This document shows positions 1 to 64,000 of a DNA stretch of 64,000 bases, piece after piece (positions within the stretch are counted from its first letter, which is position 1; every line of letters starts with the position of its first letter). A program made the translations under genes and the position numbers. The notes under the pieces were generated by a model, which saw only the letters and a program-made list of their open reading frames with translations, was not told the origin of the DNA and ran no database searches. The stretch is taken from positions 1-64,000 of the forward strand of contig JANQQS010000020.1 of NCBI GenBank assembly GCA_028284955.1. Direction: 5' to 3'. The stretch comes from Myxococcota bacterium (GTDB taxonomy: Bacteria; Myxococcota_A; Polyangia; Polyangiales; Houyiibacteriaceae).

Positions 1-115
1 GCGCCGGTAGGCCAGTCGTCGCATCCGCGAACCGAGGAAATGCCGAAGCATTTTCGAGCGTGAGGGGATGGCGGCGAATGGCCTGCCGCCGCAAGCGAGC
101 CGACGGGAGCGTTTG

Positions 116-148
116 ACACCAGCCTCCTAGGAAGGCGGCCGCTGGTGT
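116..148. terminator. Hairpin at the 3' end of the SDR gene
   Basis: An 8-bp inverted repeat (ACACCAGC at 116-123, GCTGGTGT at 141-148) encloses a 17-nt loop that is itself partly palindromic around CCTAGG. It abuts the stop codon of the minus-strand gene. There is no T-run, so it may be only an mRNA-end hairpin. Bases 1-115 hold no reading frame that can be assigned. Confidence 0.4.
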
Positions 149-1102
149 TCACGCCCGCGAGACTAGCTCTTCGCTTTTTTCCCAAAGCCTCTGTGCAACC
201 CCGTCATCATGCGCGACCGGATTGGGCGAACGCATGGGCCAGCCGCCTTTGTTGCACGATTTGTCGCGATAGGTTCCGGTTTGGCTGTAGAACTCGCCAT
301 TGTGATCGGGCACATCGCTCGCGAGCAGTGCGTGGAGCGATGTCTGCGCTCCCGCCCACGGATCGATCATGCCCGCCAGGCTGAGCATTGGCCGCAGCAG
401 AAAGTTCTGCACGAAGAGAGGCATGGTGTGCTTGGCTAGATCGGTTCTCACCCACCCGGGATGGACGCTGACCGCGATGACGCCTGTTCCTTCGAGGCGT
501 TTGGCGAGGCTTCGCGCGTGCAACAGATTGGCGAGCTTTGATTGCGCGTAGGCTTCCCAGCCGTCGAATTTCTTCTGCTGGAAGTTGAGATCGTCGAAAT
601 GAATGTCGCCTTTGCGCCCCATCGCCATATCGTGAAAACAGCTTGAGACGTTGACGATGCGGGATGGCGCGCCCTTTTTGAGCATTTCGAGCAAGAGATC
701 GGTCAGCAAAAAATGGCCGAGATGGTTGACGCCGAACTGCATCTCAAAACCATCGGCGGTTTTCGTATTCGGCGTATTCATCACGCCGGCGTTGTTGAGC
801 AGCCCGTGCAAGGCGTCGCGTTCCGCGCTGAGCTCAGCCGCAAACGTACGCACCGATGCGAGGCTCGCAAGGTCCAACCGACGCACGTGCACGTTGGCGC
901 CGGCATGCTCCGCGCGAATCTCGTCTACGCGACGTTCTCCATCTTCGACGCGACGACACGCGAGAATGACCTCGGCGTTTTGTCTGGCGAGCTGCTTCAC
1001 GCATTCAAAGCCGATGCCCGAGTTCCCGCCGGTCACGATGAACACGCGGCCTTGCAAATCTTGTTTGAGAATCTCGGGTGCGCACATGAGAGCCTTCGCC
1101 AT
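149..1102 (-). CDS. SDR-family NAD(P)-dependent oxidoreductase
   Basis: A classical short-chain dehydrogenase/reductase of 317 residues, probably cytoplasmic. The cofactor-binding motif TGGNSGIG is at residues 24-31, NNAG at 103-106, the catalytic Ser pair follows NVSS near 153, and YAQSK at 185-189 gives the catalytic Tyr and Lys. Length and motifs resemble the retinol-dehydrogenase/WWOX-like branch of the family; the substrate cannot be read from sequence. The start at 1102 is preferred because AAAGGA lies just upstream of ATG and the Rossmann strand begins about 20 residues later; a longer in-frame extension to 1237 adds no family-like sequence. It is divergent from the NYN gene, and the roughly 170 bp between the preferred starts probably hold both promoters. 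Confidence 0.85.
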   Translation of the reverse strand: MAKALMCAPEILKQDLQGRVFIVTGGNSGIGFECVKQLARQNAEVILACRRVEDGERRVDEIRAEHAGANVHVRRLDLASLASVRTFAAELSAERDALHGLLNNAGVMNTPNTKTADGFEMQFGVNHLGHFLLTDLLLEMLKKGAPSRIVNVSSCFHDMAMGRKGDIHFDDLNFQQKKFDGWEAYAQSKLANLLHARSLAKRLEGTGVIAVSVHPGWVRTDLAKHTMPLFVQNFLLRPMLSLAGMIDPWAGAQTSLHALLASDVPDHNGEFYSQTGTYRDKSCNKGGWPMRSPNPVAHDDGVAQRLWEKSEELVSRA

Positions 1103-1272
1103 GGCAAATCCTTTCCCCAGAGCTGGGACGTGTTCCTGTTGCTCGCGTGAGTCGAGCGCAGGATACAAGAAAACGCTTCGACGAGCAGTGGCGAACGTTG
1201 TCAGAGGCCCCCGCCGGGCGAGGCGAATCGCGATCACTTGGTTCGTATTCGCATTTGGCGTACGTTCACGGT

Positions 1273-2043
1273 GTGGCTGAACAAAATCAAACCAGCAATG
1301 TCGCAGTGTTTATCGATCTTGAGAACCTCGCGATCGGTGCCTCCAAAGGAAAGCTCAAGGTGTTTGACTATGCGCTCGTGCAAAAGCGCTTGGTCGACAA
1401 GGGCAACGTCGTGGCTCGGCGCGCCTATGCCGATTGGGGACGCTTCGAATCGTACAAACGCTCGCTTCACGAGGCGGGGGTGCAGCTGATTGAGATGCCC
1501 GGACGCGGGATGACCGGCAAAAACAGCGCAGACATCAAGATGGTGGTCGATGCGCTAGAGCTTGCCCACACCAAACCTCATATCGATACCTTTGCGCTCG
1601 TTACCGGCGATTCCGATTTTTCGCCGCTGGTCGCTCAGCTTCGCGAAAACAACCGGTTCACGATTTGCGTGGGCATTAAGAGTTCAACCAGCTCGCTGCT
1701 CGTCGACAGCTGCGACGAGTTTATTTTCTACGACGACCTCGTGCGCAGCACGGCGAAAGCGAGGCGCCCGAGCTCGGGCCGCGTGTCCAAAAAAACGCAA
1801 GCTGCGCTCGACCTTCTACTCGAATCGGCTGCCGCGCTGCAACGCGAAAACCGCGTACTGCACAGCTCGCTGGTCAAACAGACCATGAAACGCAAACAGC
1901 CTCAGTTCAACGAAGAGTACCACGGCTATTCATCGTTCAGCCGGCTCCTCGAAGACGCCCAGAAACGAAACCTGATTTCGCTGACCCAAGACGCGCGAAG
2001 CGGCACTTATTTGATTGCCAATGTTCATACCGAGGAAGGATAG
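1273..2043 (+). CDS. NYN domain protein with C-terminal OST-HTH/LOTUS domain
   Basis: A predicted RNase-fold protein of about 256 residues. The NYN (PIN-like) domain starts with VAVFIDLENLA, whose Asp is a predicted metal ligand, continues with ADIKMVVDALE, and has the acidic motif TGDSDFSPL typical of the family. The last ~75 residues look like an OST-HTH/LOTUS domain (AALDLLLESA to GTYLIA), a fold that binds RNA. The pairing suggests RNA processing or turnover in the cytoplasm; the target is unknown. The frame is open from a GTG at 1147, but that start would lie only 44 bp from the divergent SDR start, so the GTG at 1273 just before the NYN strand is preferred. No strong SD supports either start. 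Confidence 0.8.
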   Translation: MAEQNQTSNVAVFIDLENLAIGASKGKLKVFDYALVQKRLVDKGNVVARRAYADWGRFESYKRSLHEAGVQLIEMPGRGMTGKNSADIKMVVDALELAHTKPHIDTFALVTGDSDFSPLVAQLRENNRFTICVGIKSSTSSLLVDSCDEFIFYDDLVRSTAKARRPSSGRVSKKTQAALDLLLESAAALQRENRVLHSSLVKQTMKRKQPQFNEEYHGYSSFSRLLEDAQKRNLISLTQDARSGTYLIANVHTEEG

Positions 2044-2081
2044 GCCGGCGTCTGCCCACGGGGTTCGTTGGCAGCGCCGGC
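2044..2081. terminator. Bidirectional terminator between convergent genes
   Basis: GCCGGCG (2044-2050) pairs with CGCCGGC (2075-2081), and CTGCC/GGCAG extends the stem inwards. It lies directly after the NYN stop codon and between two genes that converge, as expected for a shared terminator. Confidence 0.6.
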
Positions 2082-2093
2082 GTATTCTTCGGT

Positions 2094-3215
2094 CTACATC
2101 GTGGTTCCTCGAGACGGCGCGTCCGGGTCGACGCATCGGCCTTTGCCGCCGCAGTAGAAGAAGTGGTTGCGGCACGCAGCGGGCACGCATTCGTCGTCGT
2201 TGGTGCACGCCTCGATGTTGCAGCTGCCGGGATTTTGGCACGTTCCGTCGGCGTGGCAGCATCCAGGGAGGCAGCTGCCTCCACCGAGTAAACAGTCTGA
2301 GGGGTCTTGCTGACACGACTGCCCATCCTGGGTTCCGCCTTGGCATACGTCCGCGCAGAGGTCGTGTTGACCGAAGCAAGGCGTTCCATCGAGTTCGCAT
2401 CCTCCGCGGCAATCGTCGTTTGAGGTACAGAGCACTTCGCCCGTTTGCCACCCGCCTTCGCAGGTCCCGGCGCAGTCTGCGTGTCGCGTGCATAGATTGC
2501 CGTTGTTGAGACCGCCGCTGCATTCGCCTGGACAGTCTGACTGGGCATTGCAGCTCTGGCCCGAGTTGATGCCGCCGGTGCAGGTGCGTCCACAATCTGC
2601 GCTGGTGGTGCAGGCTTGCCCAGAGTTCTTGCATACGCCGGGACACGGATTGTCGGCGCTGCAGCTGCGCGAGGGATCGTTTTCGCAGACGTTGCTGCCT
2701 CCTGCGCAATAGTAGTTGCAGTCGTAGTTGGTGGTGCATGCGTCGTCGTCGAAGGGTCCGCCTGCGCATGCGCCGGGACAATCATCATTGTCTTGGCATG
2801 CGTACACGATGTCCGCATCGTCGTAGGTGCCCCCGACGCAGATTTTGTCGGGCGGCGTCGTGGTGACATCTGTGGATCCAGAGCCTGGATTTGTACCTGG
2901 TCCAGGATCTGGGTTCGCAATGCCAACCGTTTGAATGGGTGACCTTGGCGGCGGAGGCGCGTTGCCTCGCGTGGTTAGATTTTTTGCGGTGTAGAGGGTT
3001 GCGTTTGCTCGCGAGCTCGCGACCTCGGATCGGTTCTTTTCGGAACTATCGGGAGCATCGCTCGGGTTCTCAGAGCATCCGAACATTCCTGCGCTGATGC
3101 ACAGCGCTAGCCGAGGGAACAATGCCAGCCGAGGGAACAGTGCCAATCGACGGAACAGCGCCAATCGAAGGAATAAACGGCGTGCTTGGGGGGTACACTC
3201 GCTGAAGTGGTTCAT
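2094..3215 (-). CDS. Cysteine-rich repeat lipoprotein
   Basis: A predicted surface lipoprotein of 373 residues. The signal peptide ends in a lipobox (SAGMFGC), followed by a Ser/Asn/Pro-rich linker. The mature half is a chain of about ten short Cys-rich repeats of the type C-x-GG-x(3-6)-G-x-x-C-x(4)-DC-x-x-C, rich in Asp and Gly, as in disulfide-bonded extracellular repeat proteins of myxobacteria. No enzyme motif is present; adhesion or a structural role is a guess. The start at 3215 has GGAGAG nine bases upstream. The signal peptide is itself made of four 18-bp tandem repeats (see that entry). It is transcribed towards the NYN gene. Confidence 0.75.
   Translation of the reverse strand: MNHFSECTPQARRLFLRLALFRRLALFPRLALFPRLALCISAGMFGCSENPSDAPDSSEKNRSEVASSRANATLYTAKNLTTRGNAPPPPRSPIQTVGIANPDPGPGTNPGSGSTDVTTTPPDKICVGGTYDDADIVYACQDNDDCPGACAGGPFDDDACTTNYDCNYYCAGGSNVCENDPSRSCSADNPCPGVCKNSGQACTTSADCGRTCTGGINSGQSCNAQSDCPGECSGGLNNGNLCTRHADCAGTCEGGWQTGEVLCTSNDDCRGGCELDGTPCFGQHDLCADVCQGGTQDGQSCQQDPSDCLLGGGSCLPGCCHADGTCQNPGSCNIEACTNDDECVPAACRNHFFYCGGKGRCVDPDAPSRGTTM
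3103..3174 (-). repeat. 18-bp x4 tandem repeat forming the signal peptide
   Basis: Four consecutive 18-bp units (3103-3120, 3121-3138, 3139-3156, 3157-3174) share the core GCCAGCCGAGGGAAC with a few substitutions. On the coding strand each gives six residues of the form RLALF(R/P), so the hydrophobic stretch of the signal peptide was built by tandem duplication. Confidence 0.85.
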
Positions 3216-3296
3216 GGTCGCTCTCCGTGACGTTCGGTGGTGAAGCTTCACAGAGAGGACTACGAGACGAGCTGCTCGAGTCTGACATCGCAGCCT

Positions 3297-4508
3297 TCAA
3301 GAAAAGATTTCACCCGACCAGAGGCGCTCGGTAAATCGTTCCCAAGGCAAGATGCGCAGCCCTTTGTCGACGCGTTCTTCGGCGCCGAGGTAGACCACGA
3401 TGCCGCGTTCGAGAGTCTTGTTCTGCGTCAGTTCATGAAGTGCCTGGCCATATTGCGGTCTCCATCGAGACGAGGCTTTGACTTCGATGCCGATGTGCCG
3501 GCGCCCACGAGACCAGATGAAATCGATTTCGCGCCCCGAGGCGGTACGCCAGAAACTGAGCTTCCCGCCAACTCCGGCGTATTCGATATACGCGCGCAGT
3601 TCGCCCAAGGTCAACGTTTCTAGAAGCGAGCCTCGTTCATCGGGATGGACTGGATCCCGAAGGAAACTTCGAAGCGCCCGAACCACTCCCGGGTCAAAAA
3701 AGTAGAACTTGGGTTTGCCCACCTCTTTTGCGCGCAACTTCGGATTCCACGCGGGCAACCAAATACCGATGAGCGTGTCGATGAGCACGGCGAAGTAGCG
3801 TTGTACCGTGGGTCGCGCCACGCCGGCGTCGCGCGCGGTCGATGCCGTGTTCACGACCTGGGCGTTCGCACTGGCGGCAATCTGCAAGAATCGGTCGAAT
3901 GAGGCGAGGTCTTTTACGAGTGCTTCTTGCTGAATCTCTTGCTGCAAATAGGTGTGCACATAGGCTTCCAGAATATCGATGGCATGCTGGGGTTCAGCGC
4001 AGACCTTTGGAAGCGAACCAAAACGAAGAAGCGTTTCGAGGTTTACGTGCTGCGAAACTGGGCCACGAGTATTGTCGTGACCCGTCGTCGGTTCTTCGTA
4101 TGGTCTCAGCTCCGCACTGGTCAACGGAAAAAACTGCCGCTCGAATACGCGGCCGGCGAGCAGGTCGACATCCATGCGCCGGAGCTTGCGCGCGTTCGAT
4201 CCGCTGAGCGCAAATCGATTGCGGTCGCCGTGCTCGGCGATCAAGGCGTGAACCTCGCGAAGCAGCGCGGGAATGCGCTGGACCTCGTCCACCACCACCC
4301 ACTGCCCCGGGTCGAGCGCCAACACCACCTGACGAAGCTCGCCCGGGTCGCGAGAAAGGCTCAGGTAAGTCTGTGTGCGAAGCAAGTCGAACCACTGAGC
4401 ATCGGGCAACACTTGTCGCAACCATGTCGATTTCCCCGTAGACCGCGGGCCAAAGAGGAAAAAAGAATGATTCGGGAGTTCAAGCCAACGTGTATACACC
4501 GCGAGCAT
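3297..4508 (-). CDS. AAA+ ATPase with C-terminal DUF4143 domain
   Basis: A complete 403-residue member of the widespread AAA_14/DUF4143 family. Walker A is GPRSTGKST at residues 20-28 and Walker B is WVVVDEVQRIP at about 70-80. The DUF4143 half ends with REIDFIW and a later GIEVKAS, which fits the PD-(D/E)xK nuclease-like fold proposed for this domain. The cellular role of the family is not settled; members are often mobile or solitary, as here. No clear SD precedes 4508, but the residues after this ATG match the usual family N-terminus. It is convergent with nothing and lies between two lipoprotein genes on the same strand. Confidence 0.9.
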   Translation of the reverse strand: MLAVYTRWLELPNHSFFLFGPRSTGKSTWLRQVLPDAQWFDLLRTQTYLSLSRDPGELRQVVLALDPGQWVVVDEVQRIPALLREVHALIAEHGDRNRFALSGSNARKLRRMDVDLLAGRVFERQFFPLTSAELRPYEEPTTGHDNTRGPVSQHVNLETLLRFGSLPKVCAEPQHAIDILEAYVHTYLQQEIQQEALVKDLASFDRFLQIAASANAQVVNTASTARDAGVARPTVQRYFAVLIDTLIGIWLPAWNPKLRAKEVGKPKFYFFDPGVVRALRSFLRDPVHPDERGSLLETLTLGELRAYIEYAGVGGKLSFWRTASGREIDFIWSRGRRHIGIEVKASSRWRPQYGQALHELTQNKTLERGIVVYLGAEERVDKGLRILPWERFTERLWSGEIFS

Positions 4509-4570
4509 TATGACCGGAAAAGTGCTCGCGAGCTATGCAGTTATCCCAGATTTAATCACATTGCGCGATC

Positions 4571-5593
4571 TCAATCACATTTCTCGATGCTGTGGTACTC
4601 CACCAACACTGGCTTCGACGTCGAGGTTTCGGACAACGATTCATAGTTGTCGTGAATGTCGTCTTCGCTGCGAGCGAACGTGGCGAAACCGTTTTTCGGT
4701 ACCAGGCCGCGTTGAAAGGTGGTGACTTCGAGTTCGTGACGTTTTCTGAGTTGCACGAGTCCAGAGTCGAGTCCGAGGTCGCTATGGTCTTGTCCCTCGG
4801 GGTCTTCGAACGCTCTTTTGAGGCGAATTTTGAGGCCCAGGTCAAAGTTCTCTCGGCTTCCCGAAAACAAGGCTTCGTAGCTGTGGCCAGAATGAATTGC
4901 CGCCGCGTACCACCTTGCGTCATCGGGGGGCTCTCGCATCAGCTTGGTCGAATCTAGGGTCGCCACTTCGGTCGTGCGCATCACCTGGTATGCGAGGTAG
5001 CGTTTGTCGTTGAACGTTCCGAAGCGAAACTTGAGACCAGCATCGGTTGCGGATGACCTTTTGGCTTCCGTTTCGTTGTTCATTCTCTCTTCGGTCACCA
5101 CGTGCTCGCCGACCACCGGCTCCTCGGTCGTACTCGCGCCTAGTTCTTCAGCGTTCGTTTTGTCCTGTTCGGTGAGCGTGGTGTCCACCGTCCCATCGGA
5201 ATGCTCCAACCTCCATGCGTCGACATGGGCGTCAAACGTGGCGTTGTCGTCGATGTCGAACAGCCGATGATTCGTCACGTTGACGGGCACACGAACCGGA
5301 CTCGAATCGAAAAAGAGACTTGTCGGGCCGGGGTTAGTGAGCATTTCGAAGCGGTGGTCAAGAGCTCGGCCGAGCATATGCTTGCCGAAGCCAGGCGCCG
5401 GGATGGCGAGCACCACCTGCGGCTTGTACGCACCGGGACCGCATCGGCTCAAAGGCCGCTCCGGCATTGGAGGCTCGGCACCCGTAGATGCGTCGCCGCT
5501 CGCGTTGGTAATCTGGTCGGAGCCGCAGCCCCAAGCTAGGAACGCCCCGGCTATGTACCCGAGTCGCTGCATCTGTCGCATTGTTGAACCCAT
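4571..5593 (-). CDS. Predicted lipoprotein of unknown function
   Basis: A 340-residue protein with a short signal peptide ending in FLAWGC|GSD, so probably anchored to a membrane by lipid. The mature part is hydrophilic, with many Thr, Glu and Asp, and no family was recognised. The start at 5593 is chosen because GGAGG lies nine bases upstream and the lipobox then falls about 20 residues in; the frame continues upstream to 5704 without a signal-like sequence. The 5' leader contains CGCCTGGTTGGTGA at 5679-5692, also found in the repeat upstream of the lipoprotein gene at 16870. Confidence 0.65.
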   Translation of the reverse strand: MGSTMRQMQRLGYIAGAFLAWGCGSDQITNASGDASTGAEPPMPERPLSRCGPGAYKPQVVLAIPAPGFGKHMLGRALDHRFEMLTNPGPTSLFFDSSPVRVPVNVTNHRLFDIDDNATFDAHVDAWRLEHSDGTVDTTLTEQDKTNAEELGASTTEEPVVGEHVVTEERMNNETEAKRSSATDAGLKFRFGTFNDKRYLAYQVMRTTEVATLDSTKLMREPPDDARWYAAAIHSGHSYEALFSGSRENFDLGLKIRLKRAFEDPEGQDHSDLGLDSGLVQLRKRHELEVTTFQRGLVPKNGFATFARSEDDIHDNYESLSETSTSKPVLVEYHSIEKCD

Positions 5594-5752
5594 CGTGCTT
5601 TGCCTCCGAGTCCCATCCGCGATAGAGGTGAGCAACATGTGCGCCAGCTCAAAAACAAAGTGATTTCGATGAACCGACCGCCTGGTTGGTGAGATTGGGG
5701 ACAAACCTCCTCACGACGGATGTCCCCGATCGATTCCACGCGTCCGCGATGG

Positions 5753-7120
5753 CTATCGCCAGATCTGGAATTCGTCGACCCACTGGAAACGTCGGCATGC
5801 GTTGCGGTAGCCGTCGTAGAGCTTGGGCGTGAACATGTCGCTGACTTGGCCGCCGGTTCGATTGCGGCCTCGCTGGTCAAACACCGTTTCTCCGTTCACG
5901 CGAATCCACACGCGGCCGTCTCCCCCGGTGCTGTGCTTTAGGTACACTTCAAGAAAGAACCATTCGCCCACTGGCACGGCGACGTCTCGGTTCGTGTCGC
6001 CGAAGAGCCCGTTTTCCCAGCCGCCCCCGCTGGCTCTGCGTTCGTGTTTGAGGTGCCATGCCGGGGTCTTGCCCACGTCTCGAATCTCGTAGCCAATGCG
6101 GTCGTTGGCGGTGAACCATTCGCCCATCAGGCGCCAGCTCGCGGTGGAGTTGCATTTCTGGGGCAGCTCGTTGAGGTCGCCTTGGAGCTTGATCCAGTAG
6201 CTGTAGTAGACGTCGTTCGCGAATCCGCCGTCGTTGCCGAATAGGAGCTGATTGCGAGAGTTGTAGTCCATGTCGCGGTCGTCGAGCAGCTGTTCCATGT
6301 AGAGCGCTCGCGTTTGCGAACCATCGAACCCGGCGACCGTCTCGATACGGTTGTCGGCGTGATTGCTGATGTTCTTGTCGCTGAGCACCAAAAACTGAAA
6401 CCGAGGGCTCCCCGGCAGATCGTCGTCCCAAGAAAAGCCCGTCGCCTCGTCGCGACCCCGGAACTCTTGCCACCACTGCCGACCTTCAACCTGCGGTCGA
6501 GGTAGATCCACGCCATGTTCAAATCCGGAATGAAAGACGAGCTCTTTTCCAAGAGAGCGAGGCATTTCGGTGGTGTCGAAAGACAAGGGTGATGGGTTCC
6601 CGCCCGTGGAGCTCGGGTTCACGCTTTCGCCGTCTGAGTGGTCGAGCGCGCAGACGCAGATGTCGTCGACATGGCCCGCGGTGTCGCAGTCTATTTCTGG
6701 TCCGACTTTGCAAGGGTTGGAGGTCGCGTTGCCGAATGCCTGAAGGCATTCGCTCCCGGCAGCTTCGCATACGTCGGCACAACTTCTCGATCCGCCGAGC
6801 CCGGCGCTGAACGTGCAGCTCGCCGCGTCTTCGGTGCATAGCTCGAACGAGTCTGTATTTCCGAACGTTGCCGCGCAGAGTTCCTCGCGCTTCTGCGAAA
6901 ATTCAGTCGAGGTGCCGCCGCCTGCGTTCGTGTCTCGTTCGGAAGAATCGTCGCTGACCTCAGCCGCGTCGGTCGTGCAGCCGCCCGGCGCCAGGCTCGC
7001 GCTCATGCCTAGGGAACACACTATTCCGAGCCATCGGGCCGCGCTCGACCGTTGGCTTTGGCTCGACGTTTGGTTTGGGCTCGACGTTGTTCGTATTTCG
7101 GTTCGCAACTCGGTTCGCAT
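5753..7120 (-). CDS. Lipoprotein with polysaccharide lyase-like (ConA-fold) domain
   Basis: A 455-residue lipoprotein: signal peptide with lipobox SLAPGGC, a Ser/Thr/Gly linker, a Cys-rich segment of about 80 residues (eight Cys), then a domain of about 270 residues that begins ELVFHSGFEHG and ends DEFQIWR. The second half has the pattern of concanavalin-like polysaccharide lyases and glucanases of the heparin-lyase-I type, with MEQLLDDRD, YYSYWIKL, ASWRLMGEWF and VGEWFFLEVYLKH. It probably binds or cleaves a polysaccharide at the cell surface; the substrate is unknown. Start: AAGGCGG precedes ATG 7120. The first 30 codons contain two short tandem repeats (7043-7096 and 7096-7119), giving the odd N-terminus MRTELRTEIRTT. 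Confidence 0.65.
   Translation of the reverse strand: MRTELRTEIRTTSSPNQTSSQSQRSSAARWLGIVCSLGMSASLAPGGCTTDAAEVSDDSSERDTNAGGGTSTEFSQKREELCAATFGNTDSFELCTEDAASCTFSAGLGGSRSCADVCEAAGSECLQAFGNATSNPCKVGPEIDCDTAGHVDDICVCALDHSDGESVNPSSTGGNPSPLSFDTTEMPRSLGKELVFHSGFEHGVDLPRPQVEGRQWWQEFRGRDEATGFSWDDDLPGSPRFQFLVLSDKNISNHADNRIETVAGFDGSQTRALYMEQLLDDRDMDYNSRNQLLFGNDGGFANDVYYSYWIKLQGDLNELPQKCNSTASWRLMGEWFTANDRIGYEIRDVGKTPAWHLKHERRASGGGWENGLFGDTNRDVAVPVGEWFFLEVYLKHSTGGDGRVWIRVNGETVFDQRGRNRTGGQVSDMFTPKLYDGYRNACRRFQWVDEFQIWR
7043..7119 (-). repeat. 18-bp x3 and 12-bp x2 tandem repeats in an N-terminus
   Basis: Units of 18 bp beginning GCTCGACG occur at 7043-7060, 7061-7078 and 7079-7096. They are followed by two 12-bp units (TTTCGGTTCGCA at 7096-7107 and ACTCGGTTCGCA at 7108-7119) that run into the start codon of the lyase-like gene. 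All periods are multiples of three, so the frame is kept. Confidence 0.75.
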
Positions 7121-7463
7121 CTAGTACCGCCTTGTCTGTGCGCATCCCCTCCATTGATGGTGCTACAGCACGATACCGCCCGGTGTTCGCGCGTTTGCGC
7201 GTGGCGCCTACATGTAGTTGTTCGCCATCCGTTCTTGCTGTAGCGGGCCCAGATTCGGCTATCGTTTCAAAGTGATGGCATTCATGAGCGTTCGCAATCC
7301 CGACTCCTCGGGTTGTCGCTCGGTGAGAAACGTGATCACGGCTGTCAGATTTGGTCGCCCGACGTCGAATATCGGCCTGGGAACGGCGAACAGTTCCCGA
7401 TGTTCCAATTCTTGCGGGCCTCAATTCTTGCAGGCCCCAATTCTTGCTGACCGGAGGGCGACC
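7121..7463. other. Divergent intergenic region with leader repeats
   Basis: 343 bp between the divergent lyase-like lipoprotein gene and the secreted-protein gene at 7464. No gene could be supported. It must hold both promoters, and its last 58 bases contain the 16-bp triplicate described separately. Confidence 0.6.
7406..7453 (+). repeat. 16-bp x3 tandem repeat in a 5' leader
   Basis: CAATTCTTGCGGGCCT (7406-7421), CAATTCTTGCAGGCCC (7422-7437) and CAATTCTTGCTGACCG (7438-7453) lie end to end and finish just before the SD (GGAGGG) of the gene at 7464. The period is not a multiple of three, consistent with an untranslated leader. Confidence 0.85.
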
Positions 7464-8483
7464 ATGACTACAGCGATTCGAGGAAATGAACTGAGACCGC
7501 ACACCCTACGCTCCACGGCGATTGGGATTTCGTGTGTGCTGCTGAGTATCGCATCACCGTCGCTTGGGCGCGCGGATTACGATCCCGCGGCTGGCGGGTG
7601 GACTGAGGTCATCGGTTGTCCGACGTCGAGCTGGGATGTGTGCCCGTTTTATCACGACCAGTTCTACTGGGGAGGAACGGGGCCCAATCTTGCGTACGCT
7701 TCGCCTTCGGGATGGTGGACCTACGCCGACCCGGGGGTCCCGTCGACCGACTGCGGACAGTGGGTGAACGGCGGTATTGTCGGTGGCGCAACCTACGAGC
7801 AGGGCCAGCCGTCGGTCCCTCAAGGGGTCGACGTAGTCATCACTACCAACTGGTGGGATTTTGAAAACACCAACTTCGCGGAAACGTGCGGGCACCAACA
7901 CGCGACGACGTATGTATGGGGTTGGCGCTACAACGGAAACTCGTGGTCGTTTGAGTTCGTGACCGCGCATCAGCGGACATCGTACTGGGATTCAGACCTC
8001 GACATGTGTCGCTTTCAGGCGGCGGGAAACCCAGACTACGAGAGCTTCCCAGCGTTCGCGTTTGGTCCCGAATCGCTGTCCATCACCGACTCTCCCTACG
8101 CCGTGCTCTACACCAAGAGCCAAGCCACCAGTCACTACAACGCGGGATGCGGCGAGTTCGAATGCTTCCACCGGGTACGCGTAGCCGCATCGTACAGCGG
8201 CGGCCCAGGCGTCAACAAGGGCGTCGTCGCGATTCCGCCGCCAACCAACGAGCTTGCGGTAGAAACGCGACCCGTCGTCGAACTCGACCCCGTGCTTTTC
8301 GGGGCAACCGCGCTCCTCGAGGCCACCGCGCTTCGGGCAGGAACCCGAGCGACGAATAGAACCGGCCCGACCACGTTTTTCGTGCCCACTGCGTTGCGAC
8401 CGCAAGAGACCCTCGTGCTCGGCCGTCGCGCCACGCTCAATCCGACCTGGGGCGAGCTCCTACGTTCGCAAGCGAAATACTAG
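7464..8483 (+). CDS. Secreted protein of unknown function
   Basis: A 339-residue protein with a Sec signal peptide (hydrophobic stretch about residues 17-32, likely cleavage after GRA at 37). The mature part is rich in Trp, Tyr, Gly and Cys (for example GGWTEVIGC, NWWDFENTNF, YVWGWRYNG), which suggests a disulfide-bonded beta-rich extracellular domain; no family was recognised. The last 80 residues are Arg/Ala/Thr-rich and probably unstructured. The start at 7464 has GGAGGG eight bases upstream; a longer frame from 7218 has no signal peptide. It is followed 11 bp later by a small lipoprotein gene, probably in the same transcript. Confidence 0.7.
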   Translation: MTTAIRGNELRPHTLRSTAIGISCVLLSIASPSLGRADYDPAAGGWTEVIGCPTSSWDVCPFYHDQFYWGGTGPNLAYASPSGWWTYADPGVPSTDCGQWVNGGIVGGATYEQGQPSVPQGVDVVITTNWWDFENTNFAETCGHQHATTYVWGWRYNGNSWSFEFVTAHQRTSYWDSDLDMCRFQAAGNPDYESFPAFAFGPESLSITDSPYAVLYTKSQATSHYNAGCGEFECFHRVRVAASYSGGPGVNKGVVAIPPPTNELAVETRPVVELDPVLFGATALLEATALRAGTRATNRTGPTTFFVPTALRPQETLVLGRRATLNPTWGELLRSQAKY

Positions 8484-8494
8484 GAGGGATCGCG

Positions 8495-9046
8495 ATGCAC
8501 AGAATCTATATTGGGTTCATTTTGGCCATGAGCCTCGTTGCCGCGTGTTCCTCAGACGCCCGCATCCACGACCGCAATACGGCTCCGCCGAACAAGGTCC
8601 GCCGCGAAGCGAAGGCGGAGAACTTCACACCGAAGCAGAGCGTTCAACGAGACACTGAATCCGACCGTGCAGCACTCAGCAATGCCACTGGGAAACGCAA
8701 TGCTACTGGGAAACGCAATGTCACTGGGAAACAGCAGGTGAAACTCGACCGAGCGCTTGAGGAAAACCCCAACCTCGCGTGCGAAATCTCGTACCAGCAA
8801 ACCGCGAACGCGATTGCCCGAAGCGCGCGCGACATCGACACCGGAGATTTCCCTCCTCTCACGCTCGCGCCCAAACCGGTCTTCATGAACGACTGCCAGC
8901 GAATGCCGCGCGAAGTACAAAAATGCCAAGTGTTCGGATACGTCACGCGCCACCTCGCAGAGTGTACGGAAGCGAGAGCGCGATACGGAGCGGAGCTCAA
9001 AGCAGCCGCGGCAAAACGAAGCGCAAAGCCTGCAAGTGCGGGGTAG
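8495..9046 (+). CDS. Small lipoprotein with internal 18-bp repeats
   Basis: A 183-residue predicted lipoprotein (signal peptide ending SLVAAC|SSD) starting 11 bp after the secreted-protein gene, with GGAGGGATCGCG before the ATG. The mature part is highly charged. Residues about 63-80 are three copies of a six-residue unit N(A/V)TGKR encoded by the tandem repeat at 8681-8734. The C-terminal half has three Cys and an FPPLTLAPKP motif. No family was recognised. Its pairing with the upstream gene suggests a shared envelope role. The 159 bp after it, up to 9205, show no gene. Confidence 0.6.
   Translation: MHRIYIGFILAMSLVAACSSDARIHDRNTAPPNKVRREAKAENFTPKQSVQRDTESDRAALSNATGKRNATGKRNVTGKQQVKLDRALEENPNLACEISYQQTANAIARSARDIDTGDFPPLTLAPKPVFMNDCQRMPREVQKCQVFGYVTRHLAECTEARARYGAELKAAAAKRSAKPASAG
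8681..8734 (+). repeat. 18-bp x3 in-frame tandem repeat
   Basis: AATGCCACTGGGAAACGC (8681-8698), AATGCTACTGGGAAACGC (8699-8716) and AATGTCACTGGGAAACAG (8717-8734) repeat in frame. The core CTGGGAAACGCAATG also occurs once at about 9728, in the leader of the convergent lipoprotein gene. Confidence 0.9.
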
Positions 9047-9205
9047 CAGCTACGGAAGCACACCGAGCTGGGCAGCCTGGAGGTCCCTCACGACGAGAGC
9101 GCGAAGCCGAAGCGCCTTCTGTCGAATGGCAGTCTGCGGATTGGATGTACGTTCTTTGGTTTGGAGAGCATCCAGTTGTTCCCGTCGCCACTTTCTTGTT
9201 GGCTT

Positions 9206-9703
9206 CTAGAAACGAAACAATGTTGCCTGTAAACCGAAATCCAACCGTACGGTGTGTCGCTTTTCGTCGATCGTCACGAAGAGCGATCCGTCTCTCTTGA
9301 GAGATACTTCGCACACGCCGACATCCTTCCCCGTGGTGAGCGGGCAAAAGACGTTTCGTGCGACTTCTGCGGCGAGGTTACCGCCATCGAGAGATGCGAC
9401 CGTCGCAATCTTGTATTTGCCTGTCTCGAGTTGGGCTGGCGTTTCCGTTGCGCCGCGAATCCAAATCGTGCGGCAATCATATACTCCTGAGGTAAGCCGG
9501 CGGTCGCCGATGATGCCCTTGGGGGCAGACTTCCATCCATCTGCGAAGTGTTGGACGAGGCTGCCCTCTGTGTGACAGGTCGCCGAGTTTGTTTGCTTGG
9601 GCTCATCAGGAAGCTTGGGCTCATCAGGAAGATAGTCGCTCTCTGCCGCGCACCCAGCGCCACAAGCAAGAGCCACGAGAACGAAGAAGAATGATTGCTG
9701 CAT
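9206..9703 (-). CDS. Small lipoprotein of unknown function
   Basis: A 165-residue predicted lipoprotein with a lipobox ACGAGC|AAE about 20 residues from the start. Directly after the lipid-anchor Cys is a perfect duplication LPDEPK-LPDEPK encoded by two 18-bp repeats. The rest is about 120 residues with four Cys and beta-like alternation; no family was recognised. The start at 9703 is supported by AAGG upstream; the frame runs open to 9898 without a signal sequence. It converges with the small lipoprotein gene at 8495. Confidence 0.6.
   Translation of the reverse strand: MQQSFFFVLVALACGAGCAAESDYLPDEPKLPDEPKQTNSATCHTEGSLVQHFADGWKSAPKGIIGDRRLTSGVYDCRTIWIRGATETPAQLETGKYKIATVASLDGGNLAAEVARNVFCPLTTGKDVGVCEVSLKRDGSLFVTIDEKRHTVRLDFGLQATLFRF
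9596..9631 (-). repeat. Perfect 18-bp x2 tandem repeat after a lipobox
   Basis: CTTGGGCTCATCAGGAAG occurs twice without mismatch (9596-9613, 9614-9631), encoding LPDEPK twice on the minus strand. Perfect identity suggests a recent duplication. Confidence 0.9.
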
Positions 9704-10121
9704 CAACCTTGCGGTCTGACAAATATCGCTGGGAAACGCAATGCGTTGGCACGATCGGTTGCATTGGCGCCGGAGCAGCGCCATGAATGGGCGGACATGG
9801 ATCGCCACATTGGGTTGCTTCCCGTCGTGGTTTGGCTCGTCGCCTGGCCCCTTCGCCCCCGTTGTAGACGACAACGCGCCTACAAAAATGGGAGACACGC
9901 TTCTCTGCAGTGGTGGTTTGCGGAGGAGCTATTTCCCCAGCGGAGGCTTTGCTGCCGCGACACAGATCAGCGCGCCCCAGGCGAGCTTTCGGTCGAGGGA
10001 GCGGCGTGTGTATATTCTCGCCCAGTGGGATCGCTTCGTTGGCGCGGGATCTTCCCTTCGGTAACGACCCGCGAGCTACCCGAACGCGCTAGCGCGTGAG
10101 TACGTCGCGCATTCGGTGCGG
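9704..10121. other. Intergenic region without a supported gene
   Basis: 418 bp between the lipoprotein start and the NADH dehydrogenase stop. Open frames of 80-134 codons cross it, but none has a recognisable protein, SD or signal peptide. It contains the perfect 14-bp palindrome ACGCGCTAGCGCGT at 10084-10097. Confidence 0.5.
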
Positions 10122-11474
10122 CTAGGTTTTCGTTGGCGCTTGAGCGGCAGTCTCGGTGCGATGAGCCCTTGGGGGCGCGCTGCGGCTTCGTTCGCGGTCG
10201 AGGGCTGGGGGGTTGCCTCCGGTGATGAGGCGCGCTCCTTTGGTGCGTACGGCGTAGTTCCAAATCCAGTTGAACATCACAAAGGCTCGATTTCGAAAGC
10301 TGATTAAAAAGGCGACGTGAATCAACGACCAAAGAAGCCACGCCAGCAGGCCGCCGATCGACTGGCGCCCGATATCGGCCACGGCTCGTGCGCGCCCGAT
10401 GGTGGCCATCGATCCCTTGTCGCGATAGCGAAATGCGCCTCGACGTGCGTTTCCGTATTTCACTTCGTGATCGATCACGTTCGCGACGAAATCGCCCATT
10501 TGCAGCGCGCCTTGGGCGACTCCGGGCACCGGGGATTTCGTGTCCGCGTCAACTTGCGCGGCCATGTCGCCGATCGCGAACACATTGGGATGGCCGGGTA
10601 CGGAGCAATCCGGGTGGACGATGACGCGTCCGGCGCGGTCGAGTTCAACGCCGAGTTTGCGTCCCAGCGACGATGCGCGAACTCCGGCCGCCCAGATCAC
10701 GTTCGCGGCAGGCAACCGCTCATCGCCCAGCTTCACCGCTTCATCGTCGATATCGGTCACCAGTGTATTCAGCCGAACTTCGACGCCCATATCGCGTAGG
10801 TCGGCTAGAGCCCGCGTTGACGCGCGCTCAGACATCGCCGGCAATAGACGAGACTGCCCTTCGACAAGAATGACGCGCGCGGTTTTCGTGTCTACGTGCC
10901 GAAAATCTGCGGGAATCGATTCCGACGCGACTTCCCGCAGCGCGCCGGCGAGCTCAACTCCGGTCGGTCCGCCACCCACGACAACGAATGTGAGCTTGGC
11001 TCGGCGTGCGTCTGGGTCGCGCACCATTTCGGCCGCTTCAAACGCCAGGAGCACTCGTCGTCGAATCTCGAGCGCGTCGTCGACCGTTTTGAGTCCGGGC
11101 GCGCGCTTCGACCACGCGTCGTTCCCGAAATACGCGTGCGTCGCGCCGGCGGAAAGTACGAGATAGTCATAGGCAAGCTCGCCGCCATCCCACACCACCC
11201 GTTGCTCGGCGAGGCGAATATCCGTCACCGTGCCAAGCAGCACGCGAACGTTCTGGTGGCGCCTGAGCACCCGCCGGATCGGTTCGGCAATATCCGCGGG
11301 AGAGAGCGCCGCGGTGGCTACTTGGTAGAGCAGCGGCTGAAAGAGATGATAGTTCCGCCGATCAATGAGCGCAGTGTGCACCGGTGACTTGGCCAAACGC
11401 TTTGCGACTCGAAGGCCACCAAAACCCCCACCGACCACGACAACTTGCTTGGGCGCGTTTGAAGACTGAAGCAT
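10122..11474 (-). CDS. ndh: Type II NADH dehydrogenase (NDH-2)
   Basis: A single-subunit, non-proton-pumping NADH:quinone oxidoreductase of 450 residues that passes electrons from NADH to the quinone pool at the inner membrane face. It has two dinucleotide-binding motifs: GGGFGG at residues 15-20 for FAD and GGGPTG at 167-172 for NADH. FAIGDMA near 297-303 is the second FAD contact, and the N-terminal block RNYHLFQPLLYQVAT is diagnostic for the NDH-2 family. The hydrophobic, Trp-rich C-terminus (about 365-405) should be the membrane anchor. The tail after residue 420 is Arg/Pro-rich. It is alone on its strand. Alternative: a related FAD-dependent disulfide reductase, but the N-terminal block argues for NDH-2. 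Confidence 0.9.
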   Translation of the reverse strand: MLQSSNAPKQVVVVGGGFGGLRVAKRLAKSPVHTALIDRRNYHLFQPLLYQVATAALSPADIAEPIRRVLRRHQNVRVLLGTVTDIRLAEQRVVWDGGELAYDYLVLSAGATHAYFGNDAWSKRAPGLKTVDDALEIRRRVLLAFEAAEMVRDPDARRAKLTFVVVGGGPTGVELAGALREVASESIPADFRHVDTKTARVILVEGQSRLLPAMSERASTRALADLRDMGVEVRLNTLVTDIDDEAVKLGDERLPAANVIWAAGVRASSLGRKLGVELDRAGRVIVHPDCSVPGHPNVFAIGDMAAQVDADTKSPVPGVAQGALQMGDFVANVIDHEVKYGNARRGAFRYRDKGSMATIGRARAVADIGRQSIGGLLAWLLWSLIHVAFLISFRNRAFVMFNWIWNYAVRTKGARLITGGNPPALDRERSRSAPPRAHRTETAAQAPTKT

Positions 11475-11571
11475 GACGGATGACCAACGGGACGAAGCCC
11501 GGCTACGACGGGTTCATGAGGCGATTTCGCAGAAACGCAAGCCTAAGTATTCGCAGGCGTGTGCGTCCGTT

Positions 11572-13593
11572 TCAGTACACCGCAGAGCCAAAACGATCCC
11601 CCTCTGTGGCTCCTGGGTTGGTGAGGCGAGCGTCTTTTGCGCCCTGGTTCTCTGGCGGTCCCAGGTATACGTCGACCCAGCCTCCCGGACGGCTGGCAAT
11701 GCTGTTTGAACCTGGGCTGCCGGAAACAATATCGTAGAAACCGTCGCCGTCGATGTCGCCGGCGTTCGACACGGATCGGCCGCGTTCTTTGCCTTCGTCT
11801 TCGGGAGCGGGGTAGCTCAGTGACGGTTCGCGAACCTCGACGCTGGGAGTTCCGAGGTACACATAAGTGACTCCGTCGGTCATTCTTCGTGGCGCTCCCG
11901 CTACGAGATCGTCGAGGCCGTCTCCATCGATGTCTCCGCGGAGAGCGACCGAGGTTCCAAGTTGGCCGGGTACTCGTTTTGGCTCTCCGACGAAAGGAAC
12001 GTAGTTCTGACCGTCGAGATTGTCGCGCGCGCCGAAATACAGGAACGCGGCGCCAGGCTGCTCGTTGCCGACCACGTAGCCGGGCGCTCCAACAACAAAG
12101 TCAGAAAAACCGTCGCCGTTGAAATCGCCGCCGCCGCTTGCTGCGCTGCCAAAGCGTGAGCTGGATGGCGCGTCGCTTGGTGTCGCGAACGTAGGCGCAT
12201 CGAGCACAACTTCGGGATTTCCTAAATATACAAACGCGCTGCCTGAAATTGCTTCGTTCCCGTCTTGGTCGGTAGCACCGATGACGATGTCGCCGTATCC
12301 ATCTCCGTTGATGTCGCCGATGCCTGCCACCGAAGCCCCCATGAAGGCCGAGTCTTGGTTGCCCGGGTTGTCGAGCGAAATCCGAGGCGTCGCGTTCAAG
12401 CCCGCGTCGGACCCGAGGAAGAGGTGGGCGCCGCCTTCCGAAATGGCGCCATTTGTTTGCATCGCGGCACCGACTACGATGTCGGAGTAGCCGTCGCCAT
12501 TGAAGTCCCCCGCGCTAGATATCGAACGACCGAACGTGCTTCGGCCCTCCACGGGGTTGAGAAGTCGCGCGTCGGGCGTCGTCGGCAGCCCAGCCGGCGA
12601 GCCGAGAAAGACAAACACCGCGCCTTCGTCTCCCTCCGCGAAATCCTGAAACGGAGCGCCGATGATCAGGTCGGAGCAGCCATCGCCGTTGACGTCGCCC
12701 GCGCTCGACACCGCAGACCCAAATACTCCCGATTGAATGCTGTCGGGGTTTGTGTAGCTGCGCAGCGGCGTGTTTCGCAGCCCTGATGTGCCGCCAAAAT
12801 AGACGAACGCATGTCCTTCGCTTGAACGCTCTACCGGTCCGGCGCCGGGTGCTCCGACCACAACATCCGAGTAGCCGTCACAGTTGTAGTCGTTCGCCAG
12901 GCGTCCCACGTCGAGGTACCGAACGCGCGACCAGGCGAAGCAGGCTTGCTCGGCGCACGCACGAACGCGCCAATAGTAGCGGCGACCGACGGGCGCGACG
13001 CGCGATGCTGGGAGGTCATCGCTAGGGACAAAGGCAACCGGTCGTTCGTTCGTGGGCGCCTCGATCCGCGCGTCGAGCTCTGCGTTGGGGAATGCGCATT
13101 CGGAAAACGACGCGATCGGACATTCGTCATCGATCTGAAGCTCGTAGTGGGTCGCTTCGGCAACCGGTTCCCAGATAAATTTTGGTCGAAGCGGCTTGTT
13201 CGCAGCTTCGGTCGCGCTGGCGTGAACGCTGCCGGTGGTGAAGCCGTTCCAAGGAAACCGAGCCACGACGCCTCCTTGGTGTTCTTGGTGGGTATCGTTC
13301 GCGCGCGGGCTCGCCGTGACGCAGGCTCCCGACCCATCGTCCTCGGTGCCGGATGCGCAAACGCACGCGTTGTCATCGGTGGCGACCCTGTCGGACGGGC
13401 ATTGCACATTCCCGCAGCCTGCGCCCAGAGCCGCGGTTCCTGCGATGAACAAGAAGATTCCCAAATACGCCCGGTGGCAACATACTCGAGAGCGATAATT
13501 CCGAAGACGATAGTTCCGAAGGTGATAGTTCCGAAGGTGATAGTTCCAAAGACGACAGTTCCGAAGGCGATGCGTTCGAAGGTTCTGCAGCAT
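11572..13593 (-). CDS. FG-GAP repeat lipoprotein (paralogue 1)
   Basis: A 673-residue surface protein. After a signal peptide with lipobox GAGC|GNV comes a short Cys-rich segment, a fibronectin-like region with IWEPVAEATHYELQ and RRYYWRVRACAEQAC, and then about seven FG-GAP blades, each with a calcium-binding loop such as DVNGDGCSDLI, DFNGDGYSDIV and DIDGDGFYDIV. The repeats should form an integrin-alpha-like beta-propeller. Binding to other cells or matrix is the usual inference. Start: GGAGAG upstream of 13593. The N-terminus before the signal core is built of 15-bp tandem repeats. A second, clearly homologous gene lies at 31567. Confidence 0.85.
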   Translation of the reverse strand: MLQNLRTHRLRNCRLWNYHLRNYHLRNYRLRNYRSRVCCHRAYLGIFLFIAGTAALGAGCGNVQCPSDRVATDDNACVCASGTEDDGSGACVTASPRANDTHQEHQGGVVARFPWNGFTTGSVHASATEAANKPLRPKFIWEPVAEATHYELQIDDECPIASFSECAFPNAELDARIEAPTNERPVAFVPSDDLPASRVAPVGRRYYWRVRACAEQACFAWSRVRYLDVGRLANDYNCDGYSDVVVGAPGAGPVERSSEGHAFVYFGGTSGLRNTPLRSYTNPDSIQSGVFGSAVSSAGDVNGDGCSDLIIGAPFQDFAEGDEGAVFVFLGSPAGLPTTPDARLLNPVEGRSTFGRSISSAGDFNGDGYSDIVVGAAMQTNGAISEGGAHLFLGSDAGLNATPRISLDNPGNQDSAFMGASVAGIGDINGDGYGDIVIGATDQDGNEAISGSAFVYLGNPEVVLDAPTFATPSDAPSSSRFGSAASGGGDFNGDGFSDFVVGAPGYVVGNEQPGAAFLYFGARDNLDGQNYVPFVGEPKRVPGQLGTSVALRGDIDGDGLDDLVAGAPRRMTDGVTYVYLGTPSVEVREPSLSYPAPEDEGKERGRSVSNAGDIDGDGFYDIVSGSPGSNSIASRPGGWVDVYLGPPENQGAKDARLTNPGATEGDRFGSAVY
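13501..13576 (-). repeat. 15-bp x5 tandem repeat in an N-terminus
   Basis: Units of the form CCGAAGGTGATAGTT run from 13501 to about 13576; those at 13516-13530 and 13531-13545 are identical and the others differ by 2-4 bases. A degenerate sixth copy lies at 13488-13500. On the coding strand each unit adds five residues (NYHLR or NYRLR) just upstream of the signal-peptide core. Confidence 0.9.
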
Positions 13594-13742
13594 GATCTCT
13601 CCGTTCGAACTGAGGCGCCAGCCGAGCTGCAGCCTCGCCGAGTGGTTCCAGCGAACTGTCATGCTTTTCGGTCTGTTGCGCGGAGAGTTGCGTACTTTTT
13701 TGCAGCTCCCGGCTTTTGCCAGTGCGTTCGTTCGAGAGATGC

Positions 13743-14738
13743 TCAGAGCGCTCGTTCGAGAGGAACGCCGTGGCCGTCGAAGTCGTCAGTCAAGATTTCA
13801 AATGCCGCGCGGTGCGAGGAATGCAAAGTTTCGCTGCGCCAACCCGATGCCTGCGTTCGGATGGTCAGCGCGCATTCGGCGATCTTGGAATTGAGGCAGC
13901 ATTTGAGGCCACCTTTGGGGTTTCGATAGGGCAGCGCCACGAACGCATCTCGCGGCGCAGAAATTCGGCCTGCGATGTGCGCTTGAGAATCTTTTGCTTC
14001 GAAGGTCCATTCGAAATAGTCGAACCGCCCGCGCGATTTCGCCGACTGCAGAAGGCCGCGGATCGCGTATTCGGTTCCTCCGTGTCGCAACACGAGCGGC
14101 GTGAACATCGGCGTCCATACCGGGCCGATACGCAGCCGTGCCGAGCTGACTTCGAGAAACGTATCTGGAGACTCTTCAAACCCTGCCACTTGGCCCCAGG
14201 CATAGTGGTCGGTGTGTTTTCGTCCCCAGTTGTGATTTTGGCTGCCGACCCATCCTTCAATGGGAACTTCGTCGCCAAACATCCGCAGCGTCCCGTCGAA
14301 TACGCTGAGCGGGTGGCCGACCAGTGCTTTAGCGGCGGGAAACTTCTTTTCGTAGAGCTCCGGCGCGAGCAGAAAGAGCGGCTCTTCGCGTGAACGAAAC
14401 GTCAAATCCCACGCGACTTGTTGCTCGATCGACCCTTGAAGCTGCCCCGGCCCCAGATGGCTCTCGGCAACGCGCACGGAAAAGCGGTCGCGTGCGAACT
14501 CAAAATCGCGGTCTGGATAGGCCCGGAACGCACACCGATGCTGGCGTTTCTCTCCATCGAAATAAACGCACCAGAGCTCGCCTTCCGCGTTCGACGAATC
14601 GCGCGGACGAAACAAGGTATAGCGAATCCAAAACGCAAGCGGCCGCTGCGGATGATTGGCGCGCTGAAAGAAGCTCTCGTAATGCCCGTCGCGCTGCTTC
14701 GGGCGATAGCGGGCAAGGTTTTCGCAGCCGTGTTCCAT
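13743..14738 (-). CDS. AttH/CrtC-like lipocalin-fold protein
   Basis: A 331-residue protein without an obvious signal peptide. The sequence RYTLFRP, the E-x-W-C-V-YFDGEKR strand, GWVGSQNHNWGRKHTDHYAWGQVAGFEE and FEWTFEAKDSQAHIAGR are typical of the two-lipocalin fold seen in AttH, hydroxyneurosporene synthase (CrtC) and related proteins. Some relatives act on isoprenoid or lipid substrates; no carotenoid genes are nearby, so the substrate is unknown. The start has no strong SD and an alternative upstream GTG or TTG is possible. It lies upstream of the FG-GAP gene on the same strand, with a 149-bp gap. Confidence 0.6.
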   Translation of the reverse strand: MEHGCENLARYRPKQRDGHYESFFQRANHPQRPLAFWIRYTLFRPRDSSNAEGELWCVYFDGEKRQHRCAFRAYPDRDFEFARDRFSVRVAESHLGPGQLQGSIEQQVAWDLTFRSREEPLFLLAPELYEKKFPAAKALVGHPLSVFDGTLRMFGDEVPIEGWVGSQNHNWGRKHTDHYAWGQVAGFEESPDTFLEVSSARLRIGPVWTPMFTPLVLRHGGTEYAIRGLLQSAKSRGRFDYFEWTFEAKDSQAHIAGRISAPRDAFVALPYRNPKGGLKCCLNSKIAECALTIRTQASGWRSETLHSSHRAAFEILTDDFDGHGVPLERAL

Positions 14739-14839
14739 GCGCAGAGCGTAGCCGGCCTTTCCATGAATGCGACGTGCGACATCCTGAGCGAACTATGCGC
14801 GCCGGCAAGCAGCTGTGGGGTCGACGGCGGTTTATTGCT

Positions 14840-15562
14840 TCATCGATTGAGCGTACCGGTGGCTCTATAGGGTTCTTTGTATCCTTCGCCCGATCGCGTC
14901 TCTTCTACGGATAGGGTGGGCGGATTTGGCGACACGGACACGGTGAAGTGTCTCTTGTAGCTGCCAGTGTTTATGGTTGCGCACAAGTGATCGCTGCTTT
15001 GTGCGCACCGTTCTAGTGATGCCGAACGATTCTCGCTTTCGGTATCGCCCAGAACGGTCAGTTGGCCTTTCGCGATACGGACGGCAAGTGAATAGTTGCC
15101 TCCTTCTGCGGCACCGCTGTTGATTACGAGATATCGGCTCCAGCGTCCGGAAGCGACCCTAAGTTCGTCAAAGCAACCAAAGCCGGATTTGTTGTTCCAA
15201 CACGTCAGTGCTTCCTGGCCAACTTCGGGCACCTTTCCGCATTTGTCCTTAAAGCAGTTCGTCGGGTTGTTCCACGCCAAGCATGTGTCAAGCGTCTGGC
15301 AGACGCCTCCGCTGCAGTTATTCGCGACGTTTTCCCCCTGCACGCATTCGCTCCCATGGCCCCAGCTCAAACATTCGATGAGCGGGTCACAGTTTAGCTT
15401 CGGGGTGGTCGATTGCTTTTGGCTGCTGTCTAGCTCGCTGGGCGGAGGAGTGTCTGCGGCCGCCAAGCAGCCGGCCATCATGTAGGAGGATAGGGCGACC
15501 ACCGCGATAAGCGGCGCGTCAGAAACTACCGAGCGGATGTGGGCGGTTCGACGTATGTACAT
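14840..15562 (-). CDS. Cysteine-containing lipoprotein of unknown function
   Basis: A 240-residue predicted lipoprotein with lipobox SYMMAGC|LAA at about residue 30. The first mature half has about twelve Cys in short spacings (CDPLIECLSWGHGSEC, CQTLDTCLAWNNPTNC), suggesting a disulfide-rich module. The second half is beta-like with YLVINSGAAEGGNYSLAVRI. No family was recognised. The start at 15562 gives a normal-length signal peptide; the SD there is weak and the frame stays open to 15694. The 294 bp upstream to the next stop codon carry no convincing gene. Confidence 0.6.
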   Translation of the reverse strand: MYIRRTAHIRSVVSDAPLIAVVALSSYMMAGCLAAADTPPPSELDSSQKQSTTPKLNCDPLIECLSWGHGSECVQGENVANNCSGGVCQTLDTCLAWNNPTNCFKDKCGKVPEVGQEALTCWNNKSGFGCFDELRVASGRWSRYLVINSGAAEGGNYSLAVRIAKGQLTVLGDTESENRSASLERCAQSSDHLCATINTGSYKRHFTVSVSPNPPTLSVEETRSGEGYKEPYRATGTLNR

Positions 15563-15856
15563 GGCTAGAGCGCGAGCAATAATCGGACCAGTGGCATGGG
15601 GCTCGCGATCGCTGAGGTTTTTTCGAGATTGGGAGCTTACGCTGCGGCCTGGGTAAGCTGCAGTTTCCCTGGTGGGGCGTACGGAACCGGCCAAAGCGTA
15701 CCGGCCGGCGCCTGCGATTCGTGAGCGATTCCCGCGAGCTCTTGTTGCTGGGTGACCGCCGCGCTGTCGCAGAGGCTTATGACGACACCGATCGATACCG
15801 AAGCGTCGCGACGCATGCGGCCGGCGAATGCTCGGCGCAGCCCTGGTCGAACCACG

Positions 15857-16870
15857 TCAGGGGGTCGCGGGGGTGCCGATTCGAATGTCTTTTGAGCCGG
15901 CGGCATTGCTGTACGTGGAAATTCTTCCTAAGTAGATCAACGTCGCGGTCCCCGACTTGTCCACTGCGAGTTCGATGCCGTCTTTCGACACCAACCTGAC
16001 GTCGAGAAACCGTAGCGATTTCTTTTCTTTCCCAAGCAGTTCTGCTCCGGGGTCGGGCGCACGGTGGCGGTCGGTTTCTGGGGTCTTCTTTATTTTGTCG
16101 AGAGCCTTGAATGCGGCGTCTACGGCGACCGCGTTGGGCAGGTCGCTGGGAGCAAATGCGCGCGCATACTCCGTGCTCAGCTCGTTGTATTCTGTGGTGT
16201 CCGTACTGCTGCTATCCGATGCACGGGGCGCGAGGGCGAGCGATGCCTGGTGCATCGACAGTTTGTTGATCTCGATGTTCACCCTTGCGTAGCCTTTGAG
16301 AGTTGTCGTTTGCGTGTTGTCGGGCGAGACCGAAATCGGAACGACGACTCGATATTCCCAAGCACAATCGTCTGGATGGAGAGGCTCTTTGACGCCCTTC
16401 CTGGCAGGGTCGCACCAAATAGCGGCAATTTTTCCTGCACCGCTCACTTTCGGTAGAACAAACGAAGAAGAATTATTCGGCGTCGTCTGGGGAACAGAGG
16501 CCCTACCGTCGGCCTCCAGATAATCAGACGCGAGTCGCACCGCCGCGGTTAGATGCTGTTGCGATGCAGGGTCCCACCCCTTGCCCTTTTTGGCGTGAGC
16601 CTTGAGCTCGTTTCGGGTAAGGCCTTCGTGCAAGTGGCCTCGCCCGAGTTTCAGGCCGAAGGCTCGCCGAATCGCGTCTTTTCGTTCTTCTACGGAGGCT
16701 AGTTTTTCCTCGGTGACTTGCTCTGTTGCGTCCGACGTAGCGACGCATCCAGCGGTCAACGAGAGCGAAACGAGCGCGCTCCATATCGCGCGTGTGTAGC
16801 GGCGGGTGAGCGAATGATGAGGCGCACCACTGTGGTGACCTCCGGCTTTCTGAATGTTGACGTGGCGCAT
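15857..16870 (-). CDS. Lipoprotein of unknown function
   Basis: A 337-residue predicted lipoprotein with lipobox SLTAGC|VAT near residue 45 after a long His/Arg-rich n-region. The mature part is soluble and of mixed charge, with only two Cys (around residue 160), and has an EERKDAIRRAFGLKLGRG segment suggesting a helix; no family was recognised. The start at 16870 has AGG six bases upstream. The same frame is open to 17053, where the 18-bp repeats would be translated as RRSPT units; this is judged leader rather than protein because the signal peptide then lies far too deep. Confidence 0.6.
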   Translation of the reverse strand: MRHVNIQKAGGHHSGAPHHSLTRRYTRAIWSALVSLSLTAGCVATSDATEQVTEEKLASVEERKDAIRRAFGLKLGRGHLHEGLTRNELKAHAKKGKGWDPASQQHLTAAVRLASDYLEADGRASVPQTTPNNSSSFVLPKVSGAGKIAAIWCDPARKGVKEPLHPDDCAWEYRVVVPISVSPDNTQTTTLKGYARVNIEINKLSMHQASLALAPRASDSSSTDTTEYNELSTEYARAFAPSDLPNAVAVDAAFKALDKIKKTPETDRHRAPDPGAELLGKEKKSLRFLDVRLVSKDGIELAVDKSGTATLIYLGRISTYSNAAGSKDIRIGTPATP

Positions 16871-17280
16871 CGTACCTGACGAAAGCAGGTTTCGTGCCAG
16901 CGGGGCTCTGCGATGCGCGTTCAGATGCGTTGTTGTCCGATCATACGTTGCGGCGTTTGATCGGTGTCGCCTGGTTGGTGAACGTCGCTTGGTTGGTGAA
17001 CGTCGCGATGTTGGTGAACCGTGCGGTCGATGACAATCGACGGTATCGGTCACGCAAACGGTATCGATGCATTGTTTTGCTTCTATTGTTTGAAAAGCAA
17101 GGCGTGCGAATTGCCACTACTCTAAGTGTGGCTTCTCAAGAGAATCGATCACACTTTTGAGATCTTTTTCTAAATTAAAAAATCCCTTATTTAAAGACGT
17201 TTGCGGCGTGCGAAACGGGTCAACTTTTTGTTATGTTGCGCGCACCGGGGAGATGATGTCGTGGGCAAAGGGAGTAGCCC
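16871..17280. other. Divergent intergenic region with repeats and an AT-rich block
   Basis: 410 bp between the lipoprotein start (minus) and the glycosidase start (plus). The left part holds the 18-bp triplicate at 16967-17020. The segment from about 17080 to 17230 is unusually AT-rich for this window (several A/T runs, including TCTAAATTAAAAAATCCC) and is the likely site of divergent promoters. No gene is seen. Confidence 0.6.
16967..17020 (-). repeat. 18-bp x3 tandem repeat upstream of a lipoprotein gene
   Basis: GTCGCCTGGTTGGTGAAC (16967-16984), GTCGCTTGGTTGGTGAAC (16985-17002) and GTCGCGATGTTGGTGAAC (17003-17020) lie 97-150 bp upstream of the preferred start at 16870. Fourteen bases of the unit, CGCCTGGTTGGTGA, recur once upstream of the lipoprotein gene at 5593, at nearly the same distance. 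Confidence 0.9.
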
Positions 17281-19215
17281 ATGAATGCGCACCGTTTTCG
17301 TTTCGGGCCGTGCACCTGCAGAACGAACCGTTTTTTTTCATTGCACGCTTCGCTATCTCGATTCCTCGTGTTTGGAGGAACGCTTGTTCTTGGTGTCGCG
17401 TTAGGTTCGACGGCTGAGGCGATAGATTTTGGAGAGAAGCCGGCCAAGCTGTTTGCGCCTTACGCCGAGTGGACCGTTTCGAACCCATCGGTCTCGGGCA
17501 ATCCCTACGATGTCGTCGCCCGAGTCACGTTCACCCATGAATCGTCGGGCAAGCAGCGTGTGACGGAGATGTTTTACGCGGGCGGCAACGAGTGGAAGTT
17601 TCGTTTCGCAGGAACACAGCTCGGTCGATGGCGGTTTACGACATCGAGCAGCGACAATGACCTCAACAATCACACGGGTCGCGTCAATGTCACCAGCAGC
17701 TCGAACCCAAAGATCACCGGCTTCCTGACAAGTCAGCGCAATCAATACGCAGTTCAGGTCGCGCCGGACCGAGTTCGAGGCTTTCTATTCAACGTATATA
17801 TGAGTGAAGGACCATATCCGACGAACCGTACCCGATCGGGGCTTCTTGATACCTTGAACAACCGATTCGACCGTTATCTTACAGAAGCAAACAACAACGG
17901 ATTCAATGTTGTTTTCGTGCATCCTGCGCGCCCAGAAATCTGGACCGATGGGCGAAATCCTCGGCAGGACGTGTTCTCTGGTCTCGAGCGAGCGATCGTG
18001 AAAGCGCATGCGCAGGGCATGAGAGTGCATATCTGGGTATGGGGAGATGAGGCGCGCGGATGGGTTCCCCCCGGAGGCATCAACAGCACTGAAGACCGGC
18101 GGCTTCAGCGCTATATCGCGTCGCGACTTGGTCCGGTGGCGGGGTGGACGATGGGCTATGGCTTCGACCTTCAAGAATGGGTGACTGAGCAGCAAACCAA
18201 GGCATGGGCAGACTATGTTCACGCCAGAATGGGATGGCAGCACCTCTTGTGGGCGCGTGGCCGCAGCAATGGTTCGCTCGATGTCGTTTCCTACAGCGGC
18301 TTCAACGTCCGAGACTACAATCGAATCAGCCGAGACATGGATAGCGACCGAAGCCGTCCCCATTTCTACGAAGAGCGCCATACCTATCGCCGCAACGGTC
18401 AGCTCGACATGCAGGGCACCCGCCGTTTTCTGTGGGACCAAGCGCTCGCAGGAGGCATGGGTGGATTTTGGGGGTTCTTTGACCGCGGAGGAGCTGAACG
18501 GCCGCCGTATCCAAACCCCGAGCAGCTCCGCACTCACTTTGCCTTTTGGCACACCAGGGGTCGATTCATTCTGGGTATGGAGCGCGCACCCGACCGAACA
18601 GACGGAGTCGCACTCGAAACGCCGAACGGAAGAAACTTCATCTTCTACAAGCGGTCGGCTGACCAAATTCGCATCAACCTGTCGGGAGCATCGGGCAACC
18701 TGAGGGCTGTGGCCGTTGATACCACGCGTGGGTACCAGGAAGTGGACGTAGGAACGCTCGAGCCTCGAGAGCATGTTTGGCGTGCCCCTCGTCGTTCGGA
18801 CTGGGCCATCGCAGTCGGTCAGTTCAACGGCCAGTCCAGCGCGGGCACTCCAGGCGGCAATACTGGTGGCGGCAACATGGGCTCTGGCAACATGGGTTCC
18901 GGTAACACGGGCTCTGGCAACATGGGTTCCGGTAACACGGGCTCTGGCAACATGGGTTCCGGCAACACGGGCTCTGGCAACATGGGTTCTGGCAACACGG
19001 GCTCTGGCAACACGGGCTCTGGCAACATGGGTTCCGGTAACACAGGTGGTGGCGGTGATGACGGCGAAGGCGGCGGAAGCACATCCTTCGAAGACTTCAC
19101 CGTGGGCGATAGCGAAGGTGGTGGATGCGCCGTGGGTTCGACTACGGCGCATGGTTCGAACTTGGCGTTCCTGATCGCCGGCTTCGCGCTCTTGATTCGT
19201 CGTCGTCGTCGATAA
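17281..19215 (+). CDS. Secreted glycosidase-like protein (DUF5060 + TIM barrel) with MYXO-CTERM-like tail
   Basis: A 644-residue exported protein. The signal peptide covers about residues 1-47 (cleavage near STAEA). A DUF5060-type beta domain follows ([30 protein letters not shown]), then a TIM-barrel-like catalytic region with [10 protein letters not shown] and [11 protein letters not shown], whose acidic residues are candidate catalytic groups, and a beta-sandwich region. A Gly/Ser/Asn/Thr/Met linker of 15-bp repeats separates this from GGGCAVGS, a hydrophobic helix and a terminal Arg run, the pattern of MYXO-CTERM sorting signals. It probably degrades polysaccharide at the cell surface; the substrate is unknown. 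Start: AAAGGGAG precedes ATG 17281. Confidence 0.75.
18855..19050 (+). repeat. 15-bp tandem repeats encoding a GSGN(M/T) linker
   Basis: About thirteen copies of a 15-bp unit (GGCAACATGGGCTCT and variants with ACG for ATG) encode alternating GSGNM and GSGNT. It makes a flexible linker between the enzyme and the C-terminal sorting tail. Confidence 0.9.
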
Positions 19216-19228
19216 ACAAACCGCCATT

Positions 19229-19259
19229 GATGAGGGCAGCCGCAATGGCTGCCCTCATC
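19229..19259. terminator. Strong hairpin between convergent genes
   Basis: GATGAGGGCAGCC (19229-19241) and GGCTGCCCTCATC (19247-19259) form a perfect 13-bp stem with a five-base loop. It sits between the glycosidase and the convergent TPR gene. There is no T-run, but position and stem strength fit a bidirectional terminator. Confidence 0.75.
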
Positions 19260-19268
19260 TTGCGGGCG

Positions 19269-19811
19269 TCAGCTTACCTCTGTGCGAACAGACACGGCGG
19301 TGCCAGTTCCGCTTAGCCGGCGGCCAACCAGTGCGCTGATTTCGGCGCCTGAGAGACCTTCCTTGACTCGGAACGCCTCCACGATTGCCCGCTGAGCTTC
19401 CTCTTCTTGGTTCGTGCGAGCGTGGATCGCGGCAAGCACGACGCGCGGCATGTAGTTCTGGTCGTCAGCTTGGCACGCTTGCTCTGCGGTAGTTCGCGCG
19501 GCGTCGAGCTTTTTGTCCGACATCAACGCGATCGCGAGCAGCGCGCCCCAGACCGACCGGCGGGGGTCGAGGGGGCTGATGCGAATACCGTGTTCGAGGC
19601 GCGAAATTGCTTCGGCAAAATCGCGTTCCATCAATCGAGCGGAACCCAGCGCGACCCAGGCTTGGGCGTTGTGGGCACGCAGATCGATAGCGTTTCGAAG
19701 AATTGGCACGGCGCGGGCGACTTCGCCCATGTCGGCGAGTGCGCATCCCGCTTTCCGGAGAAGTTGAAATCGCTCGTCGTCGAGTTCAAAGTCGCCAAAC
19801 CGAAAACGCAT
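19269..19811 (-). CDS. Short TPR protein, possibly a deletion remnant of a wHTH-TPR regulator
   Basis: A 180-residue protein. Its first 21 residues (MRFRFGDFELDDERFQLLRKA) look like the opening strands of an OmpR/CadC-type winged-helix DNA-binding domain, but the rest of that domain is missing. The sequence jumps directly into tetratricopeptide-like helices (CALADMGEVARAVPILRNAIDL, AWVALGSARLMERDFAEAISRLEHGIRISPLDP). This is what an in-frame internal deletion of a longer wHTH-TPR regulator would leave. It still has a good SD (GGAGAG) and an intact frame, so it may be expressed. The start of the ketopantoate reductase gene lies 30 bp away, divergent. Confidence 0.65.
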   Translation of the reverse strand: MRFRFGDFELDDERFQLLRKAGCALADMGEVARAVPILRNAIDLRAHNAQAWVALGSARLMERDFAEAISRLEHGIRISPLDPRRSVWGALLAIALMSDKKLDAARTTAEQACQADDQNYMPRVVLAAIHARTNQEEEAQRAIVEAFRVKEGLSGAEISALVGRRLSGTGTAVSVRTEVS

Positions 19812-19841
19812 TGCCTCTCCGCAGGTGTAGACCGAGTCGCC

Positions 19842-20804
19842 ATGAAAAGAAACACGCCATCAAATCAAAACCTTTCCAGTGTTCTCTGCGTGGGCGTTGG
19901 CGGCGTGGGCGGCTTTTATTCCGAGCGGTTTTGCCAGAAAGCTCGCGTTGGCGTGCTCGCGCGCGGTGCTCACGCAGAACATATTCGTACGCATGGCCTT
20001 CGCGTGCGTGGCCCGGGAGTCCCGGAACGAACTCGTTTGGCCCGCGTGCATGCCGTTTATGAGGATGCGTGCTCGATTGATGACGACTATGAGTTGATTG
20101 TGTTCGCGACCAAAACGTACCAGCTCACGGACGAGCTTTGCCGCGACCTTCATCGGGCTCTGCCCGACGCGGGGGTGCTCTCGTTGCTCAACGGCACGGA
20201 ATCGGAATCGGTGCTCGACCGGTTTTGGCCGGGCGCGCAAGTTGTCGCCGGAGTATCTCGAATCGCATCCAGTCGTGTCGGTCCGGGAGATATCGAAGTG
20301 GTGGCAGGTGGCGCGGTGGACATTGCACCTTGGCAGAATAAAGCGCAACCACTTGCAGAACGCGTGGCGGAGTTGTTGCGGAGCGTGGGTGTATCCTGTG
20401 CGCTGCGCGCCGATGCGCTACAAATGCTGTGGGAAAAGCTTATCTGGAACGCCGGGTTTAATGGCGTTTGCGCGCTGACAGGACGCCGCGCTGGTGAGTT
20501 GCTCGAATCTCCAGAAACCTATCAGCTGGTTCGCGGCGCCATGGAAGAAGTCGTTTGTGTGGCGCAAGGCCTCGGCGTTGCGCTCGATGTATCAATGATC
20601 GGCACCAATCTGCGTGCGACCGAAGAAGAGTTTGCTGCCACGATTCCTTCCATGTTGCAGGACGTTCGAGCAGGTCGGCGGCTTGAATACGACGCGATTC
20701 AAGGATCGGTGGTTCGCGGCGCTCGGCAGGCGAATGTCGATGTACCCATCAACCGTGCATTGTATGCCCTGCTGCAAGCGTTTGACCGCCAAATCGATGA
20801 CTAG
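19842..20804 (+). CDS. panE: Ketopantoate reductase family protein (2-dehydropantoate 2-reductase)
   Basis: A 320-residue protein of the ApbA/PanE family, which reduces 2-dehydropantoate to pantoate with NADPH in pantothenate/CoA synthesis. The nucleotide-binding motif GVGGVGG is at residues 18-24. KLIWNAGFNGVCALTG contains the catalytic-type Lys and the family's Asn, and SMLQDVRAGRRLEYDAIQG is the diagnostic C-terminal motif with the Glu. Length is normal. The start at 19842 directly precedes the Rossmann strand; the open frame further upstream is antisense to the TPR gene. The family also contains paralogues with other 2-oxo-acid substrates, so the exact substrate is inferred. Confidence 0.85.
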   Translation: MKRNTPSNQNLSSVLCVGVGGVGGFYSERFCQKARVGVLARGAHAEHIRTHGLRVRGPGVPERTRLARVHAVYEDACSIDDDYELIVFATKTYQLTDELCRDLHRALPDAGVLSLLNGTESESVLDRFWPGAQVVAGVSRIASSRVGPGDIEVVAGGAVDIAPWQNKAQPLAERVAELLRSVGVSCALRADALQMLWEKLIWNAGFNGVCALTGRRAGELLESPETYQLVRGAMEEVVCVAQGLGVALDVSMIGTNLRATEEEFAATIPSMLQDVRAGRRLEYDAIQGSVVRGARQANVDVPINRALYALLQAFDRQIDD

Positions 20805-20836
20805 CGGTTGGAGCGTCGAGAGCGGACGACGGGTGC

Positions 20837-21286
20837 TCACGCCTCCGGCGATTCACCCTGCTCAAGTTTCAACATCTCCGCAAGCAGTTTGAGAAGATCG
20901 TGTTCGGATACAATACCGACAAGGTTGCCGTCTGCATCCACTACGGGCACGCATCCAAATCGACCGGTAATGAGCTTTCCTACGGCCTCGGCCACGGTGG
21001 TGTCAGGGCGTACGGTTTCGATGCCTTCGGTCATGATTTCGCGGACAAACGTTCGGCCTTTGAGTTGCGAATCACGCATGTCTCGGACCGCGGTGTGTTC
21101 GAGCTCAGTCGACGTGTAGCGAAGCAGGTCTCGGTGGCTCACGAGTCCAATCAGTCGCTTTCCGTCGACGACCGGCAGGTGGCGGAGATGATGTCTCTTC
21201 ATGTCTCGGGCGACGTCGAGGAGATTTTCCCATTCTTCCAAGACGACGACATCTTTGGTCATCACTTCCGATACGAGTCGATACAT
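20837..21286 (-). CDS. Two-CBS-domain protein
   Basis: A 149-residue protein consisting of a tandem pair of CBS domains (roughly residues 1-60 and 70-140). Hallmarks are VSEVMTKDVVVLEEWENL, HHLRHLPVVDGKRLIGLVSHRDLL, IMTEGIETVRPDTTVAEA and VPVVDADGNLVGIVSEHDLL. Such pairs bind adenine nucleotides and act as energy or ligand sensors, usually on a partner protein that is not evident here. AAGGAG lies nine bases before the start at 21286. It converges with the ketopantoate reductase gene across a 32-bp gap. The 195 bp upstream, to 21481, show no gene. Confidence 0.9.
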   Translation of the reverse strand: MYRLVSEVMTKDVVVLEEWENLLDVARDMKRHHLRHLPVVDGKRLIGLVSHRDLLRYTSTELEHTAVRDMRDSQLKGRTFVREIMTEGIETVRPDTTVAEAVGKLITGRFGCVPVVDADGNLVGIVSEHDLLKLLAEMLKLEQGESPEA

Positions 21287-21481
21287 GGCTGAGCTCCTTG
21301 CCAAGCGGTGCAAGCTGCGGGGCAGTCAGAGCAACCGGCGTGCCACGAACGAAAAAGGGCTCTAGCGGTTTCTTTTCAGGTGCCAGAGGCACATATCAAG
21401 CAATCCGCGACGACGCGTCCGCGCAACGCGTGCGTTGACTTGTTGCGCGCGCGCATTCGTTGCGCCAACGGTAGCCTCCAT

Positions 21482-22396
21482 CTATTCGCATGTTCTCGCG
21501 TCCGGCGACGTACGCGGCCCACATTCAAACGACACGCCCACCACGAACAATGGTCCCGCGTACACGTTTTGTTCTCCGCCGACGATTTGTTCCCAATCGA
21601 ACGTCACCGCAAGAGGAGTACGAGGAATGGGAATTCCCACTCCTGCCCCGACGCTCAAATATTCGGTTCCTTCTCCGAAGATGAAACCGACGTCGGTGCG
21701 CAGGTCGCTAGAAGGCACAATCTGTCCGCGAAACGTGGCTTTGAGCCAAGCGTAGTCAAAAAGAGAGTGACCAAGCTCGGCCCCGAAATTCATTTGATGC
21801 GCGAACCCTTTTGTCCGCCAGTTCACTCCGAAATCAGCCGAAACCCAGGAACGAATACGATGGAGCGAGAGAGAGTAGGCCAAACGCGTCCACAGATTGA
21901 ATTCACCGTCTCCAGTTGGCAAACCAATGCCGCGCTGGACAACTTCGCCCGACGCCAGCGTCGACGACTGAAAGACTTGAGCATCGGGATCCCCAGTGGG
22001 GAATTCGGGAGCCACCACGGCGGCGACATGGTGTGCGCCAAACGTGAGGCCGTACTTGAATCCGAGCCGAAGATCGCCGGTGCCGGTTACGCGCGAGGTG
22101 TTCTCGAACGAATTCACCCGCAGCGCTTGCCAATCCACCGAAACCGTCAGCGAATCGAGAACGCCATACTCTGCGTACAAAGCGAGACTTCTGAGTCTGA
22201 GATCTTCCCCGCCATTGTTGAGGTTGCCGCTCAGATCAAAGAATCGATTGGAGCGAAAGCTCGTCACCGCGAGCTTCGCGTAGGCAGAGTTCTGCTGCCG
22301 CGTAAAGCCGCTTTCGGCAGCGACGGGGTTCGGCGCGGAAGCCCACAATGTCACCACCGCCAAAGCGGCGATGCCGATCCGGTGTAGATAGCTCAT
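21482..22396 (-). CDS. Outer-membrane beta-barrel protein
   Basis: A 304-residue exported protein with a Sec signal peptide (cleavage after NPVAA, about residue 26). The mature part is a run of amphipathic strands ending in aromatic residues (RLRSLALYAEYGVLDSLTVSVDW, LRLGFKYGLTFG, YLSVGAGVGIPI, PLFVVGVSFE). The pattern and length fit the transporter/MetA-pathway-type outer-membrane barrels. The cargo is unknown. AGAGG sits eight bases before the ATG at 22396, which is favoured over the ATG six bases further upstream. It follows the DM13 lipoprotein gene on the same strand; the 93-bp gap is filled largely by a 20-bp triplicate. Confidence 0.7.
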   Translation of the reverse strand: MSYLHRIGIAALAVVTLWASAPNPVAAESGFTRQQNSAYAKLAVTSFRSNRFFDLSGNLNNGGEDLRLRSLALYAEYGVLDSLTVSVDWQALRVNSFENTSRVTGTGDLRLGFKYGLTFGAHHVAAVVAPEFPTGDPDAQVFQSSTLASGEVVQRGIGLPTGDGEFNLWTRLAYSLSLHRIRSWVSADFGVNWRTKGFAHQMNFGAELGHSLFDYAWLKATFRGQIVPSSDLRTDVGFIFGEGTEYLSVGAGVGIPIPRTPLAVTFDWEQIVGGEQNVYAGPLFVVGVSFECGPRTSPDARTCE

Positions 22397-22438
22397 GGTC
22401 ATCGCCTCTTTGGCTTAGGTGTTGTTGCGTTGTTGGCG

Positions 22439-22496
22439 AACGTGTCGCGGTTATAGAAAACGTGTCGCGGTTATAGAAACGTGTCGCGGTTAGAGA
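22439..22496 (-). repeat. 20-bp x3 tandem repeat between DM13 and barrel genes
   Basis: AACGTGTCGCGGTTATAGAA occurs at 22439-22458 and 22459-22478, with a shortened third copy at 22479-22496 that overlaps the stop codon of the DM13 gene. It forms most of the leader of the beta-barrel gene. Confidence 0.9.
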
Positions 22497-22993
22497 TCTG
22501 CGAGCGTTCCAACCCCGAAGTTCACGCCGGCCGTGGGGCACCAAATAATGACATTGTCGAAGTCGTTTACGTCGATGCTCGAAGGCACGGTGAACGAAAA
22601 ACTGCCGCTTCCGCCATTGGGAATGATTCCAAGCGCCGGGCTGACGCTCATCGGATCTGCATCGAGTTGCTCTTGAACGTTTTCGTCAGTCTGCGCGAGC
22701 CTCAACTCGGTGTCGCCTGGCCCCGTCGCTTGCATGAAGTCCGAGCCAAGTTCGACAACGGTTTCCCCCGCTGCGTTTGTGCCGATTTGAACGAGACCAG
22801 TTGCCGATGGCGTGCCTTCGACATCCATCAGCTGCGCCTCAGCGGTAGGGGATAGCGCTGACGAGGCGTCGCTCGTGTCGGTCGTCGACGGCGCGCTGCC
22901 GGTTCCGGCGTCACTCGAAGTAGAGCCATCGTCATCGCCGCATGCCGCGGCCCCGACGGATACGCACAGTATGAAAGGAATGAGTTTTCGCAT
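22490..22993 (-). CDS. DM13-domain lipoprotein
   Basis: A 167-residue predicted lipoprotein (lipobox VGAAAC|GDD at residue 18) with a Ser/Thr/Asp linker and a C-terminal domain that matches the DM13 pattern: VVELGSDFMQATGPGDTELRLAQ, then FTVPSSIDVNDFDNVIIWC, and a final FGVGTLADL. DM13 domains carry a nearly invariant Cys near the C-terminus (here in IIWCPT) and are proposed to take part in redox or electron transfer in the envelope. The start has GGGAGAA upstream. It is followed by the outer-membrane barrel gene on the same strand, so an envelope redox or metal function for the pair is plausible. The 193 bp downstream of the beta-propeller gene leading into this one contain no gene. Confidence 0.7.
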   Translation of the reverse strand: MRKLIPFILCVSVGAAACGDDDGSTSSDAGTGSAPSTTDTSDASSALSPTAEAQLMDVEGTPSATGLVQIGTNAAGETVVELGSDFMQATGPGDTELRLAQTDENVQEQLDADPMSVSPALGIIPNGGSGSFSFTVPSSIDVNDFDNVIIWCPTAGVNFGVGTLADL

Positions 22994-23186
22994 GACCGTA
23001 TTCTCCCAAGTCAGTGAAATGAACCTGCCGCCGAAGGGGCGGCGAACGGGAGAGCTATACGGCCCACGAAAAGCGAGAGTTACGCTCGTTGCGACGCAAT
23101 AAACTGAATGCCGAGTTTCGGTCAGATCAATGATCGGGCGCCGTCGCGCGCTGACGATTCGCTAATGGGAGCGGGCGGCGGTTGCC

Positions 23187-25526
23187 TTACTGGTGTGTTC
23201 GAACGACGAACGTCTCCCAGATTCGGGGGCGCCGACCGGTGGCTCGAAGCTCGGCTCCTCCGCCGCGGTACGCCATCAGCCAGAGGCCGCTCCGAGTTTG
23301 CAGAGCGATCCGGCTTCCGTCGCGAACCGTGGGGCGGCCGTCGAGAGTCTTCACGGTGAAGAGCTCCCACGGGCCAGCTCTTCGCCCACCTGCGTCGACG
23401 GAGCTTCCTCCGCCGCTCTGCGCCCGAATATACAAGCCGTGTGGTCCTTGCAGGGCAACCTGTCGGCCATCGTATAAGAGGCCTGGTTCGACCATGGCGA
23501 GGGTCCAGGTTTCCGATGCGCCAGCCGATGAGGCGTTCGCGTTTACTGAACCGTCGCCAGGCGCGCTGACCCACTGGCCGGACATGGCTTGCAGAGAAAC
23601 TCGGTCGCCATGCAGCAGATATTTTCCTGCCTGAGGCGGAGTCATCGGCGAATAAACGAACGCTTGCACGCGATCGATATTCGTCAGGAAGTTTGAGTAG
23701 TCGGTCCCTGGGTCGTGTGCAGAGATATAAAGACCGAGCGAGGTATGTGCAGGTGCAGTTCGATGAAAATCCAAGGCGTGCCCGAACTCATTGCTGAGGA
23801 TACTGCCCTGGTTGAACTTGCGGCCGGCGAGCGGGATGGTGAGGCGACGTTGATCATCCGTGAGTACGGGAATGTTCGGTTCCACTGTCGACCACGTGAG
23901 AAGCGGAGCGGGAGGGCCAGCGTTCGCAAACGCGAAATAGCGTCCAAAAACCGGGCTCCATACAATGTCGCCAAGACCGCCGGGCACGTCGTCACGCCTC
24001 GATTGCCGGCTCGCGCTCACCCACGCGTCGGGGTTTTCGATATCGCCGACGCGTACTCGAACCCGGTAGGTGAGCACGCTTCGGTTCTCTGGGCGGCCGT
24101 GCGCGGTGTCGTCTTGAAAAAAGAGCTCCAAGTATTCGCCGCGCACAAGGGCTGTCGGATAGCCGGCGCCGTAGGAACGAAACATGTCAAAACGTTCTTC
24201 GACATTCGCGTAGCTCGGCGAGGGAAATATGTTGTGGTTTTCTTTTCGGTTCCACGGGTTCACGATGGCGCCGTCGCCGGCTTTTCCGATGAAGCGCTCC
24301 CATTTTGGCACGCCATGCTCCATGCCCTGCCCATCCCATGTGGCAAGGCATATCCGGTTGTCCGAACTGCCGAGCATATCCGCACCAGTGAGCGATTCCG
24401 CGACGTAGCCGAGTCGTTGGCGGGGGGAGAAGAAGTCGACATAGTCTTGAAAGGCGCCGTCTGGCTCGGCGGTCGCGAATGTATTGTACGCAGCTGGATG
24501 AAACGCGGCGTAGATTGGTTTTCGGTCGCAAGGCTTGCCGTTGTCGGGAGGCGGGGCGTCTTCGCAGCTGTCGGAATAAAACCAAAAGGGCGGGTTCCCG
24601 TGATGCAACGCCCGCCATTCGACCCCGTCGGCCTCACATTTTGTTTCATTGCACGTGCTTCGCGACTCGTTTGGTTCGCACGCGCGCAAATAACGATCAA
24701 TCCTCCCATCGGGGGTACGCAGCTCGCAGGAATACACCGCGTGGGTGCCTGGTCGACGAAAGCGTGGTGCGAAACCGAGAAGGTTTTCGTTGGGGTCGAG
24801 CACGTACCCGCCCGTCCAATCGGGAACGAGGACGTCATTGTAGTCGCGAGACCGAATCTGTGGCGCGGCGACTTCGCCGTTGTCGACCCAGGTATCGGTG
24901 CGGCCTACGCTGTAGAAGCGCCGCACGGCGGTCGACCACAGGCCATAGCACTCGTAGAACATGTAGTACTTGCCACCGATCTTGACGACGGAGGGCGAGC
25001 CCAAGGTGTGGTCGTCGGCGGCATTGCGGAGGTTGCCGTTGTCATCCCGCGCGGTTCCCGCTACGGCTTTGAGGACCACCTGAGGCGTGGTCCAAGTCTG
25101 CCCGTCGGGGCTTGTGCTGTAGTAGATTCGATCGCCTTCGGTGTGGTCGAAGGGCGGAAGGTCTGTCCCTTCGTCCCAGTGACCAAACCACCACATCTTG
25201 AAGCGCTGGTTTTGGTCCGAAGCGGACTGATCGAGCATCGTTGAGGGCTGAAGATCGTACAGCCACGGTTCAGTGGTCGAAGGAGAATCTGGGCCGCGGC
25301 CTTGCGCGGATCCAATCACCGTTCCGACATAGTGCATGTCCAAAAAGCCTAGCTCGTTGTTCGCAGAGTTGCTCAGCGGACCGTTCTGGGCAGCCGCGGG
25401 CGATATCCATCCCGCCATCAGGATTCCGTACGCCGCGAATCTGCAGATGTAGTTTCTGGGCACGGCTGGACTTCTCGGCACGGCTGGGCATCGTGCCGCG
25501 AAGCGACTTGGGTTTCGGTTCCGCAT
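23187..25526 (-). CDS. Secreted beta-propeller protein with C-terminal beta-trefoil (fascin-like) repeats
   Basis: A 779-residue exported protein with a signal peptide ending ISPAAA|QNG. Residues about 60-560 look like a five-bladed propeller of the GH43/GH32 type (DRIYYSTSPDGQTW, LGSPSVVKIGGKYYMFYECYG, GDIVWSPVFGRYFAFANAG). Residues about 630-779 hold three beta-trefoil-like units: GDRVSLQAMSGQWVSA, GRQVALQGPHGLYIRAQ and GSRIALQTRSGLWLMA. This resembles fascin/actin-crosslinking folds used for carbohydrate binding. A large insertion with ten Cys lies near residues 270-330. It is probably a secreted glycan-acting or glycan-binding protein; catalytic residues were not assigned. Its SD is weak. 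The N-terminus contains an 18-bp duplication. Confidence 0.65.
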   Translation of the reverse strand: MRNRNPSRFAARCPAVPRSPAVPRNYICRFAAYGILMAGWISPAAAQNGPLSNSANNELGFLDMHYVGTVIGSAQGRGPDSPSTTEPWLYDLQPSTMLDQSASDQNQRFKMWWFGHWDEGTDLPPFDHTEGDRIYYSTSPDGQTWTTPQVVLKAVAGTARDDNGNLRNAADDHTLGSPSVVKIGGKYYMFYECYGLWSTAVRRFYSVGRTDTWVDNGEVAAPQIRSRDYNDVLVPDWTGGYVLDPNENLLGFAPRFRRPGTHAVYSCELRTPDGRIDRYLRACEPNESRSTCNETKCEADGVEWRALHHGNPPFWFYSDSCEDAPPPDNGKPCDRKPIYAAFHPAAYNTFATAEPDGAFQDYVDFFSPRQRLGYVAESLTGADMLGSSDNRICLATWDGQGMEHGVPKWERFIGKAGDGAIVNPWNRKENHNIFPSPSYANVEERFDMFRSYGAGYPTALVRGEYLELFFQDDTAHGRPENRSVLTYRVRVRVGDIENPDAWVSASRQSRRDDVPGGLGDIVWSPVFGRYFAFANAGPPAPLLTWSTVEPNIPVLTDDQRRLTIPLAGRKFNQGSILSNEFGHALDFHRTAPAHTSLGLYISAHDPGTDYSNFLTNIDRVQAFVYSPMTPPQAGKYLLHGDRVSLQAMSGQWVSAPGDGSVNANASSAGASETWTLAMVEPGLLYDGRQVALQGPHGLYIRAQSGGGSSVDAGGRRAGPWELFTVKTLDGRPTVRDGSRIALQTRSGLWLMAYRGGGAELRATGRRPRIWETFVVRTHQ
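25458..25493 (-). repeat. 18-bp x2 tandem repeat in an N-terminus
   Basis: GGGCACGGCTGGACTTCT (25458-25475) and CGGCACGGCTGGGCATCG (25476-25493) are adjacent near-copies. On the coding strand they give PAVPRS and PAVPRN within the first 25 residues of the beta-propeller protein. Confidence 0.7.
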
Positions 25527-25603
25527 GGCGTCCGAGTACCAAAAATGCCGCCCCCAGGATAGAGGTTTTGAGGAATGAATCCTCGCTCAGCGAAAAGCGA
25601 GCG

Positions 25604-26806
25604 CTACCAAGCCGCCATGACGGCGGTGGTATTGTGAAACCCTTCGATGGTCGTCCCGGATTTTGCGATTTCGCCGTAGCAAGCCACGCCCAACGTCGGG
25701 GTGCCGTCCTGGCAGAAGGCATCGACTTGATCGCGGTAGCGGCCTCCAAGGAGTTTCCATCGCGCGGCGCAATCGAAGACGAGTTTTCCCTTGGGCGGTC
25801 GCTTCAAGTTTTGCGTCACCCGCTCAGAAACTTCTTTCGCCGCGTGAATCAGGCTTTCAGGGGTGGAGCGAACAACCCGCAGAGACTCGCCTTTGCGGAG
25901 GGAGCCTCCGAGGGTGATGCTGTGATCTGGATGGACCGCCATCGCCACCCGGATTTTGAGGCCCTCCCCAAACGGCGTGACGGCGCCAAGTTCGTAGAGC
26001 GCAGCAGTGTGAAGAAAATCTTGGTGGCCATCCCAGTAACCCAGCCGCCGCAGTTCGTCGCGATACACTTCCGCCGCCGGGAGCTGGTTCAACGAGATCA
26101 AGCGATTCCCTTCGATCTTGGTGACGAGGAGTTCTCGGGTCTGCTCGCCGGGGGTAAACCCGTGACGAACCTGTACGTCTGGAGCCGCCTCCGGAAAAAT
26201 CGCCGCGAACACCGCCGCGTTGCTTACCACGCGGTCGCCTGCGAACACTTCCGTCGCGCCGGAAAACTTCCAACAGTCTCCCGCGGTTCCGCCAAAGAAG
26301 CGCACGTGAGGCTTTCGCAGCTCGCTGAACTGGCGCACGATGGCTTCCCCGTCGCACGCGAACGCGTCGGCCATGCAGTACACTGCAGCATGTCGTGCCG
26401 AACCAACTTCGAGTCGTTCCAGGGCGGGTTGAACCGCGCTGTGTCCGCGTTCGCGTAGGTGTTCGACAACCGAAATGCTGGTTCGCAGTTGGTCTCCTCC
26501 CAGAACCGCGGCGACGCCGCCGGTGAGCGTGATCCCGTGTTCGGTGAATGCGGCTCCTCCGGTCGTGCCTCCGATCACGGGAACTTTGAGCTCGGCGTGC
26601 AGTTTCTCCACCAGCGACTGCGAATCTGCGCCGTGGGGCAAGTAGAGAATCGCAAGTTGCGGAGTCGTGGCCAGTTGTCGCGCGGCCTCTTTCGTGCGCT
26701 TGACGATTTCATCATCCTCAACCGAAACAGGACCTGCTGTAACCATCTCCATATCGGGGTTCTTCGCGTCTCCGTATGCCGGGCCGCTTCGATGGGCCCT
26801 CGACAT
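25604..26806 (-). CDS. FIST domain signal-transduction protein
   Basis: A 400-residue protein made of FIST_N and FIST_C domains. The N-terminal part has LAILYLPHGAD and VIGGTTGGAAF, where a GxTxxGE/A-type motif is usual. The C-terminal part has RRLGYWDGHQDF and ends with PTLGVACYGEIAK, followed by GFHNTTAVMAAW, a very typical FIST ending (function-like GEI, then FHN-T). FIST domains are predicted sensors of small molecules and are often paired with signalling proteins; none lies next to it here. It has no signal peptide. The SD for 26806 is weak. Confidence 0.85.
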   Translation of the reverse strand: MSRAHRSGPAYGDAKNPDMEMVTAGPVSVEDDEIVKRTKEAARQLATTPQLAILYLPHGADSQSLVEKLHAELKVPVIGGTTGGAAFTEHGITLTGGVAAVLGGDQLRTSISVVEHLRERGHSAVQPALERLEVGSARHAAVYCMADAFACDGEAIVRQFSELRKPHVRFFGGTAGDCWKFSGATEVFAGDRVVSNAAVFAAIFPEAAPDVQVRHGFTPGEQTRELLVTKIEGNRLISLNQLPAAEVYRDELRRLGYWDGHQDFLHTAALYELGAVTPFGEGLKIRVAMAVHPDHSITLGGSLRKGESLRVVRSTPESLIHAAKEVSERVTQNLKRPPKGKLVFDCAARWKLLGGRYRDQVDAFCQDGTPTLGVACYGEIAKSGTTIEGFHNTTAVMAAW

Positions 26807-27068
26807 GATAAATAGACGGCGGATCCGCTGCGGTTTTTAGTGCGTCCCATGATCCATAAGGAGTGGGTCATAGCCCCCGACCCCTACAGACAGTTCCCTA
26901 CACTCGTCGTTCTTGAGCTACGCACGCGTGTCTCGCGCGCGAATCGCAAGGATCACGAAGTCGATAGATAACAGTACTTTAGGTTTCGTTTCGCAGGGCT
27001 CATCGAAGCGTTGCGAAACCCGCGCAGGTGGCCTCGTTCTTGCGTGCTTTGACGTTGGCGGAGCTATC
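26807..27068. other. Divergent intergenic region
   Basis: 262 bp between the FIST gene and the DUF1592 gene. It should hold both promoters; no gene, strong hairpin or repeat was found. Confidence 0.4.
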
Positions 27069-28781
27069 TTGAAGTTGGGTTTACATAGCGTTCGTGCGTG
27101 GTCGGCGTTTTCGTCCTTGGGGGTCGCGTGGCTGGTTTGTGGCTGCACAGGAAGCATTGGCAACGTCGGCGACCAGGATGGGCTTGGCTCAGCGCGCGAT
27201 CCTGTCGTCTGCAAGGAGACGCCCGGGCCGGTACTGGCACCGCTCCATCGGCTCAGCCGAACCGAGTATGAGCGAGGTCTTAGACAGCTGGTGGGCGATT
27301 CGCTCGTCGACGGGGCGGCAGACCAGCTCCGAACCCTTCCGTCGGATGAGGCGGAGGGCGAGGGTGACTTTTCGCGTATGGACCATCGCTTGTCGAGCGA
27401 GCACGTAGGTGCACATTATCGGGTCGCGGACCGGATTGCGACTCAGCTCAGCCAGGACGCCGATGCAACCGTGGCCGCGTTCGGCGACTGCGCGCGCGCC
27501 AACCCGGACGAAGCCTGCTTGCGGTCCGCGCTACCAGGTTTTCTCCGTCGCGCATTTCATCGCGACCCGACAGACGACGAAATCCAGAACGTGATCGACG
27601 AAGCGAGCTCGTTTTCGGCAGGGGAGCGGATTCACGCGGCCGTATTTTTGACCCTCATGGCGCCTGATTTTCTTTATCGTTTTGAAAATCGAGGCGAAGA
27701 GGTGTCTCCAGAAGTGGTCGAGCTCACGGGGTTCGAGCTTGCGTCACGGCTGGCGGCCCATTTTTGGAGCGGGCCACCCGACGATGCGCTGCTCGATGCG
27801 GCAGCGAGCGGAGCCCTCGATTCTGAGGAGGGCTTTCGCGAACAAGTGGACCGCATGGTCGCCCACCCTCGCACCGAGGCCACCGTGATCGGCTTCTTTG
27901 ACGAGTGGTTTCACCTTCACCGTCCTCCGTTTGGAACGAGCCCGCGGCTCGAAGTTTTGCGCGACGGAACCGACATGACGGGTCTCTCAGAAGCGATGCG
28001 TAGCGAAGTGCACGAGCTGCTCCGCTTTCATCTCGACCAAGGAGACGGTTTTCGCGAAGCGCTGACGTCGCGCTATTCGTTCGCGCAAGATCCTCGCTTG
28101 GCGACCATCTACGGAGTCGAACCTTGGGATGGCACTTCGTCTCCACCGATGCTTCCCGAAGGCGAACGCTCCGGCATTCTGACGCGCGCGGGAATGCTCT
28201 ACACCGAAGATGGTTCCACCAATCCGTTTCGGCGCGGCGCGTTTCTGCGGCGATCGATTCTTTGCGATGCCGTCGCGCCGCCTCCGGCAGATTTGCCCCC
28301 CGATGCTTTGCAGCGCCCGCCCACCGAAGCAGGTGCGTCGTCGCGAGATCAGTTCGCGGCAAAAATCGTCGAAGAACCGTGCGCCAGTTGCCATGCACAG
28401 TTTACGTCGCTTGGCTACATCATGGAAGCCTACGACGGCCTCGGTCGATACCGTACCGAAGAGCGTCTCGTCACGGTAGAAGGCAATGATGAAGGAACCG
28501 CGGCCGTGGATGCATCTGCCGTCGCCGCCATCGAAGGCCGCGACGAACCCGCGGTCTCGGGCCCGGTGGCGCTGAGCCAGGCCATCGCCGATAGCCCGAA
28601 GGCAAACGCCTGTTTCGCGTCGCGATACGTTCGCTTTACCTACCGCCGCGAGATCGTCGGGGAAGATCAATGCGTGGCGGATCGCATCGCGCGAGAGCTT
28701 GAAGGGGGACAATCGATGCGCGAAGCGCTGCGCTCGGTGGCTCTCGACGAATCGTTTCGACTGCGCCGACTGGAGCCCTAA
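27069..28781 (+). CDS. DUF1592/DUF1588/DUF1585 lipoprotein with CxxCH motif
   Basis: A 570-residue protein of the large group found in Planctomycetes and Myxococcota that combines PSD/DUF1592, DUF1588 and DUF1585 domains. HRLSRTEYERGLRQLVGD opens the family region; LPGFLRRAFHRDPTDDE is the DUF1592 start; CASCH at 438-442 is a possible haem-attachment motif in DUF1588; RFTYRREIVG and ALRSVALDESFRLRR mark DUF1585. A TTG start at 27069 is preferred: GGAG lies a few bases upstream and it yields a clean lipoprotein signal (WLVCGC|TGS). The frame is open from 26913. Function is unknown, perhaps periplasmic redox. Its stop overlaps the next ATG (TAATG), so the two genes are translationally coupled. 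Confidence 0.85.
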   Translation: MKLGLHSVRAWSAFSSLGVAWLVCGCTGSIGNVGDQDGLGSARDPVVCKETPGPVLAPLHRLSRTEYERGLRQLVGDSLVDGAADQLRTLPSDEAEGEGDFSRMDHRLSSEHVGAHYRVADRIATQLSQDADATVAAFGDCARANPDEACLRSALPGFLRRAFHRDPTDDEIQNVIDEASSFSAGERIHAAVFLTLMAPDFLYRFENRGEEVSPEVVELTGFELASRLAAHFWSGPPDDALLDAAASGALDSEEGFREQVDRMVAHPRTEATVIGFFDEWFHLHRPPFGTSPRLEVLRDGTDMTGLSEAMRSEVHELLRFHLDQGDGFREALTSRYSFAQDPRLATIYGVEPWDGTSSPPMLPEGERSGILTRAGMLYTEDGSTNPFRRGAFLRRSILCDAVAPPPADLPPDALQRPPTEAGASSRDQFAAKIVEEPCASCHAQFTSLGYIMEAYDGLGRYRTEERLVTVEGNDEGTAAVDASAVAAIEGRDEPAVSGPVALSQAIADSPKANACFASRYVRFTYRREIVGEDQCVADRIARELEGGQSMREALRSVALDESFRLRRLEP

Positions 28782-30415
28782 TGCGTTTCGACCGTTTTTC
28801 GAGAAGACTGTTTTTGACGGGTGCCGGCGGCACAGTGCTCGCGCTTCCGTGGCTGTCATCGCTCTTGCCGCGCTCGATTCGGCGCGAAGTGGGCGCGCAG
28901 CCGGCGTCGATTCCCAAGCGATTCGTCGCCATCAAGACCTACAGCGGGGCTCCCGTGCTTGATTGGTACCCGCGGCAAGCTCCGCCGGGATATTCAACCC
29001 ACGGGGTTGACGGCACCGTCGTCGCCTCCCAGCGGCTGGCTGAACCTACCGGTCGGCATCGCAACGGAAACCAATACTACGGACATTCGGCGCCGCTTTC
29101 GGACTTCGCAGCGACAGGGGTGTCCAACGTGTTCACCGAACGCCTCAACCCACATTTGGATCAGATGATCTTGTTTCGAGGCCTCGATTTCATGCCCGGC
29201 ATCAATCATAACCACGGCGGTTACCTCGGCAATCTGGGGCTCAATACCGACGGATTGGGAGGGGCCGTCTCCGGCGCACAGATCAACGCGACGATCGACT
29301 ACGTCATGTCGCGGTCGCCCAATGTCTATCCCTCAGCTCCAGCGGGACCGCGAGTATTTCACTTGGGCAGCCGCCCGAACACCGCATCGTACGCTCCTCG
29401 TGACCTCAACAACGTGCTCGCGGTAGGGCTAGGCTCGATCGAGCGCGCCCAGGCCTATGTTGACCCTCGCGCAGCGTTCGACGCCGCGCTGTCCTTGGTG
29501 ATGCCGGGACAAATGGCAGGCGGCGAACCGGGGGTGTCGACTCGACTGATCGATCGCGTCATCGACGATTATCGAGCCGCTATGGGTGGGCCCCACCTAA
29601 GCGCCGCCGACCGCATGACCCTCGACCGGCACGTGACTCATCTGGTGGAGCTCGAAGATCGCGTGAACGGCGCTGCGGCCCGGGCGTGCGACGCATCGTC
29701 TCGGCCCCAGGCGATCGATTCAGGCCGCGAGTTTTCCGTCGACCCCGCAACCATCACTTCGCTTTTTGACAACTTTGTCGATCTTATTGCGCTCGCGTTC
29801 TCTTGCGATGTGACCCGCATCGTGACGTTGGATGTCACCAAGATGGTGGTGGAAGATGGCGGGAACACCTTTGGTCTTGGAGATTCCGAAGACGCAACCT
29901 CGTCAGGACGGTCGAACTGGCATTTTCAGGCCCACGAGTGGGACGCCAACGCTCAACGCTGGCTCGGTCAAGGCGCGCGATGGGTGGCGGAACGGGTGGT
30001 GCTTCGGTTGCTCGATCGTCTTGCAGAAATCACCGAAACCGACGGCGAATCGCTGCTGCATCATTCGCTGGTGATGTGGAGCAACGAACTGAGCTTCAAC
30101 CATTTGGCCTACAGTATACCCACCGCCACTTGGGGATCCGCGGGAGGCTTCCTGCGTACCGGTCGGTTCATCGACTATATCGACCATCAACAGCCCATTC
30201 GCTTCCGCCAGCATGAAGGGTCCGCGATCGAAGGCGTTCAATTTAATCGCTGGCTCGTTACCATCATGCGCGCGATGGGGTTGTCTCCTCAGGAATACGA
30301 GCGTGAGCGAGGCCGTGGCTTTGGTGAGTACGGCACCGTCGGGAAAGACGATGGCCACGCGAAAGACTACGACCAGAGCAATGTCGGGCAGGTCTTGCCC
30401 GACATCATGGTCTAG
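28781..30415 (+). CDS. DUF1552 protein with Tat signal
   Basis: A 544-residue protein of the DUF1552 family. The N-terminus carries a twin-arginine motif (SRRLFLTGAGG, residues 7-17) and a hydrophobic stretch ALPWLSSLLP, so it should be exported folded, possibly with a cofactor. Family blocks seen include KRFVAIKTYSGAP, ILFRGLDFMPGINHNHGG and VMWSNELSFNHLAYSIP. DUF1552 proteins are related to the alkaline-phosphatase-like DUF1501 group and almost always sit next to DUF1592 proteins, as here with a 1-bp overlap. The biochemical role is not known. Confidence 0.9.
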   Translation: MRFDRFSRRLFLTGAGGTVLALPWLSSLLPRSIRREVGAQPASIPKRFVAIKTYSGAPVLDWYPRQAPPGYSTHGVDGTVVASQRLAEPTGRHRNGNQYYGHSAPLSDFAATGVSNVFTERLNPHLDQMILFRGLDFMPGINHNHGGYLGNLGLNTDGLGGAVSGAQINATIDYVMSRSPNVYPSAPAGPRVFHLGSRPNTASYAPRDLNNVLAVGLGSIERAQAYVDPRAAFDAALSLVMPGQMAGGEPGVSTRLIDRVIDDYRAAMGGPHLSAADRMTLDRHVTHLVELEDRVNGAAARACDASSRPQAIDSGREFSVDPATITSLFDNFVDLIALAFSCDVTRIVTLDVTKMVVEDGGNTFGLGDSEDATSSGRSNWHFQAHEWDANAQRWLGQGARWVAERVVLRLLDRLAEITETDGESLLHHSLVMWSNELSFNHLAYSIPTATWGSAGGFLRTGRFIDYIDHQQPIRFRQHEGSAIEGVQFNRWLVTIMRAMGLSPQEYERERGRGFGEYGTVGKDDGHAKDYDQSNVGQVLPDIMV

Positions 30416-30506
30416 ACCACAAGCGATTTTTTGTCAGAAATAGTCTGGTTGCCTCGAAGGCCTTCGCTGAACCGCCACCGCCGCGTGCGCGGGAAAGGAG
30501 CCAACA

Positions 30507-31331
30507 ATGAGAAACCACATCACGACGCGAACGGCCGTGTTGAGTCTGGTCGTCGCATACCTAGGCGCGTGCGCTGCCGATATCGCCACAGACGAAGAGG
30601 TCGTGGGGGAACATGCGTCGGACCTTCGGCAGAGCGCCCAAACGGCAAAGGGCGCATCTGCGTCTGCGACCCATCAGGCCAACAATCATGCCGCTCAACC
30701 TCGGACAACTCAGAACTTGGCGAAACAGCATGCGACCACCCAATACTCGAAAAACCAACATTCTAAAAGTAGCGGAACGCTAGCCACAGCGGGTCAGAGC
30801 GCTCAGGCGATCACCGAGTACGTGTGTTGCCACGATGAAGCATGCAAGGCGGAAACTCCGCCCAGCGAATGCGACTTCGATGCCTACGCTTGCTCCGCTT
30901 CGGAGTGTTGGTTGATCCAGCCTCCTGATCCAGGGGCAGCAGATGACTTCGTGTCCAAAACGAATTCTGTCGATCCGATTGGCGTGCATTCTTCTGGGTC
31001 GCTCGCGAACAACGGCGGCACAAGCCAGGCGGCCCCGCCCGGCGGATTTCCTGGTGGTACCGGCCCATGGACCGACCCAGTATTTCAAGATCCCTCATGC
31101 GCGCTGCGCCCCGACTGGGACCCCTGCGATACCTTCCCCGGTGGAGGCGGCGGAGGCGGAGGCGGCAGTGGCGGTGGTGGCGGCGGCCACTACGGTGAAT
31201 GGGATTGCACTCAGTGCAACCTCGAGTTCATCGCATGCTTTGCCGGCTGTGGCGCACCAGGGTTCATCTGTCGCGGTGTATGCGTGTACGACTACATCAA
31301 ATGTGCGCGTGACAAGTGTGACGACCAGTAG
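30507..31331 (+). CDS. Gly- and Cys-rich lipoprotein
   Basis: A 274-residue predicted lipoprotein with lipobox AYLGAC|AAD. The first mature third is a low-complexity Gln/Asn/His/Thr-rich segment; a central region has seven Cys; and a run of Gly (about residues 212-228) leads to a compact C-terminal domain with ten Cys spaced CTQC, CFAGC, CRGVC and CARDKC. It follows the DUF1552 gene by 91 bp and has its own strong SD (AAAGGAG). No family was recognised; a surface-exposed disulfide-bonded module on a flexible stalk is what the sequence shows. Confidence 0.65.
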   Translation: MRNHITTRTAVLSLVVAYLGACAADIATDEEVVGEHASDLRQSAQTAKGASASATHQANNHAAQPRTTQNLAKQHATTQYSKNQHSKSSGTLATAGQSAQAITEYVCCHDEACKAETPPSECDFDAYACSASECWLIQPPDPGAADDFVSKTNSVDPIGVHSSGSLANNGGTSQAAPPGGFPGGTGPWTDPVFQDPSCALRPDWDPCDTFPGGGGGGGGGSGGGGGGHYGEWDCTQCNLEFIACFAGCGAPGFICRGVCVYDYIKCARDKCDDQ

Positions 31332-31566
31332 TCGATTCGGCACGCACGTTTGAGCGGCCATTCTCCGACGAGGCCATCACCGAACGCGCCGGGACCGTGG
31401 AGCAGAAAGATTCTTCGTGGTCTCGGCGCGCTCTTTATCGTCCGCTGGAAGGTATTGTTTGCTGGAAGGTATTGTTCGCCGCCGGGGAGGGCATCGAGGA
31501 TTCGGCCGGGGAGCTCTCGACTCTAATTTTGTCGCGCTCAAAGTGTTTGTCGTACGAGGTATCGGT
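31332..31566. other. Convergent intergenic region with a 17-bp duplication
   Basis: 235 bp between convergent genes without a supported gene. GCTGGAAGGTATTGTTT at 31444-31460 is repeated with one change at 31461-31477. Confidence 0.6.
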
Positions 31567-33501
31567 TCAGTGCGCTGACGTACCAAACGTGTCCCGTTCG
31601 CCCCCGCCTGGATTGGCGACGAACTGGTCGGTCGGGCTCTGGTCGGTGAGCGGTCCGAAGTAGATGCTGATCCGGCCGCCTCCATCGTCCATCGGGCGGG
31701 TGGATACCAAATCATAAAAACCGTCGCCGTCGAGGTCTCCGGCGCTCGATACCGCGCGACCCTTGCGCAATCCGATTTCGGCGGGAGCGGGGTAGGTGAA
31801 GACGGGTCGCTGAGGAAACTCGCCTGTCGCGCCGAGGTACACATAGGTTTGGCCACTGTCCCCCATCGCGATCGCTCGGTCGGGAGCAGTGACCACGAGG
31901 TCGGCAATGCTGTCGCCATTGAGGTCATTGATCGCCGATACGGATTGCCCAAATCGCTGAGTCGCGACAGAGCTCGGGAGTGTAAGCGTGACGGATTCGC
32001 GTGTGGTTGGATCGGAGGAGCCGAAATAAACCACCACCGCGCCCGCTTGGGCAGAATCGTTCACGGTATAGCCGAACGCCCCGACGACGTAGTCGGCGTA
32101 GCCGTCCGCGTTCAGATCTCCTCCGCCGCTCGCCGAGTCACCGAAAAATGAATCTCCGGGCGCTTCCGGTTCCAGCGTAAACGATGGCGCGCTAGGAAAA
32201 TCGCCGGGGGTCCCGAGAAACACAAACGCGCTTCCCGAACGAATACCCCCGCGTTCGTGCTTGCGCGCTCCCGCCAAAATGTCGGCATAGCCGTCGCCGT
32301 TGATGTCTCCAATGCCTGCGACGCTCGATCCAAACTCCGCCGATGCTTGATTTCCAGGGCTGTCGAGCGAGACGCTCGGCGAACCCACCAAACCGCGTTC
32401 CGAGCCGAAATAGAGATACACGCCCCCTTCGCCGTCGGCTCCGTTTTCTTGCTGTCGCGCCCCCACCACGATGTCCGCGTAGCCATCGCCATTCACATCT
32501 CCCGCGCCCGCCGCGGCCAGGCCGAACGCGCCGCTTCGCTCGAGCGGGTTTTCGATCCGCAGGTCCGCGGAGCTCGGAAGACCCTCCGGCGACCCCAAAA
32601 AGATAAGTGTTTCGCCCATGTTGGATACTGCGAGGTCTTGCCCCGGCGCGGTGATCAACAGGTCTGAACATCCATCCGCGTTCACGTCTCCCGCGCTGGA
32701 CACAACGCTGCCAAACGAACCAAACGCTTGGTTCAAAGGGTTTTCATAGCTTTGGTGCGGAGAGTCTGCGACGCCGGCGGAGCTTCCCAGAAATACGAAG
32801 GCTTTGCCCTCTCGCTCGTTGCCTCCGCCGGTTTGTTCGGATTGAGCCGTCGGCGCGCCGGCGACTAAGTCGGAATAGCCGTCGCAGTTGTAGTCGCTCG
32901 GCAGCCGCCCGACATCGAGATAGCGGACCGTTGTCCACTCGGAGCAAAGGTCGTCTTTGCACGCGCGAACGCGCCAGTAGTACCTTCTTCCCACTGGCGC
33001 CTCGGTAGACACGGGAAGGTTTTCGCTGGGCCGGAACACGACGACGTTCTCGATCGGTGGGGTGGATTCGATTCGTGCATTGAGCTCGGGGCTCGGAAAG
33101 GCGCATTCCCCAAACGTTTCGAGCGGACATTCGTCGTCGAGCTGAAACTCATAGTGGGTCGCATCCATCACTGAGTTCCAGATGAACTTTGGGCGCAGCG
33201 GGTTATTCGCGTCGGCCGCGCCTCCGGCATGAACGCTTCCCGTCGTTCGTCCGTTCCATGGGTACCTCGCGCTGACGTTCGCCGGCGGCGTCGATGGGTC
33301 GGCGGCTCCATGCGTCACCTGCACGCAAACCCCGCTTCCATCTTCGGTCGAGCCCTCGGCGCATACGCAGGCGCGCGCTTCGTTTTCAACCCGGCCCGCT
33401 GGGCATGACGGGTCCCCGCAGCCATGAAGAGAAATAAAGGCCATCGCGGCCAGCATTTCGTGGAGTCCAGTGGTCGAGTTGCGAGTGACGAAGAACAGCA
33501 T
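31567..33501 (-). CDS. FG-GAP repeat lipoprotein (paralogue 2)
   Basis: A homologue of the gene at 11572 with the same order of parts: putative lipobox SLHGC|GDP, short Cys-rich segment, fibronectin-like region (FIWNSVMDATHYEFQLDDECP, RRYYWRVRACKDDLC), then about seven FG-GAP blades with DVNADGCSDLL, DVNGDGYADIV, DINGDGYADIL and DLDGDGFYDLV calcium loops. It should be a surface beta-propeller adhesin-like protein. The start is uncertain: in-frame ATGs exist at 33546, 33501 and 33456 and none has a clear SD; 33501 gives the most plausible signal peptide. Unlike its paralogue it lacks the 15-bp N-terminal repeats. It is divergent from pckA. Confidence 0.8.
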   Translation of the reverse strand: MLFFVTRNSTTGLHEMLAAMAFISLHGCGDPSCPAGRVENEARACVCAEGSTEDGSGVCVQVTHGAADPSTPPANVSARYPWNGRTTGSVHAGGAADANNPLRPKFIWNSVMDATHYEFQLDDECPLETFGECAFPSPELNARIESTPPIENVVVFRPSENLPVSTEAPVGRRYYWRVRACKDDLCSEWTTVRYLDVGRLPSDYNCDGYSDLVAGAPTAQSEQTGGGNEREGKAFVFLGSSAGVADSPHQSYENPLNQAFGSFGSVVSSAGDVNADGCSDLLITAPGQDLAVSNMGETLIFLGSPEGLPSSADLRIENPLERSGAFGLAAAGAGDVNGDGYADIVVGARQQENGADGEGGVYLYFGSERGLVGSPSVSLDSPGNQASAEFGSSVAGIGDINGDGYADILAGARKHERGGIRSGSAFVFLGTPGDFPSAPSFTLEPEAPGDSFFGDSASGGGDLNADGYADYVVGAFGYTVNDSAQAGAVVVYFGSSDPTTRESVTLTLPSSVATQRFGQSVSAINDLNGDSIADLVVTAPDRAIAMGDSGQTYVYLGATGEFPQRPVFTYPAPAEIGLRKGRAVSSAGDLDGDGFYDLVSTRPMDDGGGRISIYFGPLTDQSPTDQFVANPGGGERDTFGTSAH

Positions 33502-33604
33502 GATGGCTGGTTTACTGGAGAAACGCGCAGGGTGTCCACCAAGCATATTGACAAGCGTGGCAGTGGATGTACGACCATCAAGGTCCTAAGCCAACGAGGA
33601 AGCC

Positions 33605-33634
33605 ATGCTGGAACCCGTAATGCTTGAACCAAAC
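33605..33634 (+). repeat. 15-bp x2 duplication at the pckA start
   Basis: ATGCTGGAACCCGTA (33605-33619) and ATGCTTGAACCAAAC (33620-33634) are adjacent near-copies that duplicate the start codon and four following codons. Confidence 0.55.
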
Positions 33635-35191
33635 GGTATTCATGTCGAAACCGTGCACCGAAATTTGTCCCCCGCGCGGCTCTACGAGCAAGCCCTGAAA
33701 TACGAGCAAGGGTCGGCCATTGCTGCGTCGGGTGCCCTCGTCGCCTACTCCGGCGAGAAGACCGGCCGCAGCCCGAGCGACAAACGCATCATCGACCATC
33801 CTGATTCGTCAAACGACATCTGGTGGGGTGACGTGAACATTCGGGCGGATGAGAACGTGTTTATGATCAACCGCGAACGGGCCATCGACTATCTCAACAC
33901 CCGCGAGCGAGTCTACGTCGTTGACGGGTTTGCCGGTTGGGACCCCAAGTACCGGATCAAGGTGCGCATCATTTGCGCGCGGGCGTACCACGCCCTCTTC
34001 ATGCACAACATGTTGATTCGACCGACCGAAGAAGAGCTGCGTCGGTTCGGCGACCCCGACTACGTCGTCTACAACGGCGGGGGTTTCCCCGCGAACCGCT
34101 ACACCAGCCAAATGACGTCAAAAACCAGCGTCGATCTCTGCTTCGAGCGCCGCGAGTTCGTCATTTTGGGTACCGAATACGCGGGCGAAATGAAAAAGGG
34201 CGTGTTCACCATCATGAACTACCTGCTGCCTAAGCGGGGCGTGCTTTCGATGCATTGCTCAGCCACGGAAGGGCCCAGTGGCACCACATCCATTCTCTTT
34301 GGCCTGTCCGGAACCGGAAAGACCACCCTCAGCGCAGACCCCAAGCGCCGCCTGCTGGGCGATGACGAACACGGGTGGAGCGACGAAGGCGTGTTTAATA
34401 TCGAAGGGGGCTGCTACGCCAAGGCCATCGACCTGAGTCGCGACGCGGAGCCCGAGATCTACGACGCGATTCGATTCGGGGCGGTTCTCGAAAACGTCTT
34501 TCTCGACGAAGACACCCACGAAGTCGATTTCACCGACACCTTTTTGACCACCAATACCCGCTGTTCCTATCCGATCGAGTACATGGACACGGCGAAGATT
34601 CCCTGCGTGGGCGGGCACCCGGACCATGTACTCTTTCTCACCTGCGACGCGTTTGGAGTATTGCCACCCGTCAGCAAGCTGACTCCCGAGCAAGCGATGT
34701 ATCACTTTATTAGCGGGTATACGGCGAAGGTCGCGGGCACCGAGCAAGGCGTCACCGACCCAGAAGCGACTTTTTCGGCCTGTTTTGGCGCGCCTTTCCT
34801 GGTTTGGCATCCGACCAAATATGCGGAGCTGCTGGCCGAGAAACTGAGAAAACACAAAGCCCAGACTTGGCTCATCAATACCGGATGGTCAGGTGGTAGC
34901 TACGGTGTGGGTGCGCGCATCAAGCTCAAGCATACCCGCGCGATTCTCGACGCGATCTATGCTGGCGAGCTTTCCAACGTGGCTTGTCGAACGGACGAGG
35001 TGTTTGGTTTCGAAGTGCCCGAAACCTGCCCCAGCGTGCCTGACGAGATTCTGAACCCACGAAATACGTGGAGTGATCGGGAAGGCTACGACCGCACCCG
35101 GAGTCGATTGGCGTCGCTTTTCGCGAAAAACTTCGAGGTATTCGAAGACCGAGCGAGCGAAGAGATCCGCGCCGCCGGCCCTCGCGTGTAG
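33605..35191 (+). CDS. pckA: Phosphoenolpyruvate carboxykinase (ATP)
   Basis: A 528-residue ATP-type PEP carboxykinase, which converts oxaloacetate and ATP to PEP, CO2 and ADP at the start of gluconeogenesis. The P-loop GLSGTGKTT lies at about residues 233-241. Other family blocks are [13 protein letters not shown] near the N-terminus, the substrate-binding [34 protein letters not shown] with metal ligands, and the C-terminal [13 protein letters not shown]. Length is normal. GAGGAA precedes the ATG. The first ten codons are a 15-bp imperfect duplication ([10 protein letters not shown]), so a second in-frame ATG at 33620 is also possible. Confidence 0.95.
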
Positions 35192-35204
35192 CGTTGTGAC
35201 GTCG

Positions 35205-36839
35205 ATGTCCCAGGGTGGCCAAGCGGGAAACGGGCGCCTGTGGGTTGAACACTTCAAGCGCGCGGGATTCGAGTTGCGCGAAACCCACATCTCCTGGGTG
35301 CTTCTCGGAGAAGGCGAGGTCTACAAAATCAAAAAGCCCGTTTCCATGGGCTTTTTGGATTTCGGCACGCTCGAACAACGAAAACGAGCCTGCGAGGCTG
35401 AGCTTGCGCTCAATCGACGCCTTGCGCCGGACGTCTACCTCGCCGTGGTTCCTCTCGTGCGCGATGCCGAAGGCCAGCTGGAGATTGGGTCTTCCGCACC
35501 CGTCGAAGCTCCGTCCGGCGAATCAGAACGTCGCGAAGTTCTCGAGTGGGCAGTTCGCATGCGACGCCTGAGCGACCACGACCGAGCCGACGTTCGGCTC
35601 GAGGAACACCGCCTTCCTTGGAACGGGTTGGCGCATCTGGCGCGGCTACTGGCGGAGTTTCACGCGCAGGCGCGGTGCGACGCGCAAACCACCGAGTTTG
35701 GGTCGGTGGAGGTCATTGAAGCCAACGTGCGAGAAAACTTCGAGCAAACCCGCGGAATCATCGAGCAATGGCTCACCAGAGCTCAGGCCGACGAAATCGA
35801 GCGATGGCAGCTCGAGTTTCTGGCGAAGCAATCGAAACTGTTTGGTGAACGTTGCGCTCAGGGGCGGGTGCGCGATGGCCACGGCGACCTTCGTTTGGAA
35901 CACGTCTACTTCGACGACGACGAATCGGTTCGGGTGCTCGATTGCATCGAGTTCAACGATCGTTTCCGTTACGCGGACGTCTGCGCCGATATCGCATTCT
36001 TGGCGATGGATTTGGCGTGGCGAGGCCGTGTGGATCTTGCCGAGCGCTTTTTGGCGGCCTACGCGCAAGAATCGAACGATTACGATCTCTACCCGCTGGT
36101 CGATTTCTACGAAAGCTATCGCGCCTATGTGCGCGGCAAGGTCTCGGCGATGGTGTTGTCGGATCCGCAGCTTCCTAGCGACACGCGCGAGCGATTGGAC
36201 GCCGAAGTTCGCCGCTACTTTCTTTTGTCGCTGGCGTCTGAGAAGCCACCGCTCGCAGCTCCTCGGCTCATCGCGGTGGGCGGCGTGATCGCGAGCGGCA
36301 AAAGCACGGTGGCAGCGGCCATCAGCGAGCTCGAAGCGTGTCCCGTCGTCGTCGCCGATCGCACCCGAAAACACCTCATTGGTGTGCGTCCCACTGAGAA
36401 GTTGCACGATGCTCCGTGGTCGGACCACTACGGCCCCGAAGTGACCACCCGGGTCTACTCCGAAGTTCTTCGGCGGGCAGAGGCGGTTCTTTCCACAGGA
36501 CGCTCGGTGGTCCTTGATGCTTCGTTTCGTACCCGTGCGATGCGCGAAGAAGCGCGAGAGCTTGCCGCGCGCTACCGCGTTCCGTTTGTGTTTTGGGAGT
36601 GCCGAGCTTCGCGAGACGTATGCCTCGAACGCCTTCGCGCCCGAGCCAAAGAAGCGAGCGTAAGCGACGGACGGCTCGAGATTTTTGACGACTTCGTGGC
36701 TCGCTGGGAACCGGCTGACGAACTGCGCGAAGATGAACGCCTGGTGATTGATACGGGAACCCGAACCGATATCCAGACGCTCGTGGAGCAATCCTTCGCG
36801 TCGTGGCGAGCGCGGCTACCAATCAACCCCCACAAATAG
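35205..36839 (+). CDS. Aminoglycoside phosphotransferase-like/AAA ATP-binding fusion protein
   Basis: A 544-residue two-domain protein. The first ~340 residues have a protein-kinase/APH fold (ISWVLLGEGEVYKIKKPV, then GHGDLRLEHVYF with the catalytic Asp, then DVCADIAFLAMDL). The last ~180 residues are a P-loop kinase-like domain with Walker A GVIASGKST, followed by LDASFRTRAMREEA. This fusion is annotated in many proteobacteria as a bifunctional phosphotransferase/ATP-binding protein; no substrate has been firmly assigned and antibiotic resistance should not be assumed. It starts 14 bp after pckA, without a clear SD, so it probably shares the pckA transcript. A GTG at 35196 is an alternative start. 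Confidence 0.85.
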   Translation: MSQGGQAGNGRLWVEHFKRAGFELRETHISWVLLGEGEVYKIKKPVSMGFLDFGTLEQRKRACEAELALNRRLAPDVYLAVVPLVRDAEGQLEIGSSAPVEAPSGESERREVLEWAVRMRRLSDHDRADVRLEEHRLPWNGLAHLARLLAEFHAQARCDAQTTEFGSVEVIEANVRENFEQTRGIIEQWLTRAQADEIERWQLEFLAKQSKLFGERCAQGRVRDGHGDLRLEHVYFDDDESVRVLDCIEFNDRFRYADVCADIAFLAMDLAWRGRVDLAERFLAAYAQESNDYDLYPLVDFYESYRAYVRGKVSAMVLSDPQLPSDTRERLDAEVRRYFLLSLASEKPPLAAPRLIAVGGVIASGKSTVAAAISELEACPVVVADRTRKHLIGVRPTEKLHDAPWSDHYGPEVTTRVYSEVLRRAEAVLSTGRSVVLDASFRTRAMREEARELAARYRVPFVFWECRASRDVCLERLRARAKEASVSDGRLEIFDDFVARWEPADELREDERLVIDTGTRTDIQTLVEQSFASWRARLPINPHK

Positions 36840-36880
36840 TCTAGTCTGGCACGAGGCCTCGAGCCGATGTTTTGCTTGCA

Positions 36881-36916
36881 GTATTTAACAAGTGCGTTAT
36901 TTAACGAATAAGTTAA
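36881..36916. promoter_or_regulatory. Probable ArsR-type operator
   Basis: An AT-rich block directly before the regulator gene has TATTTAAC twice (about 36882 and 36898) and the inverted repeat TTAAC-N6-GTTAA (36901-36916) touching the start codon. Such a dyad is where ArsR/SmtB-type repressors usually bind their own promoters. This is an inference from position and symmetry. Confidence 0.5.
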
Positions 36917-37342
36917 ATGAAGGCTTCCGACACACTCAGCGTGACGTTTTCCGCCCTTTCCGACCCGACCCGGCGCGCCATTCTCGCGCGGCTGGCTCAG
37001 GGCGCTGCCTCGGTCTCTGAGCTGGCCGAGCCGTTCGATATTTCGTTGCCGGCGATTTCCCGCCATTTGCGGGTCCTTCGGGAAGCAGGCCTCATCGAAC
37101 GCGAAACCGATGCCCAGTGGCGACGATGCTCCTTATCCGCCGATCCGCTTCGAGACGCGGCCCAATGGCTCCATCGATATCGCCCGTTTTGGGAGCAGCA
37201 GTTTGATGCGCTCGAGCGCCATCTAAAAAGAAAAAAAACCCATCATCACACCAAGAGAACAGAGGAGAGCGACCATGACGCAACTTCAATCAAGCGCGGA
37301 TCCGTCAAGCACAGATCAGGCAAACGCAAACGAAGAACGTGA
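36917..37342 (+). CDS. ArsR-family transcriptional regulator
   Basis: A 141-residue winged-helix regulator. FSALSDPTRRAILARLAQGAASVSELAE is the classic ArsR opening, and ISLPAISRHLRVLREAGLIERE contains the recognition helix. No metal-binding Cys motif is present, so it belongs to the metal-independent group usually paired with an SRPBCC/AHSA1 protein, as it is here. The last 20-25 residues are Lys/Arg/His-rich and overlap the start of the next gene by 68 bp, in a different frame. It has no strong SD; the start codon abuts the operator-like repeat. Confidence 0.9.
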   Translation: MKASDTLSVTFSALSDPTRRAILARLAQGAASVSELAEPFDISLPAISRHLRVLREAGLIERETDAQWRRCSLSADPLRDAAQWLHRYRPFWEQQFDALERHLKRKKTHHHTKRTEESDHDATSIKRGSVKHRSGKRKRRT

Positions 37343-37772
37343 ACCCGTACTTCGAATCGATCGCGAGTTCGACGCGCCCATCGAAGCGGTGTTTGACGCA
37401 TGGACCGACCCTGCGCAGCTTCGTTCGTGGTGGGGCCCGGAGGGGATGACGGTGCCGGTCTGCGAAATGGATGTTCGAAAGGGAGGCGCCTACAAAACGA
37501 CGATGCGCAACGCCGACGGGGAGGAGTACACGGTGAGTGGCGTGTACCAAGAGATCGCGCGTCCGAATCGACTTTCGTTTACCTGGGGCTGGATCACTGA
37601 TGGAAAACGCGGGCACGAAACGCTGGTGACATTGCGATTTGAGTCGGTCGGCAAACGCACGCGAATGCTGTTTGAGCAGCGTGCCTTTGAGGATGCGGAA
37701 GTTTGCGCGCGCCACAACGAAGGTTGGACCAGCTCGTTCCGGTGCCTCGATTCGTATCTGACGAGCCTATAA
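37275..37772 (+). CDS. SRPBCC (AHSA1-like) domain protein
   Basis: A 165-residue START/Bet v1-fold protein: FDAPIEAVFDAWTDPAQLRSWWGPEG opens the domain, EYTVSGVYQEIARPNRLSFTW is the middle signature, and the C-terminal helix ends HNEGWTSSFRCLDSYL. Such proteins bind small hydrophobic ligands; the ligand is unknown. GAGGAGAG sits eight bases before the ATG, and the gene overlaps the end of the ArsR gene, so the two are co-transcribed and probably form a ligand-response pair. Its stop overlaps the convergent amidohydrolase stop by six bases. Confidence 0.9.
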   Translation: MTQLQSSADPSSTDQANANEEREPVLRIDREFDAPIEAVFDAWTDPAQLRSWWGPEGMTVPVCEMDVRKGGAYKTTMRNADGEEYTVSGVYQEIARPNRLSFTWGWITDGKRGHETLVTLRFESVGKRTRMLFEQRAFEDAEVCARHNEGWTSSFRCLDSYLTSL

Positions 37773-38582
37773 CTTGCCGAGCTGTTGGACGAACGTTCCC
37801 AGCAGCGCCTGGAGTTGTTCGAAGTCGGGGGTTTTGGGTTCACCGCTATCTTCGTGAACATAGAGCGCGCGGTTGAGTTCGATCTGAATCGCGTGCACGT
37901 GGTCTTCCGGGCGCCCGTAGTGCGCGGTGGTGAAACCGCCGCGGTAGGGATCATCGTGGCGCACGCTGAGCCCGGCTGAACGAAAGAACGCATCGGCGAA
38001 ATCGACAATATGTCCTGCCGCCGTGGTGCGCCCTCGGGTGCCGGGGACGATGTCGGCGCGCTTGGTGCCGGTATCGCGGTGGCCCGTTCGGCCTACCGAA
38101 GGCATGGAATGGGCCGCGAGCAAGATCGCGTGACCATGCGTTTTTTTGAGACGTTGAAGTTCGTGCTCGATCGCATCATGATAGGGAGCGTGAAACAGCC
38201 CAAGCCGTTCTTCGAGCTGCGTGAGTGTCAGCGGCTTGGCGAGCACAGGCTGACCGTCAGTAGTCATGCGCCAGACCACGCCGCGCGGTTGCAGCGCCCG
38301 CGGCGCGGGGTGATCAACGACGGTTTGCGCGTCCACGTCGTCGGCGGAGCGATTGAGGTCCACAACGTAACGCGATACGTGTGCAACGAGCATGCTCGCT
38401 CCGTTCGCGGGCGCCTGCTCGTAGAGCTTGTCTACGTAGATGTCTGCGTCGCGCATCAATGCCTCGGGCGTAGCGAGCACCTCGTGCCGCACGACGTCCG
38501 GAATTGCGAGGCCCGCATGAGGAACCTCGACGAGCACTGGTGTCCCGGCCGATTCAGGTGGGATTCGATCAAAAAAGCGCAC
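37767..38582 (-). CDS. N-formylglutamate amidohydrolase-like enzyme
   Basis: A 271-residue member of the N-formylglutamate amidohydrolase family, which releases formate and glutamate in one route of histidine degradation. Motifs: LVEVPHAGLAIP with a metal-ligand His, DADIYVDKLY, VVDLNRSADDVD, LLAAHSMPSVG and HAIQIELNRALY. No other hut genes are nearby, so the substrate may differ. The start is a GTG at 38582 with GGAAGAAG upstream, giving the usual family length. The frame continues to 38819; an ATG at 38705 lies exactly at the edge of the inverted-repeat element and would add a Cys-containing N-terminus. Confidence 0.75.
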   Translation of the reverse strand: MRFFDRIPPESAGTPVLVEVPHAGLAIPDVVRHEVLATPEALMRDADIYVDKLYEQAPANGASMLVAHVSRYVVDLNRSADDVDAQTVVDHPAPRALQPRGVVWRMTTDGQPVLAKPLTLTQLEERLGLFHAPYHDAIEHELQRLKKTHGHAILLAAHSMPSVGRTGHRDTGTKRADIVPGTRGRTTAAGHIVDFADAFFRSAGLSVRHDDPYRGGFTTAHYGRPEDHVHAIQIELNRALYVHEDSGEPKTPDFEQLQALLGTFVQQLGKL

Positions 38583-38932
38583 AGAATCTTCTTCCGCCTT
38601 GCGAGCTATTGCAGTGATCAGTTTGCCTGAGGGTCTGGTACCCAAACCCTCTCGTCTGGATACGACCCCGCCAATGGGCTGGTTGGTGCACAAGTCGCAT
38701 TTCATAGAGCAGTGGAATTTTGGCCTGAGCGCGAGCGCCCCCACAGCGAAGGACTGAGGAAGGCTCCGAGCCTTTCGCAGGAAGAGAGCGAGGAGGTTGT
38801 TGCGGCTGGAGCGGTGCATGGCGGAGCGGACGAAGTCCGTGGAGCTGCACAGGTCTAGACGCAGTACGGGTCCGAAGGACCCCCAGTGTAGATAGGCAGG
38901 GGCAGCCGCGATCAGGCCAAAAGGCCACTGCT
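38583..38932. other. purF to amidohydrolase intergenic region
   Basis: 350 bp occupied mostly by the 231-bp inverted-repeat element. The remaining ~120 bp next to the amidohydrolase gene includes a GAGGGT/ACCCTC hairpin around 38630-38665. No protein gene is supported. Confidence 0.6.
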
Positions 38933-38935
38933 CTA
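38705..38935. mobile_element. 231-bp inverted-repeat element (MITE-like or structured RNA)
   Basis: The ends are 24-bp inverted repeats: TAGAGCAGTGG...TTTTGGCCTGA at 38705-38728 and its complement at 38912-38935, with 22 of 24 positions matching. If TA is the target duplication the repeats are 22 bp. Inside are several smaller hairpins: AAGGCTCCGAGCCTT near 38760, CGGACGAAGTCCG near 38827, and GGGTCCGAAGGACCC near 38868. The right end supplies the purF stop codon. There is no transposase gene. A non-autonomous transposable element is the simplest reading; a folded non-coding RNA is the alternative. Confidence 0.65.
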
Positions 38936-40456
38936 CACGCCTACGAGGGGCAACTGATTCCGCTTATGATGCCCCTTCGGTACTGCGATGGGATAGTTTC
39001 CGCTGAAGCATGCGTCGCAATATCCCTCGCCCCCGACGCCCCGATGAAGCCCTGCCACGGAAAGGTATCCGACCGAGTCGGCGGTGATGTAGCGCGCGAT
39101 CTCTTCCTGTGAATGGCGGCTGGCGATGAGCTCATCTCGCGTGGGGGTGTCGATGCCATAGAAACAAGGCCAACTGGTGGGCGGGGAGCTTACCCGGACG
39201 TGCACTTCAGAAGCGCCAGAGTCGCGAATCATTTTCACGATCTTGCGGCTGGTCGTTCCGCGTACGATGGAGTCGTCGATCACCACGACGCGCTTATTCT
39301 CGAGCACCTCCCGAACCGGATGCAGCTTGAGCCGGACTCCGAAGTGGCGAATTGATTGTTGCGGCTCGATGAATGTGCGCCCCACGTAGTGGCTGCGAAT
39401 CAAGCCCATTTCGTAGGGAACGCCCATCGCCTCCGAAAACCCGAGCGCCGCGGCAACCCCGCTGTCAGGAACGGGAATGACGACATCGGCTTCGCATGGC
39501 TGTTCCTCGGCGAGCACCCGACCGAGTCGCTTGCGCGCTTCATATACACTGATGCCTCCGAAGCTCGCGTCTGGGCGTGCAAAATACACATACTCGAAGA
39601 TGCACATATGCTGCTGCTGCGGAGCAAACGGAAATACGCTGCGCATGCCGAATCGGTTGCACACGACCATCTCGCCAGGTTTGACGTCTCGCAAATACTC
39701 GGCTCCGATGAGTTGAAACGCGGGCGGCTCCGACGCGACGACAAACGCTTCTCCTTTTTGGCCAAGGCAAAGCGGTCGAAATCCGTAGGGGTCGCGTACT
39801 GCGATGAGCTCTTCGGGCGACAAGAACACCAGAGAGTACGCGCCTTCCACTTGGTGCAAGGCATCGGCGAGACGGTCGACATGGTTGGTTTGGCGAGAGC
39901 GCGCCACCAAATGAACGAACACTTCGGTGTCGCTCGACGACGAAAAAATCGATCCTTCGCTTTCAAGCTTCTGCCGAAGCTCGAGCCCATTGGTCAGGTT
40001 GCCGTTGTGGGCCACCGCCACAGACCCGTGTCCGCAGTCCACTGCAATCGGCTGGGTGTTCTTGATGTGGCTTCCCCCCGCCGTGGAGTAGCGGACGTGC
40101 CCGATTGCGCGATCTCCCGCCAGCTTTTCGATCACTTGGTTGGTGAACACGTCTTGCACGAGCCCCAGCCCTCGCTGAACGAAGAGCTGCTGGCCATTGC
40201 TGGTGCAGATTCCGGCGGCTTCTTGGCCTCGGTGCTGGAGCGCGTGAAGGCCGAGGTAGGTTAGATTGGCCGCCTCCACCGCTCCGAACACCCCAAACAC
40301 CCCGCACTCGTCGTGAAAATGGTCGTCGTCGTGAATAGCGGCTACTCGATGAACAGGTTCGACTCGATGAACAGGTTCGACTCGATGAACAGGTTCGACT
40401 CGATGAACAGGGCTGACTCGTTGAATTGGGCCTACTCGGGCGCGCTCGCGCGTCAT
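38933..40456 (-). CDS. purF: Amidophosphoribosyltransferase
   Basis: The first enzyme of purine synthesis, making 5-phosphoribosylamine from PRPP and glutamine. The glutaminase domain starts at the nucleophile Cys51 ([10 protein letters not shown]) and includes [10 protein letters not shown] and HNGNLTNG. The phosphoribosyltransferase domain has [14 protein letters not shown]. Cys-rich family motifs (a [10 protein letters not shown] ending) indicate a possible [4Fe-4S] protein like the Bacillus-type enzyme. The propeptide before Cys51 is usually about ten residues; here it is 50 and made of tandem VHRVEP units. The start codon follows the family's open frame upstream; no strong SD was seen. 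Its stop codon lies in the inverted-repeat element. Confidence 0.95.
40342..40431 (-). repeat. 18-bp x5 tandem repeat encoding the PurF propeptide
   Basis: Five units (40342-40359, 40360-40377, 40378-40395, 40396-40413, 40414-40431) with core CGACTCGATGAACAGGTT; the second and third are identical. They encode VHRVEP repeated ahead of the catalytic Cys of PurF. Confidence 0.95.
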
Positions 40457-40534
40457 AGTCAGGCATAGCGCCTAGAAGCCTCGTCGTCCATGCGAGCGAC
40501 CTCCGCTCGGACGGCTATCGCATCTGCGGTGGGG

Positions 40535-40574
40535 CTCCGCGATGTCCCTCCGCGATGTCCCTCCGCGGGCATCC
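40535..40574. repeat. 13-bp x3 repeat in the purF/HupE divergent promoter region
   Basis: CTCCGCGATGTCC occurs at 40535-40547 and 40548-40560, followed by a degenerate third copy to 40574. It lies 28 bp before the GTG of the HupE-like gene, in the 145-bp region between divergent genes. Confidence 0.8.
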
Positions 40575-40601
40575 TCCCCGGCGCCGCGCTAAACACTATC
40601 C

Positions 40602-41729
40602 GTGTCAGGCCAGACCCACGGCCGAGTTTGCGTTCCCGCGCTTGCGGTGATGTTGGTGGTCGGTATTTCTGCCGAAGTTCGGGCCCACCGGGGCAGTACA
40701 AAATACCTGCGCGTAGAGCAGCTAGATCAGCGCGTGCGGCTCGAAGCAGATATCGAAGCGGTCGACGTCGCAGTCGGCATCGGAGTGGGTGAACGAACGC
40801 CGATCCGAGATATCTTATCGCGCAGGAGCGCCATCGCTCGATGGATTGTCGAGGGAATTCAGATTCGCTCAGGGAAGGCGCGTTGCGATCCGCGGGTTGA
40901 CTCGATCACGGAGCAAGCCCCGTCTTCCACTCGCCTTGTCCCGATCCTGCGCACGATCGTTTGGTATGAGTGCGAGTCATCCAGCCGAACGGTGCTTCTC
41001 GACCGAACGGTGTTCAATCAAGATCCTCAGCATCAAGCGATCGTTCGCCTCGCGTTTGCAGGCGATGCCCATCCGCACATTCTTCGGGCGGGGCGTCAGC
41101 AAGTGGCGCTCGCGTCACCACCGAGTGGATGGCAAAAATTCGTTCTCTTTCTCGTCGAAGGAGCCGCGCACTTTGCGAGTGGGTATGACCACGTACTGTT
41201 CCTACTGTCGCTTTTGTTGCTCGCGGGGTTTGTGGTGCGAGCGCGTGGTCGACGCGCCGCGGGAAAGCAGATGGTCGTATTGGTGACGGCATTCACCCTC
41301 GGCCACAGCGTCACCCTGACGCTTTCGGCGCTCGATGTCGTCCGATTGCCCGCGCAACCCGTCGAGGCCGCCATCGCCGCATCGATCATGGTCGTGGCGG
41401 TGTACAACGCCTTCGTCAGCCCTACGCGAGAAGCAAAACTGAGTTTAGGGTGGGCTTTTGGCATGACGGCGAGCTTTGGCCTGGTTCACGGGCTAGGATT
41501 TAGCGCCGTGCTCGGCGAACTCGGGTTGCCCGCAGATCAGCGAATCATTTCCCTTCTCGCGTTCAACGTGGGAATCGAACTAGGCCAATTGGGCTTTGTA
41601 GTGATATGCCTAGCGCCGATCGCGTGGCTTGCCGGTCGTGCGTGGTACGCCGCAGCCGTTCGCGGCGCTTCGTGGGGAATAGGAACCGTGGCACTCTATT
41701 GGTTCGTGGAACGCGTCGGGGTCATCTAG
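40602..41729 (+). CDS. HupE/UreJ-2-like membrane protein
   Basis: A 375-residue protein with a signal peptide (cleavage near AEVRA), a ~160-residue periplasmic domain, and a C-terminal block of about six membrane helices. The sequence FVLFLVEGAAHFASGYDHVLFLLSLLLLAGF is the signature of the HupE/UreJ-2 family, and TAFTLGHSVTLTLSALD and FGLVHGLGFSAVLGELGLP follow with conserved His. Family members are linked to nickel or cobalt handling, but many, as here, occur away from hydrogenase or urease genes, so metal transport is only a possibility. It starts with GTG and is followed three bases later by the dikinase gene. Confidence 0.8.
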   Translation: MSGQTHGRVCVPALAVMLVVGISAEVRAHRGSTKYLRVEQLDQRVRLEADIEAVDVAVGIGVGERTPIRDILSRRSAIARWIVEGIQIRSGKARCDPRVDSITEQAPSSTRLVPILRTIVWYECESSSRTVLLDRTVFNQDPQHQAIVRLAFAGDAHPHILRAGRQQVALASPPSGWQKFVLFLVEGAAHFASGYDHVLFLLSLLLLAGFVVRARGRRAAGKQMVVLVTAFTLGHSVTLTLSALDVVRLPAQPVEAAIAASIMVVAVYNAFVSPTREAKLSLGWAFGMTASFGLVHGLGFSAVLGELGLPADQRIISLLAFNVGIELGQLGFVVICLAPIAWLAGRAWYAAAVRGASWGIGTVALYWFVERVGVI

Positions 41730-41731
41730 TC

Positions 41732-44374
41732 GTGTCTCGTTTATTGCGTCGCGTAGAAACCATCGTCCCTCGCCGAAGCGCCGACTACGGAGGCAAAGCG
41801 AGAAGCCTGGCCGCTTTGGCCCGCGCCGGATTTCCCGTGCCCGCGGCCTATGCGCTCCCCGCATCGATCGGCAAGCGGTTTCTCAAAGAGTCATTGCCTA
41901 AAGACGAGTTTCTCCTCGCGCTCGACCCCGCAAGCGATCTCCACACCGATCGCCTGGCCGACGTCGCCGCTCGCGTCCGCGCGGCGCGGCTTCCCGATCC
42001 TTTGCTCGCGTCGTTTCACAGCGCATTCGCAAGCCTCCGTCGCGAGGGCGCGCAATCGGTGGCGGTGCGGTCTTCTTCTACCCAAGAAGACCAAGACGAC
42101 GCGTCGGCGGCCGGTCTGCACGCGACGTTCTTGAACCTGGAAACCGAAGAGAGCGTCGCTGAGGCGATCAAAGCCTGCTGGGCGAGCCTATTTTCCGTTC
42201 CTGTGCTTGGCTATCTCCGCAAGCGCAAAATCACGCCCGAAGCGGCGGTCGGGGTCGTGCTGCAGGCGATGGTGCCTGCGGATGTGGCCGGCGTCATGTT
42301 CACCATCAATCCGCTGACCGGCGACGCGGGCGAAATCGTGATCAACGCGTCCTATGGGCTCGGCAGCAGCGTCGTTGAAGGTCGCGTATCGCCCGACACG
42401 CTTCGCGTCGACAAAGCCACGGGAACGCTTCGGGATCGCGTGATTGGAGAAAAGCGCGAGCGCACCGTGCTTTCCCCTGGCGGCGGTATTCGCGAAGAGC
42501 AGGTGCCTGCCGATCAGGTTCGTGAGCCCGCGTTGGATCCCGCGGTCACCGCCGAGCTCGTCGCCCTCGGCCATCGCATCGAAGCCCATTTCGGCGGGCC
42601 CCGAGACATCGAATGGGCGGTGTCGGGAGGGACCATCTATATTCTGCAGGCACGACCGATCACCGCGGTCTCGAGGCCGTCCACGCGCCGCTGGGCCAAA
42701 CGGCGCCTCGACCGGCCGGACCGGAGCCGCATCGTATGGTCCAACGTCAACGTAGGCGAGGCTCTCCCGGGAGTCGCCACGCCGCTTACCTGGTCGGTGC
42801 TCAGCGGATTCAGCGATCTCGGGTTTCGTCGCGCCTTCGGTGCGCTGGGCTGCACCGTTCCCAAAGATGCCGAGCTCGTGGGCCAGTTTCGCGGTCGAAT
42901 CTATCTCAACCTGACCGAGATCATGACCATTCTCGCCCAGGTGCCAGGCCTGCGGCCGCGCGTGCTGCTTACGCTGGGCGGCGGAGGTGAAGTCGAGCGC
43001 CTCGAAGAAGAGATTCAGCCGCCGCGCCGAACCGCCTTCATGTTGCGATTGCCGCTCACGATTTCGCGCTTTATCTCGGAGCACTTGAATGCTCAAGATC
43101 GCGTCGAGACGTTCGAAACGTTTTTTCAGAGCGAACGCGACCGAATCCTCAATCTTGACCTTCGAGTGCTTTCACCCTCCTCGCTTGCCCGAACCCTCAC
43201 CGACGTCGAGCGCCTGCTCGATGAAACCGGCTCCACTATGCTCGGCGTATACGGCAACCTGCTCGCCAGCATCGCGTTTCTGCACAGCATCTTCCGCGTT
43301 CTACTCAAAGACGACGCGGACCATACGCTTCGCGATCTATTGACCGGCCTCAGCGATCTAGAAAGCACCGCGCCGGGCATCTCGCTCTGGCACATCGCGG
43401 AAATGGCCAAAGCCGAGCCCGATCTGAGAGCGATTTTGGAGGCGGGCCGGTCGACCGACTTGAAGATCGCCGATCTTCCCGATGGGCCCACCCGTCGCGC
43501 GATGGAGCGATTTTTGCGCGCCTACGGCAGCCGAGGAACCCGAGAGGCGGAGCTCAGCGAGCCTCGCTGGAGTGAAGACCCGACGCTTCTCTTTGCCGCG
43601 CTGCAAGTTCATCTCAGAAGCCCGGCCGGGGCAGAGCGACCCATCGACCTCGAACGAAATATGCGACGCATTCGCGAGGCTGCAGAAACCCGCGTGCGTG
43701 GCACATTGCCAACTCCCGCATGGATTGCAGTACGCCGCTTGCTCACCCAAGTTCAGAGATACCTGCGTTTGCGAGAGCGACTGCGGAGCGATGTCACCCG
43801 GGTCCTCGGCATGTTCCGCAGCGTCGCGCTCGAAGCGTCGCGGCGCATCGACAGCCTCGAGCCATCGGCCGGCCACGGCGCCGCGTTCTTCCTAACCCTC
43901 GACGAACTTCACGATTTCCTTCGCGGACAAGGCGTGCTCGCCGCGCGCGTGCGCCAACGGCGACGCCAATACGAACGCGACCGCCTCTTGCCCGACCCGC
44001 CCGATACCTTCGTCGGTAGTCCCCCCGCCAGCCCCGCCGCGCCGGGAAACCTCGAGCGCCTACGCGGCCTCGGCGCGAGCGCGGGACAAGCCACTGGTCT
44101 CGCGCGCATCGTTCGATCGCCCGCCGACGCCGGCTCGTTTCAACCTGGCGAAGTACTCGTCGCCAACTGCGCGGACGTAGGCTGGTCCCCGCTCTTTCTC
44201 GCCGCCTCCGCCGTCGTCACCGACCTCGGCGGACCACTCTCTCATGCCGCGATCGTGCTTCGCGAATACGGCGTCCCCGCGGTGGTCAACGTCAAAGTAG
44301 GAACCCGCGTCATCCGCACTGGCGACCGCCTCGAAGTCGACGGCGACCGCGGACAAGTTCACATTAATCGCTAA
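41732..44374 (+). CDS. PEP-synthase-like dikinase with rifampicin-phosphotransferase domain order
   Basis: An 880-residue protein. The N-terminal ~340 residues are a pyruvate-phosphate-dikinase/PEP-synthase ATP-grasp domain (DYGGKARSLAALARAGFPVP, VAVRSSSTQEDQDDASAAG, ADVAGVMFTINPLTGD, DIEWAVSGGTIYILQARPIT). A ~430-residue middle region has no catalytic family match. The C-terminus is the swivelling phosphohistidine domain (VVTDLGGPLSHAAIVLREYGVPAVV, His838). The TIM-barrel PEP/pyruvate domain of true PEP synthases is absent. This order and length match rifampicin phosphotransferases and related dikinases, so the phosphoryl acceptor is likely a small molecule bound by the middle domain. GTG start 3 bp after the HupE-like gene. 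Confidence 0.8.
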   Translation: MSRLLRRVETIVPRRSADYGGKARSLAALARAGFPVPAAYALPASIGKRFLKESLPKDEFLLALDPASDLHTDRLADVAARVRAARLPDPLLASFHSAFASLRREGAQSVAVRSSSTQEDQDDASAAGLHATFLNLETEESVAEAIKACWASLFSVPVLGYLRKRKITPEAAVGVVLQAMVPADVAGVMFTINPLTGDAGEIVINASYGLGSSVVEGRVSPDTLRVDKATGTLRDRVIGEKRERTVLSPGGGIREEQVPADQVREPALDPAVTAELVALGHRIEAHFGGPRDIEWAVSGGTIYILQARPITAVSRPSTRRWAKRRLDRPDRSRIVWSNVNVGEALPGVATPLTWSVLSGFSDLGFRRAFGALGCTVPKDAELVGQFRGRIYLNLTEIMTILAQVPGLRPRVLLTLGGGGEVERLEEEIQPPRRTAFMLRLPLTISRFISEHLNAQDRVETFETFFQSERDRILNLDLRVLSPSSLARTLTDVERLLDETGSTMLGVYGNLLASIAFLHSIFRVLLKDDADHTLRDLLTGLSDLESTAPGISLWHIAEMAKAEPDLRAILEAGRSTDLKIADLPDGPTRRAMERFLRAYGSRGTREAELSEPRWSEDPTLLFAALQVHLRSPAGAERPIDLERNMRRIREAAETRVRGTLPTPAWIAVRRLLTQVQRYLRLRERLRSDVTRVLGMFRSVALEASRRIDSLEPSAGHGAAFFLTLDELHDFLRGQGVLAARVRQRRRQYERDRLLPDPPDTFVGSPPASPAAPGNLERLRGLGASAGQATGLARIVRSPADAGSFQPGEVLVANCADVGWSPLFLAASAVVTDLGGPLSHAAIVLREYGVPAVVNVKVGTRVIRTGDRLEVDGDRGQVHINR

Positions 44375-44399
44375 TGCAGCCCATCGCCTACCTCGATTG

Positions 44400-45740
44400 T
44401 CAGTGACCTGTGTGATCGCGCATCCACGGCGCGGCGCTGCCGCGCGGGAAGCGGTTCAGATACGTTTTGGCTGCGGCTCGAAACGCTTCGGGACGACCCA
44501 AACGTTCGAGGATGCGTGCGCGAAGCGCGAGCGCGCGTTCTTCTAGCGGTGAGCTTCCGTAGTCTTCGGCGCAGGCATCGAGCGCAGTGAGCGCGGCCTG
44601 AGGGTTGCTGAGTTGATGCAGGTGGAGCTGTGCAGCCGCGAAGCCGGCGACAGTTCCTCGATGAGGCGGCAGATGATGGACGGCATCTTGGTACGTTGCG
44701 GCCGCTTCGTCGAAACGGCGCATACCGCGCAAAGCGTCTGCTTTGATGAGTGTCCAGCGGCCGTCGGTTGGATGTTTCGCAAGCTGTCGCTTTGCTTCAT
44801 CGAGCGCGTCTGAAAAACGACCGTCGACCAATGCGGCTCGAGCTCGGCGCGCGACTGGATCGCCCAGAGCCAAATCGCGACCTTCGTTGGCTGGTTTGTG
44901 GCTTGAGAGCACTGTGGTTTCTTGGTTGTGAGGGGAAGGTGAAGGCGGAAGCGCTGCATGCTGCGTTCTCTTGGCTCGATGCTTCGCGCGCTTCAAACGC
45001 TCGCGGGCGGCGCGGACCCCGAGCGCGACGACATCTGCATCGAGGGGTTCGGTTCGCTGTCCCCACGTTGCCGATTGTCCTGCGCCAAGCGTTCGCACCG
45101 AGGATTCGTGTTCCACTTCGACTCGACCTTCGTATACGTGGATAGAAAAGCCGGTCCGCGAAGCCCGCATTCCAAAGACCGTGCCCACCACGCGAACCCG
45201 TGCGCCAAACTCGGTCTCGACCGAGAATCGCCCGTCTTCCTCGACTGAGGCGACATCGAACATCACCGACCCGTGAGATACGTGAATGCGACGATGGGCA
45301 GCCCCCGTATCCAGCACGCGAAACTTGGATCCTTGGCTGGCTACCACGCGATCTCCGGACGGGAGATTAAGCTCCACTACGGAAGCTTCAGGCGTACTCG
45401 ATGCTTTCGTTGCAAGCGCTCCATCACCGCGTTCCGAAGCGCCGAATTTCAACGCGACCCAACCGCCGCCCGACACGAGCAGCACCGTAGCAGCCGCAGC
45501 CCACATCGCAGCACCTGGCGATCGCAACATCGCGCGAGGTGCTAGAGGCTTGGATTGTCTCGCGAGTGCGCGCTTTGCCATCGTGCGCGCCCGTTCCTGC
45601 GACAACGAAGGCTCCGGCACTTCGCGAAGCGCTTCCAGCACGCGATTCATCTGGGTTTCGGCGCTTATCAAGCGCTCTGAAGCCATATGGTTGTCTGAAT
45701 CCGTCCGATCCTGTGGCGTCGCGCAGCGATCTCGACTCAT
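44400..45740 (-). CDS. FecR-like anti-sigma/sensor protein with TPR tail
   Basis: A 446-residue protein. The N-terminal ~65 residues are cytoplasmic and should bind the sigma factor. One membrane helix follows (AAMWAAAATVLLVSGGGWVAL, about 72-92). A FecR domain spans about 120-245 (GDRVVASQGSKFRVLD, VMFDVASVEEDGRFSVETEFGARVRVVGTVF, YEGRVEVEH). The last ~150 residues are tetratricopeptide-like (DALDEAKRQLAKHPTDGRWTLIKADALRGMRRFDEAAATYQDAV). Its ATG overlaps the stop of the sigma factor gene by four bases, so the pair is co-translated. It should transmit an envelope signal to the sigma factor. It converges with the dikinase gene. Confidence 0.85.
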   Translation of the reverse strand: MSRDRCATPQDRTDSDNHMASERLISAETQMNRVLEALREVPEPSLSQERARTMAKRALARQSKPLAPRAMLRSPGAAMWAAAATVLLVSGGGWVALKFGASERGDGALATKASSTPEASVVELNLPSGDRVVASQGSKFRVLDTGAAHRRIHVSHGSVMFDVASVEEDGRFSVETEFGARVRVVGTVFGMRASRTGFSIHVYEGRVEVEHESSVRTLGAGQSATWGQRTEPLDADVVALGVRAARERLKRAKHRAKRTQHAALPPSPSPHNQETTVLSSHKPANEGRDLALGDPVARRARAALVDGRFSDALDEAKRQLAKHPTDGRWTLIKADALRGMRRFDEAAATYQDAVHHLPPHRGTVAGFAAAQLHLHQLSNPQAALTALDACAEDYGSSPLEERALALRARILERLGRPEAFRAAAKTYLNRFPRGSAAPWMRDHTGH

Positions 45741-46375
45741 GGTGTCCCCCTTTGATCCGGTGAAGTCTCATCAGCGTTCGGAAGCCCCATCAACGTCCGG
45801 AAAAATGGATCGTGCTGCATTCTCCGCAGTACTTCTTTTCGCGCGTGACGCAGCCGGTTGCGCATGCGTGCGGCGGAGATTCCTTCGCGCTCGGCCGCGG
45901 CGCGGGCATCGAGCCCTTCGATGGCGCAGAGCACAAACGCCATGCGCCGTTTTCTCGGCAGTCGCTCGAGCACCTTGTGCAGACGCCGAAGCGCCTCTCG
46001 GTTGGCCGCGATCGTCTCTGGTGATACATCGTTTCGTTTCGGCTCAACCCACTCTGGCGACGGCTCGGCGCACCGTCGCATATATCGATACCCTGTACGA
46101 ATCACGATTCGGTGCGCAAATGTCGACAGCTTCGCGCGCCCTTCAAAACGCGGCAGTGCTCGCGCGATTTCGGTCAGCGCGTCCTGCACCGCGTCTTCCA
46201 AATCGCTTCGCGGCCCAAGTTGCCGATAGAGCCAACGATGCACTTTGGGGGCGAGCTCGGCCAAACAATCTTCCAAGAACTGCGGGTCGTCTCTCAGGAG
46301 CTCTCGCGACTGAGATTCCGAAGTACGCTCGCCCATGTGCGCAATCCGCGCATGATTCGCGCCCGCTAGGTCCAT
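45737..46375 (-). CDS. ECF-type RNA polymerase sigma factor
   Basis: A 212-residue extracytoplasmic-function sigma factor. Region 2 is seen as LEDCLAELAPKVHRWLYRQLGPRSDLEDAVQDALTEIARALPRFEGRAKLSTFAHRIVIRTGYRY, and region 4 as LHKVLERLPRKRRMAFVLCAIEGLDARAAAEREGISAARMRNRLRHARKEV. It should direct transcription of envelope genes under control of the FecR-like partner, whose gene overlaps its 3' end (ATGA). Its own start overlaps the stop of the upstream barrel gene by ten bases. An ATG at 46336 is an alternative start. Confidence 0.9.
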   Translation of the reverse strand: MDLAGANHARIAHMGERTSESQSRELLRDDPQFLEDCLAELAPKVHRWLYRQLGPRSDLEDAVQDALTEIARALPRFEGRAKLSTFAHRIVIRTGYRYMRRCAEPSPEWVEPKRNDVSPETIAANREALRRLHKVLERLPRKRRMAFVLCAIEGLDARAAAEREGISAARMRNRLRHARKEVLRRMQHDPFFRTLMGLPNADETSPDQRGTP

Positions 46376-47568
46376 CCCGCGCCCACACTCACCAATACGC
46401 CGCTGCGGACGCTGCCGACTACCCGCAGGGCGCCTGGCCGGAGGGTGAACGTCGGTTCCACCGTTAGATACAAACCGCGGTTCCGTGACCCGTTCAGCTG
46501 GTACGATAGCTCGAGCGGCACTCCCAGCTGCATGCGCGGAAGCACTGCCTCATATTCTGGCTCTTCCGGTTCGCGGCGAACGACGCCATCCAGCGAGTTT
46601 CCGTAGACCTCGTCTTTCGCGAACACAAGGCCCACGCTTCCACCTGCCGCGAACTTGAACTGTTTTCGAGAACCGAACGGCAATACGTAGGAGCCCTGCG
46701 CCGCCAATCGAATCCGAGGCAACCTCGGGACGACCTGCAGGATGTCGACGGCTAGAGCCATGCGCATGCCAAACGGCCACTCTGCCCCCGCAGAAACCCG
46801 CGCTCCAACACCGAAACGGCTATCGGAAGGCGCAAACTCGCGAAGTCGGTTGATCAAACCCGCGAGTGCACCGGCGCGCAGGATCGGTTGAATCTCCTTT
46901 TTCTTCTCGTTCGCCGTGGATGACTGCGTTTCCGTGGCATACGCGTTTCCGGTATCGTCATCCAGCTCCCCGTCCGCTGACTCCGGACGACGTCGTGATG
47001 GTACGAAAGCTTTCTCTTGCTCGGGAGTCACCTCGCTGCTCTGCACATTGCTCGTAACTTCTACGAGTACGCCTTCGAGCAACGTCGATGCGGCAACCGC
47101 CGCGTATCGAGAAAGCGATTCGTCTCCTTCTACTGGCGGGGCGAGAACCGCTTCGCGCAGTTGAACTCCATGGGGCTCGACGACCCGCACTCGAACTCCA
47201 TCGGCTCCTCGCTGCAACCAAACCCCTGCCGCCGCGCCCGCTTCCGCCGTCTGACGCTGCACCGAGGATGCAGCCGCCAAGTTTGATTCCGTGCCTTCCG
47301 CCAGCGTGTTCGAGACCACCGAGTAGCCATGCGGAGAAAGTTCGAGCCGAAGCGCGTCGGCAAACTGCTCGTTCGATTCGCGAAAGCTACCGTCTTCGGG
47401 AACGAACAACATCACCCGCTTCGATGCATCGGCATCCGTCGCAGGTTCTGCAGGTTTCGCGGGTTCCGTAGGGGGGTCTTCTTCCTGAGCATGTGCCGAA
47501 GCCATCACGCCGATTGCGGCCGCGCCAACCGTCAACAAAACCACCGCCCGTCCGCATCGAAAAATCAT
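46366..47568 (-). CDS. Exported protein with C-terminal barrel-like region, sigma-factor operon
   Basis: A 400-residue protein with a signal peptide ending ASAHA|QEE, a Pro/Glu/Ala linker, a first domain (VMLFVPEDGSFRESNEQFADALRLELSPHGYSV) that reads like a soluble alpha/beta module, a Glu/Asp/Ser-rich hinge, and a C-terminal ~160 residues of alternating strands (RFGVGARVSAGAEWPFGMRMALAVDI, LYLTVEPTFTLRPGALRVVG) suggestive of an outer-membrane barrel. No named family was recognised. GAGGAC lies nine bases before the start at 47568. It overlaps the sigma gene, so all three genes form one operon; it may be the sensor or the sigma target. Confidence 0.65.
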   Translation of the reverse strand: MIFRCGRAVVLLTVGAAAIGVMASAHAQEEDPPTEPAKPAEPATDADASKRVMLFVPEDGSFRESNEQFADALRLELSPHGYSVVSNTLAEGTESNLAAASSVQRQTAEAGAAAGVWLQRGADGVRVRVVEPHGVQLREAVLAPPVEGDESLSRYAAVAASTLLEGVLVEVTSNVQSSEVTPEQEKAFVPSRRRPESADGELDDDTGNAYATETQSSTANEKKKEIQPILRAGALAGLINRLREFAPSDSRFGVGARVSAGAEWPFGMRMALAVDILQVVPRLPRIRLAAQGSYVLPFGSRKQFKFAAGGSVGLVFAKDEVYGNSLDGVVRREPEEPEYEAVLPRMQLGVPLELSYQLNGSRNRGLYLTVEPTFTLRPGALRVVGSVRSGVLVSVGAGWT

Positions 47569-47752
47569 GGAATTATGTCCTCTGAAAAACACCCAACGAA
47601 TCACTTTGAATAGTCAGTGGGGGGTGTAGGCCCAGGTGTGCGAAAAAAATAAACAGAGCAATTCCAAAGATGTTCGAACGCGCCGCCAACCACGGCGTAA
47701 GCTCGCGGCGCGTACGTCGACATCAATGCAAGAAGCGTTCGCGAGACGAACG
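47569..47752. other. Intergenic region upstream of the sigma operon
   Basis: 184 bp between the sigma operon start and the inverted-repeat element. It is the likely promoter region of the operon; no gene is supported. Confidence 0.4.
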
Positions 47753-47915
47753 CTAGATCGCCCACGGCTTAAACTGATTTTGAATCGCGGAGGATGGTCC
47801 GTGTCGACGAAGGCGAGAGGAAGAGGAATAGCTAAGCTATTTCGATGACGAACAACGCGCGGCGATGCGGACCAGACCCGCGAGTCGGAATCAGTTTAAG
47901 CCGTGGGCGGTCTAG
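47753..47915. mobile_element. 163-bp palindromic MITE-like element with CTAG flanks
   Basis: CTAG at 47753-47756 and 47912-47915 frames inverted repeats ending A(T/C)CGCCCACGGCTTAAACTG, with about 22 of 23 bases paired. The complementarity continues inward imperfectly (GGTCCG with CGGACC) to an apex at AATAGCTAAGCTATT, so the whole element can fold as one long hairpin. The 4-bp CTAG duplication is the kind made by IS5-group transposases (CTAR). There is no transposase, so it is probably a non-autonomous element. Confidence 0.75.
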
Positions 47916-47989
47916 ATCAAAACAGATGAAGGAGGCTCAGACCGACGGTCCAAGCGCGGAAGGGAGGTTCGACGAAGACGAGTCTGAAT

Positions 47990-48631
47990 CTAGCCTTTGA
48001 AACCGATTTCGGTGTGCGCGCCGTCGCAGAAGGGTTTGTTCTTGGATGCGCCGCAGCGGCAGAGGGCGCCTTTTTTGCCTTCGAAGGCGCGGCGTCCGCT
48101 GGCCGCGCGGATTGCGAAGTTTCCACCGAGCAGGAGGGGGCCGTTGTTCGCGAGCGATACGTTCAGCGTGCCGCCTTGTTCGTCGTTCTTCTTTCCTTTG
48201 TCGCCGACCGCTCCTGAATCGCGAAAACCTGCCTTGGTGTGCGCGCCGTCGCAAAACGGTTTGTTGGCTGACTGACCGCAGCGGCAGAGCGCGATTCGCG
48301 TTCGCACGCCTTGGCCGTTCGCTCCTTCGAGCTCCACGTCCCCCGAAACATACAAGGGGCCGTCGGAGCACACCGTGACGATGTTTTCCTGCGGAGTTTC
48401 TTCCGCGGGCGAGCCGTCTTTGTGCGTGGCTTTGAGCGCGCCGGTGGGGCATCGCGCCACGATGTCTGCGGCGAGCTCGGTGGACACGGCATCCGGGTCG
48501 CACCAGGGATCGTTTTGAACGTTGAACAGCGCTCTCGAACCTCGGCCGCATTCGGCGGCATGAATGCAGAGCTTGCGGTCGTACACGATTTCGAGGTTCT
48601 GCCCTTTGTAGGTGCTGATTCGTTCGGTCAT
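47990..48631 (-). CDS. Iron-sulfur protein with Fer4_19 and two CDGSH domains
   Basis: A 213-residue protein of three parts. Residues 1-75 form a divergent mono-cluster ferredoxin-like domain (CIHAAECGRG, ARCPTGALKA). Two CDGSH-type [2Fe-2S] motifs follow, each with three Cys and one His: CRCGQSANKPFCDGAH and CRCGASKNKPFCDGAH. The arrangement is known from bacterial CDGSH proteins thought to act in electron transfer or iron/redox balance. It has no signal peptide. It is divergent from the DUF427 gene; the 30 bp between the start codons is very short for two promoters, so one may lie inside a gene. Confidence 0.9.
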   Translation of the reverse strand: MTERISTYKGQNLEIVYDRKLCIHAAECGRGSRALFNVQNDPWCDPDAVSTELAADIVARCPTGALKATHKDGSPAEETPQENIVTVCSDGPLYVSGDVELEGANGQGVRTRIALCRCGQSANKPFCDGAHTKAGFRDSGAVGDKGKKNDEQGGTLNVSLANNGPLLLGGNFAIRAASGRRAFEGKKGALCRCGASKNKPFCDGAHTEIGFKG

Positions 48632-48661
48632 GCGGGGTAGCCTACCACCGGGAGGTGGAAT

Positions 48662-48946
48662 ATGGCGAAGGCAACTTGGAACGGGGCTGTATTGGCGGAG
48701 TCAGACGATGTGGTGACCGTAGAAGGAAACCTCTATTTCCCGTCTGGATCGATCGAGCGAGGACTCTTTTCGGAGAGCGACCACACCAGTGTATGCCCCT
48801 GGAAGGGCACGGCCCGTTATTACCACGTGACGGTAGACGGAAAGACCAATGAAAACGCGGCTTGGTACTATCCAGAAGCCAAAGCGGCGGCGAAAAATAT
48901 TGAGGGCCGGGTCGCGTTTTGGAAAGGCGTCGCCGTCGATTTATGA
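48662..48946 (+). CDS. DUF427 domain protein
   Basis: A complete 94-residue single-domain protein. WNGAVLAESDDVVTVEGNLYFP, the conserved CPWKGTARYYHV and AAWYYPEAKAAAKNIEGRVAFWKGV are the DUF427 signature. GGAGG sits eight bases before the ATG. The biochemical role of DUF427 is not known. It is divergent from the CDGSH gene. Confidence 0.9.
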   Translation: MAKATWNGAVLAESDDVVTVEGNLYFPSGSIERGLFSESDHTSVCPWKGTARYYHVTVDGKTNENAAWYYPEAKAAAKNIEGRVAFWKGVAVDL

Positions 48947-48951
48947 CAGCA

Positions 48952-48980
48952 TTGTCACTTGTTATGCCTATTGGTGACAA
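48952..48980. promoter_or_regulatory. TTGTCAC/GTGACAA inverted repeat
   Basis: TTGTCAC (48952-48958) and GTGACAA (48974-48980) face each other over 15 bases, with a third GTGAC at 49006-49010. They lie just after the DUF427 stop in an AT-rich block ~150 bp before the Spy-like gene. This may be a terminator stem or a binding site for the neighbouring response regulator. Confidence 0.35.
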
Positions 48981-49091
48981 ATATGTCCTAAAATTGCATT
49001 TATTTGTGACTGTTTCGCCGAGTGCAAAAAAAGTGTCGGTAGGGGTTGGTTTCTTTAGAGAATCTTCAGAGTCGCGGCGTTCTACCCTATA

Positions 49092-49107
49092 GAGACCGCG
49101 GGGTCTC
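49092..49107 (+). promoter_or_regulatory. Hairpin before the SD of the Spy-like gene
   Basis: GAGACC-GCGG-GGTCTC is a perfect 6-bp stem with a 4-base loop, ending two bases before the AGGAAGGG SD. It could affect translation or mRNA stability. Confidence 0.35.
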
Positions 49108-49128
49108 AGGAAGGGTACACAACACACC

Positions 49129-49650
49129 ATGACTACGATGAAAAACGCAGCGCGGAAGAACGTGACGCTGAAGAACGCCATGTTGGGCGCAGCCCTTGGC
49201 GGTTTGCTAATGGCCCCAGTCGCATACGCGCAAGCCACGCCCGACCGGCCGGCTCAGAAGCAGCGGCTGCGCAAAGCGGAGCGTATGGAACGCCGCCTTG
49301 CGATGATGAAGCAGCGGCTTGGCTTGAGCGACGCCCAGGAACAGAAGATTCGTGCAGCGTTTCGCGAGAAAAAAGAAAAGATGAAACAGATGCGGGGCCA
49401 ACAGTCGCCGCGGTCGGATCAAGCGCGTCACGCCCGCAAGCAGATTCGGTGGGAGTTTGAAGACCAGGTGCACGAAATCCTCACCTGCGAGCAGCGCGAA
49501 GCGTTCCGGAAGATGAAGCGAGAGCATCGCGCGAGACGTTATCGCCATGGTCGTCGACACGGACGCGGGCATCATCGAGGACATCGCCCGGCGCAGAGCC
49601 AATCGCAAAGCAGCAGCGCACAACCCGCGCAGGGAACCGCCACGCTCTAG
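49129..49650 (+). CDS. Spy/CpxP-like periplasmic protein
   Basis: A 173-residue exported protein (signal peptide ending APVAYA|QAT) that is almost entirely Lys/Arg/Gln/Glu-rich helix. RLAMMKQRLGLSDAQEQKIRAAFREKKEKM is an LTxxQ-like motif of the Spy/CpxP family, periplasmic chaperones or sensors of envelope stress. The C-terminus is a His/Arg/Gly/Gln-rich tail that could bind metal. An AGGAAGGG SD lies somewhat far (about 14 bases) from the ATG at 49129. It is followed two bases after its stop by the response regulator gene, a Cpx-like arrangement. Confidence 0.75.
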   Translation: MTTMKNAARKNVTLKNAMLGAALGGLLMAPVAYAQATPDRPAQKQRLRKAERMERRLAMMKQRLGLSDAQEQKIRAAFREKKEKMKQMRGQQSPRSDQARHARKQIRWEFEDQVHEILTCEQREAFRKMKREHRARRYRHGRRHGRGHHRGHRPAQSQSQSSSAQPAQGTATL

Positions 49651-49652
49651 CC

Positions 49653-50339
49653 ATGCCCGCGCGGATTCTTGTCATCGAGGATGACGACCAGCTCGGAACC
49701 CAAATCGTCGGTCACCTTTCTGACGCTGGTTTTGAAGTCGAATGGCTCCGAGACGGAGACGCCGCCCGGGCGGTCTCCGTTTCGGAGTTTGCGCTCGTGG
49801 TGCTCGATTTGATGCTGCCCGGCACCTACGGCATGGACTTGCTGAAACGGTTCCGCGCCCATTCGGATGTTCCCGTGCTCATCTTGAGTGCCCGCGACGA
49901 CACCGCAGACAAAGTGCGTGCCCTCAAGCTCGGCGCCGACGATTACATGACGAAGCCGTTCTGGCCGAGCGAACTTGTCGCGCGCGTGCAGGCGCGATTG
50001 CGGCGACCAGATATGCGCGCGGCAGGAGGTTCGTTGCGGGTGGGCGCGCTCGCCATTGATGTCGCGCAGCGAGCCGTGGAGATCGATGGCGCTTCGGCGC
50101 CCGAGCTTACCCGCGTGGAGTTTGACATTCTTGCCGCGCTCGCGCGACGGCCGGGCGCAGCGTGGACGCGCCGAGGGCTTGTGGAGGCGGTACTGGATCC
50201 CGAGCGGCAAGGAAGCGAACGCACCCTCGATGTGCACGTATCGAGATTGCGCAAGAAGCTCGGGCCGGCCGGTGGGCAGCTACAAACGGTATGGGGGATT
50301 GGTTATCGCTTGACGCCGCACGGCGCCGAGGATTCGTGA
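49653..50339 (+). CDS. OmpR-family response regulator
   Basis: A 228-residue two-component regulator. The receiver domain has the acidic pocket (EDDD, residues 9-12), phospho-acceptor Asp52 (VLDLMLP) and Lys101 (TKPF). The C-terminal winged helix includes LTRVEFDILAALARRPGAAWTRRGL and LDVHVSRLRKKLGPAGG. It starts two bases after the Spy-like stop and overlaps the histidine kinase start by four bases (GTGA). The neighbouring Spy-like protein points to envelope stress as the stimulus. Confidence 0.95.
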   Translation: MPARILVIEDDDQLGTQIVGHLSDAGFEVEWLRDGDAARAVSVSEFALVVLDLMLPGTYGMDLLKRFRAHSDVPVLILSARDDTADKVRALKLGADDYMTKPFWPSELVARVQARLRRPDMRAAGGSLRVGALAIDVAQRAVEIDGASAPELTRVEFDILAALARRPGAAWTRRGLVEAVLDPERQGSERTLDVHVSRLRKKLGPAGGQLQTVWGIGYRLTPHGAEDS

Positions 50340-51784
50340 CCTTACGAAGCCGCTTCGCGTGGACGCTGCTCGCGGCCACGGTGCCGTTTTCGGTGTTGGT
50401 CGCGTTCGGCCAAGCGACCTATCGAGAGCGGATTACCCGGCGCGCCTACGCAGCGGAGATCGACGCCCGCATGGAGCTTGGAGGGCGCGAACAGTGCGAG
50501 CGAGCCCCTCGGCGATGGCCGCGCCGCGCGCGCCGAGCCCAGCGTGGGCGACATGGGCGTGGGCAACACGCGCGCGGGCAACAGGGGCGAGGGCGACGCC
50601 AGCGAGCTTTGCCGCGCGGTATTTCGATTTTCGATGATCGCCTTCAGTCTACGTGGCCAGGGCCACCGCTCGATCCCCAGCTGCGTTCGGAGCTCGAACA
50701 AGGGGCCGAATATGCGACTCGGGTGGTGCAACGCGGCGAGCGGCGCCTTCGTTTGTTTGCGCGTCGAATGCCGTGGAATGGGCCTTGCGCAGTGGTCTTG
50801 GTCACGCGGCCCGAGCCTAAACCGGCGCTCCCTTGGACGCTTGGTAGTCTGCTCGTGCTGTCGCTCTTGACGATGGGGATCGCCTACCTTGCCGCTGGCC
50901 CCATCGTGCGCCGCATCCGCCGATTGACCAACCAGGTTCGCCGAGCTCGGTTGGGGCAGGGCGTGATCGATACCCGCGGCAACGATGAAATCGCCGAGCT
51001 CGCCCGCGCGTTCGCCGAAGATCGCGAAGCGCTCGAGGCACAGATGACTGCGCTCGAAGACCGAGACCGAGCGCTCAAAGATTACATTTCCAATACGACA
51101 CACGATGTGATGTTGCCGCTCACGGTGCTTCAGGGCCATTTGGTCGCTTTGCGCGACGAGTCCGGGTCGTCAGAAAAGAATGTCGCGCGCGCGCTCGAAG
51201 AGTCGCACTACTTAGCGAGCATGTTGCGCAACCTTAACGCGGCTGCGCGTCTCGAGGCAGGGGTGCCTGAAACTCGATTTGATGCGGTGAACATCAACAA
51301 GATGGTCGAGCGGGTGGTGGGGCGACACGAGCCCATTGCCCGGCAGGCTGGAATCGAGCTGCACTTCTCGGTGCCCGAGTCTCCCGTCTCTGTTCGCGCT
51401 GATCTCACGCTGCTCGAGCAAGCGGTGAGCAACCTTGTGCACAACGCGGTGCGCCACAGTCGACCAGAGGGAGCCAGGGAAGAACGCCCAGGTGGGCACA
51501 TCGCGGTGATTCTGGAGCGTCTGGGGGAAGGTTTTCGAATCGAAGTCGTGGACGATGGTCCCGGGGTCTCCGCGGCGGAGCTCAAGAAGATCAGCGAGCG
51601 TCGATGGCGCGGCGAAGCGGCGCGAAGTCGCCACCCAAGCGGCATGGGGCTGGGGCTTGCGATTGCCCGCGATGTAGCCGACCGCCACGGGTTCGACCTT
51701 CGCTTTGAGCGCCCGGAGGCGGGGGGATTTCGTGCCATTCTGGAGGCACATCGATCCGCATCAGTCGAGGAGAATGGAACATGA
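50336..51784 (+). CDS. Sensor histidine kinase
   Basis: A 482-residue inner-membrane kinase with a GTG start overlapping the regulator stop. TM1 is about residues 8-26 and TM2 about 166-188, bounding a periplasmic domain of ~135 residues. A HAMP-like linker follows, the phospho-acceptor is His256 (SNTTHDVMLPL), and the ATPase domain has NLVHNAVRHS, VDDGPGVS and GMGLGLAIA. The periplasmic domain contains REQCERAPRRWP and then an Arg/Gly/Gln-rich stretch (residues ~59-92) from short GC-rich repeats. It should phosphorylate the adjacent regulator. Its 3' end overlaps the convergent lipoprotein gene by 24 bp. Confidence 0.9.
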   Translation: MTLRSRFAWTLLAATVPFSVLVAFGQATYRERITRRAYAAEIDARMELGGREQCERAPRRWPRRARRAQRGRHGRGQHARGQQGRGRRQRALPRGISIFDDRLQSTWPGPPLDPQLRSELEQGAEYATRVVQRGERRLRLFARRMPWNGPCAVVLVTRPEPKPALPWTLGSLLVLSLLTMGIAYLAAGPIVRRIRRLTNQVRRARLGQGVIDTRGNDEIAELARAFAEDREALEAQMTALEDRDRALKDYISNTTHDVMLPLTVLQGHLVALRDESGSSEKNVARALEESHYLASMLRNLNAAARLEAGVPETRFDAVNINKMVERVVGRHEPIARQAGIELHFSVPESPVSVRADLTLLEQAVSNLVHNAVRHSRPEGAREERPGGHIAVILERLGEGFRIEVVDDGPGVSAAELKKISERRWRGEAARSRHPSGMGLGLAIARDVADRHGFDLRFERPEAGGFRAILEAHRSASVEENGT

Positions 51785-52363
51785 TTCCTTGACGGGCTCG
51801 CATTCGGGAATGCCCTCTCCGGCGAGTCGGTCGAAGTCGCTTTCGGAGACTCGTTCCGCGTCTGAGCAGGTGGTTTGCCGAACAAACTCGGTCTGCGCGC
51901 GCGCCATCGCGTTGTAGCAGTTCTCGAGATCGCGCACCGTTCCTCCAGAGCATTCCTCCAGGTCGGATCGCGTCAAGTCCTCGCAATAGTCGGACGGTTC
52001 CAGTTCCGAAAGAATGTCAGATCGGGCGTTACACATTGCTTCGAACTCTTCACATTCGTCCCTCGATTCGCTGAAGATCGCGGCAAACGCAGCGCAAACT
52101 TGATTCTGACGAGCCGTACGTATGGTCGCTGTTTCCGCTTCAGTTAGCTCTCGGCACGTGTCCGAAAACTGCATCTCGGTGAGTTCATTCAGCATGGTTT
52201 CGGGGGGCGCGCTGAGCACGGTCGCACCATCGCCACATGCTGCCGCGGACGCTGCGACCAAGATGGTAGAGCACAGAGGTGTTGAAAGCGGGACTGTCGA
52301 GGGCGGGTTCGCTCTTGATAGAGCCGTGCGAAGTGGGTTCAAGACGCAACAGATGAAGGTCAT
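51761..52363 (-). CDS. Cysteine-containing lipoprotein of unknown function
   Basis: A 200-residue predicted lipoprotein; the lipobox ASAAAC|GDG lies about 43 residues from the start at 52363, which has AAGGAA upstream. The mature protein is acidic, helical-looking and has about ten Cys spaced through it (for example FSDTCRELTEAE, DYCEDLTRSDLEEC, NCYNAMARA), suggesting several disulfides. No family was recognised. It converges with the histidine kinase gene and overlaps it by 24 bp. Confidence 0.6.
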   Translation of the reverse strand: MTFICCVLNPLRTALSRANPPSTVPLSTPLCSTILVAASAAACGDGATVLSAPPETMLNELTEMQFSDTCRELTEAETATIRTARQNQVCAAFAAIFSESRDECEEFEAMCNARSDILSELEPSDYCEDLTRSDLEECSGGTVRDLENCYNAMARAQTEFVRQTTCSDAERVSESDFDRLAGEGIPECEPVKESCSILLD

Positions 52364-52739
52364 GTTCCTTGGGCTCCTCATTGCGAGATGACCATCCGAA
52401 CATCTCAAACGCATCACCCCAGCTCAAAAAAAGGAGGAAGAATTGTTCCGCGGGTTTGGCGGGCGATGGGGCGCTGGCGTGAACTTGAGCTTCCTTTGGA
52501 TGCGGCGTGGGGGGACAGGGGGCTGAGCTGGAACATGCCAATTAGATGCGTTTCTAGGCCTGTTTTGCGCTCATTTTGGCCTTGAGAAGCCTACCGCTTG
52601 GGTTGGCCCTGTTCTTGCTAAGAGGAAGGCGGGTCCGATGCTGACCGGACCTAGTGCCGGACGAGCGTGGCCGGCCCGGCCCCCTCCGCGGCCGGTCGCG
52701 CTCGGTTCGGTTTATGGCTCTTCTGGGTTTTGTTTTCGT
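52364..52739. other. Intergenic region without a supported gene
   Basis: 376 bp upstream of the lipoprotein gene and downstream of speE. Short open frames cross it, but none has an SD plus protein-like composition. A GC-rich block near 52655-52705 (several GGCC-rich motifs) may form the speE terminator; no T-run was seen. Confidence 0.4.
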
Positions 52740-53573
52740 CTACAGCTTTTCGCGGACGTAGTTCGGCAAAGCGAACGCTGATCGATGAATGTCCGAGTTG
52801 TAGTACCTGGTGCCTGCGGAAATTTGCTCCACGCGCGACGCGTCTGCGTCGATCGGATTCGCGGCGTCGGAGGCCCAGGTCCAGCTCCAGTACCCAGACG
52901 CGTAGATCGGCACTGGTCCAAAGTAGGGGTGCACGTGCTCAAATAGTGTCTTGAGCTTGCGCTGGGTCTCGAAGAACGCCTCTTCGAACAACAGCGGCGT
53001 TTCGCTCTGCAGCGCCAATACGCCATGAGGCGCGAGCATTCGCTTGCAGCCGCGATAGAAATCGATGTCGAAGAGAACTTCGCCTGGCCCAATCGGGTCG
53101 GTGCCGTCGATGAGGATCACATCAAAAGGCGGATCGTTGCTGGTCTTTACGTAGTCGATGCCGTCTGCGAAGCGGACTTCGAGTCGAGGATCGGTCCATG
53201 CGCTGCCGATGGTCGGTAGATGTTCTTTGCAGGCTTCGACGACTTGCTGATCGATTTCGATCATGAGCACGGAGTCTGCCGACTTGTGCCGCAGCACTTC
53301 GCGAACTGTGCCGCCGTCTCCCCCGCCGATCACGAGCACGCGCTTCGCTTGTTTTGCTGTTGTCATGGCTGGGTGAACAAGCATCTCGTGGTAGAGAAAC
53401 TCATCCCGCTCGCTGGTCATGAACACGCCATCGATCGCGAGCACCCGACCGAATGCTTCTGTCTCAAAAATTTCTACTTTTTGATAGTCGCTTTTCCCTG
53501 AATACAAAGTACGGGTCACGCGGAGCCCGAGGCGGGTATTGTCTCGAAACGTTTCGTCGTACCATAGGGACAT
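52740..53573 (-). CDS. speE: Spermidine synthase (polyamine aminopropyltransferase)
   Basis: A 277-residue enzyme that transfers aminopropyl from decarboxylated S-adenosylmethionine to putrescine. The SAM-type Rossmann motif is VLVIGGGDGGTVREVLRH (GGGDGGT at 83-89). EFLYHEMLVHP, the acidic VLMIEID, and FDVILIDGTDPIGPGEVLF with the catalytic Asp are family blocks. Length is normal. AGGAG precedes the start at 53573; the frame is open to 53702 but those codons are not family-like. It is divergent from hemH, with 128 bp between starts. No speD is visible nearby. Confidence 0.95.
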   Translation of the reverse strand: MSLWYDETFRDNTRLGLRVTRTLYSGKSDYQKVEIFETEAFGRVLAIDGVFMTSERDEFLYHEMLVHPAMTTAKQAKRVLVIGGGDGGTVREVLRHKSADSVLMIEIDQQVVEACKEHLPTIGSAWTDPRLEVRFADGIDYVKTSNDPPFDVILIDGTDPIGPGEVLFDIDFYRGCKRMLAPHGVLALQSETPLLFEEAFFETQRKLKTLFEHVHPYFGPVPIYASGYWSWTWASDAANPIDADASRVEQISAGTRYYNSDIHRSAFALPNYVREKL

Positions 53574-53701
53574 GTGCGTCTCCTGCGCTGGGCCGGTTTT
53601 GCGGGTTCGCGGCAGAGTTAGCACGAATTCGCGACAGCGCTCGATTCCCGAGGCGCGCCGGGAAAATGTGACGTTTCCTTGATTCTCGGCCGTAACCGTC
53701 A

Positions 53702-54751
53702 ATGATAGGTGGCGTGACCGAAGCGTCTCCCACAGAAAAGCCCTACGACTCTCTGCTGGTGGTTTCTTTCGGCGGCCCCGAAGGGCCCGACGATGTGATG
53801 CCTTTTCTGCGCAATGTGGTGCGTGGACGAGACGTTCCTGACGAGCGACTTCAGGAAGTCGCAGAGCACTATTACCAAACAGGCGGCAAGAGCCCGATCA
53901 ACGAACAGAACCGCGCGCTCATCGCCGCGCTACGATCGGAGCTTACGGAACATGGTCCGAAGCTGCCGGTGTACTGGGGCAACCGCAATTGGCACCCCAT
54001 GCTTGCCGATACGTTGCGGCGCATGAAAGAAGACGGTTGCCGAAAAGCGCTCGCATTCGTGACGTCGGCCTACAGTAGCTATTCAGGCTGCCGACAATAC
54101 CGTGAGAACATCGAGGCAGCGCGCGCGGAAATTGAAGCAGCGCCCGAGGTCGACAAACTTCGTGTGTTTTTCAATCATCCAGGTTTTGTCGAGCCGGTGA
54201 TCGAGCGCGTAGAGGCAGCGCTCGAGTCGCTACCCGCAGGAAGGCGAGACGGCGCGCGCATCGCGTTCACGGCCCACAGCATTCCCGTCGCGATGGCCGA
54301 ACATTGCGACTACGAGGCGCAGCTCGAGGAAGTATGCACGCTCGTGGCGGCAGGCGTGAACCACTCAGAGTGGCAGCTCGTGTACCAAAGCCGGAGCGGT
54401 CCCGAGCATGTCCCCTGGCTCGAGCCTGATATTTTGGAACACATTCGGGCGCTTGAAATTATCGGAGTGCGCGACCTGGTGGTGGTGCCCATCGGGTTTG
54501 TTTCAGACCACATGGAAGTCATCTGGGACCTTGACCACGAAGCGCAGGAACTCTGCGAAGAACTAGACATCAACTACGTACGAGCTGGGACGGTCGGCGT
54601 TCATCCGCAATTTGTGTCGATGATTCGAGAACTTGTGCTCGAGCGCTGTAATGAAGGCGAACGGAGACGGTCTCTCGGAAAGCTCGGGGCGCGCCCGGAC
54701 GTCTGCGCTCCGGACTGCTGTCCCCCGCCCGAACGAAAGTCGAAGCCGTGA
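53702..54751 (+). CDS. hemH: Ferrochelatase, probably with a [2Fe-2S] cluster
   Basis: A 349-residue ferrochelatase that inserts iron into a porphyrin in haem synthesis. Blocks: LLVVSFGGPEGPDDVMPFLRNV, QTGGKSPINEQNRALI, YWGNRNWHPML, FTAHSIP with the catalytic-type His, and VSDHMEVIWDLDHEA. The sequence is closest in pattern to the actinobacterial-type enzymes. The C-terminus holds Cys335, Cys339 and Cys340 (CAPDCC), and Cys130 lies in SGCRQYREN; this one-plus-three arrangement matches cluster-containing bacterial ferrochelatases. Whether the substrate is protoporphyrin or coproporphyrin is not decided here. The start at 53702 has only a weak upstream signal. Confidence 0.9.
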   Translation: MIGGVTEASPTEKPYDSLLVVSFGGPEGPDDVMPFLRNVVRGRDVPDERLQEVAEHYYQTGGKSPINEQNRALIAALRSELTEHGPKLPVYWGNRNWHPMLADTLRRMKEDGCRKALAFVTSAYSSYSGCRQYRENIEAARAEIEAAPEVDKLRVFFNHPGFVEPVIERVEAALESLPAGRRDGARIAFTAHSIPVAMAEHCDYEAQLEEVCTLVAAGVNHSEWQLVYQSRSGPEHVPWLEPDILEHIRALEIIGVRDLVVVPIGFVSDHMEVIWDLDHEAQELCEELDINYVRAGTVGVHPQFVSMIRELVLERCNEGERRRSLGKLGARPDVCAPDCCPPPERKSKP

Positions 54752-54992
54752 ATCCTCCTGCTCTCATGGACGATGGAGAGCAGTGGCGGGATTGGTTCGG
54801 TTGCCGAAGCAGACGCTGATTCCGACGCGGATGCAGAATCGGAGTCCGCACCGGAGTCTGCATCGGATTCAGCATCAGGTTCGGCGTGGGGTGCGGCATC
54901 CGCGTTTGCTTCAGCTTCAGATTCCGTATCCGACGTTCAATTTCGTCGGTGCGGAGAGCAAGTCCTGGTGACTCACTATTCGACGCATACCG
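54752..54992. repeat. Low-complexity Ser/Asp/Ala-coding repeats
   Basis: 241 bp between hemH and the convergent small lipoprotein gene. Bases about 54810-54920 consist of degenerate 6-bp steps (GATTCN/GAATCN/GCNTCN) that would read as Ser/Asp/Ala/Glu runs on either strand. No start, SD or signal peptide supports a gene. It may be the eroded tail of one of the two flanking genes. Confidence 0.45.
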
Positions 54993-55334
54993 CTACTGGG
55001 CGGTTGGTTTCAGTGCTGCTTCGTCAACACTGCAATCGCCATCCCCATCGTTGTCGTCGTCGCACGTGAACCATCCTTGGTCGCGGATTTTTTTGTTTAC
55101 TGCGCTGAGAAGATTCGTTGCGCCATGTAAACTGAGCAACTCGTATCGACACTGGCAGGTAGCCTCGGCCGAGACACCGCTGCCGAATATCGCGGCAAGG
55201 TCCTCTGCATAGATAGCGGCGGGGTCGTTGTTGGCCTGCCGGTCCCGCTTCTCATCGAACGCGAGTGGCTCATCTTCCGTGGATGCTGAGCAGGCCGATG
55301 TGGCGAGGGCGCAAATCAATATCACTCTGGTCAT
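54993..55334 (-). CDS. Small lipoprotein with calcium-loop-like motif
   Basis: A 113-residue predicted lipoprotein with a very short signal peptide (lipobox LATSAC|SAS, Cys at residue 15) and AAGGAG nine bases before the ATG. The mature part has four Cys (CQCRYELLSLHG, WFTCDDDNDGDGDC) and ends in an Asp/Asn/Gly run DDDNDGDGDCSVDE that resembles an EF-hand or dockerin-type calcium loop. No family was recognised. It converges with hemH. Confidence 0.65.
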   Translation of the reverse strand: MTRVILICALATSACSASTEDEPLAFDEKRDRQANNDPAAIYAEDLAAIFGSGVSAEATCQCRYELLSLHGATNLLSAVNKKIRDQGWFTCDDDNDGDGDCSVDEAALKPTAQ

Positions 55335-55633
55335 CGTTGACTCCTTCGCCGAAAGGCGGTGTCTTTTTGAAGGTCGGTCGAACGCGGTCACGCGCTCAGC
55401 GCGCGATCAAGCAAGAAACGGTCCAGATAGCAAGTCGTTTGCGCCGGATTTGTGCTGGGGGAGCTAACCATTTATGACCATTGTGATTTGTGGACTGCAG
55501 CATCGAAACACGCCCGAAGTCTTCCGGGAAACGAATCTTGAGACGGGGTGCGAGCTCGGCTTCCCGGAAGGTCACTGAGGACATCGGTCCCGAACCGTCG
55601 AGTCGTGGGAAGCTTTTTCGTGCGTCTGGGTTT
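55335..55633. other. Intergenic region left of the T6SS locus
   Basis: 299 bp with no supported gene. A small hairpin, CGCC-GAAA-GGCG followed by GTGTCTTTTT, lies at 55347-55367 on the plus strand and could act as a terminator. Confidence 0.4.
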
Positions 55634-56635
55634 CTACCGTTGATCGGCCAACGAGCGCGCAGACGCGCGCAGTACCCGGCCGTGGAAGGTGAGTTCGCGG
55701 CGCGCGTTGACGTCTCGTACGATGTGTCGCTCGATTGCTTCTTCGACTTGTTCGTCTGGCGACTTTTTCTTGCTTCCGTTTGCTCGGCCGCGTTCGCCTT
55801 CCACGACGGTGAGATGTTCTTTGGCGAGCACTCCGAACGGGGTTGGCATCAGTTCGGCTTGGAACGAATAGGAAACGGGCAGGTCGGTGCGCGAAACTTG
55901 TTTCCACTCGCGTTTCAGCGCGATTCGTGCCGGCGGGGCGCAGACGTTTTGTTCGTTGGTCATGGCGACGAGATGTGACCCTCGCCGGGAGAATAGCTGA
56001 GCGCCGCGGGTGCAAGTGCGCGATCCATCGCGGCTCCGCGCGCACTCCGTGGATTCGGCCACCACGACCGCGCGCCCTCCGGCTTGCCATAGCGCGAGTT
56101 CGAGCCCTTTGGGGAAGGCGCGTAAACGGCCCATCGCCAGCACGCGTACGGATTGACCGTTCCGCTGCACCATGGCGAGCGGCCCAAAGCGTTCGCCCTG
56201 GCTCGAACGGTGGGTCATGACCCATATCAGGGCTCGCTCGACTCGAGTTTCCTCGGCACTGGTTGGATCGGTGGCCAGCTGAGCGGTGGTGTCTACTGGG
56301 CTGATGTGTACGATTTTGCGCTTGAGGGGTGTCAGCCCCGAAGCGGTCTCAAAGGGCCGCGCACATTCTATCGGGCGGGCGCGCCGCACTGGTCGTCCGC
56401 GGCAGTCGCGAAGGTTGGCTCGGCTGTCCGCAGGACGGTCGGTTTTGTGTTGATTCTGTGGTTCGGGGACAAGAAGTTCAGCCCACAGACGGGCGGGTGA
56501 CTGGTTTTGGGTGAGCGCCTCGGGAGCGGGCGCGCGGCATTGCGGCCTGCGAGTCGGCTCCGAATGGGCGCACGCGAGCGCGCCGGCCGACCACGCCACG
56601 AAAAAAATACGGTTCAATACACCAGACCTGTTCAT
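55634..56635 (-). CDS. T6SS-linked lipoprotein of unknown function
   Basis: A 333-residue predicted lipoprotein with lipobox AGALAC|AHS at about residue 21. The N-terminal mature part is Arg/Pro-rich; the rest is strand-like (RERFGPLAMVQRNGQSVRVLAMGRLRAFPKGLELALW-type segments) with a basic C-terminus. It does not look like TssJ, which is encoded at 63434. Its ATG overlaps the stop of the FHA gene by four bases, and GGGGGGA is just upstream, so it is the last gene of the minus-strand T6SS operon. A role in anchoring or regulating the apparatus is inferred from position only. Confidence 0.65.
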   Translation of the reverse strand: MNRSGVLNRIFFVAWSAGALACAHSEPTRRPQCRAPAPEALTQNQSPARLWAELLVPEPQNQHKTDRPADSRANLRDCRGRPVRRARPIECARPFETASGLTPLKRKIVHISPVDTTAQLATDPTSAEETRVERALIWVMTHRSSQGERFGPLAMVQRNGQSVRVLAMGRLRAFPKGLELALWQAGGRAVVVAESTECARSRDGSRTCTRGAQLFSRRGSHLVAMTNEQNVCAPPARIALKREWKQVSRTDLPVSYSFQAELMPTPFGVLAKEHLTVVEGERGRANGSKKKSPDEQVEEAIERHIVRDVNARRELTFHGRVLRASARSLADQR

Positions 56636-57894
56636 GGCTGTCCCCCCTTTTTCGACAATCCTCCATGGTCGGCAATTTCGTCGCTGTCGACGATCGAGCC
56701 GCGGCCAGTAACCGCGTAGTAGGCGCGAATAAAGTCGCTTCCGAAAAGCGATCGAGTGAAGCGATCGTGCTCCATCAGGCGCTGAAAGTGCTCTGAAAAA
56801 GCCTGCCAGCACACACGGCTTCGCTTGAACCAGCGGAGCCCTCGTCGAGATGAAAGCGCCTGCGAAGCGATTTTTTCCGGCTCGAGATCTTGGAGCATCG
56901 CGCGGACTCCCTCCACCAATCCGCTCAGCATGGCGATTTGGTGAATCGCAATCTCGGCGTATGCACGTCTGAGCTCATCCGAGCGTGCCTCGCCGTCGGT
57001 GTGAAAATCGAAGAGATAGGCGAGGAGGTCTTTGGCGGTTTTGGGGGCGTCAAGGGGCGCCTTTAGGCCGGTGTCGATTCCGAACTCCTTGCCGACATGA
57101 TCATACGCCTTGCGCAGTTCCAAATACGCTTCCGAAAACGAGACCAAGACTTGCTGAATCCTGTTGAGCGCGACTCGATCTTCCACGGGTCGGCCCGAAG
57201 CATCGGCGCATACGGGATGGCCGACCAAATCTTCGAGCCATTTGGCGACCGACACAGCATCGTCAAGTTCGCCGACGCCGAGCTCGCGAACGAGATCGGA
57301 AAACCAGGGATTGAATCGCAGCTCGGGGTATCGAAGCATGAGTTGCGGAACAACCTTGCGTCGCACGACAAGCGGAATCGCGCGCAACTGTTCCTCAAGC
57401 ACCTGGAAGTACGCATCGCGTTGGGGGGCGATGGCGGATACCAATACGTTGAGCTGGGCCAGCTGAACCATGGCCGCGCTGGCCTGTTTGGTGCGTAGAT
57501 CTGCGTCGGGGAGGCTCCCGTTTTCGAGGCTGCCGCTCGAGTCTGGGTCGAGCTCCATCGGCGCAAACGCGACAGTTTTGTGGCTCCGACGGTTTCGTAG
57601 CGCGCGTAAGCGGAGCGGGCCGATGCGCAAGTCATCCTGCTCGCCGATCGCCACTCGTTCGTGCACGGGCACTTGGCGTCCGTTGACTTTACTGCCGTTC
57701 GTCGAGCCAACGTCGACGAAGGTTACGTCGTCCGAGTCGAAATGGATGACTCCGTGCCACTGCGATACCGATGGCTCGTCGAGCAGCAAATCGTTGAGCG
57801 CGTTGCGTCCAATGCGAACTGGTGACGAAGAAAACTGGCTCGATTGTTCGACCGAGGTTCGCGTGTCTTCCACCAAGATTTGCAGTCTGCTCAT
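56632..57894 (-). CDS. tagH: T6SS-associated FHA domain protein (TagH/ImpI-like)
   Basis: A 420-residue protein. Residues 1-100 are an FHA domain (VRIGRNALNDLLL, SVSQWHGVIHFD, VDVGSTNGSKVNGR), which binds phosphothreonine. The C-terminal region ends with HDRFTRSLFGSDFIRAYYAVT, typical of the T6SS FHA C-terminal domain. In other systems this protein links threonine phosphorylation to assembly of the secretion machine; no Ser/Thr kinase gene is visible inside the window. The start at 57894 overlaps the tssG stop (ATGA), has GGGGGG upstream, and begins just before the FHA strand; a longer frame to 58290 is antisense-like and unrelated. Confidence 0.85.
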   Translation of the reverse strand: MSRLQILVEDTRTSVEQSSQFSSSPVRIGRNALNDLLLDEPSVSQWHGVIHFDSDDVTFVDVGSTNGSKVNGRQVPVHERVAIGEQDDLRIGPLRLRALRNRRSHKTVAFAPMELDPDSSGSLENGSLPDADLRTKQASAAMVQLAQLNVLVSAIAPQRDAYFQVLEEQLRAIPLVVRRKVVPQLMLRYPELRFNPWFSDLVRELGVGELDDAVSVAKWLEDLVGHPVCADASGRPVEDRVALNRIQQVLVSFSEAYLELRKAYDHVGKEFGIDTGLKAPLDAPKTAKDLLAYLFDFHTDGEARSDELRRAYAEIAIHQIAMLSGLVEGVRAMLQDLEPEKIASQALSSRRGLRWFKRSRVCWQAFSEHFQRLMEHDRFTRSLFGSDFIRAYYAVTGRGSIVDSDEIADHGGLSKKGGQP

Positions 57895-58952
57895 GATCCC
57901 CCCGAGATATTGATCGTTCGCTCCGTCGCTTTGCTGCTCGAGACTCCCGAGTCTGCGTTGTTCCCGAGCCAAGTGCCGAGCCCGAGGCGAGTTTTGGAAC
58001 CACCAAGAGAACATTTCGGCACCGACGAGTCGCGAAATACGAGTTCGAGCTTCCAATCGAGAAGGTCGCGCACGAAATAGCTCATAAGTTTCGAAACCTG
58101 TTCCGATAGGTCGCCGCCATCCAGAAATCGTTCGCAGTCGTCGTACCTTGCCAGGAAAAGGCGCACGGTCACCGAGGCATCTCGACATCGAACACGTTCT
58201 CCTAAGACGGTGCTCAAACCCAAACGAGAGTTTTGGGTGCCGAGCCGTGTCACTTGATCGGTCGAAAGGCCGATGTAGTCCCCGCTGCATTGAACGATGT
58301 GCACTCCGCGGGTGTCCAGCACGTCTTCGAGCAGGTATTCAAGAGCAGCTCTTAGGGATTCAGCGCTGCGACTCTTCGACCCAAAAATGGGCATCAAACC
58401 AAGGAGCGCAGAGCGCTCCAGCGACGGGTCGAGGCATTCTCCGCCGCCTAGGGCGAATAAGCGCGCCGACCACAAATCTTGTCCGTCGGCGCGAAGCTCG
58501 TCGGCCATGCGGTATCGATTGACCAAGCGGTAGAGGAGAGAAATCAACCGATGATGGAAGACGTCGAGAAACGGCGACATCGCGCCGCCGTCGAGAGAAT
58601 CGTGGAGCACCTCTTCGACCATGTGAAGCGGAAGCGGACTACACGACCCCGTCAAGCCCAAGAAGGTGGTCGCAATATGGTGTATGCGTTCGGATTCGCT
58701 CACCTTCATCGAGAGGACATCCGAGCCGCTAAACGCGAGGGTCGCGGCGTGATGAAAACGGATGTTTTCTTGGTTCGCTTGGGTCTCTCCAACCCGGCTC
58801 TGCGGAGCAACCCTTCGCTCGATTTGAGACACCAGCGCGAAAAAATCCGCTCCGCGAATCGATCGCTCATCGAACGACGCTTGCCGGTCGATGGGCAATT
58901 GAGCGATCTCTACGGCTACATGATCTTCTGCTGGCCGGCTCTCGGAGCCCAT
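57891..58952 (-). CDS. tssG: T6SS baseplate protein TssG
   Basis: A 353-residue TssG (ImpH/VasB) protein of the T6SS baseplate wedge. Blocks include FFALVSQIERRVAPQSRVGE, FSGSDVLSMKVSESERIHHIATTFLGLTGSCSPLPLHM, FLDVFHHRLISLLYRLVNRYR and a final half matching the family's QVTRLGTQNSRLGLSTVLGERV region. GGAGGA lies nine bases before the start at 58952. The gene overlaps the end of tssF by 37 bp and the start of the FHA gene by four, which indicates one operon. Confidence 0.9.
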   Translation of the reverse strand: MGSESRPAEDHVAVEIAQLPIDRQASFDERSIRGADFFALVSQIERRVAPQSRVGETQANQENIRFHHAATLAFSGSDVLSMKVSESERIHHIATTFLGLTGSCSPLPLHMVEEVLHDSLDGGAMSPFLDVFHHRLISLLYRLVNRYRMADELRADGQDLWSARLFALGGGECLDPSLERSALLGLMPIFGSKSRSAESLRAALEYLLEDVLDTRGVHIVQCSGDYIGLSTDQVTRLGTQNSRLGLSTVLGERVRCRDASVTVRLFLARYDDCERFLDGGDLSEQVSKLMSYFVRDLLDWKLELVFRDSSVPKCSLGGSKTRLGLGTWLGNNADSGVSSSKATERTINISGGS

Positions 58953-60697
58953 GACAGTTCCTCCATGGATGGGTGAATGCGCATGCGAAGTTTGTGCGTT
59001 GCATTGATTGGCGCGTGGAGCGCCAAAAACGAATCGAGGCAGCAACCAAAAATAAACGCATCGCCGATCCCTGCGACGTGCGCCTGCTCGATTTCTATCG
59101 TGGTCTGGTTGCCGCGAACGAGGCCGCCCCGGGTAATCTGCTGCATCCGCGCCGTCTCAGAGCCTCGGATGCCGTCGATTCTTCGGTCGTTGGCAACCGC
59201 CGCCTGATGATCAATGGAGCGCTGGAAGTTGTAGAGGCGCAGCAGTTTTTGAAGAACCGAGGCGTTCGACAGCGTGTGGTGGCTCAATCCCAAGTGGCCG
59301 ATCAGCCGCCACTTTAGTTCCGTGCCCAGCGACGGAGGAACCGGTCGGCTCACCGGCACGATGTTTTCGAAGGTGGCCACGGTGGGCGCTCCGGGCACCG
59401 AGCGGCAGATATCGCCCACCCGAAGGTTCGTGGGCAGTTGACGATTGGTGCACGTGAGGTCGACGGAAAGATTCATTTCGCCAACGTTCGCCGACCCTGA
59501 GGAAGGGTTTGTCGCGCGCGGTCTAGAAACCGATATGAACGTATCGATGCCGCCATCGACGACCGAATGTGAACGGCTGGTCGTGTAGCAGAGCGTTGAA
59601 TGTTCAGAACCAATGGCGCTCAGATGCGAGAATGAAGTGAAGTTCTTCAGGGTCGAACGGCGACCGGTGTCTCCGTCGATTCCTTCCACGCCGTCGATCG
59701 AAAAAACTTCGGCTTGATTGGGGTCGCATCCTGCTGCGCGTACGAGAGCGCGGCGTTTCGTGGGCTCCCATCGCACAGGGTCGGCGGTAGTCCGGAAGAG
59801 GTTGACGGCAGGGACACAGTGGAGGCGAAACGAATGTTCGGTCGGCATTTCCGGCAACGCTGGAGGCTGGGAAAAGCGCGCCACGATTTCCGCAGAGCGA
59901 CCAAGGCGGTCGGGACAGACTCGGTCGAGCCCCTGAATCTCCACGAACGCAAACCGCTGAGGAAAGGTAAACAACTCGAGTAGTAATCGAGGCGCAGTCA
60001 CCGACGAGCGAGGCCAGGGCCAGAGCGCAGGGTCTCGCTCGTAGGGAAGCGACGCCGTTTCGCGTTCGTCGAGCGTGACCTCGTATCCATCTTCGCCCAC
60101 GAGCGAAATACCTTCGAGATGCCTCGAAAACCAGTACAGCAAGCTGGACGAGAGCCCCCAAGAACCATGAATGAACACGCGCAAGGAACCATGCTCGGCG
60201 AGCGCCGACCCGGCATGCTCGGGGAGCTGGAGCCGAAAGCGCAGCTCGGGCTTGTTCGCGCTGCGCGTATCGAGGACTGTTCGCTGAAGGACGAGAGGTA
60301 GAAGGGCAAGCTTCTGCGTGGTTTGAAAGCGGCACATCGCGCCCCCATCAAGTTTCGCTCCGAGTGGCGCACCTTCGGGGATGACGTGCACCCCGCGCAC
60401 GCGACCTGGCTTCGGTCGAAATTCAACGATCGAACAGGCTGGCGTCGTTCGGGCATAGTGGGGAAGCACGACCTCGCCGAGCGACTCGATGAACTCGGGG
60501 ACAGCGTCTTCGGCGCGCTGGCGGATCTGGGCGGACAGAAAAGCGAAGCCTTCGAGCAAACGCTGAACGTCGGGGTCATCTCCGGTTTCGGCAAACAATG
60601 CCGACAGCGACGGATGCGAGGTGGCAAACTCGCGGCCTACTTCTCGGAGGTAGCTGAGCTCACTCTGATAGAGCGATGGAAAATCGACCTGCGCCAT
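58916..60697 (-). CDS. tssF: T6SS baseplate protein TssF
   Basis: A 593-residue TssF (ImpG/VasA) protein, the other main component of the baseplate wedge. It opens with FPSLYQSELSYLREVGREFATSHPSLSALFAETGDDPDVQRLLEGFAFLSAQIRQ, the standard family start, followed by FIESLGEVVLPHYARTTPACSIVEF. The C-terminal half has SYTTSRSHSVV-type strands and LNASVLQKLLRLYNFQRSID-like helices. The ATG at 60697 is preferred: GGAG lies eight to nine bases upstream; a TTG at 60703 is also in frame. It follows tssE after two bases. Confidence 0.95.
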   Translation of the reverse strand: MAQVDFPSLYQSELSYLREVGREFATSHPSLSALFAETGDDPDVQRLLEGFAFLSAQIRQRAEDAVPEFIESLGEVVLPHYARTTPACSIVEFRPKPGRVRGVHVIPEGAPLGAKLDGGAMCRFQTTQKLALLPLVLQRTVLDTRSANKPELRFRLQLPEHAGSALAEHGSLRVFIHGSWGLSSSLLYWFSRHLEGISLVGEDGYEVTLDERETASLPYERDPALWPWPRSSVTAPRLLLELFTFPQRFAFVEIQGLDRVCPDRLGRSAEIVARFSQPPALPEMPTEHSFRLHCVPAVNLFRTTADPVRWEPTKRRALVRAAGCDPNQAEVFSIDGVEGIDGDTGRRSTLKNFTSFSHLSAIGSEHSTLCYTTSRSHSVVDGGIDTFISVSRPRATNPSSGSANVGEMNLSVDLTCTNRQLPTNLRVGDICRSVPGAPTVATFENIVPVSRPVPPSLGTELKWRLIGHLGLSHHTLSNASVLQKLLRLYNFQRSIDHQAAVANDRRIDGIRGSETARMQQITRGGLVRGNQTTIEIEQAHVAGIGDAFIFGCCLDSFLALHAPINATHKLRMRIHPSMEELSWAPRAGQQKIM

Positions 60698-60699
60698 CG

Positions 60700-61080
60700 T
60701 CAATGCTCCTCGACATTGGCTCGACCCCCTGCGTCGACCTGGGTCCGAAAACGAATCACCGAACGGGCATCGGCGCGAAGGCGCGCAAAAATTTCAAAAC
60801 TGAGAACCAAAGGGTCAACACGCGGTAGTTCGCGCACGCGAATGTCTCGAAGTCGCGGCTCGTGCTGAGCGATCGTTTGTTCGATCGACCGACGAAGCAC
60901 GCGCATGCTGTCGGGCAGTGAATGGACAACCCCGCTAAGGTCGATCATCCCGTACTCAGGAACGGTGTTCGACGAGCCCTGACGCGCGTTGAGCAACACT
61001 CTCAGATGTTCGACAATCGAGGTCGGGGTATCCGAGATTGGCTCGGAACCGTTTAGCCTAGATAGCAACCCTCGCGACAT
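60700..61080 (-). CDS. tssE: T6SS baseplate protein TssE (gp25-like)
   Basis: A 126-residue homologue of phage T4 gp25, which primes polymerisation of the T6SS sheath. EHLRVLLNARQGSSNTVPEYGMIDLSGVV is the family signature (an R-x-G-x-x-x-xPEYG motif), followed by SIEQTIAQHEPRLRDIRVREL. Length is typical. GAGGAGC precedes the start at 61080. A terminator separates it from hcp upstream. Confidence 0.95.
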   Translation of the reverse strand: MSRGLLSRLNGSEPISDTPTSIVEHLRVLLNARQGSSNTVPEYGMIDLSGVVHSLPDSMRVLRRSIEQTIAQHEPRLRDIRVRELPRVDPLVLSFEIFARLRADARSVIRFRTQVDAGGRANVEEH

Positions 61081-61118
61081 GATGTGCTCCTCAACATGGT
61101 TTTCGGCGAAGCGGCTCG

Positions 61119-61173
61119 AAAAAAAGCAACGTCCGCGCAGGCCGCCGACGCATTCGGCAACCCGCGCGGACGT
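61119..61173 (-). terminator. Intrinsic terminator between hcp and tssE
   Basis: On the minus strand ACGTCCGCGC and GCGCGGACGT form a 10-bp stem around a 25-base loop, followed by TGCTTTTTTT. It directly follows the hcp stop, so most transcripts should end here and only part read on into tssE, tssF and tssG. The 99-bp gap it occupies is the only clear break in the operon. Confidence 0.85.
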
Positions 61174-61179
61174 CTAGGG

Positions 61180-61674
61180 TTAGGCGGCGTTGCGCTCGCG
61201 CCAGTCGTCCTGATGTTCCGTGGTTTCGATCTCGTGTTTCCACGTGATCCGAGAGAACACAAAGGACACTTCCTCACGCATCGGCGCCGCATCATCGCCC
61301 TCCGTCACGCTGCGCGCGATCCGCTGCACGCGCGCATCTTCGAGAGAAACGGTGAAGTAATGTTCCCATCCTCCACCGTTTGCGGTCGGTCTGAAGAATC
61401 GAAAGCTTGCAGTACACGCTTTGGATTCAGAAGCCGCCTGGGCGAGTAGGGGCGTGGCCTTGTCAACCCACTTTGACACCGTAATCGGGTCGTACGTGCG
61501 GTCGCCTTGAGCTGAGCCGGTACGACTGTCGTAGCCGACCTGAATGCCTTCTTTATACGTCATGCATTCGATGGCTTTGGAGACATCAACTCCCGCCATG
61601 CTTTGCACACTCGAGTTCCCCTCGACAGCTTGCCCGTCTGCTTCGAGTTCTAGGTAGATACTAATCTGCGCCAT
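61180..61674 (-). CDS. hcp: T6SS tube protein Hcp (TssD)
   Basis: A 164-residue Hcp-family protein that stacks as hexameric rings to form the injected inner tube. It begins AQISIYLELEADGQAVEGNSS and has ECMTYKEGIQ and DPITVSKWVDKATPLLAQA, which are family blocks, then a strand-rich C-terminus with VSFVFSRITWKHE. No effector fusion is present. AGGAAC lies about ten bases before the ATG. It is the first gene of the minus-strand T6SS operon; the 263 bp to the divergent gene at 61938 should hold the promoters. Confidence 0.95.
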   Translation of the reverse strand: MAQISIYLELEADGQAVEGNSSVQSMAGVDVSKAIECMTYKEGIQVGYDSRTGSAQGDRTYDPITVSKWVDKATPLLAQAASESKACTASFRFFRPTANGGGWEHYFTVSLEDARVQRIARSVTEGDDAAPMREEVSFVFSRITWKHEIETTEHQDDWRERNAA

Positions 61675-61937
61675 TTGTTTTTTGTTCCTGCCTGTCGGCC
61701 GTTAGGGCCCGCGACGCTGCCGCGGGCTCTGATCTGATTGGCGAGGGGTCCGCGGAGACTCCTCGTCGGTTCATGCTGCTTATCGGCCGTGGGAAACCGC
61801 GGTTGCGCAGAAAGACAGAAAAAAGTCGTCCTCTTTTTTTCGCAACTTTGCCGTCTGGCGGTCGAAAAGCTGAGCGTGATTGGCGGGAGTGAACATCTCG
61901 AACGAAATCCCGCCCATCAACCGAGGGGACGCTGAAT
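61675..61937. promoter_or_regulatory. Divergent T6SS promoter region
   Basis: 263 bp between hcp and the divergent peptidoglycan-binding gene. It is the only long untranslated stretch in the right part of the locus and should hold the promoters for both sides. No clear inverted repeat was recognised. Confidence 0.45.
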
Positions 61938-63437
61938 ATGTCGCATTCGACGAACAAATTGAGTGGTTTTTTGGACCTGGCGCGCACGTTGCCGAGCGTG
62001 AATTCCGCCCGTGTGGATCTGATGGAACGGGGAACGGTGCGGGAGGCCCAAAAGGCCTTCAACCATCTGGTTCACGATATCGATTTACCGGAAAATGGAC
62101 GTTTCGAGCTCCGCACCCAGAAAGCGGTGCGAGCGTTCCAGGCCGCAGAGGGCCTAGAGGCGACTGGCCGCCTGAACCGTGAAACCGTCGACCGTCTCGC
62201 GATGCGATTGCGTGCCCAGCCAAGCGCCCCGCGCCGCGTTTCGAGTGCTGCCGCCGAGTCGCCGCGTCGTTCCGTGGCGCCGTCTCCCGTGTCGTTTTCG
62301 GGCGCGGCTCCGCAGGCGCAGTCCGGATCGGTCGATGCGATCATGGAGAAGCGAACTGCGCAGACGCTTTCACCGAGCGAATCAGAAGTCTTCGACCTCG
62401 CCGATCGTGCGAATCAACAGGTCGAATCAGGAGGACAGTCTGTGTTTTCTCGCCTCCCTACCACGGCAGGTCCCGACGGACGCGCTTCGTTTGGGGTGGG
62501 CCAGCTGACCATTCGTGCGCACCTGGATCAGCTCTCCAGGTTGGACACTGCGGAGCTACGCGCGATTGGGATCAGTCCGCGTGAGCTGGAGACCATGCGC
62601 TCCCGAGGCACTGCGGCGGAAAGCTGGTACCGCGTACTTCGCGGGACCGCTCGCCCCGCCGACCTACATCAAACAGGGATGCCCGCCAACGCGCTGGAGC
62701 ATGTTCGGCGGTTGGTCGACGCGGGAGACGAACATCCGCTCGTAGCGCTCTATGGAGAGAAGTTCGCTCAACAGACAGGTCTGTCTCCCTCGGATCTGGT
62801 TCCCATGAGTCAGGGCCTCGCAATCTACAACAAAGAGCTTCAGAACGATTTTCGAGCTCAGTACGAAGCTCTCTTCGGAGAACCATTTCATCCTACGCGG
62901 CGAAACTCGGCACGCATGGCTGAGGCAGCATACTGCGTCGCCGCGCGACACCCGCAGCTTTGGCCGGTGATTCAGTCTCTCGGGGGTGCGCGAGGTGGCG
63001 CAACGGCGCTTGGACACTATCTGGGGGTCGGCGCAAGAGCGGAAAATCTCCATGGATGGTACGCCCGCGCAGCCAAATCAGCGGTTGGGGAAGCCCGTTT
63101 CGTCGAGCTTCTAACGCATGTGGATCGACTTACCACCCGCATGCGACATCTCGAAAACGTGCGTCACGCGTTACTCGCGATGTCAAAAATCGAAATCGCT
63201 GCAGGGACCGACCGAGCCCGTGTTGTAGCGCGAATCGCGCGCAGATTTCATGGCGCGCCAGGTCGAGCGCTTCAGTTCTTTTTCGTCGATGGAAATGTGG
63301 CACTCCCTCGCTTTCATAGCGAAAAGGCGCTGCTCGCGGGGCTTAATCGCTACAACGAATCGCTCGGACGGACTCATTCCGATCGCCGACTCGTTCAAGC
63401 GTTCAATGCCATCGCCGCGCGACGGAGCGAATCATGA
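61938..63437 (+). CDS. T6SS-linked peptidoglycan-binding, lysozyme-like protein
   Basis: A 499-residue protein without a signal peptide. Residues ~33-92 are a PG_binding_1 domain (REAQKAFNHLVHDIDLPENG, AVRAFQAAEGLEATGRLNRETVDRL). A Ser/Ala/Pro linker (95-130) leads to a long helical domain with Glu163 (QVESGGQ) and SFGVGQL at 184-190, a spacing seen in lysozyme/transglycosylase folds. It therefore probably binds and cuts cell-wall glycan. Position between hcp and tssJ and lack of a signal peptide make it a candidate T6SS effector, or an enzyme that opens the cell's own wall for assembly. GAGGGG precedes the ATG. Its stop overlaps the tssJ start. Confidence 0.65.
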   Translation: MSHSTNKLSGFLDLARTLPSVNSARVDLMERGTVREAQKAFNHLVHDIDLPENGRFELRTQKAVRAFQAAEGLEATGRLNRETVDRLAMRLRAQPSAPRRVSSAAAESPRRSVAPSPVSFSGAAPQAQSGSVDAIMEKRTAQTLSPSESEVFDLADRANQQVESGGQSVFSRLPTTAGPDGRASFGVGQLTIRAHLDQLSRLDTAELRAIGISPRELETMRSRGTAAESWYRVLRGTARPADLHQTGMPANALEHVRRLVDAGDEHPLVALYGEKFAQQTGLSPSDLVPMSQGLAIYNKELQNDFRAQYEALFGEPFHPTRRNSARMAEAAYCVAARHPQLWPVIQSLGGARGGATALGHYLGVGARAENLHGWYARAAKSAVGEARFVELLTHVDRLTTRMRHLENVRHALLAMSKIEIAAGTDRARVVARIARRFHGAPGRALQFFFVDGNVALPRFHSEKALLAGLNRYNESLGRTHSDRRLVQAFNAIAARRSES

Positions 63438-64000
63438 TGCGGCGTGCGATAGCGCTTGCTCTGTTCGGCGGAGCTGCTCTTGTCGGTTGTGGCGGAAGCC
63501 AGACTCCTTCCGAGTGTCCTGCTCCCGCGCTTCGTATCGACGTTCATGCGGGAAAGCGGCTCAACCCGGACCAGCGCGGTTCGGCGCTTCCGACGGTGGT
63601 GAGACTCTATCAGCTGTCGTCGGTTGAAGCGCTCGCAGACCTCGAGTTTGAAGATGTCTGGACCGATGCAGAGAAAGCGCTTGGTCCACTCGTCAGTCAA
63701 GAGATCACCATCTACCCCGGGGAGCGCAAGAGCATTCCTCTCGAACGTGCCGACCAATCGAAGTATTTGGTCGCGGTTGGGATTTTTCGGCAGCCGATCG
63801 ATCCCTATTGGCACTCGACGGCGCCGCTTTGGCCTGCCGAATCGAACTGCGAAACAGCAGAGCGCGTAAGAACAGCCGACGTACAGGTGAGCCTCGATAA
63901 ATATCGAATCTTCACTCGTGCATCGCAGAGGAGCCGACCTGTCGATGCCGACAAGGAACAAGCGGATGCCTCCAAGCGCGGGCGCCGTCCTCGCCACCGC
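63434..64000 (+). CDS. tssJ: T6SS outer-membrane lipoprotein TssJ (runs off the window)
   Basis: An open frame from 63434 to the right edge, 189 codons so far. The signal peptide ends ALVGC|GGS (Cys19). The mature part has the TssJ/VasD pattern: a first strand with LRIDVHAGKRLNPDQRG, then TVVRLYQLSS, a DVWTDAEKALG segment, YPGERKSIPLERA, and YLVAVGIFRQPIDPYWHS. TssJ anchors the TssJLM membrane complex to the outer membrane. The ATG overlaps the upstream stop (ATGA), so the two are co-translated. After residue ~165 the sequence turns Arg/Asp/Lys-rich, longer than the usual TssJ end; the true end is outside the window. Confidence 0.85.
   Translation, partial: MMRRAIALALFGGAALVGCGGSQTPSECPAPALRIDVHAGKRLNPDQRGSALPTVVRLYQLSSVEALADLEFEDVWTDAEKALGPLVSQEITIYPGERKSIPLERADQSKYLVAVGIFRQPIDPYWHSTAPLWPAESNCETAERVRTADVQVSLDKYRIFTRASQRSRPVDADKEQADASKRGRRPRHR

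Follow-up and report, generated by a model that had tools for sequence, protein, structure and literature searches.

Inverted repeats at the 3' end of purF

The window, a stretch of 64,000 nucleotides from a Myxococcota bacterium, carries on its minus strand purF and an N-formylglutamate amidohydrolase reading frame, with a composite element bounded by inverted arms at their junction. The coordinates of all features are summarized in Table 1.

Table 1. Features around the 3' end of purF in the window
Feature	Position	Strand	Remark
Composite element	38705..38935	-	231 bp; on the purF-sense strand, left end 38935 and right end 38705
Left (L) arm	38899..38935	-	TAGAGCAGTGGCCTTTTGGCCTGATCGCGGCTG..., located at the purF stop codon
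Right (R) arm	38705..38741	-	
purF stop codon TAG	38933..38935	-	Element bases 1-3
Module B, second hairpin repeat	38799..38882	-	Nested between L arm and core
Conserved core (module A)	38737..38797	-	Positions 34-93 of model R1, 50.5 bits
Repeated tail	38691..38704	-	TGRRATGCGACTTG; in its own genome it usually comes after the R arm
purF (amidophosphoribosyltransferase), upstream gene	38933..40456	-	
N-formylglutamate amidohydrolase ORF, downstream	37767..38819	-	Domain begins near 38540

The two arms of 37 nt are 84% complementary and pair through 11 perfect pairs, a 2-nt mismatch and 11 further pairs, which together make up the 24-bp inverted ends of the original prediction. As DNA, the 231-bp unit folded with a z-score of -9.1 compared to shuffled versions, as RNA with -8.0 and -8.6 for the two strands, and 0 of 200 shuffled versions folded as well. 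The predicted fold contains the three internal hairpins with CCG/GAA loops that had been anticipated as a minimum. Read on the minus strand, the element opens with the T of the purF TAG, so that the element end at the higher coordinate does supply the purF stop codon as proposed. The purF proteins of about two dozen relatives end with the same residue (...QLPLVGV*), indicating that the element occupies the native stop position. The other end had been thought to touch an ATG of the downstream gene. The overlap exists, but according to Pfam the N-formylglutamate amidohydrolase domain starts only at residue 94 of the long reading frame. ATG codons inside the element or at its border are therefore unlikely to serve as the start, and the true start probably lies downstream of the element. 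No Rfam match above the gathering score was found anywhere in the window. A different repeat family (AGGGTCTGG..CCCAGACCCTCTCGTCGGGGTACGACCCCGCC, with two small hairpins) adjoins the element at 38629-38672; it also flanks other element copies and was seen at about 15 distinct places among the loci examined.

Copy number, size classes and modules

In the genome of origin (6.07 Mb), 40 scored matches were obtained among about 190 candidate places, the best scored copies reaching 94% identity along 231 bp and 96% along 207 bp. In total the element is present in more than a hundred copies. Using the 24-base arm pattern with up to 3 mismatches, 212 matches were found in this genome versus 0 for the reversed control pattern, answering the suggested search for other copies with the same ends. 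Dispersed copies at unrelated sites of one genome were 93-97% identical, and a single-copy, ordinary intergenic region was excluded by these multiple dispersed copies. Complete copies were mostly 126-127 bp long, others 191-193, 216-217 or 230-231 bp. In the longer ones, including the window copy, module B is inserted between the L arm and the core. Since module B was also found by itself, in other families of the order, the copy at purF is a composite.

Several further arrangements were observed. Module B stands alone at L043 (genome G031), L032 (G039) and L046 (G016), in tandem at L043 and beside a tRNA gene at L046, where the 3' sequence of the tRNA is partly duplicated. A further hairpin module (GGGGGCGATGTCGCCCCC and CCCCATCGAATACATCCGATGGGG) is inserted in the core at L015, L018, L024 and L201, with about 10 distinct places overall. 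Two different copies of genome G001 (L131 and L134) have an identical insert of about 52 bp in the loop of the central hairpin, a repeat nested in a repeat. Tandem arrays of GACACTGGCGCTGGCACT-like units are abundant in the intergenic regions of G001, G017 and G022, genomes of the related genus g2.

Empty sites and the search for a mobilizer

The comparison with relatives, as recommended by the original prediction, revealed clean empty sites at two loci. At L112 of genome G023 the element lies between two convergent genes and its ends form both stop codons. The filled site reads GCT-TA[G...C]TA-GG, and GCT-TA-GG-type junctions without the element were found in relatives such as G021, G011, G024 and G018. 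L117 is empty in G021 and G017, full in G023 and G024, and present in internally deleted forms in G022, G028 and G018. The empty and filled junctions of both loci indicate that insertion duplicates a TA, often that of a stop codon, and the deleted forms that internal deletion leaves short solo hairpins. Judged from these comparisons, the element is dispersed in many copies and has duplicated TA on insertion at the two clean empty sites, in agreement with the predicted non-autonomous transposon with a TA target. Copies were also detected in front of a 23S rRNA gene (L115) and at the 3' end of a tRNA-Ile gene inside an rRNA operon (L139), the latter site being empty in three relatives.

Neither an IS630-type (no DDE_3 match) nor an IS4/IS5-type transposase (no DDE_Tnp_1 match) was found in the genome of origin, which is 96.6% complete. 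Its single Y1 transposase showed no association with the element. IS630, DDE_Tnp_1 and RAYT enzymes were consequently rejected as mobilizers, being either not found or not associated. Searches of plasmids, phages and viral contigs with the queries used yielded no match and thus no such reservoir.

Position and orientation relative to stop codons

For the genome of origin, 85 distinct left ends with enough flanking sequence were compared to gene ends defined by open reading frames of at least 90 codons and not by annotation. On this basis, 75 of the 85 left ends were located 0-10 nt past a stop codon versus 5 of 40 right ends, and 44 of the 85 coincided exactly with an in-frame TAG stop. In genus g2, where the arms are of different sequence (TAGTGTGCGGATC...), 18 left ends lay exactly on a stop and most right ends faced a convergent gene within 60 nt. 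In an additional set of 28 elements drawn from the whole phylum, the left end was located at -6 to +1 of a stop in 11 cases compared to a background of 3.1% (p-value of 4e-10), and the right end at a stop in 3. At the level of genomic sequence, these counts show a single orientation, with the left end sitting directly on the stop of the upstream gene or no more than about ten bases past it. Separately, 21 of the 85 left ends followed the stop by 4-5 nt, giving stop, 1-2 nt and the TAG of the element (TA-NN(N)-TA spacing; e.g., L204, L085, L198). An explanation of these offsets as excision footprints was not supported, as the intervening bases differ from the element ends.

Compensatory changes and the transcribed strand

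An alignment of 25 diverse elements contained 159 double-change cells versus 47 in shuffled alignments, and its covariation score of 0.459 clearly exceeded the shuffled value (0.133) and the slid controls (0.04-0.12). For 48 matches, aligned by fitting to the model and including four rows that are reverse-strand matches of members already present, 456 double-change cells were counted versus 142 after shuffling. Across the phylum, pairing is thus seen to be maintained by compensatory changes. The structured element that the original prediction had offered as its second possibility therefore stands beside the transposon. Multiple copies, empty sites and covariation were all present, the reverse of the ordinary intergenic region to which the single-copy case would have pointed.

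The second pair of the core helix (CCUCC:GGGGG / CGUCC:GGGCG) occurs as C-G in 24 elements and as G-C in 23. On the strand transcribed with the upstream gene, the third pair is a U.G wobble in 39 of 48, and another pair is G.U in 39 of 48. As such wobbles would be A-C mismatches on the other strand, this pattern speaks for the sense RNA being the functional form. A slight tendency to the other strand was seen for the arm pairs (33 A-C versus 10 G-T cells), and when G-U and A-C cells were compared across all shared pairs, the outcome regarding the strand was mixed.

Distribution and outer stems that match the target

The covariance model R1 matched 33 of 282 genomes of the phylum, other classes included (E-value of at most 1e-5). 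Most of them were multi-copy and spanned the full length (about 110-129 bp), and they again lay at gene 3' ends. Among the records was a deltaproteobacterial MAG of the same order from the Guaymas Basin. No myxobacterial precedent turned up in the literature searched.

At some loci the outer stem departs from the standard arm and matches the target. At L138 the native stop of the gene plus flank (CTGACGGGGC) forms the left arm, and an inverted copy of it terminates the right arm. At L123 the right side mirrors the final codon with its stop (CAGATGA), and six orthologs are without the element. Inverted templated copying (quasi-palindrome correction) would explain such stems. At L185 and L170 of genome G028 the flank past the right arm is an exact inverted copy of the gene end past the left arm (CCCAGCACG), suggesting templated palindrome extension.

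Comparison with known repeat families

ERIC elements (IRU, RU-1) are 126-127 bp long, possess TA ends and a TA duplication, form an RNA hairpin, are found in intergenic regions and have an orientation-dependent effect on upstream mRNA (PMC2229807; PMC2759123). The short form of the element described here has the same length, the 231 bp of the window copy being due to module B. Further shared traits are the TA ends with duplication (here at L112 and L117), folding from end to end, intergenic placement and the lack of a known transposase. Differences are the other lineage, the conserved core, the free outer stems and the nested modules. Homology with ERIC was unsupported by pairwise alignment with the consensus (scores within shuffles), by a profile search (no match) and by the covariance model, which scored two E. 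coli ERIC copies at 9.9 and 9.2 bits (E-values of 0.07-0.1), nearly end to end and not significant; a comparable match would be expected for a hairpin of the same length. As the traits match but no shared sequence is detectable, the element is ERIC-like, not ERIC. In 2005 De Gregorio is said to have found a preferred orientation for ERICs located on stop codons or beside them.

Correia (NEMIS) elements likewise combine a TA duplication with long inverted repeats, and their transcript hairpin is cleaved by RNase III (PMC2229807). Here, however, the core and not the ends is conserved, and the placement at stop codons is strict. The pneumococcal RUP is a 107-bp MITE with a TA target, mobilized by IS630 (PMC2229807). 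It shares its ends with a resident IS630, whereas no IS630 transposase was found here; equally, a TA target duplication as in IS630/mariner MITEs is present but a related transposase in the genome is not. REP/BIME sequences with their RAYT are also extragenic palindromes near 3' ends, but differ in size, in the TA duplication and in the RAYT association, which is missing here.

A mobile hairpin with a probable role at mRNA 3' ends, and its alternatives

We consider it probable (roughly 0.6) that the element is mobile palindromic DNA with a structured core, located at the stop codon on the sense side and acting as a transcribed hairpin at the 3' end. An effect at the RNA level is suggested by the orientation, the wobble pairs and the analogy to ERIC and Correia (PMC2229807, PMC2759123). 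A transposition activity would place the element in TA dinucleotides. Where the TA belongs to a TAG or TAA stop, the protein would stay the same, as the G at the start of the element restores TAG. Copies in sense orientation would then be kept or preferred, because they would be co-transcribed as a 3'-UTR or intercistronic hairpin, and this hairpin would set the fate of the upstream mRNA. Most likely, in the way described for Correia/NEMIS and ERIC, it would serve for processing or for protection of the 3' end (RNase III or RNase E type). In the window, the transcripts of purF and of the amidohydrolase gene would be separated or uncoupled by the element.

Rather unlikely in our view is a purely selfish MITE, inserting at any TA and surviving in harmless ones (stops, short 3' gaps), with a hairpin used for transposition only and no RNA role. 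The TA duplication agrees with it, and the arm covariation would also fit the maintenance of inverted repeats. In the window, the TA of the stop codon itself accounts for 41% of the non-coding TAs located up to 60 nt past a stop, so part of the bias is expected. However, TAs 1-10 nt after a stop make up about 5% of these non-coding TAs, yet 31 of 78 left ends were found there, a concentration close behind the stop well beyond this null. Also, the one-orientation rule is unexpected for a neutral MITE, the core and not the ends is conserved across classes, opposite to typical MITEs, and no matching transposase (DDE_3, DDE_Tnp_1) was found.

A host-encoded 3'-end RNA, i.e., a terminator or mRNA stabilizer inherited mostly vertically with little spread and with stems adapted to the locus, is improbable. 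It would account for the phylum-wide core, for the placement at mRNA and tRNA 3' ends and for the outer stems built from native gene-end sequence with the inverted copy opposite (L138, L123), but neither for the near-identical copies dispersed over unrelated sites of one genome nor for the precise presence/absence polymorphism among close relatives. These dispersed copies and empty sites refute a non-mobile origin of the TAG family. Furthermore, no U-tract was noticed after the hairpin in the copies read, unlike an intrinsic terminator. Mobilization as a REP-like hairpin by a RAYT (Y1) transposase is very improbable: the element is palindromic, extragenic, of high copy number and near gene ends, and weak Y1_Tnp matches occurred in 4 of 6 genomes checked, but this reading is largely refuted by the absence of model matches near any Y1 gene, and element-rich G001 has no Y1_Tnp, the element measures 126 bp instead of 20-40 and duplicates TA, and its left end lacks a fixed GTAG foot.

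Beyond the mobile transcribed hairpin favored here, we tentatively raise the possibility of a structured RNA and mobile element in one, phylum-wide, that installs itself in sense orientation at gene 3' ends such as stop codons and tRNA ends, with a core read by a host RNA-processing factor and an outer stem rebuilt from the last codons of the target by inverted copying. If true, many genes would obtain their 3' UTRs ready-made from such elements.

Overall, the element appears to represent a family of structured mobile elements, so far undescribed, that extends over a bacterial phylum and is placed with single-base precision at stop codons, outside the enterobacteria where ERIC is known. The general placement at stop codons, the composite build of the purF copy, the phylum-wide core and the missing transposase go beyond the original prediction. 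The question of what moves ERIC-like elements is sharpened, because neither of the searched TA-target transposase families was found here. Gene 3' ends occur in large number both with the element and without it, and together with the empty sites in close relatives they are natural replicates which allow testing how mobile hairpins turn into mRNA 3' UTRs.
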